Assembly: GCA_913061265.1 (NCBI GenBank)
Contig: CAJXVS010000006.1
Coordinates: 248,001-312,000 of the forward strand
Length of the DNA: 64,000 bases
Origin: an uncultured Halobacteriovorax sp.
Lineage (GTDB): Bacteria > Bdellovibrionota > Bacteriovoracia > Bacteriovoracales > Bacteriovoracaceae
Reading direction: 5' to 3'
Every line of letters starts with the position of its first letter. Positions within the stretch are counted from its first letter, which is position 1. Positions 1 through 64,000 of this stretch are shown one piece after another. Position numbers and translations under genes: made by a program. The notes below the pieces were generated by a model. It searched no databases. It saw nothing but the letters and a program-made list of their open reading frames with translations, and was not told where the DNA came from.

Positions 1-641
1 TTTCTATAATCAGTACGGTTAATATAACCTTCAAGACATTCATCAATTGTTAGTCCTTGCGACCAACAGCCCCAGTCTGCGGCTTCTTGATAAATACCAT
101 TTTCATCTTTTCTTATATTTCCACCAATATCCCAAAGGACAGGTCCGATATAATCTTTTCCAACTTCAGTCTTATTAATAATCTTTGAAGCTTTTGACTG
201 CCATGATCCGTAAGGCGCTCTAAAGAACCATTGATCCGTATTACTTGTATAAGGAGCTAAAGCTTCGTGGGCCTCGAAGAAAGACTTCTTCAGTTTTTTC
301 TTAAGTCCCCATTTAGAAAAATTGCCAATATTATTATGCTCATAAGAATGATTCGCAATAATATGCCCTTCTTTTTCTATTTGGCTCATAAGTTCAGGGT
401 AGCGATTTGCCAGCTTTCCTAAAACAAAGAAAGTTGCCTTCACATTATACTGTCTTAGAGTTTCAAGGATCTTTGGAGTTGATTTCTTGTTTGGGCCATC
501 ATCAAAAGTTAAAACGATCTTTCCTTTCCCAGGATAAACCCTTTCAATATTTCCATCTCTAAGGTCTTTATGACCTTCATTATGAGAGTGGGCCTGCTGG
601 CTAACAAGAATCAATGCGATAAGTAGGATTAAGTTTTTCAT
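1..641 (-). CDS. Polysaccharide deacetylase (NodB domain), 3' end cut by window edge
   Basis: The reading frame starts at an ATG (639-641) and is still open at base 1, so the C-terminus lies outside the window. The protein begins with a short signal peptide (MKNLILLIALILVSQQAHS). It then shows the NodB-fold carbohydrate esterase 4 motifs in order: TFDDGPN (metal-binding and catalytic Asp), HSYEH (metal-binding His pair) and RAPYG. It should remove N-acetyl groups from exported or periplasmic polysaccharide such as peptidoglycan or chitin-like polymers. The substrate cannot be told from sequence. Peptidoglycan deacetylation is a known step in prey invasion by Bdellovibrio, so a prey-wall role is possible but inferred only. 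About 213 residues are visible. Confidence 0.92.
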   Translation of the reverse strand, partial: MKNLILLIALILVSQQAHSHNEGHKDLRDGNIERVYPGKGKIVLTFDDGPNKKSTPKILETLRQYNVKATFFVLGKLANRYPELMSQIEKEGHIIANHSYEHNNIGNFSKWGLKKKLKKSFFEAHEALAPYTSNTDQWFFRAPYGSWQSKASKIINKTEVGKDYIGPVLWDIGGNIRKDENGIYQEAADWGCWSQGLTIDECLEGYINRTDYR

Positions 642-770
642 TCGGCTTAAATACCTAGCTTTGGCGTCTATGTAAGCCTCAGGCGTAAAGATTACATAGA
701 GAAAGGGCTTCATGACGACAATGACGCAAAGCAAAGTCATTAAAAAAGCGTAAGGTGAGTAAATTGGGCA

Positions 771-800
771 AAAAAAAAGGCCCTCAAACGAGGGCCTTTT
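771..800 (-). terminator. Rho-independent terminator of infC-rpmI-rplT
   Basis: A 7-bp GC-rich stem, GGCCCTC (779-785) with GAGGGCC (790-796), closes a 4-base loop. Read on the minus strand it is followed by eight U residues. It lies 22 bases past the rplT stop. A shorter T run on the plus-strand side makes it potentially bidirectional. Confidence 0.9.
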
Positions 801-821
801 AATATCTATTTTAAATATTTA

Positions 822-1166
822 TTATCTAGTTGCAGCGTAGATGGCCTTGAAACCAGCTTCGTCAGTTGCAGCAATATCAGAAAGCATCTTACGGTTAATC
901 TGCATTCCTTTTTTCTTAGCTGTTCCCATGAACTTAGAATAAGAATCACCAAGAAGTTCAGCAGCAGCTGCAATTCTAATGATCCAAAGTCTTCTCATAT
1001 CTCTCTTAAGGAGTCTTCTTCCTTTATAACGATTATGAAGAGCACGTTTTACAGTTTCAGCTGTGTGACGGAATTTAGTTCTTCTATCAAAGTGAAAACC
1101 TTTAGCAAGTTTTCTAATTCTGTTTCTTCTTCTTCTGGCTTTAAAGCCTCTTCTTGCACGTGACAT
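822..1166 (-). CDS. rplT: 50S ribosomal protein L20
   Basis: This 114-residue protein has the standard L20 length and layout: a very basic N-terminal arm (MSRARRGFKARRRRNRIRK) followed by the globular part with LWIIRIAAAAELLGDSYSKF and a closing ITAT-like AGFKAIYAA segment. It binds 23S rRNA and is needed early in 50S assembly. In E. coli and Bacillus it also represses its own operon. It is the last gene of the conserved infC-rpmI-rplT operon, 70 bases after rpmI, and is followed by a strong terminator. A purine-rich GGAG lies a few bases before the ATG. Confidence 0.99.
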   Translation of the reverse strand: MSRARRGFKARRRRNRIRKLAKGFHFDRRTKFRHTAETVKRALHNRYKGRRLLKRDMRRLWIIRIAAAAELLGDSYSKFMGTAKKKGMQINRKMLSDIAATDEAGFKAIYAATR

Positions 1167-1236
1167 ATAATTCTCCTGTTACGACGCTTGGGGGGAAGTT
1201 CCTCTTATCCCAAGGATCAGTAAGTTTTGTTATTAA

Positions 1237-1434
1237 TTAAGCGTAAGGTAACTGTCTTGATACTCTTTTTGCATCAGGAGCAGAAACTAAAGCGTCTTGT
1301 CCTCTTTTATTCTTTAGACTACGAGAATGCTTAGTAAGAATGTGACGTAGTCCCTTCTTTCTTCTCTTAAATTTCCCGCTTCCAGTCTTTGAAAATCTCT
1401 TTGCAGCAGCTCTGCAAGTCTTCATCTTAGGCAT
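1237..1434 (-). CDS. rpmI: 50S ribosomal protein L35
   Basis: This 65-residue basic protein begins MPKMKTCRAAAKRFSKTGSG and has the RHILTKHSRSLKNKR core expected for bacterial L35. It lies between infC and rplT on the same strand, the universal order. It is a component of the large ribosomal subunit. A GGAAAAAG purine run precedes the ATG. I do not see a convincing L20-leader pseudoknot in the roughly 70-base gap upstream, although such leaders are hard to judge by eye. Confidence 0.99.
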   Translation of the reverse strand: MPKMKTCRAAAKRFSKTGSGKFKRRKKGLRHILTKHSRSLKNKRGQDALVSAPDAKRVSRQLPYA

Positions 1435-1505
1435 AACTTTTTCCTTTAAACTAAATTTAGATTGGCATTTCTAACAAAGGGTATTCAGAATGTAAACAAT
1501 GGAAT

Positions 1506-2159
1506 TTACTCGCTGGCAGATTCTTGCGCAGCATCATCCATTTCAGCATCTGGAGTTTCCCCAGCTTCTTCCTGAGCGATAAGCTTCGCTTCTCTGATTC
1601 TGTCCTTTAAGATCTGCTTAATGGCCTTTTTATCAGGTGAAAGAATAGTAATAATACGGTTTCCCATCATCTTTGGGGGTGATTCAACAATCCCACCGAT
1701 CTTAACAACCATTTCAATTATGGCCTTGAATTTCTCAAAACCTTGGTCGCGGTGAGCCATTTCTCTCCCTCTAAACTGCATAACCATCTTAACTTTATCT
1801 GATTGGTGCAGGAATTTTTCAGCTCTTTTTAACTTAGTGTCTAAGTCATGAGATTCAATATTGGGTCTGAATTGGATTTCTTTGAGAAGTGTCTTGGCCT
1901 GTTTCTTTTTTTGTTCGTTGGCCTTTTTCTGAGCATCATACTTGAATCGCCCATAATCAATTAACTTAACAACTGGTGGTTTTGCATTGGGGGAAACCTC
2001 AACAAGGTCTAATCCTGTTTCCTGTCTTAGTCTCTGAGCTTCTTGTAGGGATACGACACCGTAAGCTGTTCCATCTTCATGGGTAAGCCTCATTTCAGGT
2101 GTTCTGATATTCTCATTGATACGGGGTCCCTTCTCCCGTGGTGCTCCTCTACGCTTAAT
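1506..2159 (-). CDS. infC: Translation initiation factor IF-3, AUU start codon
   Basis: IF-3 binds the 30S subunit, blocks early 50S joining and rejects wrong start codons. The N-terminal domain (GPRINENIRTPEMRL) and the C-terminal rRNA-binding domain (KEIQFRPNIESHDLDTKL, then MVMQFRGREMAHRDQG) are both present. The open frame reaches a TTG at 2171, but that codon lies inside the Shine-Dalgarno region. GGAGG at 2169-2165 is followed by five T and then ATT at 2159, giving a protein that begins (M)KRRGAPREKGPRINE, as in E. coli IF-3. AUU is the classic infC start and lets IF-3 repress its own synthesis. The protein is 217 residues with a slightly long acidic C-terminal tail (EEAGETPDAEMDDAAQ). 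Confidence 0.97.
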   Translation of the reverse strand: MKRRGAPREKGPRINENIRTPEMRLTHEDGTAYGVVSLQEAQRLRQETGLDLVEVSPNAKPPVVKLIDYGRFKYDAQKKANEQKKKQAKTLLKEIQFRPNIESHDLDTKLKRAEKFLHQSDKVKMVMQFRGREMAHRDQGFEKFKAIIEMVVKIGGIVESPPKMMGNRIITILSPDKKAIKQILKDRIREAKLIAQEEAGETPDAEMDDAAQESASE

Positions 2160-2169
2160 AAAAACCTCC
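2157..2169 (-). promoter_or_regulatory. infC ribosome binding site with AUU initiator
   Basis: On the minus strand GGAGG (2169-2165), a five-base T spacer and ATT (2159-2157) are in ideal arrangement. No ATG, GTG or TTG with a usable Shine-Dalgarno sequence exists in frame nearby. This fits the known autoregulatory AUU start of infC. Confidence 0.88.
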
Positions 2170-2232
2170 AACAGTTTTTTTAAAATTGAACCTCTAATTT
2201 AATAGTCTGAGGCATAAATGTAAACGCCCGAT

Positions 2233-2673
2233 TTAGGCCTTAAATAGTCCGATATTACCCTTAATTCCGGACTCTGTTTCTAAAAAACTAACTCTCCACG
2301 TTGAAGCAGGAGCTACTTTTATCTCATTCCTGAGTTTTTTCTCTATTTTAAGCAAATCTTGAAGGCAGAGGCTCTCACTTACCTCGAATTCCTCTTCAAA
2401 CCCTACTCCCTTTAAAAGGTCATAGGTCTCAAGTCCTTCAAGCTCTCCTGGGTTCATGAACCCTGAGATCTCTCTACCAACCCAAATTTCTTCAGTCTCC
2501 TGAACTTCAGATCCTGGTTTAAAGAAATAAAGGTGGAATTGATTGCTAGCCCTTTGTAACCGCGGGTGGCTCTCAATGGCAAGGTCGATCGAAATGAGAT
2601 TCGTCATCCAATCTTTTGAAGCATCAGTCTTTGAGTAAAGAAGCCTTGAATTAGGAAGAGCAGTGGCCTTCAT
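2233..2673 (-). CDS. Uncharacterised 146-residue protein after folE
   Basis: The ATG follows the folE stop codon directly, so the gene is almost certainly translated from the same mRNA as folE and plsB. No signal peptide or membrane segment is visible. The sequence is mildly acidic with a hydrophobic beta-like pattern (FHLYFFKPG, STWRVSFLETESG), suggesting a small cytoplasmic beta-rich domain. I do not recognise the family. Its position might suggest a link with folate or queuosine metabolism, but it is not one of the usual partners (QueD, FolB, FolK), so this is only a guess from context. Confidence 0.75.
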   Translation of the reverse strand: MKATALPNSRLLYSKTDASKDWMTNLISIDLAIESHPRLQRASNQFHLYFFKPGSEVQETEEIWVGREISGFMNPGELEGLETYDLLKGVGFEEEFEVSESLCLQDLLKIEKKLRNEIKVAPASTWRVSFLETESGIKGNIGLFKA

Positions 2674-3282
2674 CTAGTTCTTAATAAGAGTCAGAAGCTC
2701 TTGCCTCGTCTCTACTTTATCTAAGAAGGCCCCTCTTAAAGAAGAGGTCACCATTACAGAGTTTTGTTTTTCAACGCCTCTGCAGGTCATGCAAAAGTGT
2801 TTACTCTCGATAATACAAGCGGCGCCTTTAGCGTTTAATTTTTCCATTAAGGCTTCCGTCACTTCATTACCAATTCTCTCTTGGATCTGAAGGCGTCTAC
2901 TAAAGATCTCAACCACTCTAGCGAGCTTTGAGATTCCTACGACTTTATCTCTTGGGATATAGGCCACATGAGCTTTTCCTACGAAGGGTAGAAAGTGATG
3001 CTCACAAGTAGAATAGAATTCGATTTCTTTTAAAAGAATGATTTGATCATGAGGGATCACATTATCTTCTTCAAAGGTGGTCATGATTGCATCTAGATCT
3101 TGAAGATAACCACCAAAAAGTCTTTTATAAGACTTTAGCATTCTCATGGGCGTATCTCTTAAGCCTTCACGAGTTGTATCTTCCCCAAGGTATTTTAGAA
3201 CGACCTCAAGGGCCTTAGCGGCTTCTTCCGGATCTCCAGGAAAGCGCTTCTCATTTGCATCATATACTTGTTCGTAATCCAT
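2674..3282 (-). CDS. folE: GTP cyclohydrolase I
   Basis: The enzyme converts GTP to 7,8-dihydroneopterin triphosphate, the first step to tetrahydrofolate and, in many bacteria, queuosine. The 202-residue length is usual. The zinc ligands are visible as Cys93 and His96 in CEHHFLPF and Cys164 in KHFCMTCRG. The flanking family signature GKAHVAYIPRDKVVGISKLAR and the RRLQIQER segment are intact. Its ATG overlaps the plsB stop by one base (TAATG), which indicates translational coupling. Confidence 0.98.
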   Translation of the reverse strand: MDYEQVYDANEKRFPGDPEEAAKALEVVLKYLGEDTTREGLRDTPMRMLKSYKRLFGGYLQDLDAIMTTFEEDNVIPHDQIILLKEIEFYSTCEHHFLPFVGKAHVAYIPRDKVVGISKLARVVEIFSRRLQIQERIGNEVTEALMEKLNAKGAACIIESKHFCMTCRGVEKQNSVMVTSSLRGAFLDKVETRQELLTLIKN

Positions 3283-5081
3283 TATTGAGCCTTAATACTA
3301 AAAGTTAAATTATCTACCAGTGATTTCTCGTATCTTTTTAAGACAGTGTCAAATTTTTCAGCGTCTTTTACTCTATACATTCCATCGACATTTTCGACGA
3401 GGCCCATATGGGTGAGATACTTCATCGAACTCTTAAGTAGTGGCATTGAAAATGACTCAGGGTATTTGATAACCCGGGCCAGTTTTAACTCACGGTCAAA
3501 GACTTCTTTGTAGCGCTTATTAAATGTATCCATCTTAAAGCCCATAGTATCCCCAAGCATTAGCTCAGCGATTGTCAGGCAAGTAATATAATAAGCTTCG
3601 TTTATATAGCTTAAGACTTTTGAGAAGACCCCAAGCTTTGAGGCCAGGCTATAAAGCTCTTGATGGCTTAACTCTAAGCATTCATCAAGAGTGGAAACCT
3701 TTCTTCCGATGGCGTCACTTATCACAGTTAGCGCGCGGAACATGAATTTCTTAACCGTAGGAAGATAGAACTCATGCTTGAGCTGATCTCTCTGCTCTAA
3801 GAAAAAGAGCCTAATATCATGAGCTGATTTTATATTTCCGTTAAAGAGGTTAATCCAAGCGGCGTTGATAATCCAAGGCACTAAGAAGTGATGAAGAGTG
3901 GTGTTCTTAAAATACAGAAGCTCTGAACGGGATTCTTTTTTAATTGAATAATAAGTATTCCCGTCTTGTTGCTGACCGATAACATCGATTTTTCTATTTC
4001 CTACTAAAATATCCATGGCGCGCTCGAGGGTCTTTTCAAACTCTGCGTCTTCAAGGGTATCTGTAAAAGGAAGCTCATACTTCTTACAATACTTAATAAT
4101 GGCCCGGGCCTGAGTCACGATATCAGACCAGATCAAAGCGCCAGAAGGCTCATCCAGAAGGACAGTCGCTAAAACTGAACTCGGAGTGATGACCATGTTC
4201 TTACCAACTTCCCTAAAACACTTGAAGGCCAAGTCTTGAGTGGCAAGCTTCATCTTATCTCTATCATCTGCTTGAAGATGGTGTTCCGCTTCAACTGGTC
4301 TTCCCATATTGATATGAACATTTCCAAACTGATAAGCGAAGAGCTTAAAGAGCCCTAAGAGCTGAGTGATGCTTTCTTTTTTCTTTTTAGCCCCGCCTAA
4401 TTCTTTGGCCAAGGATTTTGTTTCAGGAACATATTCATGAGCAATTGAAACAGGAACAAATAAGAGCTTACGCCCATCCCCTTCTTCATGAAGGGCTTTA
4501 TGCGCTTCAAGAAGCATTTGGTAGAGACCATATCTTGGAGGAAGAAGTTTTCCCGTACGAGAGCGTCCCCCTTCAAAGAAGAACTCGATAGGCTTGCCTT
4601 GTTTTAATAAATAAAACAAATAGGCTTCGAGAGTTAATTTATAATTGATATCACTTGAAAAGCTACGGCGGATAAAGAAACAACCTGACTTTCTAAAGAG
4701 CTTTCCGATAGGAAAGATATTCAAATTGTTGCCACCAGCTACATAGAGCGGGAAGTTATAGTTTTTATAGACCATATAATTGATGGCCAAGTAGTCAGCG
4801 TGACTTTGATGATTCGGAACTAAGACAACACAGTTTTCATCCACAAGCTTTCTAAAGTCGAGTCCATTTTCATGAAGATCGATTCCATCATAAAGCTTTG
4901 GAAGAGATGAATCTAAGACCTTTCTTAAAGTATTAATATAGGCTGGTGAGAACTCAGCCCTCATTTCTTTAAGGTTGTTTAAGGCCTTTGTTCTTTCGGC
5001 GCTAGAGTTTTCCCTCGATTCAATACGCTCTTTTAATTTGGGATAACTTAAAACGATGCTTTCTTGCTTAGTTAGTAGCAT
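3282..5081 (-). CDS. plsB: Glycerol-3-phosphate acyltransferase, short PlsB type
   Basis: This membrane-associated enzyme acylates sn-glycerol 3-phosphate, the first step of phospholipid synthesis. Block I is NHQSHADY with the HX4D catalytic pair His91/Asp96. Block III is FFFEGGRSRTGK, and FVPVSIAHEYVPE gives block IV. The 599 residues are about 200 fewer than E. coli PlsB (about 807), mainly because the N-terminal extension is shorter. The acyltransferase core is complete, so this is a short form and not a fragment. The gene lies between the GuaB/GuaC-type gene (3 bases upstream) and folE (1-base overlap). Confidence 0.94.
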   Translation of the reverse strand: MLLTKQESIVLSYPKLKERIESRENSSAERTKALNNLKEMRAEFSPAYINTLRKVLDSSLPKLYDGIDLHENGLDFRKLVDENCVVLVPNHQSHADYLAINYMVYKNYNFPLYVAGGNNLNIFPIGKLFRKSGCFFIRRSFSSDINYKLTLEAYLFYLLKQGKPIEFFFEGGRSRTGKLLPPRYGLYQMLLEAHKALHEEGDGRKLLFVPVSIAHEYVPETKSLAKELGGAKKKKESITQLLGLFKLFAYQFGNVHINMGRPVEAEHHLQADDRDKMKLATQDLAFKCFREVGKNMVITPSSVLATVLLDEPSGALIWSDIVTQARAIIKYCKKYELPFTDTLEDAEFEKTLERAMDILVGNRKIDVIGQQQDGNTYYSIKKESRSELLYFKNTTLHHFLVPWIINAAWINLFNGNIKSAHDIRLFFLEQRDQLKHEFYLPTVKKFMFRALTVISDAIGRKVSTLDECLELSHQELYSLASKLGVFSKVLSYINEAYYITCLTIAELMLGDTMGFKMDTFNKRYKEVFDRELKLARVIKYPESFSMPLLKSSMKYLTHMGLVENVDGMYRVKDAEKFDTVLKRYEKSLVDNLTFSIKAQ

Positions 5082-5084
5082 CTT

Positions 5085-6146
5085 TTATCTTAACCCATGT
5101 GGCTTACTTTCTAACATTCCAGCGGCACTCATTTCCATAAAGAGACCAGCTTCACTCATGGCCGGAATATTATCCACCCCAAGGTAAGTCATGCCAGAGC
5201 GAAGACCACCTGTTAATTCGTTGATCACATCAATAGCAGATCCCTTACAAGGAATCTGAGTATCAACACCTTCAGCCGCCATACCAGTAGGAAGTTCTCC
5301 ACGCCACGAAACTTGAGCAGCTTTTGAGGCCATTCCGCGGTACTGCTTCATGCCACCTTTAACTTCACCTGGAGTCTCAAGAGTTCCTGAAACTAAAGAG
5401 CCTGCCATGATAGTCGAAGCTCCTGCACTTAGGGCCTTAACAATATCCCCAGAAGTCTTAATTCCGCCGTCGGCGATAACAGGAATATTTGATTTTAGAG
5501 CTTGTTCAACACAAAGTGCGATGGCGGTTAGTTGAGGAACCCCATGACCTGTAATAATTCTAGTCGTGCACATAGACCCAGGACCGATACCAACTTTAAT
5601 AGCGTCAGCTCCACGGTCAATCATTCTTTGCACTCCATCAGGAGTAGCGACATTTCCAGCAATCACATCGATATGAGGAAAGGTCTTCTTAACGTACTCA
5701 AGAGTATCAAGCATCATCACAGAATCACCGTGAGCGATATCAACGGTTAAGATCTGAACACCTGCCTCCGCTAAAGCGTGGGCGCGTTTTTGACCGTCTT
5801 CTTTTACGCCAATAGAGGCTGCCACTAGGCTTGGAAGATTATTATCTTTTTGAAATTTTTGAATCTCTTTAACCATAACCACTTGTTCTTCGGAGCTCAT
5901 AAAGCGGTGAAGAATTCCAAGACCGCCTAGCTTTGCTAGTGTGCAGGCCATTTCAACTTCAGTGATGGTATCCATATTGGCCGTGACCACAGGAATATCT
6001 AATGAGTAATTCTTAGTTACTTTTGTTTTTAAATTAGGATCTCTTCTTGAAGTAATCTCTGAGTGGCGCGGAACCATGATGACATCATCAAAAGTTAAAC
6101 CGTGGCCTCTTTGTAAAATACCAGAAGCTTTAAACATCAAATCCAT
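5085..6146 (-). CDS. IMP dehydrogenase / GMP reductase family enzyme without CBS domains
   Basis: The TIM-barrel motifs are clear: LTFDDVIMVPRHS near the N-terminus, the active-site loop GIGPGSMCTTR with the catalytic Cys, ADGGIKTSGDI for phosphate binding, and YRGMASKAAQ. At 353 residues there is no room for the CBS pair of typical IMPDH. Several local features (ANM before DTITE, LGILHRF, RGMASKAAQ) resemble GMP reductase, which turns GMP to IMP with NADPH. Others (MDTITE, EGVDTQIPCKG) resemble GuaB. The family is certain and the reaction is not. GGGAGAG just before the ATG supports this start. Confidence 0.88.
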   Translation of the reverse strand: MDLMFKASGILQRGHGLTFDDVIMVPRHSEITSRRDPNLKTKVTKNYSLDIPVVTANMDTITEVEMACTLAKLGGLGILHRFMSSEEQVVMVKEIQKFQKDNNLPSLVAASIGVKEDGQKRAHALAEAGVQILTVDIAHGDSVMMLDTLEYVKKTFPHIDVIAGNVATPDGVQRMIDRGADAIKVGIGPGSMCTTRIITGHGVPQLTAIALCVEQALKSNIPVIADGGIKTSGDIVKALSAGASTIMAGSLVSGTLETPGEVKGGMKQYRGMASKAAQVSWRGELPTGMAAEGVDTQIPCKGSAIDVINELTGGLRSGMTYLGVDNIPAMSEAGLFMEMSAAGMLESKPHGLR

Positions 6147-6205
6147 AAGTCTCTCCCTTCTATTTTTTCTAACGAGTTAGGGTACCTTCCCACTCTCTTT
6201 AGGTA

Positions 6206-6236
6206 AATATAATTAGATTTTTAAAAACTGATTCAA
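6206..6236 (-). promoter_or_regulatory. Possible sigma-70 promoter for the guaB/C-plsB-folE run
   Basis: On the minus strand TTGAAT (6236-6231) is followed after 19 bases by TATATT (6211-6206), about 60 bases before the start codon. The spacing is longer than ideal and the area is AT-rich, so chance matches are likely. Confidence 0.3.
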
Positions 6237-6254
6237 CGCGAGGCAAAGGAGAAG

Positions 6255-7793
6255 TTATCCCAAAGCATTGGAAATATGCCGGGCATGCCCTCTTATCTTG
6301 CGAAGCGACAATAACATATCAGAGTAGGCCAAGATCGAAGCGCTATCGCTTCCATTTTGTATAAGCACTTGAGCGTGATTGATACGAAGTTCTTTTAGCT
6401 CCGTCTTAAGTTTTACTCCAGAGGCGTTAGCCTCTTCAATCAAGGCAGTATCTGAATTTCCTACCATTTTCATCGCCGTGAAAAAATATTCTTCTACTTT
6501 CTTAAAGACTTCAACAAACTCTAAAAGAAGCTCTTCAGGAATTTTTTGATCCTCTTCTAGCTTTGTTTTATAAGTGGCAATCTTATCAAGGTAGTCGGCC
6601 ACTCCTTCAAGGTCTCCAACTAACTGCTGTAGAAGCTTTATCTCTTTTGTTTCATTAGATGAGAGTGGCTGCTCCATAACGAGGAGAAGAAACTCTTCTA
6701 CTTCTAAGCGGATATTATCAGTAACCCTTTCGTAATCTTTTATCTTAGCTAAGGTGCGAGAATTGATTTCATTATCCAGATAGGTTCTTACTTTAGAGAA
6801 AAGCCTCTCAACAATTTCAGAGAGCTTTCCTACCTGACGGCGGGCCTGAATTAATGAGAAAGCGGCTGAGGTATCTTCCCCTCCTGCTCTATAGTCTAGT
6901 TTTGGATTATCTGGGTACTCTTCATTGGCAAAGATCTTTTGGGAGAGCTTTTTAAAACTTCCTTGAAAAGAGAAGCCTATGATTGATCCTATAAAAATAG
7001 AGAGCCCATAAAAGTTTAAAGCATCAATCCTAGAGATCTCTCCTTTTTGATCGCTTAACCATAAAGCAAAAAAGACAGCAAAGAGAAAGGCTGCGAGCCT
7101 TTGCAAGAAGTTCAAAAAAGAAAGTTGTTTAACTTCAGAGCTATATCTTTGCCCTAAGAGAAGCTCGGGAATTCCTCCCCCTATCAAGACACCAGCTCCA
7201 TACATAAAAGGAGCTACCGTTTGCCCAAATTGTAGGGACCAAAGACCGACGATAAGGGCCACGCCACTAGAACGCAGGATTAAAGAAAAACCCACTCCTA
7301 AGATTAGGGCTAGAAGGTTATTCACTTCAAGAGAGAACTCTCCAAGAAAATGCTCACCTAAGGAGAGACCAAAAAAAATCAGCCCTAAACCAAAAAGCGC
7401 TCTTGAGATTAACTTTAATCTTAATCCCTTCATCCAAAGTACCCCTAGGCAGGCCACCAACATGGCGACTAAGCTAAAGATATGGTCAGTATATAAAAAG
7501 AGAAAGACAAAGAAGTAACTTCCAAGAAGACTTCCTGTGCTTAAGAGATAGGCGCGCTCTTTAGAGATAAGCCTTCCTTGCAGAAGGTTTAAAAGGAGCC
7601 TGTTATATATAGAGGTGCTCAAGAAAAGAAGAGATCCAAGTAAACCAGTTATCAGGTTAGAAGGACCTTCTCTATTGCTTAGGATTCCTTTATGAATCGC
7701 GGAAGCAAATAGGCCTTGAAAGGAAGTCCGTAAGAGCCGCATTCCCATGACAACAAAAGGAAGAAATAACAAAATTGGAGGCAGGGCCTTCAT
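6255..7793 (-). CDS. Na/Pi-cotransporter-like membrane protein with PhoU-like C-terminus
   Basis: The first 280 or so residues form about eight or nine hydrophobic segments in two related halves, as in the NptA/Na-Pi symporter family. Residues from about 315 onward are helical and PhoU-like (RRQVGKLSEIVERLF, VTDNIRLEVEEFL, DLEGVADYLDKI). Bacterial proteins of this two-part design are 500-600 residues, so the length fits. The usual QSSSA transport motifs are not preserved: the matching positions read FLSTSIYN and LRSSGVA. It may have changed substrate or become a sensor or scaffold. It is followed by a small membrane-protein gene ending upstream at a 1-base gap. Confidence 0.8.
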   Translation of the reverse strand: MKALPPILLFLPFVVMGMRLLRTSFQGLFASAIHKGILSNREGPSNLITGLLGSLLFLSTSIYNRLLLNLLQGRLISKERAYLLSTGSLLGSYFFVFLFLYTDHIFSLVAMLVACLGVLWMKGLRLKLISRALFGLGLIFFGLSLGEHFLGEFSLEVNNLLALILGVGFSLILRSSGVALIVGLWSLQFGQTVAPFMYGAGVLIGGGIPELLLGQRYSSEVKQLSFLNFLQRLAAFLFAVFFALWLSDQKGEISRIDALNFYGLSIFIGSIIGFSFQGSFKKLSQKIFANEEYPDNPKLDYRAGGEDTSAAFSLIQARRQVGKLSEIVERLFSKVRTYLDNEINSRTLAKIKDYERVTDNIRLEVEEFLLLVMEQPLSSNETKEIKLLQQLVGDLEGVADYLDKIATYKTKLEEDQKIPEELLLEFVEVFKKVEEYFFTAMKMVGNSDTALIEEANASGVKLKTELKELRINHAQVLIQNGSDSASILAYSDMLLSLRKIRGHARHISNALG

Positions 7794-7794
7794 T

Positions 7795-8112
7795 CTAGTT
7801 AGTGGCCTTTGCTATGTAGATGGGGATGATAATATAAAGAATGGTATCTCTAATAAGATAGAACATAAAAAAGTATACAAAGGCTTTAGGCGACATATCC
7901 CAAAGCTTTTCAATACCTAAGACCTGAGACTTCTTACTCATGGCCACCATGAACTTACTCTTTCCCCAGTGTTTAATAAAAAAAGAAACGGCCCCGTCCA
8001 CTTTGGCATCAAAGCGTTTGAACCAGCTCATGAGAAAAGCTGGGATCAATTTTTGGAGTCCTAAGCTTAGCTTAGTGCTCCATTTGACTGGGTTCGTTAT
8101 AGTCTTATCCAT
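7795..8112 (-). CDS. Small membrane protein, unknown
   Basis: This 105-residue protein has a basic, amphipathic N-terminal two thirds (LQKLIPAFLMSWFKRFDAK) and one clear C-terminal hydrophobic segment (FVYFFMFYLIRDTILYIIIP). It would be anchored in the inner membrane with its N-terminus likely in the cytoplasm. It ends one base before the Na/Pi-like gene begins and starts 30 bases after fabI ends, so the three may form one transcript. I recognise no family. Confidence 0.7.
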   Translation of the reverse strand: MDKTITNPVKWSTKLSLGLQKLIPAFLMSWFKRFDAKVDGAVSFFIKHWGKSKFMVAMSKKSQVLGIEKLWDMSPKAFVYFFMFYLIRDTILYIIIPIYIAKATN

Positions 8113-8141
8113 AGAGAATTAATTAGCAAAGATTGAAAATC

Positions 8142-8912
8142 TTAACAAGTGGCCATTGTCGAGATTCCACTATCACAGTAAAGAATCTGACCAGTTACAC
8201 CTGAAGATAAATTCGAAGCTAAATAAAGAGCCGTCCCGCCCACTTCTTCAGTGGTGATATTTCTTCTTAAAGGAGCTCTCTCTTCGATAATATTAAAAAT
8301 CTTCTTAAGACCTGGAACACCAGAGGCGGCCAAGGTTCTAATAGGACCGGCTGAGATACAGTTAACTCTAATCTTATCTGTCCCTAAATCTGATGCTAGG
8401 TAACGAACAGAAGCTTCAAGAGCCGCTTTAGCCACGCCCATAACATTATAGCCGTCCATCACTTGCTGAGATCCATGATAGGTCATGGCCATAATAGAGC
8501 CGCCCTCATTCATGTCTTCTTTAAGCGCTTTAGTAAGTCCGATTAATGAGTAAGCAGAGATATCACAGGCCATAGCAAAACCAGCTCGGCTTGTTTCGTG
8601 AAAACGTCCCTTAAGATCCGCTCTATCAGCGAAAGCTAATGAGTGAACGAGGATATCAAATTTTCCCCAGTTATCTTGAACTGTTTTCTTTAAGGCTTCG
8701 TAATGATCTTCATTGGTAACATCCATCTCTACGAGAAAGTCAGCTCCAATTTCTTCAGAGAGAGGCTCTACCCTTTTCTTTAAGGCGTCGTTTAAATAGG
8801 TCAGTCCAATAGACGCCCCTTCGGCCTTAAGAGCGCGAGTGATTCCCCAAGCGATCGACATATCATTTGCAATTCCAAGCACTAGGGCTTTTTTGCCTTC
8901 AAGCAGTCCCAT
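8142..8912 (-). CDS. fabI: Enoyl-[acyl-carrier-protein] reductase (NADH), FabI type
   Basis: This enzyme performs the last reduction of each fatty-acid elongation round. The 256-residue protein is an atypical short-chain dehydrogenase with GIANDMSIAWGI for cofactor binding, HSLAFA, and the FabI catalytic signature Y145...Y155-(X6)-K162 (TYHGSQQVMDGYNVMGVAK). The segment NCISAGPIRTLAASG is also typical. The length matches E. coli FabI (262). It is the only enoyl reductase in the window. Because the FabI active site is conserved, triclosan/isoniazid-class sensitivity would be expected by family knowledge. Confidence 0.97.
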   Translation of the reverse strand: MGLLEGKKALVLGIANDMSIAWGITRALKAEGASIGLTYLNDALKKRVEPLSEEIGADFLVEMDVTNEDHYEALKKTVQDNWGKFDILVHSLAFADRADLKGRFHETSRAGFAMACDISAYSLIGLTKALKEDMNEGGSIMAMTYHGSQQVMDGYNVMGVAKAALEASVRYLASDLGTDKIRVNCISAGPIRTLAASGVPGLKKIFNIIEERAPLRRNITTEEVGGTALYLASNLSSGVTGQILYCDSGISTMATC

Positions 8913-8996
8913 AATCTTTCCTTTGTTTTAAAAATTCTGGGCATCCTAACACAGAAGGAAGTCTCCTTTTGAGTCGTTCTGCGTTAATTTTAGGGA

Positions 8997-9701
8997 TTAA
9001 ACTTGTTCGATGGAAATGGCCTTAAAACGCCCAGATTGCTTTTGAATGCTGCCTATCTTTCCCTTAGAAAGGGCCCTTGTGCCGATCTCATCGAGTTCTA
9101 GGTCCGTCTCTAGCACGTCTCCTAGGTACTCAGCGATGGCGTAGCTTTTAGCATCTTGGTCTAATTCAAGAAGTTTATTGTCTTTATCGACATAGATATT
9201 TTGAGAAAAGGCCCTACTGATGAAGTCTAGGCCATAAGATTCTTTGTCTAGAAGAATGATATAAGTGCGGTTATTTGACCCCACACATTTGGCAGCCCCA
9301 AGCCCTAACTTAAGGTCAAAGCCTTTAGAGATAGCAGCTTCAATTTTCTTAAAGCGGCATTCATAAAAAGGCTTATTAAAATCATTCAACTGCCTCTTCG
9401 TTCCTGCTTTTGCGGCAAGTTTCCCAATGAAAACTGAATACTGGTCTCTATCGATCTTAGTGGCCCTTGTCCCACTAAGGAGAAAATTTTTGCAATGAGA
9501 GAGTTTCTTATCCCCTTCGATTTCTGATTCCAGTAACCCAGCGGAAAAAACGAGCCCATCTCTCCCGCCTATTCCTTGCTCAATAATAGAGCGAGTGCAA
9601 GTTAGGATCTTAGACGTAAGAACTTGAACAGAAGAAGTAGCTCTTACTGAAGTCGTTCTAAGTGAAAAAAGGAGTATTAGCCCTAAGCCAATGACCTTCA
9701 T
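8997..9701 (-). CDS. Secreted protein of unknown function
   Basis: The open frame begins at 9716, but a G-rich stretch (GGGGGGC) three bases before the ATG at 9701 favours that start. From there the protein begins MKVIGLGLILLFSLRTTSVRA, a clean signal peptide with a probable cleavage after VRA. The mature protein of about 210 residues contains a few cysteines (TCTRS, HCKNF, ECRFKK, KCVGS) that could form disulfides in the periplasm. No domain is recognised. It is monocistronic in appearance, with 128 bases before the two-component genes. Confidence 0.75.
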   Translation of the reverse strand: MKVIGLGLILLFSLRTTSVRATSSVQVLTSKILTCTRSIIEQGIGGRDGLVFSAGLLESEIEGDKKLSHCKNFLLSGTRATKIDRDQYSVFIGKLAAKAGTKRQLNDFNKPFYECRFKKIEAAISKGFDLKLGLGAAKCVGSNNRTYIILLDKESYGLDFISRAFSQNIYVDKDNKLLELDQDAKSYAIAEYLGDVLETDLELDEIGTRALSKGKIGSIQKQSGRFKAISIEQV

Positions 9702-9829
9702 TTTGCCCCCCGGCATCTATGTTTTTCAGTGCTATTAATAACATATAATGGGGAGTGAAACAGGCTTTACGAACTATTTACACGGCGCGTCACCACTATC
9801 TATAAATAGCTGTTATTTTAAGTAGTTAA

Positions 9830-10558
9830 CTACCCCTCTGGGGTAAATAAATAGCCTACTGAACGCATGCTCTTAAAGTACTTGGGTTCTTTTGGGTCAG
9901 CTTCAAAATACTTCCTAAAACGTACTAAGAAGTTATCAACGGTTCTAGTGCTGGTCTCTTGAGAGTAACCCCAGCCAATTTCAAGTAGCTCTTTTCTCGT
10001 TAGAGGAATTCCCTTTTTAATAATAAAAAGTTTTAAAAGACGGATCTCCTGGCTGGTCAGTTGAAACTCTCCTTCAGAGTTAAAGCCCTTACATAAAACA
10101 AAGTCGATGCGGTTAGGACCAAAACTATATTCTTTTTCTTTAAATTCTTTATCAAGATCTAAGAGTTCATCAGGATCGCTTTTCTCCGTCCACGATGAAC
10201 GAGTTAAAAGCCTGTCTACCCTAAGAAGAAATTCATCTAAATTAAAAGGCTTTGATAAATAATCATCAACGCCATCTTTCAAACATTTAACTTTATCCTT
10301 AGCCTGATCTCTAGCTGAGAGAATTAGGATAGGAACTTTCTCATCAGAGGCCCTAATCTTTTTTAGAACTTGAAAGCCATCAAGAGCCGGCATCATTAGA
10401 TCGAGGACGATGAGATCTGGGCCTTCTTGTTCCCAAAGCTTTAATCCCTCAAGTCCATTATGGGCCATGACTATTTCATGACCTTGTAAGCTCAAGTTTA
10501 ACTTAAGCCCCTCAGCGATATGTATTTCATCTTCAATAATTAAAATTTTTGAACTCAT
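9830..10558 (-). CDS. OmpR/PhoB-family response regulator
   Basis: The receiver domain spans residues 4-120: acidic pair Glu9/Asp10, phospho-acceptor Asp53 in VLDLMMP, Thr/Ser switch in LILSAR and Lys103 in LSKPF. The winged-helix DNA-binding domain occupies about 145-240 (LTSQEIRLLKLFI, VDNFLVRFRKYFEADP, YFKSMRSVGYLF). The linker of about 25 acidic residues is longer than usual. Its start overlaps the stop of the sensor kinase gene by one base, so the two are co-translated partners. Its target genes are not evident; the nearby small lipoprotein gene at 11662 is a candidate. Confidence 0.96.
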   Translation of the reverse strand: MSSKILIIEDEIHIAEGLKLNLSLQGHEIVMAHNGLEGLKLWEQEGPDLIVLDLMMPALDGFQVLKKIRASDEKVPILILSARDQAKDKVKCLKDGVDDYLSKPFNLDEFLLRVDRLLTRSSWTEKSDPDELLDLDKEFKEKEYSFGPNRIDFVLCKGFNSEGEFQLTSQEIRLLKLFIIKKGIPLTRKELLEIGWGYSQETSTRTVDNFLVRFRKYFEADPKEPKYFKSMRSVGYLFTPEG

Positions 10559-11496
10559 TAGCCTACCCTTGGAAGTTCAACAATAAACTGACTGCCCATG
10601 CCTTCAGGACTTTCTACTTTAATATTTCCTTTATGGATCCTAACGATATGATTCACCATATAGAGACCAAGTCCGGTTCCTTTAGAAGTCTTACCCACTT
10701 GATAAAACTTCTTAAAGATTTGTTTGATCTCTTTCTTAGGAATACCAAGACCATTATCAGACACACTTAGTTTTATGATTTTATCTAAGCTTTCAATTTG
10801 AATATCAATCTTCTTCTGGCTGCTTTGATTATAGTTGATTCCATTAGTCACAAGATTCATAAGAAGCATCTCAAAGAGCCTGCCATCTAAACGAACCCGG
10901 GGATCACCTCCATCTTCTTTTATAACCTTGATCTCGCATTGCTCGAAAAAGTGCGGACACTTACTGACCCAAGAATCAATAAAGTCGTTGAGATCATAAA
11001 CAACAAACTCCCCTTCGTATTTCTTATCTTCAATCCGGGCCAGATCTAGAATCTGTGTCACATTATCTGAGAGCCTTTCCGTATCCCGCCTCATATAGGC
11101 GAAGTATTTCACCTGCTCCTCTCTTGGGAGATCATGCCTAGTGAAAGTATCAAGAAATAATCTTAACGAAGCAATGGGGGTCTTTAACTCATGAGTAAAG
11201 CCAGAGATAAAGTTCTGCTGCATCCTATAGAGCCTGATCATTTTTTGATAATACACAAAGATAAGAATCACACCGGTAAGAATGATGGCGACTAAAACCG
11301 AAAGCACCACTACGTTTAACCAAGTATCAGAGTCCGCAAATTGAGTAGGGTCTATATTCCGGGCCTCTAAATAACTAACAAAGGCGTCATTGGCCTGAAG
11401 ATAGGTGCGTATATATAGAAACAAAGATGTCCCAAGGGCCATGATTGAAAAGATGAATACAAATACAGGGTGGAAGAACCACCTACCTTTAAACAT
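10558..11496 (-). CDS. Membrane sensor histidine kinase
   Basis: Two membrane segments (about residues 9-29 and 62-83) flank a periplasmic loop of only about 30 residues. The HisKA domain follows with the phospho-acceptor His102 in SGFTHELKTP. The HATPase has its N box (LLMNLVTNGINYN), G1 box (SDNGLGIP) and G2 box (GTGLGLYMVNHIV). The short sensor loop suggests it senses the membrane itself or a partner protein. An in-frame TTG at 11556 would add 20 residues, but it has no Shine-Dalgarno sequence. The ATG at 11496 has AGG seven bases upstream and puts the first membrane segment near the N-terminus, so I chose it. Confidence 0.93.
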   Translation of the reverse strand: MFKGRWFFHPVFVFIFSIMALGTSLFLYIRTYLQANDAFVSYLEARNIDPTQFADSDTWLNVVVLSVLVAIILTGVILIFVYYQKMIRLYRMQQNFISGFTHELKTPIASLRLFLDTFTRHDLPREEQVKYFAYMRRDTERLSDNVTQILDLARIEDKKYEGEFVVYDLNDFIDSWVSKCPHFFEQCEIKVIKEDGGDPRVRLDGRLFEMLLMNLVTNGINYNQSSQKKIDIQIESLDKIIKLSVSDNGLGIPKKEIKQIFKKFYQVGKTSKGTGLGLYMVNHIVRIHKGNIKVESPEGMGSQFIVELPRVG

Positions 11497-11661
11497 ATGG
11501 CAGCCTAACATAAAGGAAGACAATTGAGATATAACACGTGGCGACAAACTTAACAAAACTAGAACTTAAAATGACAAACTTGTGACCCGCCTAGAACAAA
11601 CAAGCTCGAACCTTAAGACATAATAGAGTTAACTTAGAAACTTAAACATTAAGGATTAACT

Positions 11662-11829
11662 ATGAAAACTTCTGCGCACACAAAAACACTTCTCGTCTTC
11701 TTGGGACTCACCCTAGCAGGAACCAGTTTTGCTTCTTGCACTCACGAGCTCAGTCCCAAGAAGACTGAAGCTTCTTCCCCTGCACCACAAAATACTAAAA
11801 CATTTGCGTCAGTAAAATCTGACAAATGA
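11662..11829 (+). CDS. 55-residue putative lipoprotein
   Basis: This short gene has an AAGGAT ribosome site five bases before the ATG and a strong terminator 17 bases after the stop. The product begins MKTSAHTKTLLVFLGLTLAG, a signal peptide ending in a lipobox-like FASC with Cys26. The mature peptide is only about 30 residues, Pro/Ser/Lys-rich (ELSPKKTEASSPAPQNTK). It is divergent from the two-component operon, a common position for a target of the regulator. It resembles small entericidin-like or stress lipoproteins in size and layout only, with no sequence match claimed. Confidence 0.8.
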   Translation: MKTSAHTKTLLVFLGLTLAGTSFASCTHELSPKKTEASSPAPQNTKTFASVKSDK

Positions 11830-11846
11830 TGTGGACCTTCCTGAGC

Positions 11847-11885
11847 AATGCCGGTCTCAAAAGAGGCCGGTATTGTTTCCTTTTC
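11847..11885 (+). terminator. Rho-independent terminator after the small lipoprotein gene
   Basis: A 12-bp stem (11847-11858 with 11863-11874, two G-U pairs) closes an AAAA loop and is followed by GTTTCCTTTTC. It sits directly downstream of the 55-codon gene and supports that gene being a real transcription unit. Confidence 0.85.
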
Positions 11886-12923
11886 TTAAGTCGCAAAGAA
11901 GTTTAGAGGAAGCCCGCCCATCTGATGAATACGTTGCATATTCTTAGGTGAGATTCCTGTCTTTATAAACTTTCCATCTTCATGAATACCAATTTGCTGA
12001 GATAAAATATTAGAGCCTTCCATTCCAGTCACTTCTTGCACGCAAGTTATGACCCGATTCCCTTCTCTATCTCTTCCTACTTGAACAATAAAGTCTACAG
12101 CATTTCCAATTTGTTTCTTCACCGCTTGATAAGGAACATCAAATCCAGCGAGAAGATAAAGAGTTTCCATTCTATTAAGGCATTCCCCTGGGGAATTGGC
12201 GTGAATAGAGGCCATAGATCCATCATGACCTGTGTTCATGGCCTGTAGAAGATCAAAGAGCTCTCCGCCTCTGACTTCTCCAATAATAATACGATCAGGT
12301 CTCATCCTTAAAGTATTCTTAACTAAGTCCCTTGTAGAGACATTCGCATTAGTCCCTGTAGTTCTACTACCGGCTTCTAATCTAACAAGGTTAGGATGAG
12401 TAAAGTTTAACTCCATAGTATCTTCAATAGTGATGATTCTTTCTTGTTTTGAAAGTTCTTGTAAAAGAAGGTTCATGAAAGTTGTCTTACCAACTCCAGT
12501 TCCCCCACTTACGATAATATTCATTCTAGAAGACATAAGCGCCTGAAAGAAAAGTATCCATTCAGGAGTTAGCCCAAATATATCTGGGTTTGATTCAAAG
12601 CTTTGTATATTTTTTAAATATTTTCGAATTGAAATAGCCGGGCAACCATGGGCAAAAGGCTCATTTAAGATATTCACTCTAGATCCATCTGGTAAGTTTC
12701 CATCAAGGATTGGATTATCAGCATCAAAGAGTTTCTTATTATACTGAGCAAGTTCTATTGAGAATTCACGAATATCTTTTTTGGTAAGAGTTACATTTAG
12801 CTGAATAAACTGACCACCTCTTTCAACAAAGACTTCTTTAGGACTATTGATGACAATCTCAGAGATTCCCTTCTTTGTTCCTAAATCATTAACAAGGGCC
12901 CATACGGCATTTTCTTGATTCAT
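11886..12923 (-). CDS. cpaF: CpaF/TadA-type secretion ATPase
   Basis: This is an AAA-like hexameric ATPase of the type II/IV secretion superfamily, closest in layout to CpaF of Tad/Flp pili. The N-terminal domain (residues 1-115) contains FDADNPILDGNLPDGSRVN. The Walker A is SGGTGVGKTT (about 139-148), followed by the Asp box (ITIEDTMEL), Walker B (IIIGEVRGGE) and His box (GHDGSMASIHANS). At 345 residues it lacks the long N-terminal extension of many CpaF proteins. No pilin, TadB/C, secretin or prepilin peptidase gene is nearby, so it must work with parts encoded elsewhere. An unknown gene sits 8 bases upstream in the same direction. Confidence 0.93.
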   Translation of the reverse strand: MNQENAVWALVNDLGTKKGISEIVINSPKEVFVERGGQFIQLNVTLTKKDIREFSIELAQYNKKLFDADNPILDGNLPDGSRVNILNEPFAHGCPAISIRKYLKNIQSFESNPDIFGLTPEWILFFQALMSSRMNIIVSGGTGVGKTTFMNLLLQELSKQERIITIEDTMELNFTHPNLVRLEAGSRTTGTNANVSTRDLVKNTLRMRPDRIIIGEVRGGELFDLLQAMNTGHDGSMASIHANSPGECLNRMETLYLLAGFDVPYQAVKKQIGNAVDFIVQVGRDREGNRVITCVQEVTGMEGSNILSQQIGIHEDGKFIKTGISPKNMQRIHQMGGLPLNFFAT

Positions 12924-12931
12924 CTTCTTCC

Positions 12932-13612
12932 TCAGATCCTGGATTGGTAGAAAAATTCAGGTTCATTGATTGACGCTCCATAAGAGAGGCAATTCATTGT
13001 ATAAGTTCTTTTTTGTTTTTCATCTAACCTCTCAAAGAGGTCTTTATAATCAGCACTAGTTTTTAAAGCATCACGAACAACTTCTTTTCCTAAGAAACTT
13101 TGAAGATGAACCAAAGTTAAGAGCAGCCAATCAATCTTTATGACCTTGGCCTTACTATGCTTAAGAAGATCAAGGATCTCCATCCAATTAAAGCTTTCAA
13201 CAAATTGATTATTATCTTTATAGCGATGAAGCTTCCAATAAAGCCCAAGCATAAAGGCCCTTGAGAAGCCCTCTACAGTTTGACTCTTAACCTTCTCTTC
13301 TAAGGCCACTAGCTCATGGCAAAGTTCTAAGTTTGGCTTAATGGGAAACTGACCGTTCAGATGATATTCCAAAAAAAGAGCGCTCATTCTATTTCTAAAC
13401 CCATGCCAACCAAGGGACTTAATGATTGAATCTGTTCTGCCCTTTTCATCTACGTCTAAGAAGCTTCTTTTAACTAGCCCATCAAAGCCAGGATTACTCT
13501 TAATATAGAGTGAGAGGTTTGAAAAATTATCCTCGCCATTTTGCATATTTGAGCAAAGTAGGCGAGTAAAATAATCAGGCAAGTTAATATAACCTAGTTC
13601 TGGGTTAGTCAT
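12932..13612 (-). CDS. Unknown protein paired with the CpaF ATPase
   Basis: This 226-residue protein has no signal peptide or membrane segment. It looks mostly alpha-helical (LDVDEKGRTDSIIKSLGWHGF, VEKVKSQTVEGFSRAFMLGL-like stretches). It ends 8 bases before cpaF on the same strand, so the two are probably one operon and this protein may regulate, localise or adapt the ATPase. No family recognised. The region before its start is shared with a divergent promoter for the plus-strand gene at 13670. Confidence 0.75.
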   Translation of the reverse strand: MTNPELGYINLPDYFTRLLCSNMQNGEDNFSNLSLYIKSNPGFDGLVKRSFLDVDEKGRTDSIIKSLGWHGFRNRMSALFLEYHLNGQFPIKPNLELCHELVALEEKVKSQTVEGFSRAFMLGLYWKLHRYKDNNQFVESFNWMEILDLLKHSKAKVIKIDWLLLTLVHLQSFLGKEVVRDALKTSADYKDLFERLDEKQKRTYTMNCLSYGASINEPEFFYQSRI

Positions 13613-13634
13613 AATAATATTCTAACTGTGACGA

Positions 13635-13663
13635 GTGTAAAAAGCACTACTCTCCTCTATAAT
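13635..13663 (+). promoter_or_regulatory. Promoter giving a probable leaderless mRNA
   Basis: A perfect TATAAT (13658-13663) ends six bases before the ATG at 13670, so transcription would start at or next to the A of the start codon. The -35 match 17 bases upstream (GTGTAA, 13635-13640) is weak. No Shine-Dalgarno sequence lies between the -10 box and the ATG. Confidence 0.55.
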
Positions 13664-13669
13664 AAGTCT

Positions 13670-14182
13670 ATGAACTTACCATTACTCACAGAAATTGAAA
13701 TACACGACTTTGCAGTACAGGCTTTAGTGGCAAAGTTTAGAGACTCAGATGTAGGATCAAAGCCATGCTTTATCGAGCTTGAATTTAAGCAACGAAAGTA
13801 TGTTGAGCCGGCCCTTGATAATATCACTGCCGCTCTAGAGATCATTGAGGTAGACCCGAGGTTTCCCTACCCCATTTATATCATCACTCCGTTAGTCAGA
13901 AAGTTCCTAGACTTAGCTATCCTTAATAGTAGAAGCCAACTTCCTAAACACTTTTTTTGTAAGTCTCATAGGTTAAATTCTAAAGAACAGTCACTCTTAA
14001 AAAAGACTAAGCTCTTATCAAGTAAAATTAAAAACAATGAGCTCGCAGAGATCTCAATTCATATTGAATCTCATAGTAGTCTTCAAAGGCTCCTAAGCGA
14101 TGTTTGCCAAGAGAATGACTTTCTTGAAACGATTGTTGAAGGTCTACAAAGACCACTCCCTAAAGGTGAAAGGAAAATATAG
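13670..14182 (+). CDS. Unknown cytoplasmic protein, probable leaderless start
   Basis: The product of about 170 residues begins MNLPLLTEIEIHDFAVQAL. The frame opens earlier at a GTG (13628), but the perfect -10 hexamer at 13658-13663 lies downstream of that codon, so the ATG at 13670 is the better start. The protein is rich in charged residues with no signal or membrane segment. I see no family motif. The next gene begins inside its stop codon, which makes a three-gene run ending with glutathione peroxidase. Confidence 0.7.
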   Translation: MNLPLLTEIEIHDFAVQALVAKFRDSDVGSKPCFIELEFKQRKYVEPALDNITAALEIIEVDPRFPYPIYIITPLVRKFLDLAILNSRSQLPKHFFCKSHRLNSKEQSLLKKTKLLSSKIKNNELAEISIHIESHSSLQRLLSDVCQENDFLETIVEGLQRPLPKGERKI

Positions 14183-14514
14183 TGAGTAAAAAGAAAACCC
14201 CTGAGGGTATGCCCGGCTTTAAAGAAGTTTTCGATATGGCCGAGGAGAAAGTTGATCCCGCTCCTTTTAAAGGAAAAGAGGGTTATGCCATTTATAGTTT
14301 CTTAGAGAATGAACAAAAAAGATTAGAAGTGCTTGATGAACTCTTTTCGAAAAAATACATCAACTTAAAAAGACACCCTCAAACGGAGAAGCTTCTTCTT
14401 AATGAAGTCTATAAGAGAAATCTCTTAAAAGAGGACCTCTTTGAGAGATTAAAGTACGCCGACTCCCCCCTGAATAAGCATCTAGAGCAAATTTTCAACT
14501 CCGCTTTTAAGTAG
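14182..14514 (+). CDS. Small helical unknown protein
   Basis: The gene starts with GTG overlapping the previous stop by one base (TAGTG), a sign of translational coupling. The 110-residue product is highly charged and helical (YAIYSFLENEQKRLEVLDELF, LLLNEVYKRNLLKEDLFERL), with no cysteine and no export signal. It is followed after 5 bases by the glutathione peroxidase gene. Function unknown. Confidence 0.72.
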   Translation: MSKKKTPEGMPGFKEVFDMAEEKVDPAPFKGKEGYAIYSFLENEQKRLEVLDELFSKKYINLKRHPQTEKLLLNEVYKRNLLKEDLFERLKYADSPLNKHLEQIFNSAFK

Positions 14515-14519
14515 GTTTT

Positions 14520-15002
14520 ATGACTAAGATATATGAATTTAAGGTAGAGAATATTAAAGGCGAAGAAGTTAGCTTAGAAGAGTATAAAGGAAAGAGCCTT
14601 TTGATTATTAACACAGCTTCAAAGTGCGGATATACAAATCAGTATCAAGGCTTAGAAGATATGTATAAAGAGTTTAAAGAGAAGGGCCTTGAAATCTTGG
14701 CCTTTCCTTGTAATCAATTTGGCGCTCAAGAGCCAGGAAGTAACGAAGAGATCGCAGAGTTTTGCGATCTAAGCTTTAAGACAAGCTTCCCTCTTTTTTC
14801 AAAGCTAGATGTAAACGGATCAGAGGCGCATCCTCTTTTTGAATATTTAAAAAAAGAGGCCCCAGGACTTCTTGGGAGTAAGAACATAAAGTGGAACTTT
14901 ACAAAGTTTCTTGTCTCAAAGAATGGAGTGGTTCTTAAGAGATTCGCCCCTAAGGACGAACCGAAAAAGATAGCAATCGAGCTAAAAAAGCTTCTTAGTT
15001 AA
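14520..15002 (+). CDS. Glutathione peroxidase family (thioredoxin-type) peroxidase
   Basis: The 160-residue protein is a non-seleno glutathione-peroxidase homologue that reduces hydroperoxides. In most bacteria of this type the reductant is thioredoxin. The catalytic tetrad is visible: Cys36 (ASKCGYTNQYQGLE), Gln66-region (FPCNQFGAQEPG) and Trp125-Asn126 (KWNFTKFLV). Cys64 in FPCNQFG is present, and the resolving cysteine may be Cys82 in EFCDLSF. No signal peptide, so cytoplasmic. Its end overlaps the convergent gene at 14995 by 8 bases. Confidence 0.95.
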   Translation: MTKIYEFKVENIKGEEVSLEEYKGKSLLIINTASKCGYTNQYQGLEDMYKEFKEKGLEILAFPCNQFGAQEPGSNEEIAEFCDLSFKTSFPLFSKLDVNGSEAHPLFEYLKKEAPGLLGSKNIKWNFTKFLVSKNGVVLKRFAPKDEPKKIAIELKKLLS

Positions 15003-16704
15003 GGTTTAAAAGAATCGGACCACCAACGTGAAGAAAGTCTTCTTCAGGAAGAGTATCAAAGTCATAACCACTTAGATGCTTATCAAGAAGTTTCTTAAAG
15101 TAGATAAGAATATCATCAACCTTATCAAGCCCAAATTTCCTAATGAATTCGTTAAGCTCTTCGTCGATAACCTGATCTTCTAAGAGCTGCTTTCTTGCTA
15201 CGAAAATCTTTGCAAATTTCTTATATTCATTAGGCGTAAGCCCAAGTTTCTTATTATCACTATCTAGATCGCCTAACTTAAAGTTAGCTAAACTAGTTAA
15301 GAGAAGAGATTCAAAATCAATCCCTGCGATATCATAATTCAAATAGAATTCGTCTCTTATCAATCCCTTCTCATCCATCTCTTTTAACTGAGAATAAAAT
15401 CCATGAGAAAAAGGAATCAATTGTTCAACTAAAATGAGGTTTCTTTTAAAGTAAGAATACCTTTCAAAGTTATTTATCTCAACAAACTCTTCATCGAGTC
15501 CCATACTTGATTTCACTGGGGGAGAAAAAGCATTCTCTAAGATCTCCATTAAGACTGTTCCAAGAAAGGCTTCCTTTTGATCTTCCATCTCAAACTTTGC
15601 AAGGGCCTTCTTAATGGGCTTTTGAATGATTGAAACTAAAGAGTGACCGACTTGATAGAGGTCAATAAAGTCAAAGTGATCAAAGAAGCAATGCTCCTCA
15701 TCTAACTTATAGATGCCTTTTTCTAGTGCTTCTTTTAGTAAGTAATCAAATCCAAGTTCTAATAAGCTTTTAGTTCTATTTCCAATACGGTTCATGGCAA
15801 TAGGGCCTTCTCGTAGGGCCTGACCAAAAGAGAGGGTGCTATTAACTAAGCGGATAAAAGAATACTGAATATAAGCGCTTCTCTTAGCTTCCGTTACTTT
15901 TCCTAGTTCATCAGAAAAAGCGTCCATCTTATTTTTGTACGAAGTAATAGCTGATCTATGTAAGTTTTGATTAGCAATCTTACTATCAAGATTCGCTGTG
16001 CTTGGTTGTTTCTTTCTAACGAAGTTCTCTAAAAGAGACATATTGGCAAAGGTGCTCTCTACTGTAAGAGAGTCATAATAATCTACAAAACCTAAGTCCC
16101 GTAGACGTTCTTTTTTCTCTTGGTACTCTTCTTCCATCAAATCCATATAAGAAGCAGAAACTAACTTAAATAAATATGTGTAGGCGCCCTCAACTCCACG
16201 TTCACCATAGAGCTCTCTAATAAAACGTTGAATCTCAGCAACAAATGGAAAGTCTGCATCAAATTCAACAAGAAGCAGGTTATCATCTGTTAAGAAGTAA
16301 TTATCATGATCTGGGTAATTTGGGTCTTCAACATCAAAGGTCCAAATATTGAATCTACTTTTTAGGTATAAGAAGAACTCTGTGCTTCCTACAAACTCTT
16401 GCCTAACTGTTTCATCAGGGCAGGTAGCGTAACTTTGAATCCAAAAAGCAAACTCTTCAGTATCCACATTATCTTTCATCCAAAGATCTAGGTCTAAACA
16501 AGTTCTTCTTTGCTCAGGAGACATCTTTGTTAAAACCAAACTGGCCTTATCAAGGGGCAAGGCCTTAACCGCAAGGTACAAGGGCTGTACTGGAATCTGA
16601 GAAAGGTCCTGTCCACCATCAACAAGGGCCTCAATAGAGTCCATATTGGTGTAGGCACTGGCCTCAGTAAATAAGTTAGCTAATAGATCTTTTTTATTAT
16701 TCAT
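14995..16704 (-). CDS. Large unknown cytoplasmic protein, DUF6178-like
   Basis: The 569-residue protein is acidic, helical and lacks a signal peptide. The N-terminal stretch (VQPLYLAVKALPLDKASLVLT, MSPEQRRTCLDLDLWMKDN) repeats the pattern of proteins labelled DUF6178 in deltaproteobacteria-type genomes. I make this match from memory of the pattern, not from a search. Other features include ALREGPIAMNRIGNRT-like helices and a C-terminal segment (ILIYFKKLLDKHL). The gene converges with glutathione peroxidase, sharing 8 bases. No function can be inferred. Confidence 0.8.
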   Translation of the reverse strand: MNNKKDLLANLFTEASAYTNMDSIEALVDGGQDLSQIPVQPLYLAVKALPLDKASLVLTKMSPEQRRTCLDLDLWMKDNVDTEEFAFWIQSYATCPDETVRQEFVGSTEFFLYLKSRFNIWTFDVEDPNYPDHDNYFLTDDNLLLVEFDADFPFVAEIQRFIRELYGERGVEGAYTYLFKLVSASYMDLMEEEYQEKKERLRDLGFVDYYDSLTVESTFANMSLLENFVRKKQPSTANLDSKIANQNLHRSAITSYKNKMDAFSDELGKVTEAKRSAYIQYSFIRLVNSTLSFGQALREGPIAMNRIGNRTKSLLELGFDYLLKEALEKGIYKLDEEHCFFDHFDFIDLYQVGHSLVSIIQKPIKKALAKFEMEDQKEAFLGTVLMEILENAFSPPVKSSMGLDEEFVEINNFERYSYFKRNLILVEQLIPFSHGFYSQLKEMDEKGLIRDEFYLNYDIAGIDFESLLLTSLANFKLGDLDSDNKKLGLTPNEYKKFAKIFVARKQLLEDQVIDEELNEFIRKFGLDKVDDILIYFKKLLDKHLSGYDFDTLPEEDFLHVGGPILLNLN

Positions 16705-16907
16705 AAGTCTTCCTACCTCAATTGTTCTAAACAGCCAAAATCTTGAGGCATATGGGCTCCCCTAAGACTTGGCATAATTTCAATAATTATAAGCACTTAC
16801 CATTTATTACTACTATGAAATCAAAGAATTGCCCATAATAAATAAAACTAAACCTTTTTAGAAGCTTTACCGAATAGTTTAGAGAGAAAAGCCGCTAAAA
16901 ATAGAGG

Positions 16908-19190
16908 ATGCCACAATTGAAGGTTAGGAAAATAGTTTCATTCATAACAGTACAAACCATTATGGTTTGCCTGTTGACCTTAAATCCATTTGTGACCACT
17001 CATGGCGTGGCGAATGCTGCCACCGAAACTTTTAGTGAATCCGCTCAGGCCAGCTTAGAAGTCTTAATAGATAAGCAAGGTAGTCTTAAAGGCTATGGCG
17101 CTCAAGAGAACTTTAAGAATCATGCCGCTGAAATTGCCGAAGAAGGCCAAGAGTTCATCGCTTCTCTAAAAGATAAAGATAAGGATATTCTTAAAACTCC
17201 AGCTGGTGCAAAATTCTTAAATGAGCACTCTAGGCTAAGCCGAATCCAAGCGCTTAAAGAAAGAATGAATAAATGTGCTGAAGGTCTTCAAGATAAAAGA
17301 GGTCTTACCAAGCAGATTTTAAACAGTACTGAAAACAGTGAATATACAGGTGGCTGTGATAGAAAGCTTACTAGAACGAAAAATGGTTTAATAGTTAATT
17401 CAAGCCTTAAAGACTTTATAAGTGATTTAGGGGAAACTCAAAAATTCTTTGATAATGGAAAATCTTTGGGTCCCGCGGGCCTGCAAGAATCACTTCATAT
17501 GCAAGCTTTAAAAAACAGCCTTAAATCCTACCTTTCTCTTAGGTACAAGTATGAGCCAGGCTTTATCAATCCTGAAACAGGTGAGATTTCAAATGCTTCA
17601 AAAACAGTCTCTGTTAAAAATAGTAGAACAGGTAAAGTGACTAAAAGAAAAGCTCCTAGTGATTTACAACAAACATTAAATGATATGTGCGGAAAAGAAA
17701 GCTCTCATAAAGTTGGTGGCAGAGGTGGTCGTGGAGGAAGTTCAACTAGAAACTACTGCTCCGCCTCACAAAGAGCAGAACTTACTAAGTACACTCAAGA
17801 GGCCTCTAAGGAAGTCGCTTTTACGCAAAAGAAATCTGATTGGGGAACGGCCCTGACAAACGTTCGCGGAAAATTTAAGGATCTCAACGATAAGTACCTA
17901 GATAAAGTTGACTTGAAAACAGACTATTCAGGAATCGATGGAGCTGATATTCAAGATAAAACAGCGAAAGGTGCTTGGAATAAATATAAATTACAATATT
18001 TAAAAGATATACAGTCTCAAGATGGTCTCTTAATGATGAGCCCAAATATCAAAGAAAAATCTGGTGGGATTAGAAGACTAGAGACGGATACGACTAATGA
18101 TGAAGGCTTTTTTGCTGGTGAAAAGAATTTCTATGTAAAGCCTCATAAGTACAAAAACATCTCTGAAGATGACCTTAAAGAAGGGAAAAAACAAATTCAA
18201 GATAAGATCGTAGCTCAGGCCAAACTCTTAAATCAAATGGCCCATAATAAACAAGTTCAAGAAAAGAGATTCCGTGCAAATGGCTCTCCTGATGACTCTT
18301 GGACAGGTGTTAACGAAAAAGATCTTTATGAAAAAAGAAAAGAAGATATTGTTAAGTTAGTTAAAACAAATCCGGCTGCAGCTGGTCAGATTCTTGTTAA
18401 CGAACCACAGTGGGCCGACCTAGTTTGTGCGGCTATAAAAACAATTGATAAAAATGATATTAGTGATGCCAAATGGGATAAAGTTTGGATGGTCGGTGGC
18501 TTAATCGTCGCTGGAGTTGTTATCGTTGGTGGCGCTCTTTTAATGGCCACTGGTCTTGGAGCTCCCCTCGGAGCTGCCGCTATTGGTAGTGGTTTAACCC
18601 TCGGCTCTGCCGCCACAGCAACAGTCCTCGTTATTGGAGCCGCAGAAGCTACTTATTGGGGCACAAGAACCTACGATCATCATAAAGAGCATCAAGAATT
18701 AGAAATGGCAGTGCTTTCTGGGAACAATGAAGATCCAGAATCAGTAGAGAGGGCCTATGCCGATTTTAAAGATGCTAGGTTTAACTTTTTGATGTCTTTA
18801 CCAGCGGTGATTCTCCCAGGTGTTGGGAAAATTGCAAGCCTTTCAAAAGGTTCTAAATTTACGGCCTCCGTCGGAAAGATGTCCGGAGCTGCTAAAGCAA
18901 AATTTCTTAACAAGATGTCATACTTTTATAAACAATTAGGTAAAAGTAAAAAGCTACGAACCTTTATGGATAAATTAATCTCTTCAGGGAGATTAAAGGC
19001 CGATAAGATTCATGAGTTTGTTGAAATGCTCTCTAAAACGAAAGGCAAGATAAATGAGAAGTTTCTTACTTGGTTAAAAGCTAAGATTCCTGACCCTACC
19101 AATAAAGGTGCCTATGAAAAGTTCTTAGCAACTGTTCATAAAATCATCGATGAAGGCCTAGACGCCGCAACTAAGGCGTGTAAGCTTTAA
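16908..19190 (+). CDS. Large secreted protein with glycine-rich hydrophobic hairpin
   Basis: A 760-residue protein begins with a long signal peptide ending near HGVANA. Residues 40-520 are charged and helical with paired cysteines and one Arg/Gly patch (GGRGGRGG). Around residues 525-590 is a Gly/Ala-rich hydrophobic hairpin (GGLIVAGVVIVGG, GLGAPLGAAAIGSGLTLG), and a second hydrophobic turn follows near 620 (AVILPGVGKIAS). Such hairpins occur in membrane-inserting toxins and effectors, but no toxin family is recognised. GAGG abuts the ATG at 16908; a TTG at 16917 has GAGG nine bases upstream and gives a tidier signal peptide (MKVRKIVSFITV), so the true start may be there. Confidence 0.8.
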   Translation: MPQLKVRKIVSFITVQTIMVCLLTLNPFVTTHGVANAATETFSESAQASLEVLIDKQGSLKGYGAQENFKNHAAEIAEEGQEFIASLKDKDKDILKTPAGAKFLNEHSRLSRIQALKERMNKCAEGLQDKRGLTKQILNSTENSEYTGGCDRKLTRTKNGLIVNSSLKDFISDLGETQKFFDNGKSLGPAGLQESLHMQALKNSLKSYLSLRYKYEPGFINPETGEISNASKTVSVKNSRTGKVTKRKAPSDLQQTLNDMCGKESSHKVGGRGGRGGSSTRNYCSASQRAELTKYTQEASKEVAFTQKKSDWGTALTNVRGKFKDLNDKYLDKVDLKTDYSGIDGADIQDKTAKGAWNKYKLQYLKDIQSQDGLLMMSPNIKEKSGGIRRLETDTTNDEGFFAGEKNFYVKPHKYKNISEDDLKEGKKQIQDKIVAQAKLLNQMAHNKQVQEKRFRANGSPDDSWTGVNEKDLYEKRKEDIVKLVKTNPAAAGQILVNEPQWADLVCAAIKTIDKNDISDAKWDKVWMVGGLIVAGVVIVGGALLMATGLGAPLGAAAIGSGLTLGSAATATVLVIGAAEATYWGTRTYDHHKEHQELEMAVLSGNNEDPESVERAYADFKDARFNFLMSLPAVILPGVGKIASLSKGSKFTASVGKMSGAAKAKFLNKMSYFYKQLGKSKKLRTFMDKLISSGRLKADKIHEFVEMLSKTKGKINEKFLTWLKAKIPDPTNKGAYEKFLATVHKIIDEGLDAATKACKL

Positions 19191-19208
19191 TAGGTACACG
19201 CTTTATAA

Positions 19209-20195
19209 TTACCACTTGAGTAAAACCTTCCCTCTCGCCTGCTTCGACTCCAAGTAGGCATGAGCCGCGCTAACATCGGTAGCGTCAAAAACTTTATCCA
19301 CATGAGGAGTAAGATCAAACTCTTCAGCTTTCTTTAAAAGATCCATTAAGTAATCAGTTCCATCAAAGAGTCTTAAGACATTTAGTCCCATCACGCCTTT
19401 GCAGTCATTCATAAGCTTTATGATATTGAACTTAGGCATTTGGTAGACAACTTTTAGGGCGCGGAATATGGAGCGGTTTCCATTTTCAAATAAACTGCTG
19501 GCACCGATGCAAACGATCTTTCCGCTTGGGGCCAGACGGTCGTAATGCTCCATAATCGAAGCTCCCCCAATAGAGTTGAGGGCAATATTAAAACCTTTCT
19601 CATTGGAGTCTTTAAATTCTTCGTGGGTGAAGGCGCGCCCTCCATTTTCCTCGATGATCTTCTTTTTACTCTCGCTGCTGGTTAGGCCCACGATATCCAG
19701 ATCATATTTCTTTAATAAAGAGAAGCTAAGTTGACCAAGGGCACCTGTGGCGCAATCGATTAAAATTTTATCCCCGTCTCTTACTCTTCCCTCTTCGATA
19801 AAGACTAAGTAGGAAGTTAGGAAACTTACGGGGAGAGCAGCGGCCTGCTCTAAGGAGAGCTTTCCAATCTTTACAACTTGCGAGGCTGGGAGGATTAATT
19901 CTGAGGAGTAGCCGTTGAACTTTGTTCCGGCCATAACCTTGTCACCTACTTTGACTGAGGTGACTGAACTTCCTACTTCACTAACTTCGCCGCTTAATTC
20001 GTAACCTGGAACGAATGGGTACGGAGGAGCGTCTTGGTAGAATCCGAGTCTCATAACAATATCGGCGAAATTGATTCCGCTAAAAGCGGTCAGTACCCGA
20101 ACAGAGCTGTCAGGTAAGTTCGCAGGACAAAGGATAGTTTCGTGCTTAAGCACCTGATTTCCGCCAGCTTTAGGGATAATTATTTGATGACCCAT
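19209..20195 (-). CDS. VAT1-like NAD(P)H:quinone oxidoreductase (MDR family)
   Basis: A 328-residue zinc-independent medium-chain dehydrogenase/reductase. The N-terminal GroES-like part has INFADIVMRLG and FVPGYELSGEVSEVG. The Rossmann part has ALPVSFLTSYLV, DCATGALGQLSFSLLKK (nucleotide-binding glycines) and LNSIGGASIMEHYDRLAPSG. The stretch MPKFNIIKLMNDCKGVMGLN is typical of the VAT1-like branch. The catalytic-zinc Cys and His of alcohol dehydrogenases are absent. It would reduce quinones or enones with NADPH. The physiological substrate is unknown. It converges with the secreted-protein gene. Confidence 0.92.
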   Translation of the reverse strand: MGHQIIIPKAGGNQVLKHETILCPANLPDSSVRVLTAFSGINFADIVMRLGFYQDAPPYPFVPGYELSGEVSEVGSSVTSVKVGDKVMAGTKFNGYSSELILPASQVVKIGKLSLEQAAALPVSFLTSYLVFIEEGRVRDGDKILIDCATGALGQLSFSLLKKYDLDIVGLTSSESKKKIIEENGGRAFTHEEFKDSNEKGFNIALNSIGGASIMEHYDRLAPSGKIVCIGASSLFENGNRSIFRALKVVYQMPKFNIIKLMNDCKGVMGLNVLRLFDGTDYLMDLLKKAEEFDLTPHVDKVFDATDVSAAHAYLESKQARGKVLLKW

Positions 20196-20230
20196 CTCAA
20201 CTCCTTGCCCGATATAACCGAATAGTAATC

Positions 20231-20929
20231 ATGAATGATAATAATGTAACATCTCTTCGTGAAGAAGTGACCCCTGAATCAGAAGATTCTTCTGAGAACT
20301 TAACGGCAACAAGAAAGTCTCTGCAATGGCCCAGGCGCTTAATGCATATGGGAATGGGCGTCTCTATTGCGACGATCTATCATTTTTTCTTAACCCATCA
20401 GCGCGCTATCTATATTCTAGGAACCTGCGCTTGTGTGATCTATATTGTTGAACAAATCAGAACAAGTTATCCTGAGTATATGGCCAAGTTTGAAGGTGTC
20501 TTCAAGCATATCTTTCGCGCTGAAGAGCAGCTAAAAGAATCTGCTGGGGTTCCTTATATTATGGCGCTTCTTTTAACCATTATGTCTTTTCCAAAACCGA
20601 TCGCTCTTGTGGCGATCCTAACTCTTGCTGTGGCGGATCCTTTGTCAGCCATTGTGGGAATTAGTAAGGGTAAGCATAAGTGGGGAGTTGGAAAATCTAT
20701 TGAAGGCTCAGCTGCCTTTTTTATCTCGACTCTTTTGATAAGCTCCACGGTTCTTCTTCATTTCTCTGATGCCTATTGGGGCTGGGTGATTGCTTTAACC
20801 TTAACTTCATCACTGATTATCTCGGCCTTTGAGTTAATTCCTCTAAGAATAGATGATAACTTAACCATTCCCCTCTTTACCGCTTTTACACTGTGGATCT
20901 TGGGCACTTCTATTGGTATAAGCTTCTAG
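20231..20929 (+). CDS. Dolichol/phytol-kinase-like membrane protein (SEC59/DGK1/VTE5 family)
   Basis: The 232-residue protein has about six membrane segments and the family CTP-transferase motif: ADPLSAIVGISKGKHKWG followed by GKSIEGSAAFF. Relatives phosphorylate polyprenols, phytol or diacylglycerol using CTP. In bacteria the lipid acceptor is usually not known. A charged 35-residue N-terminal tail precedes the first segment. The hydrolase gene begins on the base right after its stop codon, so the pair likely act together on a lipid. Divergent from the oxidoreductase gene, with only 35 bases between. Confidence 0.86.
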   Translation: MNDNNVTSLREEVTPESEDSSENLTATRKSLQWPRRLMHMGMGVSIATIYHFFLTHQRAIYILGTCACVIYIVEQIRTSYPEYMAKFEGVFKHIFRAEEQLKESAGVPYIMALLLTIMSFPKPIALVAILTLAVADPLSAIVGISKGKHKWGVGKSIEGSAAFFISTLLISSTVLLHFSDAYWGWVIALTLTSSLIISAFELIPLRIDDNLTIPLFTAFTLWILGTSIGISF

Positions 20930-21562
20930 GTGAAAAAGACAAAAGTACAAACTGAATTTCAAATGGAGTATGATCTTAGTACTTCTGATATTGCTACGAG
21001 AAATTTTTTAGTTCTTCATGGCTTTTATGAGAACGCTCCTATTATAAAAGAGAAACTGTTCTCCTTGATTCCAAAGAATTCGAATATTTTAATTCCAAAT
21101 GGCTGCTTTCCTCTTCCTAAAAGAAGAAGTGATGGTTGGGAGCTCTTCTTCTCTTGGTACTTCTATGATGAGAAAAAACAAGAGTTCTATGTTGAGTATG
21201 ATTTCCCCGCGGGAGTCCTTGAGAAGTTATGTCAGCAGCTTCTACCGAGCGATCTTCCCCTTACTATCATTGGTTATTCTCAAGGTGGATACTTGTCTCC
21301 TTTTGTTGCTGAGAGGATCCCCTCTTGCGATAAGGTCTTAAGCCTCGGTTGCTCGTACCGCTTTGAACTCTTAAAAGACTCTAGTCACTTTAAAGTTGAA
21401 GGTATTCATGGAGCTCAAGACGATAAAGTTGACCCCGGGAATGCGGAGAAATCTTTTCATAAGCTTGATAAAAAAATTAAGGGAAGCTTTAACTTATTAA
21501 ATGAAGTAACTCATGATCTAGATTCTAAGTTTTTAGAGGCAATCTCTAGTAAGCTCAAATAG
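20930..21562 (+). CDS. Alpha/beta-hydrolase (carboxylesterase/lysophospholipase-like)
   Basis: The GTG start directly follows the preceding TAG. The 210-residue protein shows LVLHGFYENAP (oxyanion-hole strand), the nucleophile elbow GYSQGGYLS, an acid in GAQDDKVDP and the final His in VTHDLDS, a complete Ser-Asp-His triad. The layout is that of small esterases of the carboxylesterase/phospholipase family (YpfH-like). No signal peptide, so cytoplasmic. Coupled to the polyprenol-kinase-like gene, it could deacylate a related lipid, but the substrate is not shown. Confidence 0.85.
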   Translation: MKKTKVQTEFQMEYDLSTSDIATRNFLVLHGFYENAPIIKEKLFSLIPKNSNILIPNGCFPLPKRRSDGWELFFSWYFYDEKKQEFYVEYDFPAGVLEKLCQQLLPSDLPLTIIGYSQGGYLSPFVAERIPSCDKVLSLGCSYRFELLKDSSHFKVEGIHGAQDDKVDPGNAEKSFHKLDKKIKGSFNLLNEVTHDLDSKFLEAISSKLK

Positions 21563-21871
21563 TTGGCGGATTTAGAAGAAAAACAGACACAATTTTATTT
21601 CTTTAATTTCTAACCTAACGCCCTAATTTAATTGAGGAATCACCCATGTAACGAGCTTACTCTTGAGCTCATTTCTAGTTTCTATAGACTTAGGGCATTA
21701 GGGATTTTTAACCTTTTGATTGTTTTGTGGTTCGTTCGCTCTAGTTGTATGTAAGCTGATACACGATCAAAGGAATACCGGAAAGCTAAGTCTTAAACTC
21801 TTTGAGTATAGTAAGAGTTAAAGATGCATCAAAGAAATTGATGATGGCAACCCGCTCTTAGGGAGTGGACC
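21563..21871 (+). other. 309-base leader/intergenic region with RNA-like secondary structure
   Basis: No gene is visible here. The region holds several pairings. GCCCTAA (21620-21626) pairs with TTAGGGC (21690-21696) around an inner GAGCT/AGCTC hairpin (21653-21657, 21666-21670) and is followed by a short T run. AACTCTT/AAGAGTT (21796-21802, 21813-21819) and CATCAA/TTGATG (21827-21832, 21838-21843) form two more hairpins. The last one pairs CCGCTC (21852-21857) with GAGTGG (21863-21868) and ATGG with CCAT (21844-21847, 21870-21873). It buries both the GGGAG ribosome site and the ATG of the next gene. It matches no riboswitch consensus I know. Confidence 0.5.
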
Positions 21872-23152
21872 ATGAATGTAGCAAATATTAAGTTTTCCCT
21901 AGTTTTATCATTGCTCGTACTTCTTGTTTCGTGTCAGGAACAAGAATTCTATGAAAAAGAATTCCTTGAAGGAGTTGGTGTTGAGAAACCAAACGTTGAT
22001 AATGACAACGGTGGAATCGTCGACACAGATAACGATAATGGTGGAATTGGAGATACGGATAACGCAGGCGATACTGATAATGGTGGAGACACTGATAACA
22101 GTGGCGATAATGACAATGTAGCAGACACTGATAACGGTGGAGATACTGACAACGGTGGTGACACTGATAACGGTGGAGATACTGATAACGGCTCTGACAA
22201 CGATAACGTTGGAGATACTGACAACGGCGGCGATACTGATAATGGTGGAGACGTTGATAACGGTGGCGATAACGATAACGGCGGAATTTGTGGAACTGGA
22301 GAGCTTTTAAATGCAAGTGATTCATTTACTCAAAATGAAGCTAGTGCACAGAAAGTTGATATCCTTTGGGTAATTGATAATTCTGGATCAATGACTGAGG
22401 AGCAACAAGCTCTTGCTCAGAACTTTGATACCTTTATTAGAGATTTTATTACTAAGGAAATCGATTTTAAGATGGCGATTACAACAACAGATCCAAGAAG
22501 TAGACATAACGGAAATGTTATTGGAAACCCTGATGATTTAACTTCTGAAGCGGCGGCTAATGATGAAGCTAAGTTCCTTAGAGATTTTTCAAACAATGTT
22601 CAAGTTGGGATTAACGGTTCAGGTAATGAAAGAGGGCTTCAGACGTCAGCTTCATTCATGACTAAATACCCTACGTTTGTTAGAGATGATGCCTTACTAG
22701 TTGTTGTTTATTTATCTGATGAAGAAGACCAATCGGCCGAAGCCCCTTCTGACTACCTGTCTGGGTTTCAGAGCTTAAAATCTGACGCTGATAAATTTAG
22801 AGCATTCAGTATTGTATTACTTCCTACCGATACAGCTGAAAACCAATGGGAAACAGTAGGTTCAAGATATATCGATCTTGCTGAGAACTCTGGTGGTAAA
22901 GCTTCAAGTATCAAAGAAGACTTCCATACTATCCTTGGGGATATCGGTGGAACTATTGTTGACCTTCTTACAAGCTTCCCACTTACTGGGGTGCCGGCCA
23001 ATGCTGACATCACTGTAGAAGTTGACGGAGTTATTGTAGAAGATGGTTGGAGATACGACGAAGCATCTAGATCGATCATCTTTGATGATGGTACGGTTCC
23101 TGATGCTGGTTCAATTGTGATTGTTTATTACTATAAATGTGGAGGTTCGTAG
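21872..23152 (+). CDS. VWA-domain lipoprotein with Asp-rich hexapeptide repeats
   Basis: A signal peptide ends in LLVSC (lipid-bearing Cys21). Residues 43-138 are made of D-x-D-N-G-G units, 13 in perfect register from 61 to 138, resembling calcium-binding acidic loops of surface proteins. A von Willebrand A domain follows: LWVIDNSGSM holds the MIDAS Asp169-x-Ser171-x-Ser173, and VVVYLSDEED supplies a further acidic site. The last 60 residues (VEVDGVIVEDGWRYD to YYYKCGGS) look like a small beta domain. It is probably outer-membrane anchored and could bind a ligand or matrix in a Ca/Mg-dependent way. It opens a run of Glt/Agl-like genes with no gap to the next gene. Confidence 0.88.
   Translation: MNVANIKFSLVLSLLVLLVSCQEQEFYEKEFLEGVGVEKPNVDNDNGGIVDTDNDNGGIGDTDNAGDTDNGGDTDNSGDNDNVADTDNGGDTDNGGDTDNGGDTDNGSDNDNVGDTDNGGDTDNGGDVDNGGDNDNGGICGTGELLNASDSFTQNEASAQKVDILWVIDNSGSMTEEQQALAQNFDTFIRDFITKEIDFKMAITTTDPRSRHNGNVIGNPDDLTSEAAANDEAKFLRDFSNNVQVGINGSGNERGLQTSASFMTKYPTFVRDDALLVVVYLSDEEDQSAEAPSDYLSGFQSLKSDADKFRAFSIVLLPTDTAENQWETVGSRYIDLAENSGGKASSIKEDFHTILGDIGGTIVDLLTSFPLTGVPANADITVEVDGVIVEDGWRYDEASRSIIFDDGTVPDAGSIVIVYYYKCGGS
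22052..22285 (+). repeat. 13 x 18-bp in-frame tandem repeat
   Basis: Thirteen consecutive 18-base units each encode Asp-x-Asp-Asn-x-x (mostly DTDNGG), with third-base and occasional residue variation (DNDNVG, DVDNGG, DTDNSG). Degenerate extra copies extend upstream to about 21998. The repeat length is a multiple of three, so copy-number change would keep the frame and alter the length of the stalk. Confidence 0.93.
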
Positions 23153-23890
23153 GTGAAAACCAACGTTCAAGGGAACAAAGTTCCTACCTTTTATTGCCTA
23201 ATGATGGTGCTGCTCTTAGGAGCAGCACCTTCTTTTGTGAAGGCCGATGAGTCAGATCTTTATGACTTTCTTTGGCTTGACCCGGATAAAAAGGTTTATG
23301 TCTTACAGAATAAAGTTTACCGAAAAGAGAACAGCTTCTATGTAAATGCTGGCTACTTAATGGACCTCTCTAGTGACTATACGTCAGGCAAGGGTTTTCG
23401 AGTGGGAGCTGGTTATTATATAAAAGAAGAATGGGGATTTGAGCTTATCTATCAAGGGTATAGTAACTCAAATAATGATGCCTATAAAAACCTTCAACAG
23501 GTGAATGGCTCTGTGCCCTTTATTAGAAAGTTTAACAAGGTCTATGGCGGCCTTGGAGTATGGTCTCCCTTCTATGGAAAGATTAATACTTTTAATAAGA
23601 TCATCTACTTTGATTGGTCCTTTGGACTTGGAGTAGGAAAAGTTGAAACCGAAAGTAATAAAGACAGTGTTAGCTCCCCTTCAACAGCGGATAGATTCGC
23701 AAAAGAATCTTATACGGGAATCCTAGCTAAGACTGCCCTTAGGGTTCATATTTCAAAACGAGTTCATTTAAACCTAGAGTTTATGAGAACGACTTTCAAT
23801 GCTCCAGGACCTACTCTTAATAACCGCGTCTCTTCAAGTACATGGAGAGGACATTCTGATGCCATTATCGGTATTGGCTTTTCTTTCTAG
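23153..23890 (+). CDS. Outer-membrane beta-barrel protein of the gliding-associated type
   Basis: The GTG follows the previous stop codon directly. A signal peptide runs to about VKADES. The mature protein starts with KKVYVLQNKVYRKENSFYVN and alternates short aromatic beta strands to the last residues IGIGFSF, with the terminal Phe that BAM recognises. This is the pattern of the outer-membrane barrel domain found with Myxococcus-type gliding genes (TIGR04565-like; GltA/GltB/GltH are the Myxococcus barrels). At 245 residues it would form a small barrel of 8-10 strands. It probably is the outer-membrane anchor or exit point of the complex encoded downstream. Confidence 0.85.
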   Translation: MKTNVQGNKVPTFYCLMMVLLLGAAPSFVKADESDLYDFLWLDPDKKVYVLQNKVYRKENSFYVNAGYLMDLSSDYTSGKGFRVGAGYYIKEEWGFELIYQGYSNSNNDAYKNLQQVNGSVPFIRKFNKVYGGLGVWSPFYGKINTFNKIIYFDWSFGLGVGKVETESNKDSVSSPSTADRFAKESYTGILAKTALRVHISKRVHLNLEFMRTTFNAPGPTLNNRVSSSTWRGHSDAIIGIGFSF

Positions 23891-23898
23891 GAGAGACA

Positions 23899-25347
23899 AT
23901 GGTTAATTTAAGGATTCTACTTGCCGCTTTAATGCTTTTTCCTGCTCTTAGTCAGGGATCAGTGGCAAGGGCCGAGAAGATCTATTTTCAAAAAGGAATT
24001 AGCAATAGAAACGAAGCTGTTACTTATGAGCTCATGCGAAGTAAGTACTACTTTTCAGCAACGGTCTTCGCTAAAGAGCGCCTTATTGAAGACAAGCCCA
24101 TTGATGAAAGATTTGAGAAGTCTCTTACAACTCTCATTTTAAAAACAGGAACAGCTACTTTTATGCCTTTAAGTGCTGGTATCCTAGGCAAGCATAATAG
24201 CCAGGCCATGAGTTTTGTTTTAGGCATCAAGCAGTTTAATAAAAATAGGTTTAAATCAGCGATCAAGGCCCTTCGTAGTATCAAAAGAGGCCATAAGTTT
24301 GCGCCAGAGAAGTACATGATGATGGGTGCCAGTCAAAACTTCTTGGCGCGATACTCTGAAGCCACTTCTTCTTATAAGAACTGCATGAGAACAGCAGAGA
24401 TCTCAAGTAAGGCCTCAAGTCATGAAAAGCTGAAAAGATACTATGACATTCTGGCGGAATCTTGTTTGATTCATTTGGCCCGAATGGAATATAAAAGAAA
24501 TGATTATAAAAAAGCTGTTCAGGCCTTTCAAGATATTCCAAAGACAAGTTATAGATGGCCTTCTCTTCTTCTAGAGAAAGCCTGGGGAAACTACTATTTA
24601 GCCGATTATAATAGAACCTTAGGTCTTCTTGTGACTTATAAGTCCCCTCTTCTTAGAAGTTATTTCTATCCAGAAGCAGAAGTTCTAACGGCTCTTTCTT
24701 ATTATAGGCTTTGTCTTTATGACGACGCTCTTAAGACAATTGAGCAATACCATAGCGTTTATAAAGCAAGAAGTGATGCTCTCAAGGGAATCCTTGTAAA
24801 GTACAAGAAATCTCATACCTTCTTTTTGAAGATGATGATGCAGCCGATTGAAAAACTTGAAGAGAAGAATCCTTTTATCCGAAATCTTATGACCCAGACG
24901 AGAAAGAAGATTAAGTTTAACCTCGATCTGGCCAACTATAAGAAAGTCGCCAATGAATATAAATACCTGAAGAAAAAGAAACAGACTCAGTTTATCTCTA
25001 AGTTAACTGAAGCCGTGAAACGATCTAAAGATTGGCAAACAAGGCATCTTAATCACTATGTTAAAAAAGAGATGTTTGATTTTTTAAATGACGTCCATAG
25101 GTTTTCTTATGAGATGTTTAATATCAAGTTAGAGATCATGTTCAAAAAGAGAGATCTACTTTATAAGAACAAAACACTTATCTCAGACCGAGGAAGAGGT
25201 TCAAGAGATAATCTTAATAGAGCTCAAAATGAACACTTTTACGACTTTCGTGGTGCCTTTTGGGCCGATGAACTTGGTGACTATAGCTTTGGCCTTAAGT
25301 CTAACTGTGAAGAAGTCAAAGTTAAGAAAAATGGTGGTGGCGTATGA
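23899..25347 (+). CDS. Periplasmic helical-repeat protein (GltC-like by position)
   Basis: A signal peptide (about residues 1-25, ending VARAEK) leads to about 455 residues of helical repeats. TPR-like helices are clear at NKNRFKSAIKALRSIKRGHKF-type stretches, YMMMGASQNFLARYSEATSSY and YKRNDYKKAVQAFQDIP. Myxococcus GltC is also a periplasmic TPR protein next to the outer-membrane barrels GltA and GltB, so the analogy is positional and by fold. It should join barrel and inner-membrane parts. AGGAGAG lies before the ATG. Its stop overlaps the next gene by 4 bases. Confidence 0.8.
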   Translation: MVNLRILLAALMLFPALSQGSVARAEKIYFQKGISNRNEAVTYELMRSKYYFSATVFAKERLIEDKPIDERFEKSLTTLILKTGTATFMPLSAGILGKHNSQAMSFVLGIKQFNKNRFKSAIKALRSIKRGHKFAPEKYMMMGASQNFLARYSEATSSYKNCMRTAEISSKASSHEKLKRYYDILAESCLIHLARMEYKRNDYKKAVQAFQDIPKTSYRWPSLLLEKAWGNYYLADYNRTLGLLVTYKSPLLRSYFYPEAEVLTALSYYRLCLYDDALKTIEQYHSVYKARSDALKGILVKYKKSHTFFLKMMMQPIEKLEEKNPFIRNLMTQTRKKIKFNLDLANYKKVANEYKYLKKKKQTQFISKLTEAVKRSKDWQTRHLNHYVKKEMFDFLNDVHRFSYEMFNIKLEIMFKKRDLLYKNKTLISDRGRGSRDNLNRAQNEHFYDFRGAFWADELGDYSFGLKSNCEEVKVKKNGGGV

Positions 25348-25619
25348 AGATAAGTTTTATGATCGTCTCTCTTTTCTTTCTCATTCTGGCCGCTCGGGCA
25401 GAAACCCCAAAAAAATCTTCTGGGGGCAAAGGAAATATTGTTTATAAATACAAAAAATATGAAACCTTCGATTTAGGTAACTTAGAGGTCAAAGGCGACA
25501 TCATCGCTCCTGGCGATCTCTCAGTCCAAGAAAGACAACGAACAAAAATGGAAAGAGGCCTACTTGAGCGTAAAGATTTTGACGAAGAAGTCCGAAAGGA
25601 TATTAAAAATCTCAGGTAA
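25344..25619 (+). CDS. Small secreted protein of the gliding-type cluster
   Basis: Overlaps the previous gene by four bases (ATGA). The 91-residue product has a signal peptide ending near AARAET and a charged mature part of about 70 residues. A recognisable compact stretch is YETFDLGNLEVKGDIIAPGD, followed by a strongly charged helix rich in Arg, Lys and Glu (QERQRTKMERGLLERKDFDE). Short proteins of this kind recur in Agl/Glt-like loci, but I cannot assign a Myxococcus counterpart. It is most likely a periplasmic accessory of the complex. Confidence 0.78.
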   Translation: MKISFMIVSLFFLILAARAETPKKSSGGKGNIVYKYKKYETFDLGNLEVKGDIIAPGDLSVQERQRTKMERGLLERKDFDEEVRKDIKNLR

Positions 25620-25620
25620 A

Positions 25621-25661
25621 TGATTCCCTATGGGAATCACTAAGCTTGCCTATAGCAAGTT
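25621..25661 (+). other. Tandem hairpins between the two halves of the gliding-type cluster
   Basis: TGATTCCC (25621-25628) pairs perfectly with GGGAATCA (25632-25639), and AGCTTGC (25643-25649) pairs with GCAAGTT (25655-25661). They begin two bases after a stop codon in a 225-base gap. No T run follows, so they may act as an mRNA-end stabiliser or a weak attenuator more than as a simple terminator. The rest of the gap is AT-rich and ends in AGGAG before tolQ. Confidence 0.45.
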
Positions 25662-25844
25662 AAGTTTAGAAGGCCCATTTAATTGGCAGTATTGAAGCAA
25701 AATAAGTCTCAATAAAAAACCAAGAAAATCCCTAATAACACCCTGAAATTAATGAGTTTAGACCCTAAGCAAGCAGTTTAGATTGAGATAGTTCTTGAAA
25801 CCTATAAGCTAAGGCAAAATCGATAAGCCACAGGAGAAGACCAC

Positions 25845-26579
25845 ATGGAAAATGAAGCTGTACAAGCAGTCGAAACAGTAACAGACCCTAACTTTATTCA
25901 ATCATTAGCATTGTTTATGGACGAAGGTGGGATCTTTATGTGGATCATCCTAGTGATCTGGACTATTGGTGTTGCTATAGCTGCTGAGAGGATCAAAGCC
26001 CTTCTTAGCTTTGATGTAGACGGCGCAAACCTAATGGCCGTTATCAAGAGGCATGTTCTTGGAAACGAAGTTCAAAAGGCCATTCAGACTTGTAGCGGAA
26101 GTGATGCTCTTTTACCGCAAGTTTTAAAGAGTGGTTTAAAGAGGGCCAATCAATCGAAAGAACAGATTCAAGATGCTGTTGATTCTACGATTCTAGAAGT
26201 CGCTCCAAAAGTTGATAAGAGAATGGGCTACCTAGGTCTAGTTGCCAACGTCTCTACTCTCATTGGACTTCTTGGAACTATTTATGGGCTGATTCAATCA
26301 TTCGCCGCTGTGGCAGGTGCTGATCCAGCTTCAAAAGCAAAGCTACTAGCTCTTGGTATTGCCAAGGCCATGAACACAACGGCAGCTGGACTCATTTCTG
26401 CCATCTCAATTATGGTTATTCATTCAATCCTTACGCAAAAATCAGATAAGATCATCGCAGAGATAGAAGAGTTCTCAGTTAAGTTAATTGACTTGATCGG
26501 TACTAAGAAGACGGGCTCAATTGCTCCAGGAATGACAGCAGGCGCTGCTGATAAGAAAGACGATTCGGAGGCCGCTTAG
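25845..26579 (+). CDS. TolQ/ExbB-type proton channel subunit (AglR-like)
   Basis: A 244-residue inner-membrane protein with three membrane segments: about residues 28-50, 130-165 and 185-208. The last two carry the family signatures (VANVSTLIGLLGTIYGLI and AMNTTAAGLISAISIM), which line the proton path with the TolR-type partners. The N-terminus is periplasmic. It is followed by two TolR/ExbD-type genes, the same one-plus-two set as AglR, AglQ and AglS of Myxococcus. It should convert proton flow to motion of the periplasmic complex. AGGAG eight bases before the ATG fixes the start. Confidence 0.95.
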   Translation: MENEAVQAVETVTDPNFIQSLALFMDEGGIFMWIILVIWTIGVAIAAERIKALLSFDVDGANLMAVIKRHVLGNEVQKAIQTCSGSDALLPQVLKSGLKRANQSKEQIQDAVDSTILEVAPKVDKRMGYLGLVANVSTLIGLLGTIYGLIQSFAAVAGADPASKAKLLALGIAKAMNTTAAGLISAISIMVIHSILTQKSDKIIAEIEEFSVKLIDLIGTKKTGSIAPGMTAGAADKKDDSEAA

Positions 26580-26608
26580 TTTTAACGAACTAAGGTAACG
26601 GGGGGATC

Positions 26609-27124
26609 ATGAAAAAAGTAAAAAGAAAAGCAACTATTGAGAAACTAAATATCATTCCAATCTTGGATGCAGTATTTATCTTTATCTTTTTCCTTTTGAT
26701 GTCGGCTCAATTTTTAGAGATCTATGAGATCGGCTCAGATGCTCCCTCTATTAAGACTGTCGAGACGATGAAGGATAAGAAACCACCACTAAATCTAACA
26801 TTAGATATTTCAAAATCAGGAATCGTCGTAAAGACTGGGCTTGATGGAAACGTGGTTAAGACCATTTCAATGAACAGCCAAGGAAACTACGACCTTGATG
26901 CTCTTTATAAAGCGCTTACAGATATTAAAAAGAAAAATGTGGATGAAGAATCAGTTGTTCTAAGACCAAAAGAAGAAGTCGCTTATAAGAAGATTGTTTG
27001 GATCATGGATGCTTGTAGAGCACTTAAAAAAGATGATCCGACTATTGCTGCTAAAGGCAAGACTGGTGAGATAAAAGAAACAAGAACACTCTTTAACCAA
27101 ATTATTTTTGAAACAATAATTTAG
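26609..27124 (+). CDS. TolR/ExbD-type stator subunit 1 (AglQ/AglS-like)
   Basis: The 171-residue protein has a short basic cytoplasmic tail and one membrane segment with the essential Asp20 (NIIPILDAVFIFIFFLLM). A periplasmic domain follows with the TolR-like fold (NLTLDISKSGIVVKTG, VVLRPKEEVAYKKIVWIMDA). The segment after the membrane, SDAPSIKT, is short. The Asp is the proton-carrying residue in this family. It lies 29 bases after the TolQ-type gene behind a G-rich ribosome site (GGGGGG) and 9 bases before the second homologue. Confidence 0.93.
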   Translation: MKKVKRKATIEKLNIIPILDAVFIFIFFLLMSAQFLEIYEIGSDAPSIKTVETMKDKKPPLNLTLDISKSGIVVKTGLDGNVVKTISMNSQGNYDLDALYKALTDIKKKNVDEESVVLRPKEEVAYKKIVWIMDACRALKKDDPTIAAKGKTGEIKETRTLFNQIIFETII

Positions 27125-27133
27125 GAAACTATA

Positions 27134-27625
27134 ATGGCAAGACGTAAGTCAAAATTAAATAGAAAGAAAGATGATATGGATGTGGACATCACGTCCCTAC
27201 TCGACATCTTGGTTATTCTTTTAGTTTTTCTTCTAAAAAGCTACAACGCCTCAGATCTAAAGTTAGAGCCTGCGGCGAAGATTGAACTTCCAAGTTCTGC
27301 TAGTCAGGCACTTGGTCGTCACTCTGTTATCATCCAAATCAATTCAGATAAAGATATCTGGATTGATAATGAAAAAATCGGAAAGGTTCAAGCTGGAGGA
27401 GATCAAATTGATATCCTTCTAGATCGCCTTAAGAAGATGAAAGCTGATGAAAGAGAACAGCTTCGTAGCATTGCTTCAGAAGTTGAGAGAAAAAAGAAGG
27501 AATCAAAACAAGTTAATTTAGTATTAGATCAATCGCTCCCCTATAAAGTTGTACGTCGCGTGATGCATACTTCTGCTATGGCAGGGTATCCGGAGTTTAA
27601 ATTTATCGTTCAAGGCAACTTTTAG
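27134..27625 (+). CDS. TolR/ExbD-type stator subunit 2 (AglQ/AglS-like)
   Basis: The second ExbD homologue has 163 residues with a very basic start (MARRKSKLNRKKD) and a membrane segment carrying Asp24 (DITSLLDILVILLVFLL). Its periplasmic domain contains SVIIQINSDKDIWIDNEKIG, a charged helical insert of about 25 residues (KKMKADEREQLRSIASEVERKKK) and the closing KVVRRVMHTSAMAGYPEFKFIV. Having two non-identical ExbD-type subunits with one ExbB type is characteristic of AglR-Q-S. Ordinary Tol or Exb systems have one. No TolA, TolB or Pal gene is near. Confidence 0.93.
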   Translation: MARRKSKLNRKKDDMDVDITSLLDILVILLVFLLKSYNASDLKLEPAAKIELPSSASQALGRHSVIIQINSDKDIWIDNEKIGKVQAGGDQIDILLDRLKKMKADEREQLRSIASEVERKKKESKQVNLVLDQSLPYKVVRRVMHTSAMAGYPEFKFIVQGNF

Positions 27626-27645
27626 GCCTAGGGTAATACAAAATA

Positions 27646-30600
27646 GTGAAAAAGTTTTTAGTAATTATTTTAACACTTCTTATTAGCGTAGGAAGTCCTG
27701 CGTTCGCAGCTGAATCAAAGCGTGAGTTTAAAAAATCTCGCCGTTCAACTGGACCACTTATGTCAGACAAGTGGTATAAGCTTAATAACCTTCTTAACGA
27801 AGAGATCAGCACTATAAAGGCCCTTGGAAAACTAGGTCCTCGTTTAAAGTTTCGTCTTATTGAACTTTACTCGGAGCAAATCAAACTTATTAAAGAAAAA
27901 GAGAATGCTGTCTTCTTAGGTAGTGTTGGTACAAAGAAAAGACGTAAAAAATCAGTCTACTTTAGAAAATCGAAATCACTTTTCTTAAAGACTCAAAAGA
28001 TGGGACTAACTCTTATTAAGAGACACCCACGTTTTAAATATAAAGGCAGCCTCTTTTATACTCTTGCTTTAAATTCAAGAGACTTTGGTGGAGATAAAAA
28101 TACGGAATACTTTCTTATTAATGCTCTCAAGTTCACGCCAAAAGGGCTTCCAAAACTTCATAGTATTAAGACCACTCTTGCGGAGTTTTACTATAATAAA
28201 AAAGAATACGATAAAGCCATTCGTTATTATACTGATGTCCTAGCTAACACTAGAGATGAATGGCATAGTAAGCACCTTTATAATACTTCTTGGTGTTATT
28301 TTAAAAAGAAGGACTATAACAAGGCCATTGAACTCTCTAAAGCTTCATTTAAATACGGAAATCATAAAAAATATGTTTCTTTAAGAAGCCAGGTTCTCGA
28401 CTCAATTGGTCTCTTTCATATCTTTGCCAAAAGAGTAGAAGAAGGTGTTGATTTTTATCTAAAGAACGAAGACCTTCCTATGCGCTACCTTGTTAAGATG
28501 GCCAAAAAAACGACAGGAGAGGGATCTTTTAAAGACACAAGATTTATCTTAGTCGCTGCCCTCAAGAATGCTAAGCAAAAGAAGCAAATTGATGAACAAA
28601 TCATGCTCCGTCTCAACGAGATGGAGATTTATAGAACTTTCAAACAATATGACCTTTTCTACGGTGTCGCTCTTTCTTTAGAGGCCATCCATTTAAAGAC
28701 TCCTTTAAAAGCAGAAGATAACGCTGATGCCGTAACTAAGATAAAAAGCTTAGTTGGTTTCCAACAGGTTAGGCTTACTAAGAATTTAAAAATGGACGTA
28801 GAAGAGCATGATCCAAAGAAAAGAAAAAGAGTTCTAAAATACTTTGATATCTTAGCCTCATTTGAGCCGCATAATAGAGATCAATATCACTATTTTCAAG
28901 GTGAGACGACTTATGCCCTTGGTTTATACCAAATGGCCGCAAGTTATTATCAAAAAGGCTTTGAGTTCTCGAGAAAGAATTCGAACCTAAAGAAAGTGAC
29001 TGCCGTACCATTAAAGGGAAAAAAAGCCGTAAAACCTTCTAAAGAGTTCTTAAAGATTGAAGTCGAAAAGATGAAGCTTAAAAGAAAGTTTATGGACTCA
29101 CTTCTCGCCGTTCTTGAAAAAGATGGTTTAAAAAAATCTGAACAAAACAAACTAACTAAGTACACTTATGAGAACCACCTTTCTTATTGGCCAATTGATA
29201 AGAGATCGAGAAAGTTATACTCAAAGCTCTTTAACCTCTATTTAGGTGAAAACAATGCTTTAGACTCACTTAGAGTTTTAGAGCTGTATGTAAAGAACTA
29301 TAAAGCTGATCAAGAGAAACAAAGATCTATGCTTACACTTCAGATTGATTTTTATATTAAGAAAAAGAACTCGGATAAGCTAGCCTTCTGGATTAATAAA
29401 CTTCAAAGTGGTTACTTAAGTTTTAAACCTGATTATATTGAAAAAGCGACCCTCGTTTTAGGTGGGCTTCTTTTCCAAGGCTTTCAGAAGCTTGAAGATG
29501 CAGGGAAGAAAGAAGAAGCGCTTAAGGGCTATATCTCTCTTTATGAAAATGAGAAATACCCTAAAGATATCAAGGGAAAATCGGCCCTTAGAACTTCTTT
29601 GATTCATTTAAAACTGGGACAGATTGAAAATTCACTTGAGTGGATGAATAAAAGTCTGCTTCAATTTAATAATAAGAAGGCCTTTGAACAAAAAGATAAG
29701 ATGATCGCTGCAGCAGGAAGATTCTCACTTCTTCAGAGCTTTAAATACTCTTCTATTCTATCAACGACTCTTCTTAAAAGATTTTGCAAGAAGAAGTTTA
29801 AAGAAAAAGAACAGCTTTATACTAATAGTGTTTATCATCAGCTTTTAGAGAATAATCTAAGTGCGGCCATGTTTAATCAAAAGTTAGGAGTGAAGTGCTC
29901 TATTAAACAGGCTTCAAGAGATGACTTGTCTTTACAGATACTCAACTTTCTAACAAAGAATAGAAAATATAAGAGCTTCTTTAAGTACTACGCAAAGAAT
30001 GTTAACAACCCAAAACTTAAGAACTCTTTTACAGAGGCCATGCTAGAGATGTACTGGGATACTCGTTACCACGGGCTTAAAAATCTAACAATAAGCCTTA
30101 AGACTCTTTTAAAGAAAGATCAAAGTAATCCAAAAGTGTCAGAGAAAACTAGGCTTAAGATCTCTCAAATTTTTAACTTTGAAAAATTTGAAAAAGACTT
30201 TAAGAACAAACGTTTTGGAAAGCTTGATCATTCTAAGAAATTTGACCAGCCTAAGTTTAATACACAACTTGAAGCTAACTTACTCTCTTTAAAAGAACTC
30301 GGGGAAGCGGCAAAACCTCTTCTCGCCAGCGGTAACCCAAATGTTATGTTAGGTGTTTATGTTGTGCTTACAGATAAAACAAATCAAGTTGTCAAAGTAG
30401 TTCAGGACTTTACACCTCAAGGTGTTCCAAAAGAGTTTGTTCAAGGATTTAAGAAGGCCATGCAAGGGCTGACTCGTCCACTAGCGAATCAAACAATCTC
30501 TTATAAGCAAGCTGGCGTAAAGATCATCTCAAAGCATAAGATCTTTAGTTTATTTAATACTGAATTTGGAAATGATCGCTACCTAAGACGTAAGGTTGGC

Positions 30601-30663
30601 TACCGCTACCCTGCTTCTTACCTATCTTCTCCTATTGATACATCAGGGGGGATTAAACAATGA
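27646..30663 (+). CDS. 1005-residue periplasmic TPR protein (GltD/AgmU-like by position)
   Basis: GTG start with a signal peptide ending near PAFAAES. Nearly the whole length is Lys-rich helical repeat. TPR pairs are plain at YYNKKEYDKAIRYYTDVLA and YNTSWCYFKKKDYNKAIELS, and again around residues 390-440 and 600-640. A final 80-residue beta-containing part (VMLGVYVVLTDKTNQVVKVVQ) may be a docking domain. In Myxococcus the periplasmic TPR protein GltD (AgmU) has a similar size and sits in the same gene group. It would be the large scaffold between the stator and the outer membrane. Its last bases overlap the next gene by 4. Confidence 0.85.
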   Translation: MKKFLVIILTLLISVGSPAFAAESKREFKKSRRSTGPLMSDKWYKLNNLLNEEISTIKALGKLGPRLKFRLIELYSEQIKLIKEKENAVFLGSVGTKKRRKKSVYFRKSKSLFLKTQKMGLTLIKRHPRFKYKGSLFYTLALNSRDFGGDKNTEYFLINALKFTPKGLPKLHSIKTTLAEFYYNKKEYDKAIRYYTDVLANTRDEWHSKHLYNTSWCYFKKKDYNKAIELSKASFKYGNHKKYVSLRSQVLDSIGLFHIFAKRVEEGVDFYLKNEDLPMRYLVKMAKKTTGEGSFKDTRFILVAALKNAKQKKQIDEQIMLRLNEMEIYRTFKQYDLFYGVALSLEAIHLKTPLKAEDNADAVTKIKSLVGFQQVRLTKNLKMDVEEHDPKKRKRVLKYFDILASFEPHNRDQYHYFQGETTYALGLYQMAASYYQKGFEFSRKNSNLKKVTAVPLKGKKAVKPSKEFLKIEVEKMKLKRKFMDSLLAVLEKDGLKKSEQNKLTKYTYENHLSYWPIDKRSRKLYSKLFNLYLGENNALDSLRVLELYVKNYKADQEKQRSMLTLQIDFYIKKKNSDKLAFWINKLQSGYLSFKPDYIEKATLVLGGLLFQGFQKLEDAGKKEEALKGYISLYENEKYPKDIKGKSALRTSLIHLKLGQIENSLEWMNKSLLQFNNKKAFEQKDKMIAAAGRFSLLQSFKYSSILSTTLLKRFCKKKFKEKEQLYTNSVYHQLLENNLSAAMFNQKLGVKCSIKQASRDDLSLQILNFLTKNRKYKSFFKYYAKNVNNPKLKNSFTEAMLEMYWDTRYHGLKNLTISLKTLLKKDQSNPKVSEKTRLKISQIFNFEKFEKDFKNKRFGKLDHSKKFDQPKFNTQLEANLLSLKELGEAAKPLLASGNPNVMLGVYVVLTDKTNQVVKVVQDFTPQGVPKEFVQGFKKAMQGLTRPLANQTISYKQAGVKIISKHKIFSLFNTEFGNDRYLRRKVGYRYPASYLSSPIDTSGGIKQ

Positions 30664-31502
30664 AGAAACTACTTATCCTAATCATTTTTATCACAGGCTG
30701 TAGCCAATATAAGATTGAAACAGACCTCTCGAGTTCAAAAGAAGATGTCTTATCAAACGAATCATTCCTTCGTTATTCTTCAGATAGAATAGAGAAGGCC
30801 ATGGTACAAAATAAAGAACTCTCTGCCATTGCCCATTGTCATAATGGATCTATAGAGAAAGGCCAAGAGATCTTAAAGACAGAACTCGATAAGAGAAAGA
30901 ATCAAGCTGACTACTGGAATCAAGTAGGAACTTGTTTTTATTTAAATCATCAATTTGTTAAAGCGGAGTACTTTTATCAACTGAGCTTACAGACAGCGTC
31001 TAAGAATAAGACGGCATACGCACCAGCTCATAATAACTTAGGTGTTATCTACTTAAGACAGAGACATTTTGAATCAGCTTATACGGAGTTTAATAAGGCT
31101 TTGAAAATTAATAAGCGCTTTCAAACTCCTCGCTATAACCTGGCCCATCTTTATTTACAGTTTGGTCAGAATGAAAAAGGATTAAACGAGTTTAAGTATC
31201 TATCTAGAACAGCTGCACAGGATCCAGGCATCCTAGCCGGGATAGCTATTTCTTATACACTCTTAAATGACTTAAAGAAGGCCTTAAGCTATTTTTCAAA
31301 GATACCAAGAAAGTTTTTAAGCAGACCAGATGTGGCCACTCATTATGCCATGGCGCTTTATCAATCAAAGAATTACGAACAAGCCTTTTTAATATTAAAG
31401 AACAGACAGCCTACCCAAATTAGATCAATTAGAAGAACAGGAAATATCCTGCTTAAGCTAATTGAGAAAGAACTTGAAAGCCAAAAATTGGCTAAAAGAT
31501 AA
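30660..31502 (+). CDS. TPR lipoprotein (GltE/AglT-like)
   Basis: The start overlaps the previous stop by four bases (ATGA). The lipobox is FITGC with Cys14. The mature 266-residue protein holds at least four TPR units (YWNQVGTCFYLNHQFVKAEYF, APAHNNLGVIYLRQRHFESAY, RYNLAHLYLQFGQNEKGLNEF, VATHYAMALYQSKNYEQAFLI). Myxococcus GltE (AglT) is an outer-membrane TPR lipoprotein of 200-odd residues in the same gene neighbourhood. Ser at +2 after Cys fits outer-membrane sorting. It likely links GltD-like scaffold and outer-membrane barrel. Confidence 0.88.
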   Translation: MKKLLILIIFITGCSQYKIETDLSSSKEDVLSNESFLRYSSDRIEKAMVQNKELSAIAHCHNGSIEKGQEILKTELDKRKNQADYWNQVGTCFYLNHQFVKAEYFYQLSLQTASKNKTAYAPAHNNLGVIYLRQRHFESAYTEFNKALKINKRFQTPRYNLAHLYLQFGQNEKGLNEFKYLSRTAAQDPGILAGIAISYTLLNDLKKALSYFSKIPRKFLSRPDVATHYAMALYQSKNYEQAFLILKNRQPTQIRSIRRTGNILLKLIEKELESQKLAKR

Positions 31503-31515
31503 GGATAGACGAGAC

Positions 31516-33411
31516 GTGAGTTTATTGGAACGAGATGAAAAACAAACACGCTTGTACAAACTCATCGGTTACAAAGATGGTGCCGTTCAGTTTGATATAA
31601 CACTAGATAAGAAGAAACTTCTTGTTGGACAGTTCGCTGGCGCTGACATTGCTATAGATGATGCGACGGTATCGCATTATCACGCCTTTATCACTATTGA
31701 TGAAAATGGTGGAAAGATCTTAGACCTAGATTCTGAGAATGGAATCTTCTTAAATGGAGAAAGAGTTAAATCAACTTATTTCTCTTCTGGTGATGTGATA
31801 AGAGTTGGTTCCGTTGAACTTCATATGGAAGAGACCTTTGTTGAAGGTGAAGTCCAAGTTGAAGATCAAGATACTGGACTAGTTGAGAGCCTTGGAGAAG
31901 AGGCTATTATGGAGATGCCTTCAGAGCTTCCTCCAGTTCCGGGCCTCGTTGTTATTGATGGTGAATACTGCGACATTGTTTTTGATGAAGATCATTTTAC
32001 ACCAGTAGAATCCCCTGATGCTCATCAGGTTAAAGATATAGGCAAAGACTATATTGATTTAATGGAGACGACTTTTAAGGGTGAGAATGTCGTTGAGACT
32101 GAAGAAAAAGCGGTTGAAGTCACTATCTTAAGTCAGGGACAGATCATCACTGTTGAGTATCTTACTTTAAAGAATCAAACCTTATTTGCCACTCCTCTAA
32201 AGGGTGGAAAAAATAGAATTCATATTCCAGGCCTTGACCGAACAGAAGCTCTTCCTTTTGTAGAGATCAAAAATGGAAGTATAAATGTCCATCCCATACC
32301 AGGCTTTGAAGCGAGAAATATCCGTTCTACTAATAGTGTTATTTCTGGAACGACTCCTCTTGCTTTAGGTGTCGATGATATAATTGATTTTAATTATAAA
32401 ACAGTTCAGGTCATGGTTCGATTGACTGACGCCCCCCCTTCAGTCAAACGTGCCCCCTTCTTTATCAGCGAACCTCAGTTTCAAAAAGAGGCAGGAAAGA
32501 TCGTCGGCGCCCTTATGGGTCTTATGCTCCTTCTTCTCTTTATAGACACAACTCAAGATGTGCCTGAGAAAAAGAAGATTGCTGTTATTTATCGTAAAGC
32601 GATTAAGGCCCCTACTCCTAATAAGACGAAAACGGCCAGCCAAACAGCTAAGACTGAAAAAGATATGGGCGTTAAAAAGAACGATCAGCCTAAGAAGCCA
32701 ACAAAGATGGCAAAAAAGTCACCTAACAAAGCAAAACCCGCTAAGAGTAAGCCTAAAAAGATGGCCCAGAAAAAGGCGCCAGCACCTCCGAAGGTAGCGA
32801 AAGTTAAAAAGATGAAGGCCTACGAGTTTAAGATGACCAATACTCTTAGTAGCCTAACAAGCGCTTCGAAGAGTTTAACCAATACAAAGGTTAACACCAA
32901 TAGCAGAAGCCCTAGTGCGGCTAAAGGATTCAAGTCCTCGCAAGCCTCAAGCGATAGCGCTTTGAATTCTAAAACAGCTGCGCAAGTTGGAACACTCGGG
33001 CAAGACTTTGCTGGAAAATATGATTCAAGCTCAGGAGCAAAAGGTCTCGCCTCAAAAAGTGGTATTGATACGACTTATACAGATCAAGAAACAGTTGTTC
33101 TTGGGTCAATGGATCCTGAGCTATTAAGAAAGATTCTTCGAGAGTACTTACCTCAATTTCGTCACTGCTATCAGCAAGAACTAGAAAGAAGTGAAGAGGC
33201 CAAAGGTGTTGTGGATCTTAACTTTAGAATTGGTAAATCTGGTCGAGTTACCACTGTGAATATCAAATCTAAGAAGGCCAAGTTCTCTAGTTCAGGAACA
33301 AATTGTATGGCCGGGGTTCTTAAGCTGATTGATTTTCCAAAACCAAAAGGTGGCGGAATGGTTGATGTTAAACAACCTCTTAACTTCTTCGCTGAAAGAA
33401 ATAAGATTTAA
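31516..33411 (+). CDS. FHA-TM-AgmX/PglI-tail protein (GltG-like)
   Basis: The frame opens at a TTG (31462) inside the previous gene, but the GTG at 31516 has AAGGA ten bases upstream and lies past the preceding stop, giving 631 residues. An FHA domain occupies about residues 20-95 (VSHYHAFIT, NGIFLNGERV); it binds phospho-Thr. A single membrane segment (GALMGLMLLLLFID) is near residue 340. Then come about 100 residues of Lys/Pro/Ala spacer and a C-terminal AgmX/PglI-type domain with paired cysteines (FRHCYQQELE, TNCMAGVL). FHA in the cytoplasm and a TonB-like tail in the periplasm match Myxococcus GltG, the linker to the motor. Confidence 0.92.
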   Translation: MSLLERDEKQTRLYKLIGYKDGAVQFDITLDKKKLLVGQFAGADIAIDDATVSHYHAFITIDENGGKILDLDSENGIFLNGERVKSTYFSSGDVIRVGSVELHMEETFVEGEVQVEDQDTGLVESLGEEAIMEMPSELPPVPGLVVIDGEYCDIVFDEDHFTPVESPDAHQVKDIGKDYIDLMETTFKGENVVETEEKAVEVTILSQGQIITVEYLTLKNQTLFATPLKGGKNRIHIPGLDRTEALPFVEIKNGSINVHPIPGFEARNIRSTNSVISGTTPLALGVDDIIDFNYKTVQVMVRLTDAPPSVKRAPFFISEPQFQKEAGKIVGALMGLMLLLLFIDTTQDVPEKKKIAVIYRKAIKAPTPNKTKTASQTAKTEKDMGVKKNDQPKKPTKMAKKSPNKAKPAKSKPKKMAQKKAPAPPKVAKVKKMKAYEFKMTNTLSSLTSASKSLTNTKVNTNSRSPSAAKGFKSSQASSDSALNSKTAAQVGTLGQDFAGKYDSSSGAKGLASKSGIDTTYTDQETVVLGSMDPELLRKILREYLPQFRHCYQQELERSEEAKGVVDLNFRIGKSGRVTTVNIKSKKAKFSSSGTNCMAGVLKLIDFPKPKGGGMVDVKQPLNFFAERNKI

Positions 33412-34004
33412 TCGATGATAGGGTTTATTTTTTTACAAGAAAATCGATAGTAGCGGTATCTCTTTTTAAAGAGCTTAGAGACTTCACGTACCGTTACTGA
33501 GTTCTCTGAAAGTGAATACTTAACGGTAGACTTAGTCTCCCCTTTCATAACAAAGTTTAAGATGTCCTGATCCTTATTCTCTCCATTTCCTAAGATATCA
33601 ATCTTAGAATTACGCCTAGAGAAATCCTTATTAGATTCAGATAGAATTCCTATAAGTGTATAAAGACCTAGGCCTTCTGGAAAAGCTTGTCTAAGAAGAC
33701 AAAGCCTTCCCCCATGAACAGTATTCTTATAAGAGTCTTTTATTCTTCCATTCACTAAATCAGTACAAGTGGCTACGGGAGAGACTAAATCGTTTTTTAA
33801 ATAACGATAACAAGGATCATCTTTTCCAATATCAGTGGAGTTTATAAGATCATCATTGTCTTCAACTTCTGTTGGTATAAAAAAAGGACTCCCTGGAGTT
33901 GAATACTCTGGAGCTTCAATATCGACTTTCTTATCACTCTTCCCGCAGCTTGAGAGCGCGAGTAAGGAGGCAGTGCTTAATATAATAAGAATTATTTTTT
34001 TCAA
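33408..34004 (-). CDS. Lipoprotein of unknown function
   Basis: Signal peptide with lipobox LSSC (Cys20). The mature part of about 178 residues begins acidic (DKKVDIEAPEY) and contains four cysteines after the lipidated one (DDPCYRYL, VATCTDLV, GRLCLLRQ, RFSCKKIN), which can form two disulfides. No family recognised. It converges on the GltG-like gene and shares the four bases TTAA, so both stop codons overlap. There is no terminator between them. Confidence 0.78.
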   Translation of the reverse strand: MKKIILIILSTASLLALSSCGKSDKKVDIEAPEYSTPGSPFFIPTEVEDNDDLINSTDIGKDDPCYRYLKNDLVSPVATCTDLVNGRIKDSYKNTVHGGRLCLLRQAFPEGLGLYTLIGILSESNKDFSRRNSKIDILGNGENKDQDILNFVMKGETKSTVKYSLSENSVTVREVSKLFKKRYRYYRFSCKKINPIID

Positions 34005-34089
34005 TTGAACTCACCTCTCCTAGAGTGGTTTTTGTAGCATAAGGGAGCGTCAAGTTCAGTAAGTAATTGATAATAGAGTGAAAATTACA

Positions 34090-34118
34090 TTGGATTAAGA
34101 CTAGCTCTCCTTTATGCT
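34090..34118 (+). promoter_or_regulatory. cobB promoter placing the start at or next to the ATG
   Basis: TTGGAT (34090-34095), 17 bases, TATGCT (34113-34118). The expected start point six or seven bases past the -10 box is the A of the cobB ATG at 34124. The bases TAAGTT before the ATG hold no Shine-Dalgarno sequence, so a leaderless mRNA is likely. Confidence 0.6.
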
Positions 34119-34123
34119 AAGTT

Positions 34124-34855
34124 ATGGAAAATATTAAACAGATTACCATCCTAACAGGAGCAGGAATCTCTAAAGAGAGTGGTATTGATACCTTTCGTGA
34201 TGCTAATGGCCTTTGGGAGAACCATCCTATTGAAGAAGTCGCCACCCCCGAGGGCTTTAGAGCAAACCCTCCTTTGGTTTATGAGTTTTATAACCAGCGC
34301 AGAGCTCAATTAAAAGATGAAAAGATCAATCCTAACATGGCCCATCTGGCCTTAGCCCAATTAGAAAAAGAATTCAAAGGCTCGGTCCTTTTGGTTTCGC
34401 AAAATGTAGATGATCTTCATGAAAGGGCCTTAAGTCAAAACTTGTTTCAAATGCACGGACAGTTAAATAAGATGCGCTGTCAAAGAACCAACCTTATATA
34501 TGACTCTCCTTTAATTTTAGATTCCTCTAATATTTGTGAATGCTGTGAAGAAAAGGGAAATCTAAGACCTCATATTGTTTGGTTTGGTGAAATGCCCTTA
34601 TTTATGGATGAAATTCAAGACGCCCTTTTAGAGACAGATCTTTTTATCTCAATTGGTACTTCTTCACTGGTTTACCCTGCCGCCAACTTCTACGCTATCG
34701 CCAAGCAAGTAGGCGCTCTTACTATGGAGCTCAATTTAGAGAAGACTGTTGCTACTGAGGGGTATGATTATTCTCTTCAGGGTAAGGCCACAGAGCTTGT
34801 GCCGAAAGTAGTAGAGGATTTAATTTCCGGAAGCTTTTCCCCAGAAATATCCTAA
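34124..34855 (+). CDS. cobB: NAD-dependent protein deacylase, sirtuin class III
   Basis: Removes acetyl and, from its residues, succinyl-type groups from lysines using NAD. The NAD motifs are GAGISKESGIDTFRD and SQNVDDLH, with catalytic His111 in QMHGQL. Tyr56-x-x-Arg59 (YNQR) is the class III acid-pocket signature also found in E. coli CobB and SIRT5. The zinc region has CECCEEKG, but the first pair is reduced to one Cys (RCQRTN); E. coli CobB reads similarly (RCSQSG), so this is normal for the branch. RPHIVWFGEMP is intact. Single gene; its last 36 bases overlap the convergent lipoprotein gene. Confidence 0.96.
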   Translation: MENIKQITILTGAGISKESGIDTFRDANGLWENHPIEEVATPEGFRANPPLVYEFYNQRRAQLKDEKINPNMAHLALAQLEKEFKGSVLLVSQNVDDLHERALSQNLFQMHGQLNKMRCQRTNLIYDSPLILDSSNICECCEEKGNLRPHIVWFGEMPLFMDEIQDALLETDLFISIGTSSLVYPAANFYAIAKQVGALTMELNLEKTVATEGYDYSLQGKATELVPKVVEDLISGSFSPEIS

Positions 34856-35434
34856 GCGAACAGCAAAGACATATTGTTCATTTCCATCATTAAAATACCT
34901 AGGACCAATCATGGCAAAGAACCTCTTAGTAAAGAATCCCGTATAGGCAAAACCGAGTTTTCTAATCTCACTGGTTTTAATAGTTTCATAAGTTCCTTTT
35001 TCTTTTAACTTATAAAGAGTTCCACCAAAACCTCCTGTTAAACTAAATTGCCCAATAGGAGTATGAAAGTTTAATTTTAAACTACCAAGGGTTGAAAATC
35101 TTTTTATATTGATCTCAGGTAAGCCTTCAAGCTGGCCCGTGCTCGTTGAGATCCGCGTCCCTCCTGACTGATAAGTTGTATTACTAAAATGAATTGAAGG
35201 GTGAAGCTTAAAACTAGCTCCCCAATTCTTTCCTGCGGGATGATCTACATTTCGAATCGAAGCCGAGATACTTCCTAAGCGGTTCTTATTTTCATAGAGT
35301 TGATTATCAAAGCTGGCATTCGATACAGTATATTTAACGTGAACCGTTCCGGCATTGAGGAGCATATCTGAACTGCTACAAGAGAAGAGATTTGTTGAAA
35401 GAATAAAAAGAAGGATGAGGTTTAAGAGCTTCAT
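34820..35434 (-). CDS. Putative outer-membrane lipoprotein, beta-rich
   Basis: Lipobox LFSC at Cys19 followed by Ser. The 185-residue mature part is almost free of helix-like stretches and shows alternating hydrophobic segments ending in aromatic residues (WGASFKLHPSIHF, LGSLKLNFHTPIGQFSLTGGFGG, KLGFAYTGFF, YVFAVRLGYFWG). This suggests a beta barrel or beta sandwich attached to the membrane. No family assigned. Its 3' end overlaps cobB by 36 bases on the opposite strand, and it is followed by recQ upstream of it in the same direction with an 18-base gap. Confidence 0.72.
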   Translation of the reverse strand: MKLLNLILLFILSTNLFSCSSSDMLLNAGTVHVKYTVSNASFDNQLYENKNRLGSISASIRNVDHPAGKNWGASFKLHPSIHFSNTTYQSGGTRISTSTGQLEGLPEINIKRFSTLGSLKLNFHTPIGQFSLTGGFGGTLYKLKEKGTYETIKTSEIRKLGFAYTGFFTKRFFAMIGPRYFNDGNEQYVFAVRLGYFWGKASGN

Positions 35435-35452
35435 TTTATAGGACTATAGTAC

Positions 35453-37348
35453 TTAATAATCTTTATTTATTATACTGAGAAATATTTTTCCATACTTTTT
35501 GAGCTTAGTTTCTCCTATGCCACTGATTTCTAGTAGTTCCTCTAAATTGCTCGGCTTCTTTTGAGCCATTTCTCTAAGGGTTGCATCATGGAATACTTTA
35601 TAGGCGGGTATTCTTCTCTTCTTAGCAAGCTTGGCCCTCGACTCTCTAAGAGCGCCCCAAAGATCATTTGTTATAGGCTCACTATTATATTCTAAAGAAG
35701 GAGTCTTTCGAGCATAGGTTTTCTTCTTTGCTTTTCTTCTCGCTTTCTTTTTTCTCGTCGTTTTAGGAACTGGTTTATGAACTCGCGCATAGATTTTTTC
35801 TTCAGATTTTAAAACCGGAAGCGAGAGGTGTGAGAGTTTAAAGAACTGCTTACCTGTTAATTCAAACTCAAGTCTAATGAGCCCAAGAGACATGAGGATG
35901 CGAACGATTCGTTTCCATTCTGCCTCTTTCCACTTCTTACCAATCCCAAATTCTGGTCTATGATGAAAGCCGTCTTTCATAATAACGTAAGAAGACTCTC
36001 CACTTAGCATATCAATAAGTGAGTGATAGTGAAGATGATCTCCTAAACGATAGACAACAGTTAAAGCGAGGACGGCCTTTTCAGTTATATCTTCCGCCGT
36101 CTCTGGAAAGTTCTCTTCTAGGCAGATATCACAAAAACCGCATGGCGCTCTAAAGTCTTCATCAAAATTTTGTAGGATCGATTGTCTTCTGCAAGTAAGA
36201 GATTCACAAAGCCCAAGCATTGTCTCAACTTGTAGGTTCTCTAAGTTCTTTCTCGAAGCTGAGGCATCAGACTTTCGAATCATATGCTTAAAGATTGAGG
36301 CCTCTTTTCTTCCAAAGAGAAGAAGGCACTCACTTGTGTCCCCGTCTCTTCCTGCCCTACCTGTTTCTTGATAATAGGATTCTAAACTTCTTGGCATATC
36401 CATATGAACAACAAAGCGAACATCAGGTTTATCAATTCCCATTCCAAAAGCAATTGTCGCCACCATAATAACGCCTTCATCCATGATAAAGCGTTCTTGA
36501 TTCTCTCTTCTTACTTTTTGGGTAAGGCCCGCATGATAGGCATAAGCTTTATAACCTTTGGCCTTTAGTTTGGCGCAAACTTCAGTTACCTTTCTTCTGC
36601 TTAAGCAATAAACTATTCCAGACTCGTAGGATTCAAAGCGGTTCAAGAACTTTGATAACTGAGTCATCTCTTTAGTCTTAGGCTCTAATGTGTACATAAG
36701 ATTGCTTCTATCAAAAGAAGAGAGAAAGACCTTCGCTTGATCAAGTTTTAATTCTCGAATAATATCTTTTCTTGTTAGCTTATCCGCCGTAGCTGTTAGA
36801 GCAATTTTGGGAACTTTTGGAAAGTCTCTAGAGAGAAAACTAAGCTTTCTATATTCAGGACGAAAATCATGTCCCCACGTGCTGACACAATGAGCTTCAT
36901 CAATAGCAAAAAGGGCTATTTCTATCTTATCTAAGATCTGTAAGAATCTTGGAGTCACTAACCTTTCAGGGGCGACATAGATTAAGTCTAACTCTCCAGC
37001 AGCAAGCTGCTCTTCAATAAGCCGTGATTCTTTTAGACCTAAGCTAGAATTTAAATAGGCTGCCTTTATCCCATTTTCCTGAAGACTGATCACCTGATCT
37101 TGCATCAAGGAGATTAAGGGGGAGACAATAACTCCAGTGCCACGCCTTATTATTGAAGGAATCTGAAAACAAAGGGATTTTCCGCCCCCAGTGGGCATGA
37201 GCACAAGGGCGTCTTGCCCGTGGATAAGAGTCTCAATGATATTCTTTTGCTCACCACGAAAAGAGTCGTAACCAAAGTACTTCTTAAGGATTGACTCTGG
37301 AGCCACTGCTTTTTCACCAACTAAATCGACATAATCAAAGAGATCCAC
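35453..37348 (-). CDS. recQ: ATP-dependent DNA helicase RecQ
   Basis: A 631-residue 3'-5' superfamily 2 helicase for recombination and fork repair. Motif 0 FRGEQKNII, Walker A MPTGGGKS (Lys57), DEAH box IDEAHC (150-153), RecQ-specific aromatic loop STWGHDFRPEY, motif VI TGRAGRDGD. The RQC part has the zinc cysteines (LTCRRQ, CGFCDIC) and a winged helix (FGIGKKWKEAEWKRIVRIL). A Lys/Arg-rich linker of 25 residues joins it to a C-terminal HRDC domain (about 560-628, LRESRAKLAKKRRIPAYKVF). All domains of the E. coli enzyme are present. It stands alone in the genome neighbourhood. Confidence 0.97.
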   Translation of the reverse strand: MDLFDYVDLVGEKAVAPESILKKYFGYDSFRGEQKNIIETLIHGQDALVLMPTGGGKSLCFQIPSIIRRGTGVIVSPLISLMQDQVISLQENGIKAAYLNSSLGLKESRLIEEQLAAGELDLIYVAPERLVTPRFLQILDKIEIALFAIDEAHCVSTWGHDFRPEYRKLSFLSRDFPKVPKIALTATADKLTRKDIIRELKLDQAKVFLSSFDRSNLMYTLEPKTKEMTQLSKFLNRFESYESGIVYCLSRRKVTEVCAKLKAKGYKAYAYHAGLTQKVRRENQERFIMDEGVIMVATIAFGMGIDKPDVRFVVHMDMPRSLESYYQETGRAGRDGDTSECLLLFGRKEASIFKHMIRKSDASASRKNLENLQVETMLGLCESLTCRRQSILQNFDEDFRAPCGFCDICLEENFPETAEDITEKAVLALTVVYRLGDHLHYHSLIDMLSGESSYVIMKDGFHHRPEFGIGKKWKEAEWKRIVRILMSLGLIRLEFELTGKQFFKLSHLSLPVLKSEEKIYARVHKPVPKTTRKKKARRKAKKKTYARKTPSLEYNSEPITNDLWGALRESRAKLAKKRRIPAYKVFHDATLREMAQKKPSNLEELLEISGIGETKLKKYGKIFLSIINKDY

Positions 37349-37469
37349 TTAAAAATTATAGGGAGTTCTTAGTTGATTGGAAAACTATTCCCGTAACTTG
37401 GCGCAGCATCCCTTTTCCCCCTTAAAGAAAAGAAATATGATGGGCACTAATCAATGACTTGAGAGAATT

Positions 37470-38606
37470 ATGAAAGAAGTAAACACTACAGTTCAATCCT
37501 TTAAAGAAAGCATCTTTGCCACAATGAGCGCCCTCGCTGCAAAGAATGAGGCCATCAATTTAGGCCAAGGCTTCCCTGATTTCGACGGACCTTTATGGAT
37601 TAGAGACTTGGCCCGTAACTCTTTTGATGGAAAGAACCAATACGCCCCTGCTATGGGAGTGCGCCCCCTCAGATCAAGCATCTCAAATTATTATAAAAGT
37701 TTTTATGGATTAGATTTTGATATTGATTCACAAATTACCGTTACCAATGGCGCCACCGAGGCCATCTTTTCAACTTGCCTCGCCCTTATCAACCCAGGGG
37801 ATGAGGTTATTGTCCTTGAACCATTCTATGACAGTTACCTAGCGGCGATAAAACTCGCCGGCGGCATTCCGGTGCCAGTGACTTTAAAAGCGCCAGAGTT
37901 CTCCTTTGATTTAAAAGAATTAGAAAAGGCCTTTGGCCCTAAGACTAAGATGATCTTTTTTAACTCTCCTCATAATCCAACAGGAAAGGTTTTCTCTAAA
38001 GAAGAGATGCAAAGTATTTCAAGACTTGTCATCAAGCATGATACTTATTTAGTTAGTGACGAGGTCTATGAATTTCTAACCTTTGATGGTCTAAAGCATC
38101 TTCCCATAGCCACCTTAGAGGGGATGAGAGACCGAGTCATCACAATAAGTTCAGGGGGAAAGACCTTTGGGTTGACTGGTTGGAAGATTGGCTGGATCAC
38201 GGCTTCAGAAAAATTAAGCCACGCCATCAGAATGGTTCATCAGTTTAATACTTTTAGCGTCTGCACTCCCCTGCAATATGCAGTGGCAGAGGCCCTTAGC
38301 AAGCTTGATTCTTATGTGCCTGAGTTCGTAAAACAATATGGTGAACTTAGGGACTTCTTTATTGAAGGCATTGTTGAGAAAGGCTTTAAGCCAATTAAGT
38401 CTGAAGGAACTTACTTTGTTTTAGTTCCCACTCCGAACGGTATCACTGATATTGATTATTGCTCAGAATTAATCAAAACGAAGAAGGTAGCTTCAATCCC
38501 CCTCTCCCCTTTTTACTCTAAGTCTAATGAAGGTGAGAATTATATTCGTTTTTGTTTTGCTAAGAAAAAAGAAACACTAGCTAAAGCTTTAATGAACCTT
38601 AGTTAA
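37470..38606 (+). CDS. PLP-dependent aminotransferase, methionine/kynurenine type
   Basis: Class I fold-type I aminotransferase of 378 residues. It has the N-terminal NLGQGFPDFDGP typical of the YbdL/kynurenine-aminotransferase group, TNGATEAIF, SPHNPTGKVF, VSDEVYEFL (PLP-binding Asp and Tyr) and the Schiff-base Lys in SSGGKTFGLTGWKIGW. The final Arg that binds the substrate carboxylate is in YIRFCFAKK. It probably uses methionine or an aromatic amino acid with a keto-acid acceptor. GAGAG just before the ATG supports the start. Its end overlaps the convergent CBS gene by 8 bases. Confidence 0.94.
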   Translation: MKEVNTTVQSFKESIFATMSALAAKNEAINLGQGFPDFDGPLWIRDLARNSFDGKNQYAPAMGVRPLRSSISNYYKSFYGLDFDIDSQITVTNGATEAIFSTCLALINPGDEVIVLEPFYDSYLAAIKLAGGIPVPVTLKAPEFSFDLKELEKAFGPKTKMIFFNSPHNPTGKVFSKEEMQSISRLVIKHDTYLVSDEVYEFLTFDGLKHLPIATLEGMRDRVITISSGGKTFGLTGWKIGWITASEKLSHAIRMVHQFNTFSVCTPLQYAVAEALSKLDSYVPEFVKQYGELRDFFIEGIVEKGFKPIKSEGTYFVLVPTPNGITDIDYCSELIKTKKVASIPLSPFYSKSNEGENYIRFCFAKKKETLAKALMNLS

Positions 38607-39531
38607 GTTTAAGCTTAGCTATAAGGTGGCTAAAGATCTCGAGAAGGCTTACGACTTTTAAAGGAACTCGATCCTCATCGACAATAATCATATGCCTGTA
38701 ATCAAATTTTTTAAAATGATTGATGGCATAACCAATGGGGTGCTTATACATGAGTGAATGAGGGTTTTCCGTCATGAAGCTTTTAATAGGTAGCCCAATA
38801 TCAACTTCCCCTTCCGAGATTAAGATCTTCTTTATCAAATCCTTTAAGGTTAGGATCCCTACTAGTTTAGTTCCATACCTAGTTACGATTAGGTTTTCAC
38901 ATTCCTTTTCTAAGAGAAGCTCCCATGCATCTTTTAATTTTACCTCTTCATCTATTTTTACGATGGATCCAGAGGGTATTCTCTCAAAAGGGGTTAGGAA
39001 GTAGTTTTGATGAAGAGAAGAGTCATCTTCCATGGAAACAGAATAATTGAATCCTTCAGTAAAGGCCTGAATTGACTTCGTCGCCTCCCAGTTCTCTAAA
39101 CAACCTAACTCTTCAAAGAATTCCTTAAAATGTTCATAGAGAAAATCAAAGAAGGTTTGTGTGCTAAAGACCTTACCTATCTTGCCATCTGCGCCTTTAA
39201 CCGGGAAAGATGAAAAACTCCTACGCCCCATTTTATTCATGACTTCAAAGAGGGTGTTCGTGCTTTCTAAAACAACAGGTTCATCAATGATGAAATCTAT
39301 GGCCTTAACGTCTTTTGGATCAAAGTTCGGGCTAAACTGATGAACGACATCCCACTCGGTTAGGATTCCCTTAAGATCAGTTTGGTCTCCGACAGCAGCA
39401 ATGCTTGAGTTATTTGAGCGGAAATAAACGATAACCTCAGAAAGCGCAGCGGAGTCACTAAAGTACTTAAGATCAGGGAGGTCTAACCCCCCAATTTCTT
39501 GATCAAATGTCGTAACAGAAAGATCTTTCAT
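38599..39531 (-). CDS. Protein with two pairs of CBS domains
   Basis: CBS-type segments are visible near residues 15-70 (SIAAVGDQTDLKGILTEWDVV), 75-130 (VNKMGRRSFSSFPV-like, KIGKVFSTQTFFDFL), 190-240 (CENLIVTRYGTKLVGILTLKDLIKKIL) and 255-305 (NHFKKFDYRHMIIVDEDRVPLKVVSL). CBS pairs bind adenine nucleotides and regulate partners. No catalytic domain is attached, so this is a stand-alone regulator. The frame extends to 39633, but the extra 34 residues look unstructured, so I prefer the ATG at 39531. Neither start has a strong Shine-Dalgarno sequence. Confidence 0.82.
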   Translation of the reverse strand: MKDLSVTTFDQEIGGLDLPDLKYFSDSAALSEVIVYFRSNNSSIAAVGDQTDLKGILTEWDVVHQFSPNFDPKDVKAIDFIIDEPVVLESTNTLFEVMNKMGRRSFSSFPVKGADGKIGKVFSTQTFFDFLYEHFKEFFEELGCLENWEATKSIQAFTEGFNYSVSMEDDSSLHQNYFLTPFERIPSGSIVKIDEEVKLKDAWELLLEKECENLIVTRYGTKLVGILTLKDLIKKILISEGEVDIGLPIKSFMTENPHSLMYKHPIGYAINHFKKFDYRHMIIVDEDRVPLKVVSLLEIFSHLIAKLKLN

Positions 39532-39639
39532 AAATAAATGATAACACTTACTTAGCTTTGTATTAAAGAAATATATAACTAAAGTTCTCTTATAGAATTC
39601 CCGATCAGAAACTGAGAAAATCATTGTTTCCATTAGGAA

Positions 39640-40785
39640 ATGACAGGGAGTTACGCCATTAAAACATCAAAAATCTTGATACTTCTTAGTATCGTCTTTT
39701 GCACTTCTGTAGCAAATGCCGGTCCTCGAGAACAGGCCTATAGGCTTCACAACCGCCTTACAGGGGTGCCACCTCAAGCAACAGTTCTTAATCAAATGGA
39801 AACTTTGATTAGCGCTGGTCAAACCGAGCAAGCGGCTCGCGTAGCAATGGCCAATCCGTATTTTTATAATCTCGTTCTGAAGAACTGGGTTAAAAAGTGG
39901 ACCAATGTCGATGATTCAGAAAGAGTGACTCTGAATGATTATGTGGCAACAGTCATCGGAATGATCAGAGATGATGTTCCTTTTGATCAAGTTCTTTATG
40001 GAGATATTCTCTATACTTCAACTAACCCTACTCTTCCACCTTACGCTAACGATAATAATGATCACTTTATGCAAGCGGAATCAGATCGAATTGATCTCTC
40101 AGCTAGTTTAGTTCAAAGAACTCAAAGTACAGTGACTGGAATTGGCGATACGGCTGGAGTCCTTACGACAAGAGCAGCTGGTGAAGCGTTCTTATCTGCT
40201 GGAACAAATAGAAGAATGAATCGATTCGCTTTTATGAACTTTCTTTGCCGTGATTACGAAGCCCTTCATGACATCACAAGACCCGATCTTTGGGTAAGAA
40301 GAGATGTTGATCGTGCACCAGGCGGAGATAGTAGAACTTTTAAGAATAAATGTGTTGGTTGTCACGCTGGTCAAGATGCCATCGCGGGAGCTTGGGCCTA
40401 CTTTGATTTTGTAGACGGAGAGATTGTCTACACTCCAGGAACGGTCGCTAATAAAGTAAATCAACTTAACCTTTATAGTGATGGTCATATTGTAACGAGT
40501 GATTACTTCGTTAATATGTGGGCCGTTGGACAGAATGCTTCTCTTGGTTGGAGAGGTGCTCAAGAAGGTTATGGTGCTAAAGGTGTCGGTAGAATGATCG
40601 CCTCCACAAGAGCCTTCTCAGATTGCATGGCCAATCGAGTTTTCAAATTGGTTTGTTTAAAAGAGCCGAAGCAGCAAACTCATATAGATGCCGTCAACGC
40701 TCTTGCCACTCAATTTGAAAGTAATAGTAGTTATAATATGAAGTCACTGATTGCAAAAACATCAGTGCTTTGTTTGGGAGAATAG
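39640..40785 (+). CDS. Exported single-haem (CxxCH) protein, PSCyt/DUF1549-like
   Basis: The N-terminal signal peptide ends near SVANAG. The mature 355-residue protein opens with AYRLHNRLTGVPPQA, similar to the R-L-T-G-x-P-P opening of DUF1549-type proteins of planctomycetes. It has NYVATVIGMIRDDVPFD-like helices (DYVATVIGMIRDDVPFDQVL), TNRRMNRFAFMNFLCRDYE, and one c-type haem site CVGCH (Cys238, Cys241, His242). It should be a periplasmic cytochrome-like protein, and its catalytic role is unknown. A lipoprotein gene follows after 3 bases. AGGAA touches the ATG, so the start is a little uncertain. Confidence 0.8.
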   Translation: MTGSYAIKTSKILILLSIVFCTSVANAGPREQAYRLHNRLTGVPPQATVLNQMETLISAGQTEQAARVAMANPYFYNLVLKNWVKKWTNVDDSERVTLNDYVATVIGMIRDDVPFDQVLYGDILYTSTNPTLPPYANDNNDHFMQAESDRIDLSASLVQRTQSTVTGIGDTAGVLTTRAAGEAFLSAGTNRRMNRFAFMNFLCRDYEALHDITRPDLWVRRDVDRAPGGDSRTFKNKCVGCHAGQDAIAGAWAYFDFVDGEIVYTPGTVANKVNQLNLYSDGHIVTSDYFVNMWAVGQNASLGWRGAQEGYGAKGVGRMIASTRAFSDCMANRVFKLVCLKEPKQQTHIDAVNALATQFESNSSYNMKSLIAKTSVLCLGE

Positions 40786-40788
40786 AAG

Positions 40789-41493
40789 ATGAATAGTAAA
40801 ATTAGGTTAGGCGCCTCGATTGGAAGCCTTCTTGTTCTGCTCCTGAGTTTTAACCACTGCGTTCTTCAACCGAAAGCAAGTAAAACGCCAGCAGATGGAT
40901 CAACGACAAATCAACAGCAATCAAATAATAGTGGTGATACAGGTAGTGGTAATACTGATCCAGTGGATCCGGTTGACCCACCAAATATTGTTCTTGAAGA
41001 AGTTGACGTCGGAGTGAAGAACTTCGAGCAAGTTTTAGAGACAATGTCTGTTTTAACTGGAGTTGACGCTAATACAAATGCCATCAACAACACTTATGAA
41101 GACCTTAAGACTCAACTTCCTACTAATAATGATATCAAAACTTTTCTTCCTGCTCATCAGGTAGCTGTAACAAAGCTAGCGGCCGAGTATTGTGATGAAC
41201 TAGTTGATGATAATAATTTAAGAGGAAGTATCTGGCCGGGATTTAATTTTGGCGGAACACCTACGAACTCACTAAACCCAAATGGCAGAGCCACTATTAT
41301 CAATCAAGCGATTGATAAGTTTTGGGGACTAGGAACAGTAAGTGGGGCAGACAAGAATGCAGCAATTGTAGAACTTCAAATACTGATGGCAGATTTAATC
41401 GTAGGTGAAGCCAATAATTCAGCAACAACAAGGACTGTGGTAAAAGGCGTTTGTATCGCTACCCTGGCAACAGCAAGGGTTACCCTGCTTTAG
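40789..41493 (+). CDS. Small lipoprotein with His-Cys lipobox
   Basis: A hydrophobic signal segment (LGASIGSLLVLLLSF) ends in NHC, so the lipidated Cys is preceded by His where Gly, Ala or Ser is usual. A Ser/Asn/Gln/Asp-rich spacer of about 45 residues (NQQQSNNSGDTGSG, DPVDPVDPPN) precedes a 150-residue helical domain with a single Cys pair (AAEYCDELV, VKGVCIAT). No haem motif. The domain resembles the helical caps that accompany PSCyt-type proteins only in size. It lies between the haem protein and the Tat-exported protein, 3 and 9 bases away, so all are co-transcribed. Confidence 0.78.
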   Translation: MNSKIRLGASIGSLLVLLLSFNHCVLQPKASKTPADGSTTNQQQSNNSGDTGSGNTDPVDPVDPPNIVLEEVDVGVKNFEQVLETMSVLTGVDANTNAINNTYEDLKTQLPTNNDIKTFLPAHQVAVTKLAAEYCDELVDDNNLRGSIWPGFNFGGTPTNSLNPNGRATIINQAIDKFWGLGTVSGADKNAAIVELQILMADLIVGEANNSATTRTVVKGVCIATLATARVTLL

Positions 41494-41502
41494 GAGAAAG
41501 TT

Positions 41503-42963
41503 GTGAAAAAGAACAAGGATAAAAGAATTTTTCTTGAGAATCATCCGATGAAATCGAGGCGAGATTTTTTAGCGCAAGGCTTTACGGCCGGGCTAACTTA
41601 CACTCTTGCCCCTAGTATTTTATCATCGTTGTACTCAAGACAAGCTCTTGCTCAAGCAACCGGATGTACAGTTGTTGATCCTAATATCGGTGGAAAGACT
41701 CCCGTTATTATTTTTGATCTAGCTGGCGGGGCCAATATCGCAGGATCAAGTGTGATTGTTGGAGGAGCTGGTGGACAGGCTGACTTTATTCAAGATTATA
41801 CAACTCTAGGACTACCACCAGATATGCACCCGAGCATGCCTGGACAAACAAATAATGAACTAGGACTTATGTTTCATTCAGACTCTTCTTTTTTAAGAGG
41901 GATTCAAGCTCAAACATCTATGGCCACTCGGGCCAATACTGATGGTGGGATCTTTTGTACTTCTTCTTCTGATGATACTGCCAACAATCCTCATAATCCT
42001 TGCTATTGGTTAAACAAAGCTGGCGCAACTGGTGGACTTACTCCCCTAGCAGGAACAAGAAATACTGACAGTGGTGGACGTTCAACCGTTCCTCCCATGA
42101 GTTTTGATCCAAGCTTACAACCTGTTATTCTCAACAGACCAAGTGATGCTTTAGGACTTGTGAATGTAGGAAAGCTTGGGACTCTCTTTCCTGATGATAA
42201 GGTTCAAAAGATCTTAAAGGCCGTTGAAAGAATGAGTGAAGCAAAGATCATGTCTTTTGCTAATCAAAGTCTTCCTATGCAAATTAAAGAATTAGTTAAA
42301 TGTGGATATGTTGGAACTAACGAACTTATATCTAAGTATACCTCTGATGCCCTAGACCCTTCACTGGATCCTATGGTCATGCAGGCCTTTAATAACCTCA
42401 ATGATGGTGATCAAAGAAAGACTGCCACTATTGCTAAATTAGTTCTCGATGGACATATCGGAGCTGGGACTATTGAAGATGGTGGTTATGATTATCATAA
42501 CGGAACCCGCGCTACTGGTGAAGTTAGAGACTTTGGAGCCGGTGAACTTATTGGACGCGTTTTAGAACTCGCAAGATTAAAGAACACTCCCGTTATGATC
42601 TATGTTTATACAGATGGAAGTGTAACAGCGAGAGCTGAAGTTGATAATAGCAATGATGGTAGAGGAAAGTTTAACTGGACTGGTGATTCTGGTCAGAGAT
42701 CTTCTTCGATGATGCTTGTTTATAACCCAGTGGGACGCGCCACTTTAAGAACTGGTCGTCGTCAGATAGGGCATTTTAAAGAATCTGGATCAGTTGAAAA
42801 TGGCGCTATGGTCACTTCAAACTCTGTGATCAACTTAGCAAAAGCTGTCGTCGGAAACTATATGGCCCTTCATGGTGAAGAAGCTAATATTTCAAATGTG
42901 GTTGGAGATAACCCTTTTGGTTCGAACTTAGATCAGTACTTACTCTTTAATAAGATTGTTTAA
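41503..42963 (+). CDS. Tat-exported DUF1501-like protein
   Basis: GTG start with AGGAG seven bases upstream. The twin-arginine motif is SRRDFLAQG (residues 18-26), followed by a hydrophobic core and cleavage near ALAQAT. The mature 435-residue protein has VIIFDLAGGANIAGS, LMFHSDSSFLRGIQAQ, DGGYDYHNGTRATGEVRD and MIYVYTDGSV. This pattern (Tat signal, early Asp-rich strand, 'GG-YDYH' metal-like site and late Thr-Asp) is that of DUF1501 proteins, relatives of alkaline-phosphatase/sulfatase-fold proteins. Tat export implies folding with a metal or cofactor before transport. The reaction is unknown. It is downstream of the haem protein, as in planctomycete pairs. Confidence 0.83.
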   Translation: MKKNKDKRIFLENHPMKSRRDFLAQGFTAGLTYTLAPSILSSLYSRQALAQATGCTVVDPNIGGKTPVIIFDLAGGANIAGSSVIVGGAGGQADFIQDYTTLGLPPDMHPSMPGQTNNELGLMFHSDSSFLRGIQAQTSMATRANTDGGIFCTSSSDDTANNPHNPCYWLNKAGATGGLTPLAGTRNTDSGGRSTVPPMSFDPSLQPVILNRPSDALGLVNVGKLGTLFPDDKVQKILKAVERMSEAKIMSFANQSLPMQIKELVKCGYVGTNELISKYTSDALDPSLDPMVMQAFNNLNDGDQRKTATIAKLVLDGHIGAGTIEDGGYDYHNGTRATGEVRDFGAGELIGRVLELARLKNTPVMIYVYTDGSVTARAEVDNSNDGRGKFNWTGDSGQRSSSMMLVYNPVGRATLRTGRRQIGHFKESGSVENGAMVTSNSVINLAKAVVGNYMALHGEEANISNVVGDNPFGSNLDQYLLFNKIV

Positions 42964-42976
42964 AGAAGGATAAAAG

Positions 42977-44323
42977 ATGACGAAGCTTGTGGCTTTTATA
43001 AAAAGCAGAAAGTTTATGGTTATAGTTTGCTTAGGATTTCTCCTAGGCGGTTATACCCATTGCGTGAATCCTGTTGCTACGCCAAAGAAAAAAGAATTGG
43101 CCATGACAGATAATTCTCAAAGTAATTCTAATTCTTCAAATAATTCAGGAAGCGGAAGTGGTGCTGATTCAGTTGCGATCTTCGCAGCGACTCTCCACCC
43201 TATCACTCAAATGAGATGTATTCCTTGCCACAATTCTTTTCAACAACCTCTTCACGCAGTTACTGATCCAAATCAGGCCCATGAAGCTATCATGGGAAGC
43301 TTCAAGGTAAACTTTGATAATGTCTCTTCTTCAAGAATGGTCGCGAAACTTAGAGATGAAAATCATAATTGCTGGACGGGAGATTGTAATGCCGATTCTG
43401 TTGAAATAGAAAACGCTATCAATGACTGGAAGAGCCAGATGGAGCAGCAAGGCGGAGGTGGTAATAATAACACCAACTCAAACACTACCTCTGAATCAAA
43501 TTACCTGGCCCTAGAGCTAGACCCAAACAATGCAATGGATAATGGAACCATCGGCTTTATGACTGAAGGGGCAACTCTCGTAGCGCCTATGGTTCAAGGT
43601 GATGATAATGGAACCACTTATATAGGCGTCCCAAATGGAAACGGCGGACTCCTTCAAAATAATAATAACGCCGCAGGAATTGGTTACTTACAATTTAACC
43701 TCTCTGCTTCAGATTCTTATAAAATTTATGGTCTAGTAAACTCTCCTACTGGCTCCGATGATTCATTTCATATCAGAGTTAATCAAGGGGCGTACGCAGA
43801 GTGGCACACTGGAGTAACTTCTGGTTATGAGTGGCGTGAAGTGACAGATACTTCTGCTATGAACCCTACTAACTTTTTTATCCCAGCAGGAAATGGTCAC
43901 AATCTTGAAGTTAGGCAACGTGAAGATGGTACTAAGATTGCGAAGGTTGTTATTACAAATGATCCCAATGTGAACTTAGAGGATGTCAGTGGCGCTTTGA
44001 TCGGCACATTGACTTACGACCTAAGCGCTATCCTTGGAGGAGTTGCCGTTCAATTCCAAATCGATTTTCAAGAGTTTGATATGTATAGCTACAAGTTTTC
44101 AAACCCTAGGTTCGTTCTTAATGGGAGAAGTGTTAGAGTTAAGAATATTCAACTCTTAGTAAATAATAGTTTTAACCCGCAACACTCTACCTATACAATT
44201 GTAGATAAGGTTGTCTCTCCTGCAAATCCAAGCGCATCTGATTTTTCTATGATTGTGTTAAAGGATCAAGGTCTACAATTCGATCGTATATCTTTCGCCT
44301 TTGAGACTCTTGAACTGCAATAG
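42977..44323 (+). CDS. Single-haem lipoprotein with C-terminal beta domains
   Basis: The signal peptide ends in YTHC, again a His before the lipidated Cys, followed by VNPVATPKKK. After a Ser/Asn/Gly linker comes a small cytochrome-like domain (about residues 65-155) with one CIPCH site and a second Cys pair (HNCWTGDCN). A Gly/Asn linker leads to a jelly-roll-like domain (about 185-330: YLQFNLSASDSYKIYGLV, DSFHIRVNQGAYAEWHTG), typical of carbohydrate-binding modules. The last 120 residues form another beta region. It could anchor to the outer membrane and recognise glycan. Followed after 2 bases by the signal peptidase gene. Confidence 0.82.
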   Translation: MTKLVAFIKSRKFMVIVCLGFLLGGYTHCVNPVATPKKKELAMTDNSQSNSNSSNNSGSGSGADSVAIFAATLHPITQMRCIPCHNSFQQPLHAVTDPNQAHEAIMGSFKVNFDNVSSSRMVAKLRDENHNCWTGDCNADSVEIENAINDWKSQMEQQGGGGNNNTNSNTTSESNYLALELDPNNAMDNGTIGFMTEGATLVAPMVQGDDNGTTYIGVPNGNGGLLQNNNNAAGIGYLQFNLSASDSYKIYGLVNSPTGSDDSFHIRVNQGAYAEWHTGVTSGYEWREVTDTSAMNPTNFFIPAGNGHNLEVRQREDGTKIAKVVITNDPNVNLEDVSGALIGTLTYDLSAILGGVAVQFQIDFQEFDMYSYKFSNPRFVLNGRSVRVKNIQLLVNNSFNPQHSTYTIVDKVVSPANPSASDFSMIVLKDQGLQFDRISFAFETLELQ

Positions 44324-44325
44324 AT

Positions 44326-45192
44326 ATGAAAAAGGACTTCGTTTATAGCTTATTGATTTTTTCTCTTTGCTTAGCTATAGACCAAGCCACCAAGAGCTGG
44401 GGCTTAACCCTCGAGACCCTTCAATATAATGAAGGAGTCATCTTTGGACTCTATGGCGATTTATCAAAGACCCTTAGGATCATCACCCTTTGCAGTATCT
44501 TTGGTTTCCTCTTCTTTTTATACCTAATCCTCCTCTACTTGCTTCCGGCTCAACTTAAACAATTAAAGTACGGCCTCTCCCTTCTTATGGGAGGAATCTT
44601 TGGAAATGTTCTCGATAGGACTCTCTGGGGAAAGAGCATCGATTTTATCCCCTTTCATCTAGGTGATACTCACTTGGTTTTTAACTTTGCAGATGTCTTT
44701 CAATGGATTGGCGCTGCCATCATCATCTATAAAGTGATTAAAAAAGAAAAAGTGATTTGGTACCCAGACAATCAACGGGGCCGTTACTTAATTAACCCAA
44801 AAGAGCAGATCCTCTTTTCCATTAAATTTAGCTCCATCGCTTTATGTTCCAGCTTACTTCTGGGTATCTTTAGCTTTACCTTTTTTAGAACGACTTTAAC
44901 TGATTGGGGCTTTCGCCAGTACAATCAAGTCTTAGCAAGTTTTGCTATCTCTTATATCTGCTTAACACTGGCCTTTACTCTTTTAGTTTTTATAGCAGGC
45001 CTTATCATTTCTCATAAATCTTCCGGTCCCCTCTACGCTTTTGAGCTCTATGTTGAAGACCTCTTAAAAGGCGAACGGCGAAAACTCGTTCTTCGTGATG
45101 GGGATAATTATCGCCACCTTGAGCAAGTTGCTGATCAGCTAGAACAGCATTTTAAAAAAGAAGATGATGGCGATAAAGGCAAAGCTAGTTAA
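44326..45192 (+). CDS. lspA: Signal peptidase II fused to a membrane-HAMP-like C-terminus
   Basis: Residues 1-140 are a prolipoprotein signal peptidase: AIDQATKSWGL, YNEGVIFGL, GGIFGNVLDR with catalytic Asp97, and FNFADVFQWIG with catalytic Asp123. Instead of ending near 160 residues as LspA does, the protein continues with two more membrane segments (about 165-190 and 205-228) and a HAMP-like segment (230-276: KSSGPLYAFELYVEDLLKGE, then LRDGDNYRHLEQVADQLEQH). HAMP domains relay signals across membranes. The gene directly follows two lipoprotein genes, suggesting a dedicated or regulated processing enzyme. I know no described LspA of this design. Confidence 0.88.
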   Translation: MKKDFVYSLLIFSLCLAIDQATKSWGLTLETLQYNEGVIFGLYGDLSKTLRIITLCSIFGFLFFLYLILLYLLPAQLKQLKYGLSLLMGGIFGNVLDRTLWGKSIDFIPFHLGDTHLVFNFADVFQWIGAAIIIYKVIKKEKVIWYPDNQRGRYLINPKEQILFSIKFSSIALCSSLLLGIFSFTFFRTTLTDWGFRQYNQVLASFAISYICLTLAFTLLVFIAGLIISHKSSGPLYAFELYVEDLLKGERRKLVLRDGDNYRHLEQVADQLEQHFKKEDDGDKGKAS

Positions 45193-45363
45193 CTGCCGCA
45201 CCACAATAGAGAAAGAATTCTTCTAAAATTTTCCTTAAGAGACCTTATAGATACATTCGCAACGCAGCATCGGTTAGTTTTTTATAATTAACTCTATAAA
45301 ATTGATATCTTGAACCCTATAATTACCCAACGTTTTCAATCGGTTTAGAACAAGGAATCTTCA

Positions 45364-46527
45364 TTGTTGAAGCTTATTTTGCTTCTCATTCTCCCTAGTG
45401 TGGCTTGGTCCTACCCAAACTTTATTAGCTATCACTATACCTCGTGTATTACTTGCCATTACAACCCAATGGGAAATGGTCCTCTTACAGATTACGGCCG
45501 CGCCGTTGGGGCTACTGTTATAAGTGACCGAGTCTTAAGAGATAAAACAACAAGTGATGATGCCATTGGAAAGACTTCTGGTTTTCTTTTTATGGAAAAT
45601 AAGAATGATTGGTTTAGACCTTCCTTTGATTATAGAGGCCTTACCCTAAAGACAAACTACGACGAGTTAAACGAAGAGAATGATTATATTCATATGATGG
45701 CCGACGCCAATATAGTTTTAAGACTAGGACCTAAGGCAAATAAGGATAAGTTTATCTTTTCTTATACCTTAGGCTACGCCCCTACTCCTCGCGCCCTTAA
45801 AGATAATACAACAATTGAAAAAGAAGATAACTTTAGAAGCCGTGAGCATTATTTTGGGTGGAGAACCAGTCCCAAGTGGGGACTTTACGTAGGTCTTATG
45901 GATAAGGCCTTTGGTATCCGCGTTCCCGATCACAATGCTTTTAGCCGTTCTAATACTGGCCTTTCAATGAACGATCAGTCCCATGGAATGCTGGTTCATT
46001 ATACCACTCCAGCTTTTGAATATGCCATCCATGCCTTTATGGGGAACCTTGCTCAAGAAGCAACAGTGCGCCAAACAGGTGGGTCAGGAACCTTTGAGTG
46101 GACCGCTTCAGAGAAAACGAGAGTGGGAGCATCCCTTCTTTCTTCTCAATCAGATTTCTTAAAGCAATCAAACTACGCTGTTCATATGAGGAGTGCTTTT
46201 GGCAAAGGCTCTAGTGTCATGATCGAAGTAGGCCAACAAAATAAAAAGGCTGTTCTTCGCGGAACCTCTAAAACTAGCCGTTATATCTTTACTCAAAACC
46301 ATGTACGACTAAAGCGTGGCCTTAATATGGTTAACACCCTTGAGTATTTAAAAGCCGATACCTCTAAAAAAGAAGATAAGGTTCTAAGAGTAGGACCAGG
46401 AATTCAGTACTTCCTCAATCAGGGATTAGAGTTTCGCATCGATATCTATAATACAAAAGTATTTTCAGAAACCTCAGTATCAGATGATAGCTGGGATGTT
46501 ACGGGACAATATCATATATGGTTCTGA
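45364..46527 (+). CDS. Haem-motif plus outer-membrane barrel protein
   Basis: Starts at TTG (45364, or the next TTG 45367) behind AAGGA. The signal peptide is very short (LKLILLLILPSVAWS). One CxxCH site comes right after it: SYHYTSCITCHYNPMGNG (His included), in the segment GPLTDYGR. Residues 80-387 are a long run of alternating strands ending IWF, as in an outer-membrane barrel of perhaps 14-18 strands. A single haem at the periplasmic mouth of a barrel could pass electrons through the membrane or act as a plug. The next gene overlaps by 10 bases. No close family name is known to me. Confidence 0.8.
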   Translation: MLKLILLLILPSVAWSYPNFISYHYTSCITCHYNPMGNGPLTDYGRAVGATVISDRVLRDKTTSDDAIGKTSGFLFMENKNDWFRPSFDYRGLTLKTNYDELNEENDYIHMMADANIVLRLGPKANKDKFIFSYTLGYAPTPRALKDNTTIEKEDNFRSREHYFGWRTSPKWGLYVGLMDKAFGIRVPDHNAFSRSNTGLSMNDQSHGMLVHYTTPAFEYAIHAFMGNLAQEATVRQTGGSGTFEWTASEKTRVGASLLSSQSDFLKQSNYAVHMRSAFGKGSSVMIEVGQQNKKAVLRGTSKTSRYIFTQNHVRLKRGLNMVNTLEYLKADTSKKEDKVLRVGPGIQYFLNQGLEFRIDIYNTKVFSETSVSDDSWDVTGQYHIWF

Positions 46528-47627
46528 AGAATATCTCCCCTATTGTTAAATACCTCATCCTCTTCTTTGGATTGCTCTTTATGTTTTCACCTAAAGTGGA
46601 AGCTCAAAATAAAGACCGCGCTATCTTTAATAGTGCCAAGAAAAGCTTTACGGCCGGAAAGTATGAATCCGCTGTCATGACCTTAAGAAGACGTTATGAC
46701 TTTAGAGATAATTCAACTCCTTATGGGGCCCTGACTCTTGCGGCCCTCTCGTATGAGAAGATGGGGAAACTAAAGAATGCCCAGCATATCTATACCTTTC
46801 TTATTAAAAGACGATTTAAGAACGTAAATAATGAAATCATCTCAGCCTACAAAGCCTCTAAAGGCGCCGATGATCTTCCTGAAGCGCCAGAGAAACTGCT
46901 TAGCTATTATTTTAAAAGAGCAGATATTCTTTCAAGAATCTATGTAAGAGATGGACGCTACATGCCTACCAAAAGAAAGAAGCTCTATAGAAATACGGCC
47001 GTAGTCTATGCGGAGATTTTAGAGTCCGCTGACTTTGAACCTGAAGATGATGAAGAAACAGAAGTAGATGATATCATCACCAGGATTGAAAATGCTGAAA
47101 AGAACTGGGAAATGGAATCTTATAAATGGGGCTGGTTCGGCTCTCTTCACTACCTTACTTGGCGTGATAAATTAAAGATCACTACTCCCACTGGAACTTC
47201 CGTTGATATCAGATCAACCGCTGAAGGCTGGTGCGCTGGTGGAGGACTCAAGTACGAGAACTCTTGGTGGCAATGGAATATTAACGCTTGCTACGCAGCT
47301 ATGAACGCCACTGTTGGTAATGACTCACAAGTGGTTAACTACTTTCAAAAAAATGTTCCAGCTAGCGCCTTTTTCATGGGTGTTGGCGGATTTTGGAAAC
47401 CTAGTGCTATGGACGCCGCAATCGGGATCAACCTTCCGTTTATGTTTAGAAGTGGTGATTATACTGAGCCTGCTGGCTATCAATTAGATAATACCTCAAC
47501 ACTTAGTTATGGCTATTTAGTCGAAGCTCAGTGGAACTGGAGCAAGTTCACCTATTCAATGAAGTTTGGAAAAATCAATAAATTCAGCTCTTCAATGCTC
47601 TTTATTGGTGGTCTCTACAACTTTTAA
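46518..47627 (+). CDS. TPR-plus-barrel outer-membrane protein
   Basis: Signal peptide ends near KVEAQN. Residues 40-160 contain three TPR-like helical pairs (SAKKSFTAGKYESAVMTL, YGALTLAALSYEKMGKLKNAQHIY, TAVVYAEILESADFE). The last 170 residues are beta-stranded with many aromatics (GWFGSLHYLTWRDKLKI, FGKINKFSSSMLFIGGLYNF) and finish in Phe, the outer-membrane barrel signature. A periplasmic TPR head on a barrel is seen in several secretion ports, so it may bind the haem-barrel protein with which it overlaps by 10 bases. No family recognised. Confidence 0.78.
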   Translation: MVLKNISPIVKYLILFFGLLFMFSPKVEAQNKDRAIFNSAKKSFTAGKYESAVMTLRRRYDFRDNSTPYGALTLAALSYEKMGKLKNAQHIYTFLIKRRFKNVNNEIISAYKASKGADDLPEAPEKLLSYYFKRADILSRIYVRDGRYMPTKRKKLYRNTAVVYAEILESADFEPEDDEETEVDDIITRIENAEKNWEMESYKWGWFGSLHYLTWRDKLKITTPTGTSVDIRSTAEGWCAGGGLKYENSWWQWNINACYAAMNATVGNDSQVVNYFQKNVPASAFFMGVGGFWKPSAMDAAIGINLPFMFRSGDYTEPAGYQLDNTSTLSYGYLVEAQWNWSKFTYSMKFGKINKFSSSMLFIGGLYNF

Positions 47628-47632
47628 ACCTA

Positions 47633-47641
47633 TGCTATAAT
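47633..47641 (+). promoter_or_regulatory. Extended -10 promoter
   Basis: TGCTATAAT is a perfect extended -10 element (TG, one base, TATAAT at 47636-47641). No clear -35 box lies at the right spacing, as is normal for extended -10 promoters. It would start RNA near 47648, about 13 bases before the ATG of the 59-codon gene at 47661. Confidence 0.65.
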
Positions 47642-47660
47642 AGTAGAAAGGAGAAACCTC

Positions 47661-47840
47661 ATGTGTATTATGTGTGTTCAAATTTTCAAAGAAAGAATGA
47701 CTGTAAAAGAGGCTAGATCTGCCCTTCGCGAACTTGTTGCTACGACTAAAAATGATGAAGAACTAGAGCATTATAAGGAGCTTTCTAAGGCCACTGATGA
47801 TGAACTTGTTGAGATAGCTGCTAACTCTCAGCCCGAGTAA
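47661..47840 (+). CDS. 59-residue cytoplasmic protein with CxxC start
   Basis: AAGGAG lies seven bases before the ATG, and an extended -10 promoter lies just upstream. The product begins MCIMCVQIFKERMTVKEARS. Cys2 and Cys5 form a CxxC pair at the very N-terminus. The rest is a charged helical protein (ALRELVATTKNDEELEHYKE, KATDDELVEIAAN). No signal peptide. The N-terminal CxxC suggests metal or redox binding, possibly a small zinc-type regulator, but no family is recognised. The end overlaps the convergent methyltransferase gene by 20 bases. Confidence 0.75.
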   Translation: MCIMCVQIFKERMTVKEARSALRELVATTKNDEELEHYKELSKATDDELVEIAANSQPE

Positions 47841-48660
47841 AGAGGACTATTTTTAGACCCTTCTCAGGGTCAATTTCTTTAAACTCTTCTGCGCTATAGA
47901 GAACCTTAGACACTTCCCACCCGGGAGCATGCTCTAATAAAAAACCTGAATCTAAAAATGGCGAATTCAAGCAGGCCAAGACCATCCCCTTTTCACTTAA
48001 CCAAGAATCGACTTTCTTTAATAGTTTTGGATAGGCGCTCTCAAGGTGAAAGCTTTTTTGATGAGATGGAGGATCAATGATGATGAGATCCCATGGTCCT
48101 TTTTTTGTAATACCACTTAAGGACTTCATTATATCGTAGCTTAAGAATTGAACATTCTTTTCAAGGCCATTTAGCTGATGATTTTTTTGACCAACCTTTA
48201 AGAAGCTCTTCTTCATATCTATATTAGTTACTTTTAAGGCCCCTGCGTTCATGGCCGCCACTGAAAAAGAACAAGTATAAGAAAAAAGATTTAACACTTT
48301 CTTGTCTTTTGATAACTGGGAGATAAGCTCTCTTCCTGGCTTCATATCCATAAAGAAGCCAATATTTTGATTATCTTTTAAGTTAATTTCATAACGAAGA
48401 GAATTCTCAATAAGATGATGAGTCTCTGGAATACTTCCTCTCAGGGCCCTAAAGGGCTCTCTAGATTTTCTATTTCGATAAAAGATGCCTTCACATTCAG
48501 GAAGCTCGGAGATAATCTTTTCAAGCGCCGCCTCATCAATATCTTCAAATGAATCAATAAGAATATAAGGGGGTATTAAATCAATATTATAATTGAGCCC
48601 TTGACCACGTCCATGAAAGAGCCGCTTTGCTTCTAGCATTAAGGCATCAACTGGACCCAT
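47821..48660 (-). CDS. SAM-dependent methyltransferase, RlmI/RlmK-like
   Basis: A 279-residue class I methyltransferase. The early part (NIGFFMDMKPGRELI) and the SAM motif I (VLNLFSYTCSFSVAAMNAGA) followed by acidic NIDMKKSF and the IIIDPPSHQ catalytic segment match the RlmI/RlmK 23S rRNA cytosine-C5 or guanine-type group. The PUA domain of RlmI is absent. It probably methylates ribosomal RNA, and the exact position cannot be predicted. It is on the opposite strand to the preceding cluster and its start lies inside the stop end of the haem lipoprotein gene (22-base overlap). Confidence 0.87.
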   Translation of the reverse strand: MGPVDALMLEAKRLFHGRGQGLNYNIDLIPPYILIDSFEDIDEAALEKIISELPECEGIFYRNRKSREPFRALRGSIPETHHLIENSLRYEINLKDNQNIGFFMDMKPGRELISQLSKDKKVLNLFSYTCSFSVAAMNAGALKVTNIDMKKSFLKVGQKNHQLNGLEKNVQFLSYDIMKSLSGITKKGPWDLIIIDPPSHQKSFHLESAYPKLLKKVDSWLSEKGMVLACLNSPFLDSGFLLEHAPGWEVSKVLYSAEEFKEIDPEKGLKIVLFTRAES

Positions 48661-49028
48661 TCAATGAGGATCTGATAATTACTATCTGAAATTTGGGGAT
48701 TATCCGCAGGCATATTTCCGCCTTGGTTCTTTAACCTTGTGATCAAAGTAGATCCTGCAGTAGAACCTGCAACAACTCTTCCTGAAGTCTTCCAATTGGC
48801 ATCATTAGTAAAGGCCGCCCATTGATCATGATAACCACTATGGCAGTTTACACATTTATCTTGGATAACAGTTTGAGCCGCGCAGTAACGATCTCCCGCC
48901 GCCGTACCGGCTTCGGTACAGGCAAGAAGAGGGATCAGACCAGTGTCACTCGTGTTTGAGTTAAAGGTCTGTCCACAGCTTGAGAGAAGCATTAGAGAAA
49001 TAAAAAAGAGTTTATTTATATTTAACAT
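48639..49028 (-). CDS. Small single-haem lipoprotein
   Basis: Lipobox LLSSC, then a mature part of about 110 residues containing one CxxCH haem site (KCVNCHSGYHDQW) and a second Cys pair (LACTEAG, RYCAAQT). The C-terminal ILIEWVQ and MPADNP are the pattern of PSCyt1-type haem domains (distal Met in GNMPAD). It is likely a periplasm-facing electron carrier. It overlaps YceI by 17 bases and the methyltransferase gene by 22, so the four genes from the ABC transporter down form one operon. Confidence 0.88.
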   Translation of the reverse strand: MLNINKLFFISLMLLSSCGQTFNSNTSDTGLIPLLACTEAGTAAGDRYCAAQTVIQDKCVNCHSGYHDQWAAFTNDANWKTSGRVVAGSTAGSTLITRLKNQGGNMPADNPQISDSNYQILIEWVQLMP

Positions 49029-49497
49029 AGGCCTCTAGTTTAATCATATCTTTAACACCGGCGCCCATATAGCTAACACCTTCAATTTTGAAGGCCTTTA
49101 AGCTAATCGTAAAGTTTGCCTTCATATATTTTGAGTCTACTTTTTTATAAGTAAAAGGAACCTTTCCTTCTATGCCGCGGATACTAAAAAGAGCAGTCCC
49201 CTTTCCAGATTTCCCAACAACCTTCTTAACAATAATCTTTGAATGCTTCTTATATTCTAGCTTCTTAATTAAATGCTCATCTCTTAGATCCATTCCGGTC
49301 TTAAGAGACTTTGTTTTCACGTAGAGATTACTTCCACTAACTGAGTCTCCATTAACCTTAATGGTCCCTTTAACACTTTTAGCTTTAGCTTCAAATGATC
49401 CGGCCGGAGAGAGTGCAACAGAGATGGTCACTCCTTTAGCAAAGAGTGAAAATGAAATTAAAAATACAAAAATGGGTAATAAAAGAAGCTTCTTCAT
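49012..49497 (-). CDS. YceI-like periplasmic lipid-binding protein
   Basis: The ATG at 49497 is preceded by AAGGAT and gives a clean signal peptide (MKKLLLLPIFVFLISFSLFA); the longer frame from 49545 is not needed. The mature 140-residue protein alternates polar and hydrophobic residues and contains AKAKSVKGTIKVNGDS, SLKTGMDLRDEHLIKK and the closing SYMGAGVKDMIKLEAYVKYK, which are YceI family features. YceI lipocalins bind polyisoprenoid such as ubiquinone chains. Here it sits with a haem lipoprotein and an ABC-2 transporter, which suggests a respiratory or membrane-lipid role. Confidence 0.88.
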   Translation of the reverse strand: MKKLLLLPIFVFLISFSLFAKGVTISVALSPAGSFEAKAKSVKGTIKVNGDSVSGSNLYVKTKSLKTGMDLRDEHLIKKLEYKKHSKIIVKKVVGKSGKGTALFSIRGIEGKVPFTYKKVDSKYMKANFTISLKAFKIEGVSYMGAGVKDMIKLEAYVKYK

Positions 49498-49507
49498 AAA
49501 TATCCTT

Positions 49508-50317
49508 TTAAATCTCTCTACGGTTAAATAAATAATAAAAGACAAAAAAGAAAAGCGCTGTCGTCAGTCCAAAGTGACCAAGTTCTATTGCTATATTTAA
49601 GTCTATCTCTTTTTGTAATAAAATATTTCTCCCAATATCATCAATGATCCCCATCCTTGGAAAGAAAGTATGAAAACCTAAGGCGACAATAGGAAAGAAG
49701 TCTAGGTCAGCAGTCATCTCTGCCCACTCTTTTCCCTTAAGGAACATATTAGAACCCGTAACAATAATCGTCACAATGGATGTCATAAGAAGGGCCATAA
49801 TCTTAGGCATATTTAAGCCTAAGAAGGCTGAGATCATAATGACGATAAGGTTACTCAAAGCTGTATAAAACATAGCTCCAAGTAAGTGAGGTCCACCGAC
49901 GATAGATCCAATAGAAGAGCTTAATAAGATCTGAGCTATAACCACTGAGAAAAGGTAGTAACTCATTATAATGATCCAGCTACCAAGAATCCTTGCCGCT
50001 AAGTATTCAAATCTTGAGATGGGAAATGACATCAAAAGTGGAGAGACATTGGTCTCAATATCTGACTTGATACAATTCACCCCAAAGATGATGGCCAGTA
50101 AGCTTGTGAACTTACTTATGATAAAGATCAGCGCCATAGTGGTGCCCTGAGCTGCTCCTTCTTGACCCATCTGACTTAGGACTTCTTTAGATAAGAAATT
50201 AAGGCCAGCATTGATAAGAAGGATCACGGCTACTGTAATGATTGTGATTAAGACTAAGGTCTTAGACCTGAATTCTTTTTGAATAGTATTAAAAAGAAGA
50301 AGTTGAAACCGTCTCAT
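49508..50317 (-). CDS. ABC-2 type permease
   Basis: A 269-residue permease with about six membrane segments (LVLITIITVAVILLINAGL, ALIFIISKFTSLLAIIFGVN, IIMSYYLFSVVIAQILLSSS). It pairs with the ATPase gene directly upstream, which it overlaps by 4 bases. NosY- and CcmB-like permeases of copper and nitrous-oxide systems share this shape, and no NosD or NosL gene is near. It probably exports a substrate needed by the YceI and haem-protein pair that follows, but the substrate is not shown. Confidence 0.9.
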   Translation of the reverse strand: MRRFQLLLFNTIQKEFRSKTLVLITIITVAVILLINAGLNFLSKEVLSQMGQEGAAQGTTMALIFIISKFTSLLAIIFGVNCIKSDIETNVSPLLMSFPISRFEYLAARILGSWIIIMSYYLFSVVIAQILLSSSIGSIVGGPHLLGAMFYTALSNLIVIMISAFLGLNMPKIMALLMTSIVTIIVTGSNMFLKGKEWAEMTADLDFFPIVALGFHTFFPRMGIIDDIGRNILLQKEIDLNIAIELGHFGLTTALFFFVFYYLFNRREI

Positions 50318-51027
50318 TTCTCATCTCCTTTAACTAAGTCATAAAAAGCATCTTCTAATGACTTTGATCCTTTAACTTCACTTAAGCTACCTTGAACTAA
50401 GCAATTACCTTTGTTCAAAATGGCGACTTGGTCACAGATCTGCTCCATCTCGCTTAGGATATGAGAGTTGATAAAGATCGTTCTCCCCTCTGCTTTTAAT
50501 TTATTGATTAAGACCTTTAAGTCTTTTATCCCAATGGGATCAAGACCTGAGAAAGGTTCATCGAGGATAAGAATCTTATTGTCGCCCATGAGAAGATTAG
50601 CGAGCCCGGTTCTTTGAACTTGTCCCTTAGAGAGTTTATCCATCTTCTTTTTTCTAAGCTCTGTTATATTTAAGGCATCTAGGGCCTTAGCTATCGATTC
50701 ATCAAGCTGGCTTCCATCGAGTCCTTGCATCTTTCCGTAAAAGGCTAAAACTCCCTCAACAGAGTAATAAGAGAAGAAATTAAATTTCTCTGGAAGATAG
50801 GCCAGACCTAGGCGGGCCTTCTTATTAAAAACATCAAGACCTTGAAGTTGAATATTTCCACTACATCTAGTCAGTCCTAAAAGTGATCTGACAAAGGTAG
50901 TTTTACCGGCGCCGTTTGGACCTAAAAGAGCAAAGGCAGAGCCTTCGTTAACTTCAAGACTAAGTCCACTCAGGGCCTTTAAGTCACCATAATTCTTTGA
51001 AACATTTTCCGCTTTTATAATTTGCAT
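50314..51027 (-). CDS. ABC transporter ATPase (ABC-2 / NosF-like)
   Basis: A 237-residue ATP-binding subunit: Walker A LGPNGAGKTT, Q-loop AYLPEKFNFF, signature LSKGQVQRTGLA (LSGGQ variant), Walker B ILILDEPFSGLDP and switch His in FINSHILS. The stretch ENVSKNYGDLKALSGLSLEV is the usual N-terminus. It drives the permease encoded by the next gene (4-base overlap). The next gene upstream, an FtsX-type permease, is a separate system 16 bases away on the same strand. Confidence 0.94.
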   Translation of the reverse strand: MQIIKAENVSKNYGDLKALSGLSLEVNEGSAFALLGPNGAGKTTFVRSLLGLTRCSGNIQLQGLDVFNKKARLGLAYLPEKFNFFSYYSVEGVLAFYGKMQGLDGSQLDESIAKALDALNITELRKKKMDKLSKGQVQRTGLANLLMGDNKILILDEPFSGLDPIGIKDLKVLINKLKAEGRTIFINSHILSEMEQICDQVAILNKGNCLVQGSLSEVKGSKSLEDAFYDLVKGDEK

Positions 51028-51043
51028 GATGATATTGTAGGGT

Positions 51044-53581
51044 TTATCTAGCTTCCTGTAAAAGAATCGCAGGCTTAACTTTCATGACATTTCGCACTGC
51101 GAGCTCACCAACTATAACACCAAAAAGAGTAAGACCGAACCAGGTCAGAACCGGTGTTGAAAGTGGTGCCCTCCATAGGCCATCAAAGAATAAATAACTT
51201 AGAGCATAGCCGACAAAATAACTCAAGATAATACCAAGAAAACTTCCTCCCCCAGTCAAAAGAAGGATGGAGTAGATCTGTAGTTTTCTAAGCTCTTTAA
51301 AGGGAAGTCCAAGTGTTTTTAAGAGCGCCCAGTCCTTCTTTCTAGCATTGGCCTGATGACCAACGAGAGCACTTACAACAAAGAATCCCACTAATACAGA
51401 GAGAAGACTCATGCCCTGAAGCGCCGCTTTCATCTGCCCTAGTAAAATAAGGATTCGTTTTATCAATCTCGTTACATCAACGGAGCTTATATTGGGAAAA
51501 GCGTTATAGAGCTGGAGCATCAATTTATCTTTTGACTCTCCCCCTTGAGCGCCAATGACGCCGAGGTAAGTCTTCGGAGCATCATCCAAAACCCCTGGCT
51601 GAAAGACGATAAAAAAGTTCGGCATAAAAGTCGTCCAACGAACTGATCTTATGCTTGTGATCTTTCCTTCTATCTCCATTCCAAGAACATCAAAACTAAG
51701 CTTATCGCCAATAGATGCCCCAAGCCTAGTGGCGTATCTTTTTTCAATACTGATCTCAGGAAGCCCTTCTCCATTAAAGCTCTTAGTAAAATACTTGCCT
51801 TCAATGACTTCTTCGCCAATCCCAAGTGTATCTCTAAAGGTGAGATTGACACCTCGGTTTCTAAAGCGCCTCTCACGTTGCTCTTCTCTAGTGCCGGCAG
51901 TCTCAAGAGAGACTTCAATCTTTTTATCATTAACCTCTAAGAGCCTGGCCCTAATCATAGGAGTGATGGCCTTAAGTGGGCTTTTTTCAGTCTTAAGCAT
52001 TGAGACAAGTGGAGTCACTTGTTCTTCTTGGATATCAAAAAGAAAAAGGCTAGGAAGCTTAGTGCCCTCTGGTCTCTCTACTTCTTGAAGAAGTGAGCTT
52101 TCTAAATTAGGAATCAAGGTCAATAAAAGTGAGCCTAAGACTAAGCTTAAGAAAATCGTAACACTTGAAGTTTTAAAGCGTCTAAAGTCTCTGAAGATAA
52201 ACCTTAATGTAAAACCAAACTTCATCTTCGCTAATCTTTTAATTAGCCAAGTAAAGCTAGGAAAAACAAGGGCGCTCGTTCCAAGAAAGATGGCCGAGAA
52301 GACCAATCCAATTCGAATGGAATTACTAACATAGACTGCTAATGAACAATAATAGATTCCCCAAGGAACAAAAAGGAGAAAGTCCCGAAGCCCAAGGCTT
52401 TGAGATTCTGTCCCAATATTATGAAAAGGATTTCCTTTGCTTGCCCTTACTCTTTGAAAGATGAGCGGCATGCCAATAAAGAGACAGCCTCCAAGACCAA
52501 CCATAAATCCTAAGACCATGGCCTTATAGTCCACCACCAAGGAGAGCTTAATAGGAATAAAGTCTCCAAGGACGGATAGCACAATAGGAGTAAAGACACT
52601 GACGATTAAAATAGCTAAGAGGCTTCCAAAAAATCCAAGCAGGCTTAAGTGAATACCGTAGATCTTAAAGATTTGTTTTCTTCTAAAACCTAATGAGTGC
52701 AGAGTCGCAATGCTACGGCGCTGCTCAGAAAGATAACTTCTGTATAAATAAAAGGCTCCAACAGTAGCGAGAAAGAGGGCCACTAAACTAACCAATCCAA
52801 GGAAATCGTTTAGGTAGTTAACCACTCTTCCTACATTTTCACTGGCATTTTGAGGAGTCAGAACTCGCTTTGAATTATCATCAAGAAGCTCTACAAGGTT
52901 TTTCTTAACCTCTTTAATATTAGAGGGCTGTTCGTAAAATTTAAAGTAATAGCCATACCAAACACTTGATCCTTTCTTAATGAGATCGGCACGGGCCAAG
53001 TCATTTAAACCAACAATAATTTTAGGCGCCATCGCCCCCATCTGAAAGGTCTGTCCGTGATCTTTATCTATAATGTCTGAGATAGTATATTCTGAAGCGC
53101 CAATCTTAAGCTTATCGCCTATTGAAACTCCGAGTTGAACCTTAAGCTCTGGATAGATCCAAACCTCTGAAGCCCCAAGACTTGCCTCACCTGGGTAATG
53201 CCCTCCCTTTTGAAGTTCAAGCCCCCCATAGAATGGGTAGCCTTCTTCCATAGCGGAGAACCAAACAAGACGAGTTAAGTCTTTATGAGAGGCCATGGTA
53301 AACATGCCAATATTTTTCTTAAGCTCGGTCTTCTCGCCGAGAGCTTTCTTTATATTACTTATCTTAGTTGGGCTAACAGATCCCCTACCCTCAATAGAAA
53401 TATCAGCGCCCAAAATACTCTTGGCCCTGCCTTCAAGGACTTGATCAAAACTCACCCTAAAATGTTGCATGAGCATAAGGCCTATAAGGCCAAAAGCTAT
53501 ATTGAATAAAAAGATTAAACTAAATCGTTTTCTATTCTTGAATTCTCTAAAGGCGATTCGAAAGAGCATTCTAAGACTCAA
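51044..53581 (-). CDS. FtsX-like ABC permease, YbbP type
   Basis: An 845-residue inner-membrane protein with N-terminal helix (FREFKNRKRFSLIFLFNIAFG), a large periplasmic MacB-like domain (about residues 50-230), three FtsX helices (about 250-390), a second set starting near 420, another periplasmic domain (500-700) and the last three helices. This double layout and size match E. coli YbbP (about 800). With the YbbA-like ATPase it forms a LolCDE/MacB-type mechanotransmission exporter, not a classic importer. Overlaps the ATPase gene by 11 bases; the tesA gene is next. The ybbA-ybbP-tesA grouping is also found in E. coli. Confidence 0.93.
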   Translation of the reverse strand: MSLRMLFRIAFREFKNRKRFSLIFLFNIAFGLIGLMLMQHFRVSFDQVLEGRAKSILGADISIEGRGSVSPTKISNIKKALGEKTELKKNIGMFTMASHKDLTRLVWFSAMEEGYPFYGGLELQKGGHYPGEASLGASEVWIYPELKVQLGVSIGDKLKIGASEYTISDIIDKDHGQTFQMGAMAPKIIVGLNDLARADLIKKGSSVWYGYYFKFYEQPSNIKEVKKNLVELLDDNSKRVLTPQNASENVGRVVNYLNDFLGLVSLVALFLATVGAFYLYRSYLSEQRRSIATLHSLGFRRKQIFKIYGIHLSLLGFFGSLLAILIVSVFTPIVLSVLGDFIPIKLSLVVDYKAMVLGFMVGLGGCLFIGMPLIFQRVRASKGNPFHNIGTESQSLGLRDFLLFVPWGIYYCSLAVYVSNSIRIGLVFSAIFLGTSALVFPSFTWLIKRLAKMKFGFTLRFIFRDFRRFKTSSVTIFLSLVLGSLLLTLIPNLESSLLQEVERPEGTKLPSLFLFDIQEEQVTPLVSMLKTEKSPLKAITPMIRARLLEVNDKKIEVSLETAGTREEQRERRFRNRGVNLTFRDTLGIGEEVIEGKYFTKSFNGEGLPEISIEKRYATRLGASIGDKLSFDVLGMEIEGKITSIRSVRWTTFMPNFFIVFQPGVLDDAPKTYLGVIGAQGGESKDKLMLQLYNAFPNISSVDVTRLIKRILILLGQMKAALQGMSLLSVLVGFFVVSALVGHQANARKKDWALLKTLGLPFKELRKLQIYSILLLTGGGSFLGIILSYFVGYALSYLFFDGLWRAPLSTPVLTWFGLTLFGVIVGELAVRNVMKVKPAILLQEAR

Positions 53582-54236
53582 CTAGCTTCCCACCATTTAG
53601 GTGGACAGTCTTCTCGCAGTTCTTGGCGAGTTCTTTATTATGAGTGACGAGTATAAGAGTCGAGTTCTCTTCTCTAACAAGGCCAAAAATAAGATCCATT
53701 ACCTTATCCCCTGTCTCTTCATCGAGGCTTCCACTTGGCTCATCAGCAAGGATCAAATCAGGACTAATAGAAAGCGCTCTTGCTATGGCGACTCTTTGTT
53801 TTTCTCCACCGCTTAACTGATCAGGAAAATGATCCTCTCTACTACTAAGACCAACTCTTGAAAGCCATTTCTTAGCCACTTCAAAGGGCTTATCCATTTT
53901 TAAGATTTCAAGGGAGAGGGCAACATTTTCTAGTGCACTTAAGTGAGGCAAGAGATGAAAGTTTTGAAAGATGATCCCAATTTTTTTGGCCCTAAGATCT
54001 GTCAATTCACTCTCGCCTAAACGACCTAGGTCCATTCCATCTAAGATGATCTTCCCATCATCAGGCTGATCTAACCCACTTAAGAGAGAGAGCAACGTCG
54101 ACTTACCAGAACCACTTTGCCCTAAGATGGCCAAGGTAGATCCTTTTTCTAACTCTAAGTTTAAATCGTTGATGATCTCAAGTTTATTTAAACCTTGAGA
54201 GTATGACTTTTTTAATTTCTGAACATTCAAGATCAT
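53571..54236 (-). CDS. ABC ATPase, LolD/YbbA type
   Basis: The 221-residue ATPase has Walker [12 protein letters not shown]-loop [10 protein letters not shown], signature [16 protein letters not shown], Walker [16 protein letters not shown] and H-switch LVTHNKELA. This is the MacB/LolD/FtsE subgroup. It energises the FtsX-like permease that follows. Its start overlaps the tesA stop by 4 bases. In E. coli the same three genes tesA-ybbA-ybbP are adjacent, which supports the identity YbbA. Confidence 0.95.
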
Positions 54237-54829
54237 AAGAGTGGTTCCAATGTTTTAAGAACGGTTTGAGCGATAACTTCATGACCTGCTACATTAGGAT
54301 GAATGCCGTCTTCTTGATTATACTTAGCTTCCCCTCCGACTTTGGCTAGGAGAAAAGGAATCTTAACTAATGAGAACTCGCTTTCAAGTTTTTTATACAT
54401 CTTCTCGAAGTCAGTTCGATAAGTTTCACCATAGTTTGTAGGAAGAAGCATTCCAGCTAAGACAACTTTGATCTTATTCTTTCTAGCAAGTTCTATGATC
54501 TTTCTTAAGTTCTTCTCTGAATCACTTAACTTTACTCCACGAAGACCATCGTTTGCTCCAAGGGCCAAGATCAAGATACTTGGCTTTGCTTTAAGAAACC
54601 ATCTTAGACGGCTAAGACCTGAGGCGGTGGTAGATCCACTTACACTTCCATTAAGAAGTTTAATCTCTTTGCCTTTCTTTTTTAGTTCACTTGCAACAAG
54701 GGAGGGATAGGCCTTTTCTTTTGGAACTCCATAACCTTCTGTCAGAGAGTCTCCAATAAAAAGGAGGGTCCCGCCTGCGTATAGGGTCTGTGAGAAAAGA
54801 AAAACAAGAATAAGGGATGTTAATTTCAT
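54233..54829 (-). CDS. tesA: Periplasmic SGNH thioesterase/lysophospholipase L1
   Basis: The ATG at 54829 (AGG six bases upstream) gives a signal peptide ending LYAGG. The SGNH-hydrolase blocks are GDSLTEGYG (nucleophile Ser28), GSVSGSTTASG (Gly oxyanion), GANDGLRG (Asn93) and EDGIHPN (Asp174, His177). Length (198 residues) matches E. coli TesA/ApeA/PldC (208). It hydrolyses acyl-CoA or lysophospholipids in the periplasm. The open frame upstream to 54856 would add nine residues without a signal-peptide advantage. It overlaps ybbA-like ATPase gene by four bases. Confidence 0.93.
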   Translation of the reverse strand: MKLTSLILVFLFSQTLYAGGTLLFIGDSLTEGYGVPKEKAYPSLVASELKKKGKEIKLLNGSVSGSTTASGLSRLRWFLKAKPSILILALGANDGLRGVKLSDSEKNLRKIIELARKNKIKVVLAGMLLPTNYGETYRTDFEKMYKKLESEFSLVKIPFLLAKVGGEAKYNQEDGIHPNVAGHEVIAQTVLKTLEPLL

Positions 54830-54836
54830 GGGCCTA

Positions 54837-56801
54837 TTATAGCCCGCTACCCTCAATTTTGGCAGGGCGAAAGCCCTTTGTTTTTGTCAAAAAACTGTCA
54901 AGTTTACTAAGCTCTTCTGCGTACTTAATCTGACGGTATAGTCCCAATATTTCCTTAGCATCAGAGTAGCTGGCCCAAGTCCTTGGAATTCTGCCCTCTA
55001 AGCTAAGAGCTCCTTCGCTCCGCTCTTTAGTAATGCCTGCCTTCTTTAGTTTCCTTAAGAATCGTGAATAAGCTTTTTCTAAGGGAGAATGCTTTGTCTT
55101 TAGAGATCTACGCCAAAAGAAAGTAAACAACGCAAAGAGTCCTAAACAAAAAAGGAGAAGGATAGCACTGCTATAGCGCTTCAATTTTCCAAAGTTGAGA
55201 AACTCTCTTTGGGCTGAATAGTCATAGCTGAGAAACTTTTGATTTAGATCTGTATAGAGAGAGTCCCAGGCGAAAAGTACTTTTGAGAAGATATTCTCTC
55301 TTTTCATTCCAATAAATTCTTTTAACTCCATTCCTTGTGGGATTTCGTTACTTGAAAGTAGTCCTTCAAAACCAAAGGTTATCCTATTTGGAGCGACAAC
55401 CTCAGTTGGATCTCCTCGTAGCCAAGAAGTTCCATCATAGTACTCAAGCCAAGCATGAGCATCCTGCCCTCTAATTTGATAGTAGCCTCCAGTAGGATTA
55501 TAAAGCCCGCCATGAAAGCCAGTTACGATTCGAGTTGGAACTCCGTTTAACCTAAGAAGTACTGCTGCAGCTGATGAGAAGTGTTCACAAAAACCAAGCT
55601 TGCTAGTAAAAAGAAAGCTCGAGAGCGTCGCTTGCCCAGGTTTTAAAGAATAGGAAAACTTTCCGAGCCTAAAGTATTCAGAAATATTCTTATAAGTCGA
55701 CTTAGCATCCTCTGCTTTTAAAGAGGCCGCAAGTTCTTTGACCTTATCCCCAACAGATGAGTCTACTTGAAGAAGCTTTTTTAAATCTCCCCTATTAATA
55801 AACTGATCTTTGAGCCCCGTAAAGTCAGCGCTATAACTTAATTTATGATTTCCAAAGGGATGAAATTGAACGATTCCCCCAGGGCTATAAGACTTATGAC
55901 CAGGTGAGAAAGACCTAAAGGTCTTAGTTCCTTTTAAGTGAAAGAGCGGTGCACTCTCTAAACTATCGAGATAGACTTGATAATCAAACTTAACCTCTTT
56001 GTTATAACGAAAGCTCCTCTTTCTTAAGATTTTACCGCGCCCCCAGCTAAAACCATTGTTTTCAGAGAGGATGCCACCTCGCCAATAAAGAAGAGGCATG
56101 GCAATCGCATCTTCTTTAATCCTCACTCGAAGATAGATGCTATCATCGCTCGCAATCTCTGAAATACTTCCAGGTTTTAACTCTGAGGTAAAGCCTGTTT
56201 TCCCAACAGCCTTTTTAGAAATAGAAAAAACATTCCCAATGGGAATTCTTGGAAAAATAATAAAGAGTAAAAAGGTAAGAGGAAGCGAGAAAAGGTAGAT
56301 TTTCTTTAATAAACTTCTTCTCGCAAAATGAAAGCGCTCTTCATAAGTGTTAACTTCAACAATCTTATGAAACCTTGCCAGAAGAGCGAATAAAAACAGA
56401 GAGACCAATAAGATATAAACGGCGAACCAGAGGGAAAACTCATCGAGAAGTTGCCCTAAGAGGAGGAGCTGGCAAATAAGGACAAAGACTGTAAAGTCCT
56501 TAATCTTTTTGAGATCAAAGCTCTGTAAGAGAGCAAGCAAGGTCAATAATGAAACAGAAGGAGCAATGCCCTTTAGAGTTGAGTATTCATTAAAGCAATA
56601 GAAGCCCGCTCCTAAGGTCATCAAGGTTTGAATATACCAAGGAACATAAGTCTTTCTTTTACCAAGCATCCAGCTCACAAAAAAGAATGTTCCCATCAAT
56701 ATCTGAACGCCAAGAGGCTTTAAGCTAAAAAAAGGAAGAGCTATTAAAATAAGAAGCAGAAGCGAGCACCTTCTTAGACCTAGCTGATTGATAACCCTCA
56801 T
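54837..56801 (-). CDS. TgpA-type membrane transglutaminase
   Basis: Chosen start ATG at 56801 overlaps the DUF58 stop (ATGA) with GAGGG upstream; the frame continues to 56837 but that lies inside the neighbour. The 654-residue protein has five or six N-terminal membrane helices (about 10-190), a periplasmic transglutaminase-like domain with Cys405 (LGFCEHFSS), His449 (QDAHAWLEY) and Asp464 (LRGDPTEV), and one further helix near 570 before a C-terminal cytoplasmic tail (DUF4129-like). P. aeruginosa TgpA is the known relative and is essential there. It acts with the MoxR and DUF58 proteins encoded just upstream. Confidence 0.93.
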   Translation of the reverse strand: MRVINQLGLRRCSLLLLILIALPFFSLKPLGVQILMGTFFFVSWMLGKRKTYVPWYIQTLMTLGAGFYCFNEYSTLKGIAPSVSLLTLLALLQSFDLKKIKDFTVFVLICQLLLLGQLLDEFSLWFAVYILLVSLFLFALLARFHKIVEVNTYEERFHFARRSLLKKIYLFSLPLTFLLFIIFPRIPIGNVFSISKKAVGKTGFTSELKPGSISEIASDDSIYLRVRIKEDAIAMPLLYWRGGILSENNGFSWGRGKILRKRSFRYNKEVKFDYQVYLDSLESAPLFHLKGTKTFRSFSPGHKSYSPGGIVQFHPFGNHKLSYSADFTGLKDQFINRGDLKKLLQVDSSVGDKVKELAASLKAEDAKSTYKNISEYFRLGKFSYSLKPGQATLSSFLFTSKLGFCEHFSSAAAVLLRLNGVPTRIVTGFHGGLYNPTGGYYQIRGQDAHAWLEYYDGTSWLRGDPTEVVAPNRITFGFEGLLSSNEIPQGMELKEFIGMKRENIFSKVLFAWDSLYTDLNQKFLSYDYSAQREFLNFGKLKRYSSAILLLFCLGLFALFTFFWRRSLKTKHSPLEKAYSRFLRKLKKAGITKERSEGALSLEGRIPRTWASYSDAKEILGLYRQIKYAEELSKLDSFLTKTKGFRPAKIEGSGL

Positions 56802-57730
56802 GGTTGGCCCTCGCTCATTGCGATAACCTTTAAACAACGATAAAGATGATTCTTCCCAAAGCCGTTCGGAACTACTGAACCCATTAGATCTAAGCTATAG
56901 GAAGCTCCTTGCTTCTCTGCCTCTATCAACCAATACGTTAAAAAGCCCAGCCTATCCTCTGCATCAAAGGACCCAAGTTGTTTTTCATTAAATTCATAAT
57001 TTTGAGAAACCTCACCTTCATATTCTTTTAGAAGAAGTTCCCCTCGTCTGGCAAAAATCTTCCAATCTATTCGGGCCACTCCTTCAGTCGTGTACCTTTT
57101 GTGAGTTTTAAACTCTTCATTAAGCTGATTAGATCTCTGTTCCCCTTCACCGGAGAAAATCACTTCATTAGTAGGAAGAGGTTTAAATTTAGGGTTAGGA
57201 ACAATGCATATCTCTTTTTGAATACGGTAGGGTTTCCAGCTTTTAAAGAGCCCAAAAGGAAAGCTTGTATAGAGGTCAGTCTTCTTGATTAAATGAACCC
57301 CTACTTTTCTCTTTTTTAAAAAGACCTTTATAGACGCGCTCTCTCCAGGGCCTAGTTCAGTGATAAACTCACTTTCTGAATCTTTAATACCGGCTTCAAT
57401 ATCAAAACGTGGCTTGACTCCTGCATTCTTAAAATCAACTTCAACCAAGAGAGGTTCTGTTTCAAAATAAATATCAGAAACCTTTAGGCGAAGGATCTCA
57501 AGTCCATGCAAATTATAATTTGTAACAATACAGCTAACCCAAACAATAGAGACAAAGAGAAAACTGCAAAAATAAGCTAGAGAATTGGCATAGGAAAGTG
57601 AGATAAGAAAGAGGATAAAGATAAGTAAGCAAAAGTAGCCACCGCTTACCGTCAAAAAAATATAGATGCGCCCTTCTTTAGTCACATCATTTACTTTCTT
57701 AATAATCTTTTTTTTAAGAAACCGAAACAT
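56798..57730 (-). CDS. DUF58 protein with two membrane helices
   Basis: The 310-residue protein starts with a basic tail and two helices (about 27-47 and 52-72), then an Ig-like beta domain (SDIYFETEPLLVEVDFKNAG). The DUF58 core follows with RYTTEGVARIDWKIFARRGELLLKEYE, split here only in description. These proteins appear always with MoxR ATPases and often with transglutaminases. They are thought to be chaperone clients or adaptors with a VWA-like fold. It overlaps the MoxR gene by 17 bases and the transglutaminase gene by 4, so expression is coupled. Confidence 0.93.
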   Translation of the reverse strand: MFRFLKKKIIKKVNDVTKEGRIYIFLTVSGGYFCLLIFILFLISLSYANSLAYFCSFLFVSIVWVSCIVTNYNLHGLEILRLKVSDIYFETEPLLVEVDFKNAGVKPRFDIEAGIKDSESEFITELGPGESASIKVFLKKRKVGVHLIKKTDLYTSFPFGLFKSWKPYRIQKEICIVPNPKFKPLPTNEVIFSGEGEQRSNQLNEEFKTHKRYTTEGVARIDWKIFARRGELLLKEYEGEVSQNYEFNEKQLGSFDAEDRLGFLTYWLIEAEKQGASYSLDLMGSVVPNGFGKNHLYRCLKVIAMSEGQP

Positions 57731-58631
57731 GAGATAGATAAGTCTTTACTAGATTGGCCCCGTGCTTGATCCCTTTATGGCTGGCCAAACGATGACCCCA
57801 AACAAAGGGAGCTGCCATTTGTATGTCTTCAGGTAAGACATGATCCCTCTCGTTCATATAGGCTAAGGCCTTAGAGACAAAGAGCACATCGCGCCCTGCT
57901 CTTGAAGACAAGAATCCATTTTCAGCATCCCGTCTGGCATACTCTAAAAGATCTAAGATATAATCTGCTATGGCATCACTTACTTTAACAAGATCTACCA
58001 TATCTTGGATTTCGCTAAACTCTTTAATACTAAGAACCGGCTCTACGTCTTCAAATCTTCTATCTCTTTTAGGAAGAAGTAATATTCTCTTCTCTACTTC
58101 TCTTTCCGGAAGATCTAAATAAAGAGACATCCTAAACCTATCGATTTGAGATTCAGGTAGTAAGTGAGTTCCTATTTGATCAAAAGGATTTTGTGTGGCG
58201 ACTAAGATAAAAGGATTTGGAAGCTGTAGGGTTCCTTGATCGTGACTGACACTACCCTCTTCCATGGCCTGCAAAAGAGCACTTTGAGTTTTAGGGGTTG
58301 CCCTATTTAGTTCATCAGCGAGAACAAAGTCATTCACTAAAGGCCCACTTCTAAACTCAAATTCAGATTTCTCTTTAATAAAGATATTGGTTCCGATGAT
58401 ATCGGCCGGTAAAAGATCGTTAGTGCATTGGATCCGCGCCATCTTAAACCCCAGGAGCCTAGAGAGCACTTGAACCAAAGTGGTTTTACCAACGCCAGGG
58501 ACATCTTCAATAAGAAGGTGGCCACGGCTAAAGAGGCAGGCCAAGGCCAGTCTTACCTCTTGCTCTTTTCCGAGGACAATTTCACTTAGTTTTTCTTCAA
58601 TAGTTTTTATTTTATGGACGCTCATAAACAT
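57714..58631 (-). CDS. MoxR-family AAA+ ATPase
   Basis: About 305 residues: Walker A IEDVPGVGKTT, Walker B FVLADELNRATPKTQ (MoxR signature), sensor 1 VATQNPFDQ, Arg finger ESQIDRF and the C-terminal lid with LSSRAGRD. MoxR ATPases act as chaperones that activate metal or VWA-domain proteins. Together with the DUF58 and transglutaminase genes it makes a conserved three-gene module. Start choice is uncertain: ATG at 58631, ATG at 58625 and GTG at 58679 are all in frame without a clear ribosome site. Confidence 0.95.
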   Translation of the reverse strand: MFMSVHKIKTIEEKLSEIVLGKEQEVRLALACLFSRGHLLIEDVPGVGKTTLVQVLSRLLGFKMARIQCTNDLLPADIIGTNIFIKEKSEFEFRSGPLVNDFVLADELNRATPKTQSALLQAMEEGSVSHDQGTLQLPNPFILVATQNPFDQIGTHLLPESQIDRFRMSLYLDLPEREVEKRILLLPKRDRRFEDVEPVLSIKEFSEIQDMVDLVKVSDAIADYILDLLEYARRDAENGFLSSRAGRDVLFVSKALAYMNERDHVLPEDIQMAAPFVWGHRLASHKGIKHGANLVKTYLSHVSVS

Positions 58632-58780
58632 AAATTCTAAAGCTGCTTTGCCCCACTTACCAGCAACAAAACCTGTCACTATAGCTGTAAGTATTGATTA
58701 TTATGTAGGCCTTTTTCAGAGATTCTTGGCCTTTGACCATATTCCTGGTCCTGCTACACTGCCCAAAACGAGGCATTTTT

Positions 58781-59881
58781 ATGAAATTGAAAGGATTGAT
58801 TTTTATTTATGTTCTGACCGCGCTAACTAGCTGTGCAGGACCGATGAACCCCTTTGGTGCTATCAACCAAAATCAAAGGGCCATCAATTCTCTTAATGAA
58901 AGGAATCCTTCAAGTTATTTAAGTAATACAAATGCTCTAATCGACTTCTTCCCAAGCCGCCAGAACTGGCATCAATCCATTAATTTCAAGGCGCGTATCT
59001 TTGATGAAAATGGTCTGGGCTCAAGAAGAAAAGTTAGGTTCTTTTATAACGACAAAGACATCTCAACCCAGATCTTAGAAGTTGCCACGAAGAATATCTC
59101 TAAAGATGAAAAGACTTTAACTTATTCGATTGAGAACTTTAGATTAAACCTTGAAGATGAAAATAAAATATCTGTCGTCTACCAAAGGGATGAACATTCC
59201 TCTCCTTTAATAAAGCATTATGAAGAACCAGTCTGTCCTATCGACTCGGTTCAAAAGGTCAAAGACCTAGGTCCTTTTGCTGATCAAAAGAAAACCTTCT
59301 CTTCTATTGAAAAAATCTCTTTGAAAGAAGGCATGAACCCTAGCTTGTTAGCAGGACTGATAGCACAAGAGTCAGCCTTTAATCCTAAGGCCATTAGCTG
59401 GGCTAAGGCCATTGGGCTCACTCAAGTGACAAGCCTAGCTGAACAACATGTTATTGAGAAACATCCAGACTGGCCTAGATACGAAGGTCTCTCTGATTTT
59501 AGTTACCCAATGGTAAAATCGCTTATTCTCATGGGTAAGATTAATAAAGATAATGAATGGCGCCTTAATAAAGAGATGTCCATCAAAGGTGGGATTGAGT
59601 ACCTAAGGTTTGTGGAATCTTACTGGAGCACTAAAGCTAACAAAGACATTATAGAAAAGGTTTTTCCTAATAGGCCTGAAGTATATGAGGATGTTATTCT
59701 AGCTTCGTATAACTCAGGTCCTTATAGAGTTAAGAAATCTATCTTTAAACTAGAAGAGAACTGGCTTGAATCTAATAAATTAGTTGAAGCTAAGAAGTAT
59801 GTTAGAAAAGTGAAGTCTTATTGTTTTCATTTTTCTAACTCTAGTGAGTCATACGCCCCTCTTACAGCGAGCAGTCTATGA
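58781..59881 (+). CDS. Lytic transglycosylase lipoprotein (SLT domain)
   Basis: The ATG at 58781 has GAGG nine bases upstream and gives a lipobox LTSC (MKLKGLIFIYVLTALTSC). Residues 30-165 include a beta-sandwich-like part (FKARIFDENGLGSRRKVRFFY). The SLT domain follows: catalytic Glu in IAQESAFNPKAIS, GLTQVTSLAEQHV, and ASYNSGPYRVKKS. Such enzymes cut peptidoglycan between MurNAc and GlcNAc, leaving anhydro-MurNAc. In a predator it could serve its own wall turnover or prey wall. The PilZ gene starts four bases before its stop, so they are co-expressed. Confidence 0.93.
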   Translation: MKLKGLIFIYVLTALTSCAGPMNPFGAINQNQRAINSLNERNPSSYLSNTNALIDFFPSRQNWHQSINFKARIFDENGLGSRRKVRFFYNDKDISTQILEVATKNISKDEKTLTYSIENFRLNLEDENKISVVYQRDEHSSPLIKHYEEPVCPIDSVQKVKDLGPFADQKKTFSSIEKISLKEGMNPSLLAGLIAQESAFNPKAISWAKAIGLTQVTSLAEQHVIEKHPDWPRYEGLSDFSYPMVKSLILMGKINKDNEWRLNKEMSIKGGIEYLRFVESYWSTKANKDIIEKVFPNRPEVYEDVILASYNSGPYRVKKSIFKLEENWLESNKLVEAKKYVRKVKSYCFHFSNSSESYAPLTASSL

Positions 59882-60624
59882 AAAAGCGTCCTTTGATCTT
59901 TAACTTCTACACTTTATTCTTCTTAAGTGTGGCCGTTAGTTTTCCCATTCAAATCATGTCTCTATACGGACATGGCCCAACTGAAGCGGGAATGATCATG
60001 AATAAGATGTCTTATTTGAACTGGTCAGTTGTGGCGGTTTGCGCCTTAAACGCCCTCTGTTCATATAACGGTCATTGGCTTTTAAAATTCAGCTTACCCA
60101 TTTCTTTTTTCACAGTAGCTTTAAACAACTTCTATGTCTCAAGACTTGCTAACGACTTTAGTCCTATGGCAACAACCTTCGCTACCTTAGCTTTTGGTAT
60201 CACGAGTACTTACCTCTTCTTTACTCAAGAGAAGTCACTTTTAGATGATCAAAACAGTAGATGGTGGCTTGCTCCTAAAAGGTTTCAAAGAAACCTTCCA
60301 GTCTGGGTTCAAGGTCCCCTTGGAAGTCCCCTTCTTTCTAAAACTTTTGATATTTCAAGCTCAGGGGCTTTTCTCTCGCATCCTTCTTTAGCGAAAATGA
60401 ACGAAGAGTTAACAAAACCAATCAATGAAGGAGATAAGATCTCTCTTACTTTAGGACTATCTGGTCAAAAGGAGTTTTCTTGTGATGCTGAAGTCGTTAG
60501 GCTCTGTGAGCCTAACGGAAGTTATCCCGGCGGGATCGGTATTAAGTTTGAAGATTTGACCTTGTCTAATAAGTGGATCCTCGATCAAATCTTAAAAGAC
60601 ACGGCCATAATAGCTTCTGCTTAG
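59878..60624 (+). CDS. Membrane protein with C-terminal PilZ domain
   Basis: Three or four membrane segments (about residues 12-115) are followed by a PilZ domain (about 140-240). The domain has KRFQRNLPVWVQG for the arginine-rich c-di-GMP motif and DISSSGAFL for the D/N-x-S-x-x-G motif. The first motif is R-x-x-R rather than R-x-x-x-R, so c-di-GMP binding is likely but not certain. A predator that uses c-di-GMP to control motility and attack would be expected to have many PilZ proteins. Coupled to the lytic transglycosylase by a 4-base overlap (ATGA); converges with the next gene over four bases. Confidence 0.87.
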   Translation: MKKRPLIFNFYTLFFLSVAVSFPIQIMSLYGHGPTEAGMIMNKMSYLNWSVVAVCALNALCSYNGHWLLKFSLPISFFTVALNNFYVSRLANDFSPMATTFATLAFGITSTYLFFTQEKSLLDDQNSRWWLAPKRFQRNLPVWVQGPLGSPLLSKTFDISSSGAFLSHPSLAKMNEELTKPINEGDKISLTLGLSGQKEFSCDAEVVRLCEPNGSYPGGIGIKFEDLTLSNKWILDQILKDTAIIASA

Positions 60625-61880
60625 TGCAGAAGCTTCCAGCCTTCTAAGAAAGCTTTGTATTCACGAACAATTGTAGTTGGATTAGAGTTTGGAGTTGTAA
60701 TCACTTTACAAGATCCACCTCTAGGTCCGCTTCCAAAGAATCTCTTCTTTTTACACTTAATAGAAGCGTTACACTTCTTAAAGCTACAATCAAGAGCGTT
60801 CCCTGGATGAGCTTGAAATCTAAGGCTGTTATTTGCAACAGCATTCTTGATTCCGTTTACACACTTAGTAAAGTAACTCTTATCAAGAGCCGTTGAACAA
60901 AGGTAGTCAAAGACCACTGCTTTATATTCTTCAAGGCTTGAATTTAAGTTAATTGACGTTGTCGAAGTAAAACTAAGCATCTGAAGGGCCATTGATTTTT
61001 GACATCTTTTATCTGAGTTATCAAAGTTACAAAAGAACTTAGGAAAGCTTAATCCGCCGTCTTTAAAATTACCCCAGTAACTTGAGTAATTCTTTCTAGC
61101 TGTCTTTAGTCTCCAACAAACACCAACACTACAATCAAGAGGTGAAGTAAAAGTAGCATCGTTTACTTGAACATAGTCTTCTCTAGTTCTGTCGGCTTTC
61201 TTATAAAAACCATCAGTTTGAAGTCTTTCAAATTGAGTACTTGTTAAGCTTCCACTTACTGGAATCTTCCAAACACTTGAGAGCTCAGGAGCGATATTAA
61301 ATCCACCGTTACAACCATTTAACGTAGCGTAAGCTAGTTTAGTAAAATGAGAATTAAGTTTTTGAAGTGTGCTCTTATGACTACCTGGTTCGATAGTTCC
61401 GTTGCTTTTGGCTAGTTTAATGGCCCATGGACTTGAGTGACCATAGTAATCAAAGCTGGCGATCTTTTTGAAGAAAAGCATTTCTTCTACAAGGTTATAA
61501 ACATTAAAGTTTGTTCCAATTTGCTTAATAATAGGAAGGTTGAATTTCTCAAGAACTTCTTCGTTATCAGTGCTTCTAACGTCTGGTGAAGAGATGACAA
61601 CAACCTGATGGTCTTTATACATTTCTTTGTATTTATAAGCCTGAATCAAACCTGATTGAAAGAACTGATCAGAGTCTTCATCAACACTTGAGCCAACAAC
61701 AACTACGTGAGTTACTAAGTCTGGGTTTAGAGTCGATGTCCCTATTGCCGTAACTATATACTCTTTAGAGCCTTTGTTAGAAAGAGAAGAGGAAGTGTCC
61801 CCGGACCGGTCAGCCTGAGCAAAAACATTGGTTGTTATTGCAGCTACCACTAAGAGTGCCATTATTTTTAAGTTTTTCAT
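60621..61880 (-). CDS. Secreted protein with clan-CD-like His/Cys dyad
   Basis: Signal peptide ending VFAQAD. Between 55 and 220 lies a domain with strands LVTHVVVVGSS and HQVVVISSPD, then His148 in SFDYYGHSSPW and Cys190 in YATLNGCNGGF. A His after a strand with G, and a Cys after a strand with G, 42 residues apart, is the arrangement of clan-CD peptidases (caspase, clostripain, gingipain, CHAT). The C-terminal 170 residues hold ten or so cysteines in pairs. No family hit is claimed. It may be a periplasmic or secreted protease or an inactive relative. Confidence 0.75.
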   Translation of the reverse strand: MKNLKIMALLVVAAITTNVFAQADRSGDTSSSLSNKGSKEYIVTAIGTSTLNPDLVTHVVVVGSSVDEDSDQFFQSGLIQAYKYKEMYKDHQVVVISSPDVRSTDNEEVLEKFNLPIIKQIGTNFNVYNLVEEMLFFKKIASFDYYGHSSPWAIKLAKSNGTIEPGSHKSTLQKLNSHFTKLAYATLNGCNGGFNIAPELSSVWKIPVSGSLTSTQFERLQTDGFYKKADRTREDYVQVNDATFTSPLDCSVGVCWRLKTARKNYSSYWGNFKDGGLSFPKFFCNFDNSDKRCQKSMALQMLSFTSTTSINLNSSLEEYKAVVFDYLCSTALDKSYFTKCVNGIKNAVANNSLRFQAHPGNALDCSFKKCNASIKCKKKRFFGSGPRGGSCKVITTPNSNPTTIVREYKAFLEGWKLLH

Positions 61881-61911
61881 GGGGGCAAACTAAGGCAGAA
61901 AACTGGCTTTG

Positions 61912-64000
61912 TTAAGGTGTATTAAGGACCCTTTCTTTTTTACCTACTAGCTTCCTAGTTGTAAGAATTATACAAGGCAAGACCACTAAATCGCATACTA
62001 GGGCCATAAATAAGACAAATGAAGACAGGATCCCAAAGTTCTTATTTGGTGTAAGGCTGGCGAAAATGAACAAACCAAAGCCACTTACGAGAATCATTGT
62101 CGTCACGACTAAGGCCATTCCTGTACCACTTATAACTTCAATCAAGGCCTCTTTTCGCTCCATTCCTGCCTTAATCAAACTATTATAATGGGCCAAGAAA
62201 TGAATCGTATCATCTACGGCAATCCCAAGAGTAACTGAGGCGACAATAGCGCAGCCGATATCTACCGGCGTCTTTATAACAGTAAGAAGACCTGCCCCTA
62301 AAATAATGGGAATAAAGTTAGGGATAAGCGAGAGGAGCCCTATCTTTAATGACCTAAAGACTAAAATCAAGATCAATGTGATGACGGCTAAAGCAATACC
62401 CATGGAGTTTAAAAAAGTTTCAACCACATAACTATTCATCATTTGAAAAAGAATAGGCTTCCCTGTGGTTGAGACAATTAGACCTAGGCTTCTTGCTTTC
62501 TCTTCAATTTGCTCTACCCTCTCTAAACTTTCTTTTGAGTTTTGTACCGACCACAGAAGGCTTAAGCGCAGTTCTTTTTGCTTCAGGTCCATGCGATTGT
62601 TAAGGTCCATCCCCTGAGGAAGACCCATTGTATAAAGAAACAATTCCTGAGCTATCATCTGTTTTGAGTCAGGAAGCACATAGTTCTCAGGAAGACCTCC
62701 GTGAAGAGATTGATTCACTTCTTTAATAATATCTATGACTGATATGACCCTATTTATATAAGGCTGCTGATTAAGCCAGTCCTGAAGTTTATCAACCTTA
62801 TTTAAAAATAGTGGATCATTGACCCCATTAATTTTACCACTATCAATAACTAACTCAGGGCCACCTACCCCACCAAAAGTCTTGAGTGTAAATTGATTAC
62901 CAATGCTTATAGGGTTTGTTTTATTAAAGTATTTATAAGGATTTGAGTTCACTTCATTTTGATAAGCGAGGTATCCAAAAAGAGAACTGCCAAAGATAAA
63001 GATGACCACGACAAGGAGATGGAAGCGGTCTAAGAAATCAATATATCTTTTAGCGAATTTATAATTGATTTTCTTTCCCCTACTTTGCTTTGAATTAGGA
63101 GATATATTAAAAAAGACAATCGACGATGGAATGATAAGGATAGAGAAAAGGAAGGCCATCATAGTAGCAATTCCTGCAAGAAGCCCCATCTCGGCGACTG
63201 GCCTTACGTCTGAAGTGGTTAAGCTAAAGAAGCCAACGGTGGTTGAGATAGAAGTTAAGAAGATAGGCCAAACATTCTTCTTTAAAGCGCCCTTTAAAGC
63301 GGGAACAACTCCTTCTTCTTTCTTATAAAGATAGAAATAAGTTGAAAGTAAATGCACCGAATCAGCAATGGCAATGGCGATAATAATCCCCGGTAAAATA
63401 AACGTCAGTGAATTCATCTTGATCTTTAAAAAGCCTATAAGCCCCGTCATAAAGATTAAGGTCGTGCCTATAATAGCGAGAGGAAGAAAGACTCCCCAGA
63501 AGTTCTTAAAACAGATGATTAGATAAACAATAACCAGAAGAACCAAGATGGGGTTGATTGTTTTCAAGTCGAGAAAGGAAGTGCGTTTAAAAGTCACATT
63601 TAAAGCTGGAGCTCCTAGGATATGATAGTCAATCCCAAGTGGTTTTAAATACTTCTCACCGATTTCCCTAACGCCATCAAAGATTCCATCTGGGTCAAGG
63701 TTCTTTTCTTCTTTTTGAACAATACGCCCATAGACCACTGCACTCTTATGATCCTTACTCAAATAAACACCCGGTAAAACCCGGTGCTTATCAAAGACTT
63801 CCTCTCTAGCTTTTAAGAAATCTTTTGAATTAATCTCATCGAGAGGCATAAACTCTTCAGTTGAGATATCATCCTCTTCGGAGAAGCTTATATTATAATT
63901 GGTCAATGATTCGACTCGAATTACATCTTGAACCTGCCACATGCTTTCAGTGATCTCGCTTAGAAGCTTCATTTTTTCAGGCGAGAAAAAGCTTTCTTTA
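61912..64000 (-). CDS. RND/MMPL-family exporter, 5' end cut by window edge
   Basis: The frame is open beyond an internal ATG (63972) to the last base, and the nine extra codons (KESFFSPEK) contain no stop, so the gene starts outside the window and its first helix is missing. The visible 686 residues have a periplasmic loop, five helices (ILVLLVIVYLIICF to SILIIPSSIVFF), a second periplasmic loop (about 330-500, GGVGGPELVIDSG) and five more helices with GIAVDDTIHFLAHY. This is the MMPL/HpnN-type RND group that moves lipids. No adaptor or outer-membrane gene is near. Confidence 0.9.
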   Translation of the reverse strand, partial: KESFFSPEKMKLLSEITESMWQVQDVIRVESLTNYNISFSEEDDISTEEFMPLDEINSKDFLKAREEVFDKHRVLPGVYLSKDHKSAVVYGRIVQKEEKNLDPDGIFDGVREIGEKYLKPLGIDYHILGAPALNVTFKRTSFLDLKTINPILVLLVIVYLIICFKNFWGVFLPLAIIGTTLIFMTGLIGFLKIKMNSLTFILPGIIIAIAIADSVHLLSTYFYLYKKEEGVVPALKGALKKNVWPIFLTSISTTVGFFSLTTSDVRPVAEMGLLAGIATMMAFLFSILIIPSSIVFFNISPNSKQSRGKKINYKFAKRYIDFLDRFHLLVVVIFIFGSSLFGYLAYQNEVNSNPYKYFNKTNPISIGNQFTLKTFGGVGGPELVIDSGKINGVNDPLFLNKVDKLQDWLNQQPYINRVISVIDIIKEVNQSLHGGLPENYVLPDSKQMIAQELFLYTMGLPQGMDLNNRMDLKQKELRLSLLWSVQNSKESLERVEQIEEKARSLGLIVSTTGKPILFQMMNSYVVETFLNSMGIALAVITLILILVFRSLKIGLLSLIPNFIPIILGAGLLTVIKTPVDIGCAIVASVTLGIAVDDTIHFLAHYNSLIKAGMERKEALIEVISGTGMALVVTTMILVSGFGLFIFASLTPNKNFGILSSFVLFMALVCDLVVLPCIILTTRKLVGKKERVLNTP

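Follow-up and report, generated by a model that had tools for sequence, protein, structure and literature searches.

The locus and its genes

The window analyzed here, a stretch of 64,000 nucleotides (248001–312000 of its contig) from an uncultured Halobacteriovorax sp., contains a run of five ORFs encoding p1 (39640–40785), p2 (40789–41493), p3 (41503–42963), p4 (42977–44323), and p5, or LspA-ext (44326–45192). All lie on the + strand, as do the features described below, and are separated by gaps of 3, 9, 13, and 2 bases according to the ORF listing. The ORFs, strand, spacing, haem motifs, Tat motif, and LspA match recorded in the initial annotation are all as described there. The conserved core of the cluster consists of four genes, p1-p2-p3-p4, and because more than 100 genomes share its gene order and spacing, the cluster is not a chance association. 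Immediately downstream, p6 (45364–46527), an outer-membrane-barrel-like protein with a single N-terminal haem motif, and its recurrent neighbor p7 (46518–47627), which has TPR-like and barrel-like portions, also form part of the neighborhood.

The first gene, p1, encodes an exported mono-haem protein of 381 aa with a Sec-type leader and a likeness to PSCyt2, PSCyt3, and PSD2 (DUF1549/1588/1585). Its CxxCH motif (40351–40365; residues C238 to H242) is invariant, and covalent attachment of haem is predicted. Against Pfam, p1 of the window matched PSCyt2 with an E value of 0.001 and 19.5 bits, relative to a gathering score of 29.8, and its relatives matched PSCyt3 (4.6e-4) and PSD2 (3.8e-4); no score of p1 or its relatives exceeded the Pfam gathering threshold for any of these three families, the best E values being 3.8e-4 to 1e-3. 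Comparison with a PSCyt3-type profile, built from proteins of the same phylum of which several lie near or above the Pfam cut-off, gave a probability of 97.8% and an E value of 1.2e-12 over 307 columns that span the haem region and beyond, versus E values of at least 0.006 for unrelated control profiles. As judged by these profiles, p1 is homologous to haem proteins of the PSCyt3/DUF1588 type, and the PSCyt kinship first suspected from its opening residues holds. A profile comparison of p1 with DUF1800 produced no match, and nothing significant was returned by PDB sequence searches with profiles of p1, p4, and p6.

The Tat-exported protein p3 (486 aa) carries a twin-arginine motif, SRRDFLA (41554–41574; residues 18–24), in which R19 and R20 are invariant among 22 sequences. 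Its proposed likeness to DUF1501 is a case where profile and fold agree with the proposal but Pfam does not: none of the 22 p3 proteins matched Pfam DUF1501 (PF07394), and an NCBIfam search likewise yielded no DUF1501 match for p3, yet comparison with a profile of 22 DUF1501 proteins gave a probability of 75.5% and an E value of 2.4e-5 (controls, at least 0.25), and a smaller comparison gave 57.7% and 1e-4. In the alignment, D330 and H332 of the GGYDYH motif (42481–42498), both invariant, fall on the GxDxH of DUF1501, and the TDG motif (42610–42618), with D371 and G372 invariant, falls on SEFGRT. The AlphaFold model of p3 (mean pLDDT of 77) has alkaline phosphatases and sulfatases as its top structural matches (2w5x, with an E value of 8e-5 and a probability of 0.94; whole-chain TM is low). 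The Tat leader, GxDxH, and a predicted alkaline-phosphatase-superfamily fold are thus all found in p3; the EFGRT ... DHG signature of DUF1501 is missing, with TDG ... GD in its place. Profile score, motif alignment, and fold match together identify p3 as a remote DUF1501 relative with an apparently rebuilt active-site region and putative catalysis.

The two remaining core proteins are predicted lipoproteins. The leaders of p2 (234 aa) and p4 (448 aa) both end in a conserved Cys, as expected from the initial annotation, but the lipoboxes, FNHC of p2 (40849–40860; residues 21–24, with C24) and YTHC of p4 (43052–43063; residues 26–29, with C29), are non-canonical. Whereas p2 belongs to no Pfam or NCBIfam family in the searches performed, p4 has a single, invariant CxxCH motif (43217–43231; residues C81 to H85), and its model (mean pLDDT of 78) comprises a helical haem domain, a beta-sandwich matching CBM6 and CBM35 (43544–43966; approximately residues 190–330), and a second beta-domain. 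The sandwich matched 2cdp and 2w1w with a probability of 1.00 and a TM to target of 0.65–0.75, with 2cdp at an E value of 1.7e-6 and a TM of 0.75, in agreement with the carbohydrate-binding-like domain originally noted. No Pfam CBM match was found for p4, the CBM6/35 assignment rests on the predicted fold, and carbohydrate binding is putative. A CBM-like fold is equally compatible with glycan chemistry, and to that extent it counts against a redox reading of the locus.

In Gammaproteobacteria, p4 and p2 occur as one lipoprotein of ~830 residues, encoded between p1 and p3, with two CxxCH motifs and a LamG domain (1.7e-20); p2 of the window corresponds to the C-terminal domain of this protein. 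The fusion was found in 55 loci, a count that leaves out apparent fusions of fewer than 650 aa that look like matches to low-complexity linkers, and on the p3 tree the fused forms fall in a few groups, some Bdellovibrionota among them. This fusion argues that p2 and p4 may act as a single subunit.

Distribution and conservation of the module

Genes for p3 are present in 22 of 59 relatives of the window's genome and, by profile search, in 102 of 241 genomes of the phylum. Neighborhoods were examined for approximately 60 p3 loci of Bdellovibrionota and for 80 named loci identified by scanning GTDB genomes, these being the best 80 of 491 p3-encoding stretches and approximately 50 of them gammaproteobacterial; once duplicates were removed, 123 distinct loci were left. 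In 115 of them, p1 is encoded two genes ahead of p3 (-2) in the same orientation, and in 117 a p2 domain takes the place directly before p3 (-1); of the eight loci that lack p1, at least six stop at a contig edge. The distance matrices of p1 and p3 are strongly correlated (r = 0.96, reached in 0 of 999 permutations). The possibility that the genes are never together in related genomes can therefore be set aside. The five-gene cluster as first drawn needs trimming: its neighborhood is conserved, but the constant core is four genes, and an LspA gene is found at +2 in 18 of the 123 loci, mainly in the window's own family. A p6 gene lies near p3 in 30 of the 123. In Gammaproteobacteria, where many of the hosts are marine, the order is p1, fused p4+p2, p3, and the hosts include Marinobacter, Rheinheimera, and thiotrophic symbionts. 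A plasmid search with p3 gave no match.

Several known systems invite comparison. The PSCyt2/PSCyt3-PSD systems of Planctomycetes and Verrucomicrobia likewise pair a PSCyt/PSD-type haem protein with a neighbor from an unknown family, with linked CBM-type domains (PMC5615132), but they differ from the module in that p1 scores under the Pfam gathering thresholds and p3 is unseen by Pfam DUF1501, and in that the module has two extra lipoproteins, other host phyla, flavin and haem outer-membrane partners, and LspA-ext. The DUF1800-DUF1501 operon pair of Proteobacteria is alike in its two-gene pairing with a Tat-exported DUF1501 protein (PMC5122149), and such pairs occur in this phylum too; in contrast to that pair, p1 has a haem motif and no match to the DUF1800 profile. 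True DUF1501 genes of the phylum adjoin genes for DUF1800 proteins (4.6e-76 and 3.2e-57) or for PSCyt3-type dihaem proteins, and the p1-p3 pair therefore represents a single branch of a broader association to which the published DUF1800-DUF1501 operons also belong (PMC5122149).

The module accordingly forms a separate lineage, widespread in Bdellovibrionota and Gammaproteobacteria, and is neither reduced nor specific to predators. This departs from the initial annotation, which had described a reduced planctomycete module outside that phylum. Published DUF1800-DUF1501 pairs are known from other proteobacteria (PMC5122149). A predator-specific function was dropped given this distribution outside predators, and the suggested role in predation or prey-glycan handling is not supported, given that the module is present in thiotrophic symbionts, Marinobacter, and Rheinheimera and is located beside electron-transfer genes. 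The parts of the locus are ordinary; their arrangement is uncommon and well conserved.

Redox context and proposed function

In Gammaproteobacteria, the module is adjoined by genes for DUF3570 (4e-40), DUF4266 (5e-12), thioredoxin (8e-30), and ApbE (1e-85), the components of a flavinylation system whose genes remain separate. The same holds for one family of Bdellovibrionota (f27), in which DUF3570, TlpA, DUF4266, and a small cytochrome are encoded directly before p1-p4, and ApbE just past the module. In the accessible part of the published description of this system, DUF3570 is an experimentally proven substrate of ApbE flavinylation, and p1-p4 are not mentioned there (PMC8238504). The DUF3570 protein of f27 lacks the flavinylation motif [ST]GA[ST], and the Marinobacter copies read SAAS. 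In the window's genome, these genes are unlinked to the module: DUF4266-DUF3570-ApbE-TlpA lie on the same contig, ~155 kb away.

The recurrent barrel-like neighbor p6 is found next to the p3 loci of several families and also next to true DUF1501 loci. With a single CxxCH at its N-terminal end, ahead of a barrel-like chain of ~390 aa, p6 presumably resembles the Cyc2-type fused cytochrome-porins, a likeness of layout and not of homology comparison. Unlike Cyc2 (described in PMC8406198), p6 has no iron-oxidation context. A reading of p6 as a relative of DUF3570 was unsupported (E value of 0.06).

The adjoining DUF3570/DUF4266/thioredoxin/ApbE genes, the HZS-alpha-like dihaem lipoprotein encoded near the gammaproteobacterial module, and the recurrence of p6 favor a redox role for the module over that of a glycan hydrolase. 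It is an evenly balanced proposition that the gene products make up a redox complex of the cell envelope and that one of them is an enzyme dedicated to maturing its lipoproteins. In such a complex, whose formation we infer, the c-type haem protein p1 and the haem lipoprotein p4 would be the electron-carrying subunits, and p2 and p4 would be the two halves of one lipid-anchored subunit that is a single chain in Gammaproteobacteria. Having folded in the cytosol and exited by Tat, p3 would contribute an alkaline-phosphatase-superfamily domain with a metal site, any catalytic role being conjectural, and the CBM-like domain of p4 may anchor the assembly to a surface of glycan or wall. An exchange of electrons, in a direction that can only be surmised, would take place with an outer-membrane carrier, namely the haem-bearing barrel p6 here and the flavin-bearing DUF3570 in other genomes. 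Finally, LspA-ext would cleave off the signal peptides of p2 and p4 at [FY][NTQ][HNQ]C.

Alternatively, the module could process glycans, with p3 as an active sulfatase- or phosphatase-like hydrolase, the CBM of p4 binding polysaccharide, and p1 assisting as a haem oxidase, as has been suggested for the PSCyt proteins of planctomycetes. The CBM6/35-like fold in p4, the LamG domain of the gammaproteobacterial fusion, and the alkaline-phosphatase-superfamily fold of p3 would all suit such a function, as would the verrucomicrobial PSCyt genes that carry CBMs near sulfatases (PMC5615132). This alternative is nevertheless rather unlikely, since the signature residues of DUF1501 (E/F/GR, DHG) are replaced in p3, and the recurrent neighbors of the module are electron-transfer genes and not glycoside hydrolases or transporters.

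The envelope redox complex, in turn, would tie the orphan PSCyt/PSD and DUF1501 domains to an experimentally grounded system of extracytosolic electron transfer, and it would offer a concrete way into the possible function of such modules in hosts that can be cultured, among them Marinobacter, Rheinheimera, and Bdellovibrio.

A second signal peptidase II and an unusual lipobox

The 288-aa LspA-ext matches the signal peptidase II family of Pfam (Peptidase_A8) at 7.2e-18 over residues 14–138, and it keeps the invariant aspartates D97, D106, and D123; the catalytic dyad positions as given for LspA (PMC6952399) are conserved. It differs from an ordinary LspA in being a second copy, in its C-terminal extension of ~150 residues (44743–45189), and in its co-occurrence with a non-canonical lipobox. 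The extension consists of two hydrophobic segments and a conserved tail, and a Pfam search with nine orthologues gave no convincing match for it; a HAMP-like reading, made by eye, gained no support from Pfam. A canonical LspA is encoded elsewhere in the window's genome, and the long form was present in 14 of 14 module-bearing genomes of the family that were tested, versus none of six module-free genomes, so the early suggestion of a signal peptidase peculiar to the module proved sound. In two genomes, LspA-ext is fused to p6, and these real fusions explain an apparent similarity between p6 and LspA.

The lipoboxes of p2 and p4 follow the pattern [FY][NTQ][HNQ]C, and both FNHC and YTHC break the published consensus of [LV][ASTVI][GAS]C (PMC8689077). 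With lipoboxes called by a simple in-house hydrophobicity rule and not a trained predictor, boxes of the unusual type made up 71 of 105 candidates within three genes of p3 and three of 33 elsewhere in the phylum, and in 864 kb of the window's genome, the strict unusual box was confined to p2 and p4 among 57 signal-plus-Cys candidates. The fused gammaproteobacterial protein has a canonical box at the same place in 38 of 38 cases, which identifies the Cys of the unusual box as the lipobox Cys.

Across the phylum, the unusual box occurs in 34 of 37 genomes with LspA-ext and in none of ten without it, a count in which a few genomes were scored by eye from the leader and which excludes one genome (G025) whose LspA-ext is broken and whose box is canonical. 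The corresponding Fisher p of 5.5e-8 overstates independence, since the p3 tree shows only about three joint changes of box and LspA-ext. LspA-ext is accompanied by canonical boxes in three genomes (G213, G035, and G073), one genome (G041) has LspA-ext and no p3 that could be found, and in two genomes an additional copy of the module carries a canonical box (L119 and L122). That the box never occurs without LspA-ext, and LspA-ext sometimes occurs with canonical boxes, is the pattern expected of a substrate requirement. These distributions suggest that LspA-ext may be a dedicated signal peptidase II for p2 and p4, and the pairing of lipobox and LspA-ext is the one unexpected feature of the locus.

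It is conceivable, albeit slightly short of an even call, that Bdellovibrionota possess a private branch of lipoprotein maturation, in which a paralogous, extended signal peptidase II recognizes [FY][NTQ][HNQ]C on the subunits of one conserved haem/flavin envelope complex, a cleavage specificity that we infer. If true, such a branch would represent a dedicated substrate-enzyme pair in a pathway thought to have one general enzyme and one consensus. A true link between lipobox and LspA-ext would mean that signal peptidase II specificity can split between paralogues, and it would have consequences for LspA inhibitors, for how proteins are sorted in predatory bacteria, and for lipoprotein prediction, given that these boxes deviate from the published consensus. 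LspA-ext might instead be a redundant copy or one that confers resistance, e.g., to inhibitors of the globomycin or myxovirescin type, with the odd lipobox reflecting unrelated drift. Inhibitor producers with duplicate lspA genes are indeed known (PMC8689077), but a copy of this kind is improbable for an enzyme that tracks the odd lipobox as described above and is fused to p6 in two genomes.

Neighboring TPR and ExbBD genes

Further genes flanking the gammaproteobacterial module encode an HZS-alpha-like dihaem lipoprotein, two OMP-like proteins, TPR proteins, ExbB/ExbD/ExbD, and a TonB- or AgmX-like protein. Going by gene content, we take the TPR-ExbBD genes to be an Agl/Glt core. Such a core has been described (PMC3169522), and the module could then be its accessory, i.e., a lipoprotein complex that binds surface glycans and is moved, or else supported, by an energized ExbBD-type machine. 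This alternative is improbable: the TPR protein equated with the core does lie on the same contig within ~16 kb in 18 of 20 module-bearing gammaproteobacterial genomes, but an ExbB-like gene is nearby in just one of 68 split Bdellovibrionota loci (a second match being a gammaproteobacterial locus cut at a contig edge), a single-sequence query with the TPR core protein found no match in the window's genome, and the core assignment is one of gene content. The large TPR protein is itself present in all 20 of the module-bearing gammaproteobacterial genomes tested, and it is placed in two arrangements, both contiguous.

Further loci related to the module

Besides p3 of the module, the window's genome possesses a second DUF1501 gene, a true one with a score of 28 bits, above the Pfam cut-off. 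It lies within G000:C3:119646-122903 on a separate contig (loci L001 and L047), and downstream of it are encoded a 177-aa protein and then a dihaem lipoprotein with a faint match to PSCyt3. This locus is a mini-system paralogous to the module. The same genome also carries a compact cluster of DUF4266-like, DUF3570, ApbE and TlpA-like genes (G000:C6:131.9-134.6 kb; L271:5877-8623), located ~155 kb from the module, with a TGAS motif in its DUF3570 protein. A gammaproteobacterial super-locus of ~16 genes (L247-L264) comprises PSCyt/DUF1501-like, HZS-alpha-like, DUF3570/ApbE and ExbBD/TPR genes. The p3 of L193, from a MAG labelled Polarisedimenticolaceae, was placed very near Sedimenticola p3 in the tree, and this MAG is probably a mislabelled or contaminated bin.

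LspA-ext and neighbouring lipoproteins

LspA-ext, the second signal peptidase II with a C-terminal extension, is joined to the single-haem protein p6 in a single open reading frame at two loci (L117:9463-11418, 652 aa; L168:3073-5052, 659 aa), and a segment resembling a signal peptide lies where the two parts meet. LspA-ext may also have substrates other than those of the module, since G041, a related 2.7-Mb genome of family f6, retains it at full length and p3 was not found there. Finally, a small cytochrome-like lipoprotein with a canonical lipobox is encoded on the minus strand at window positions 48639-49028 (Cytochrome_CBB3, 4.4e-6), and its homologue is found again near p6/p7 in several relatives.
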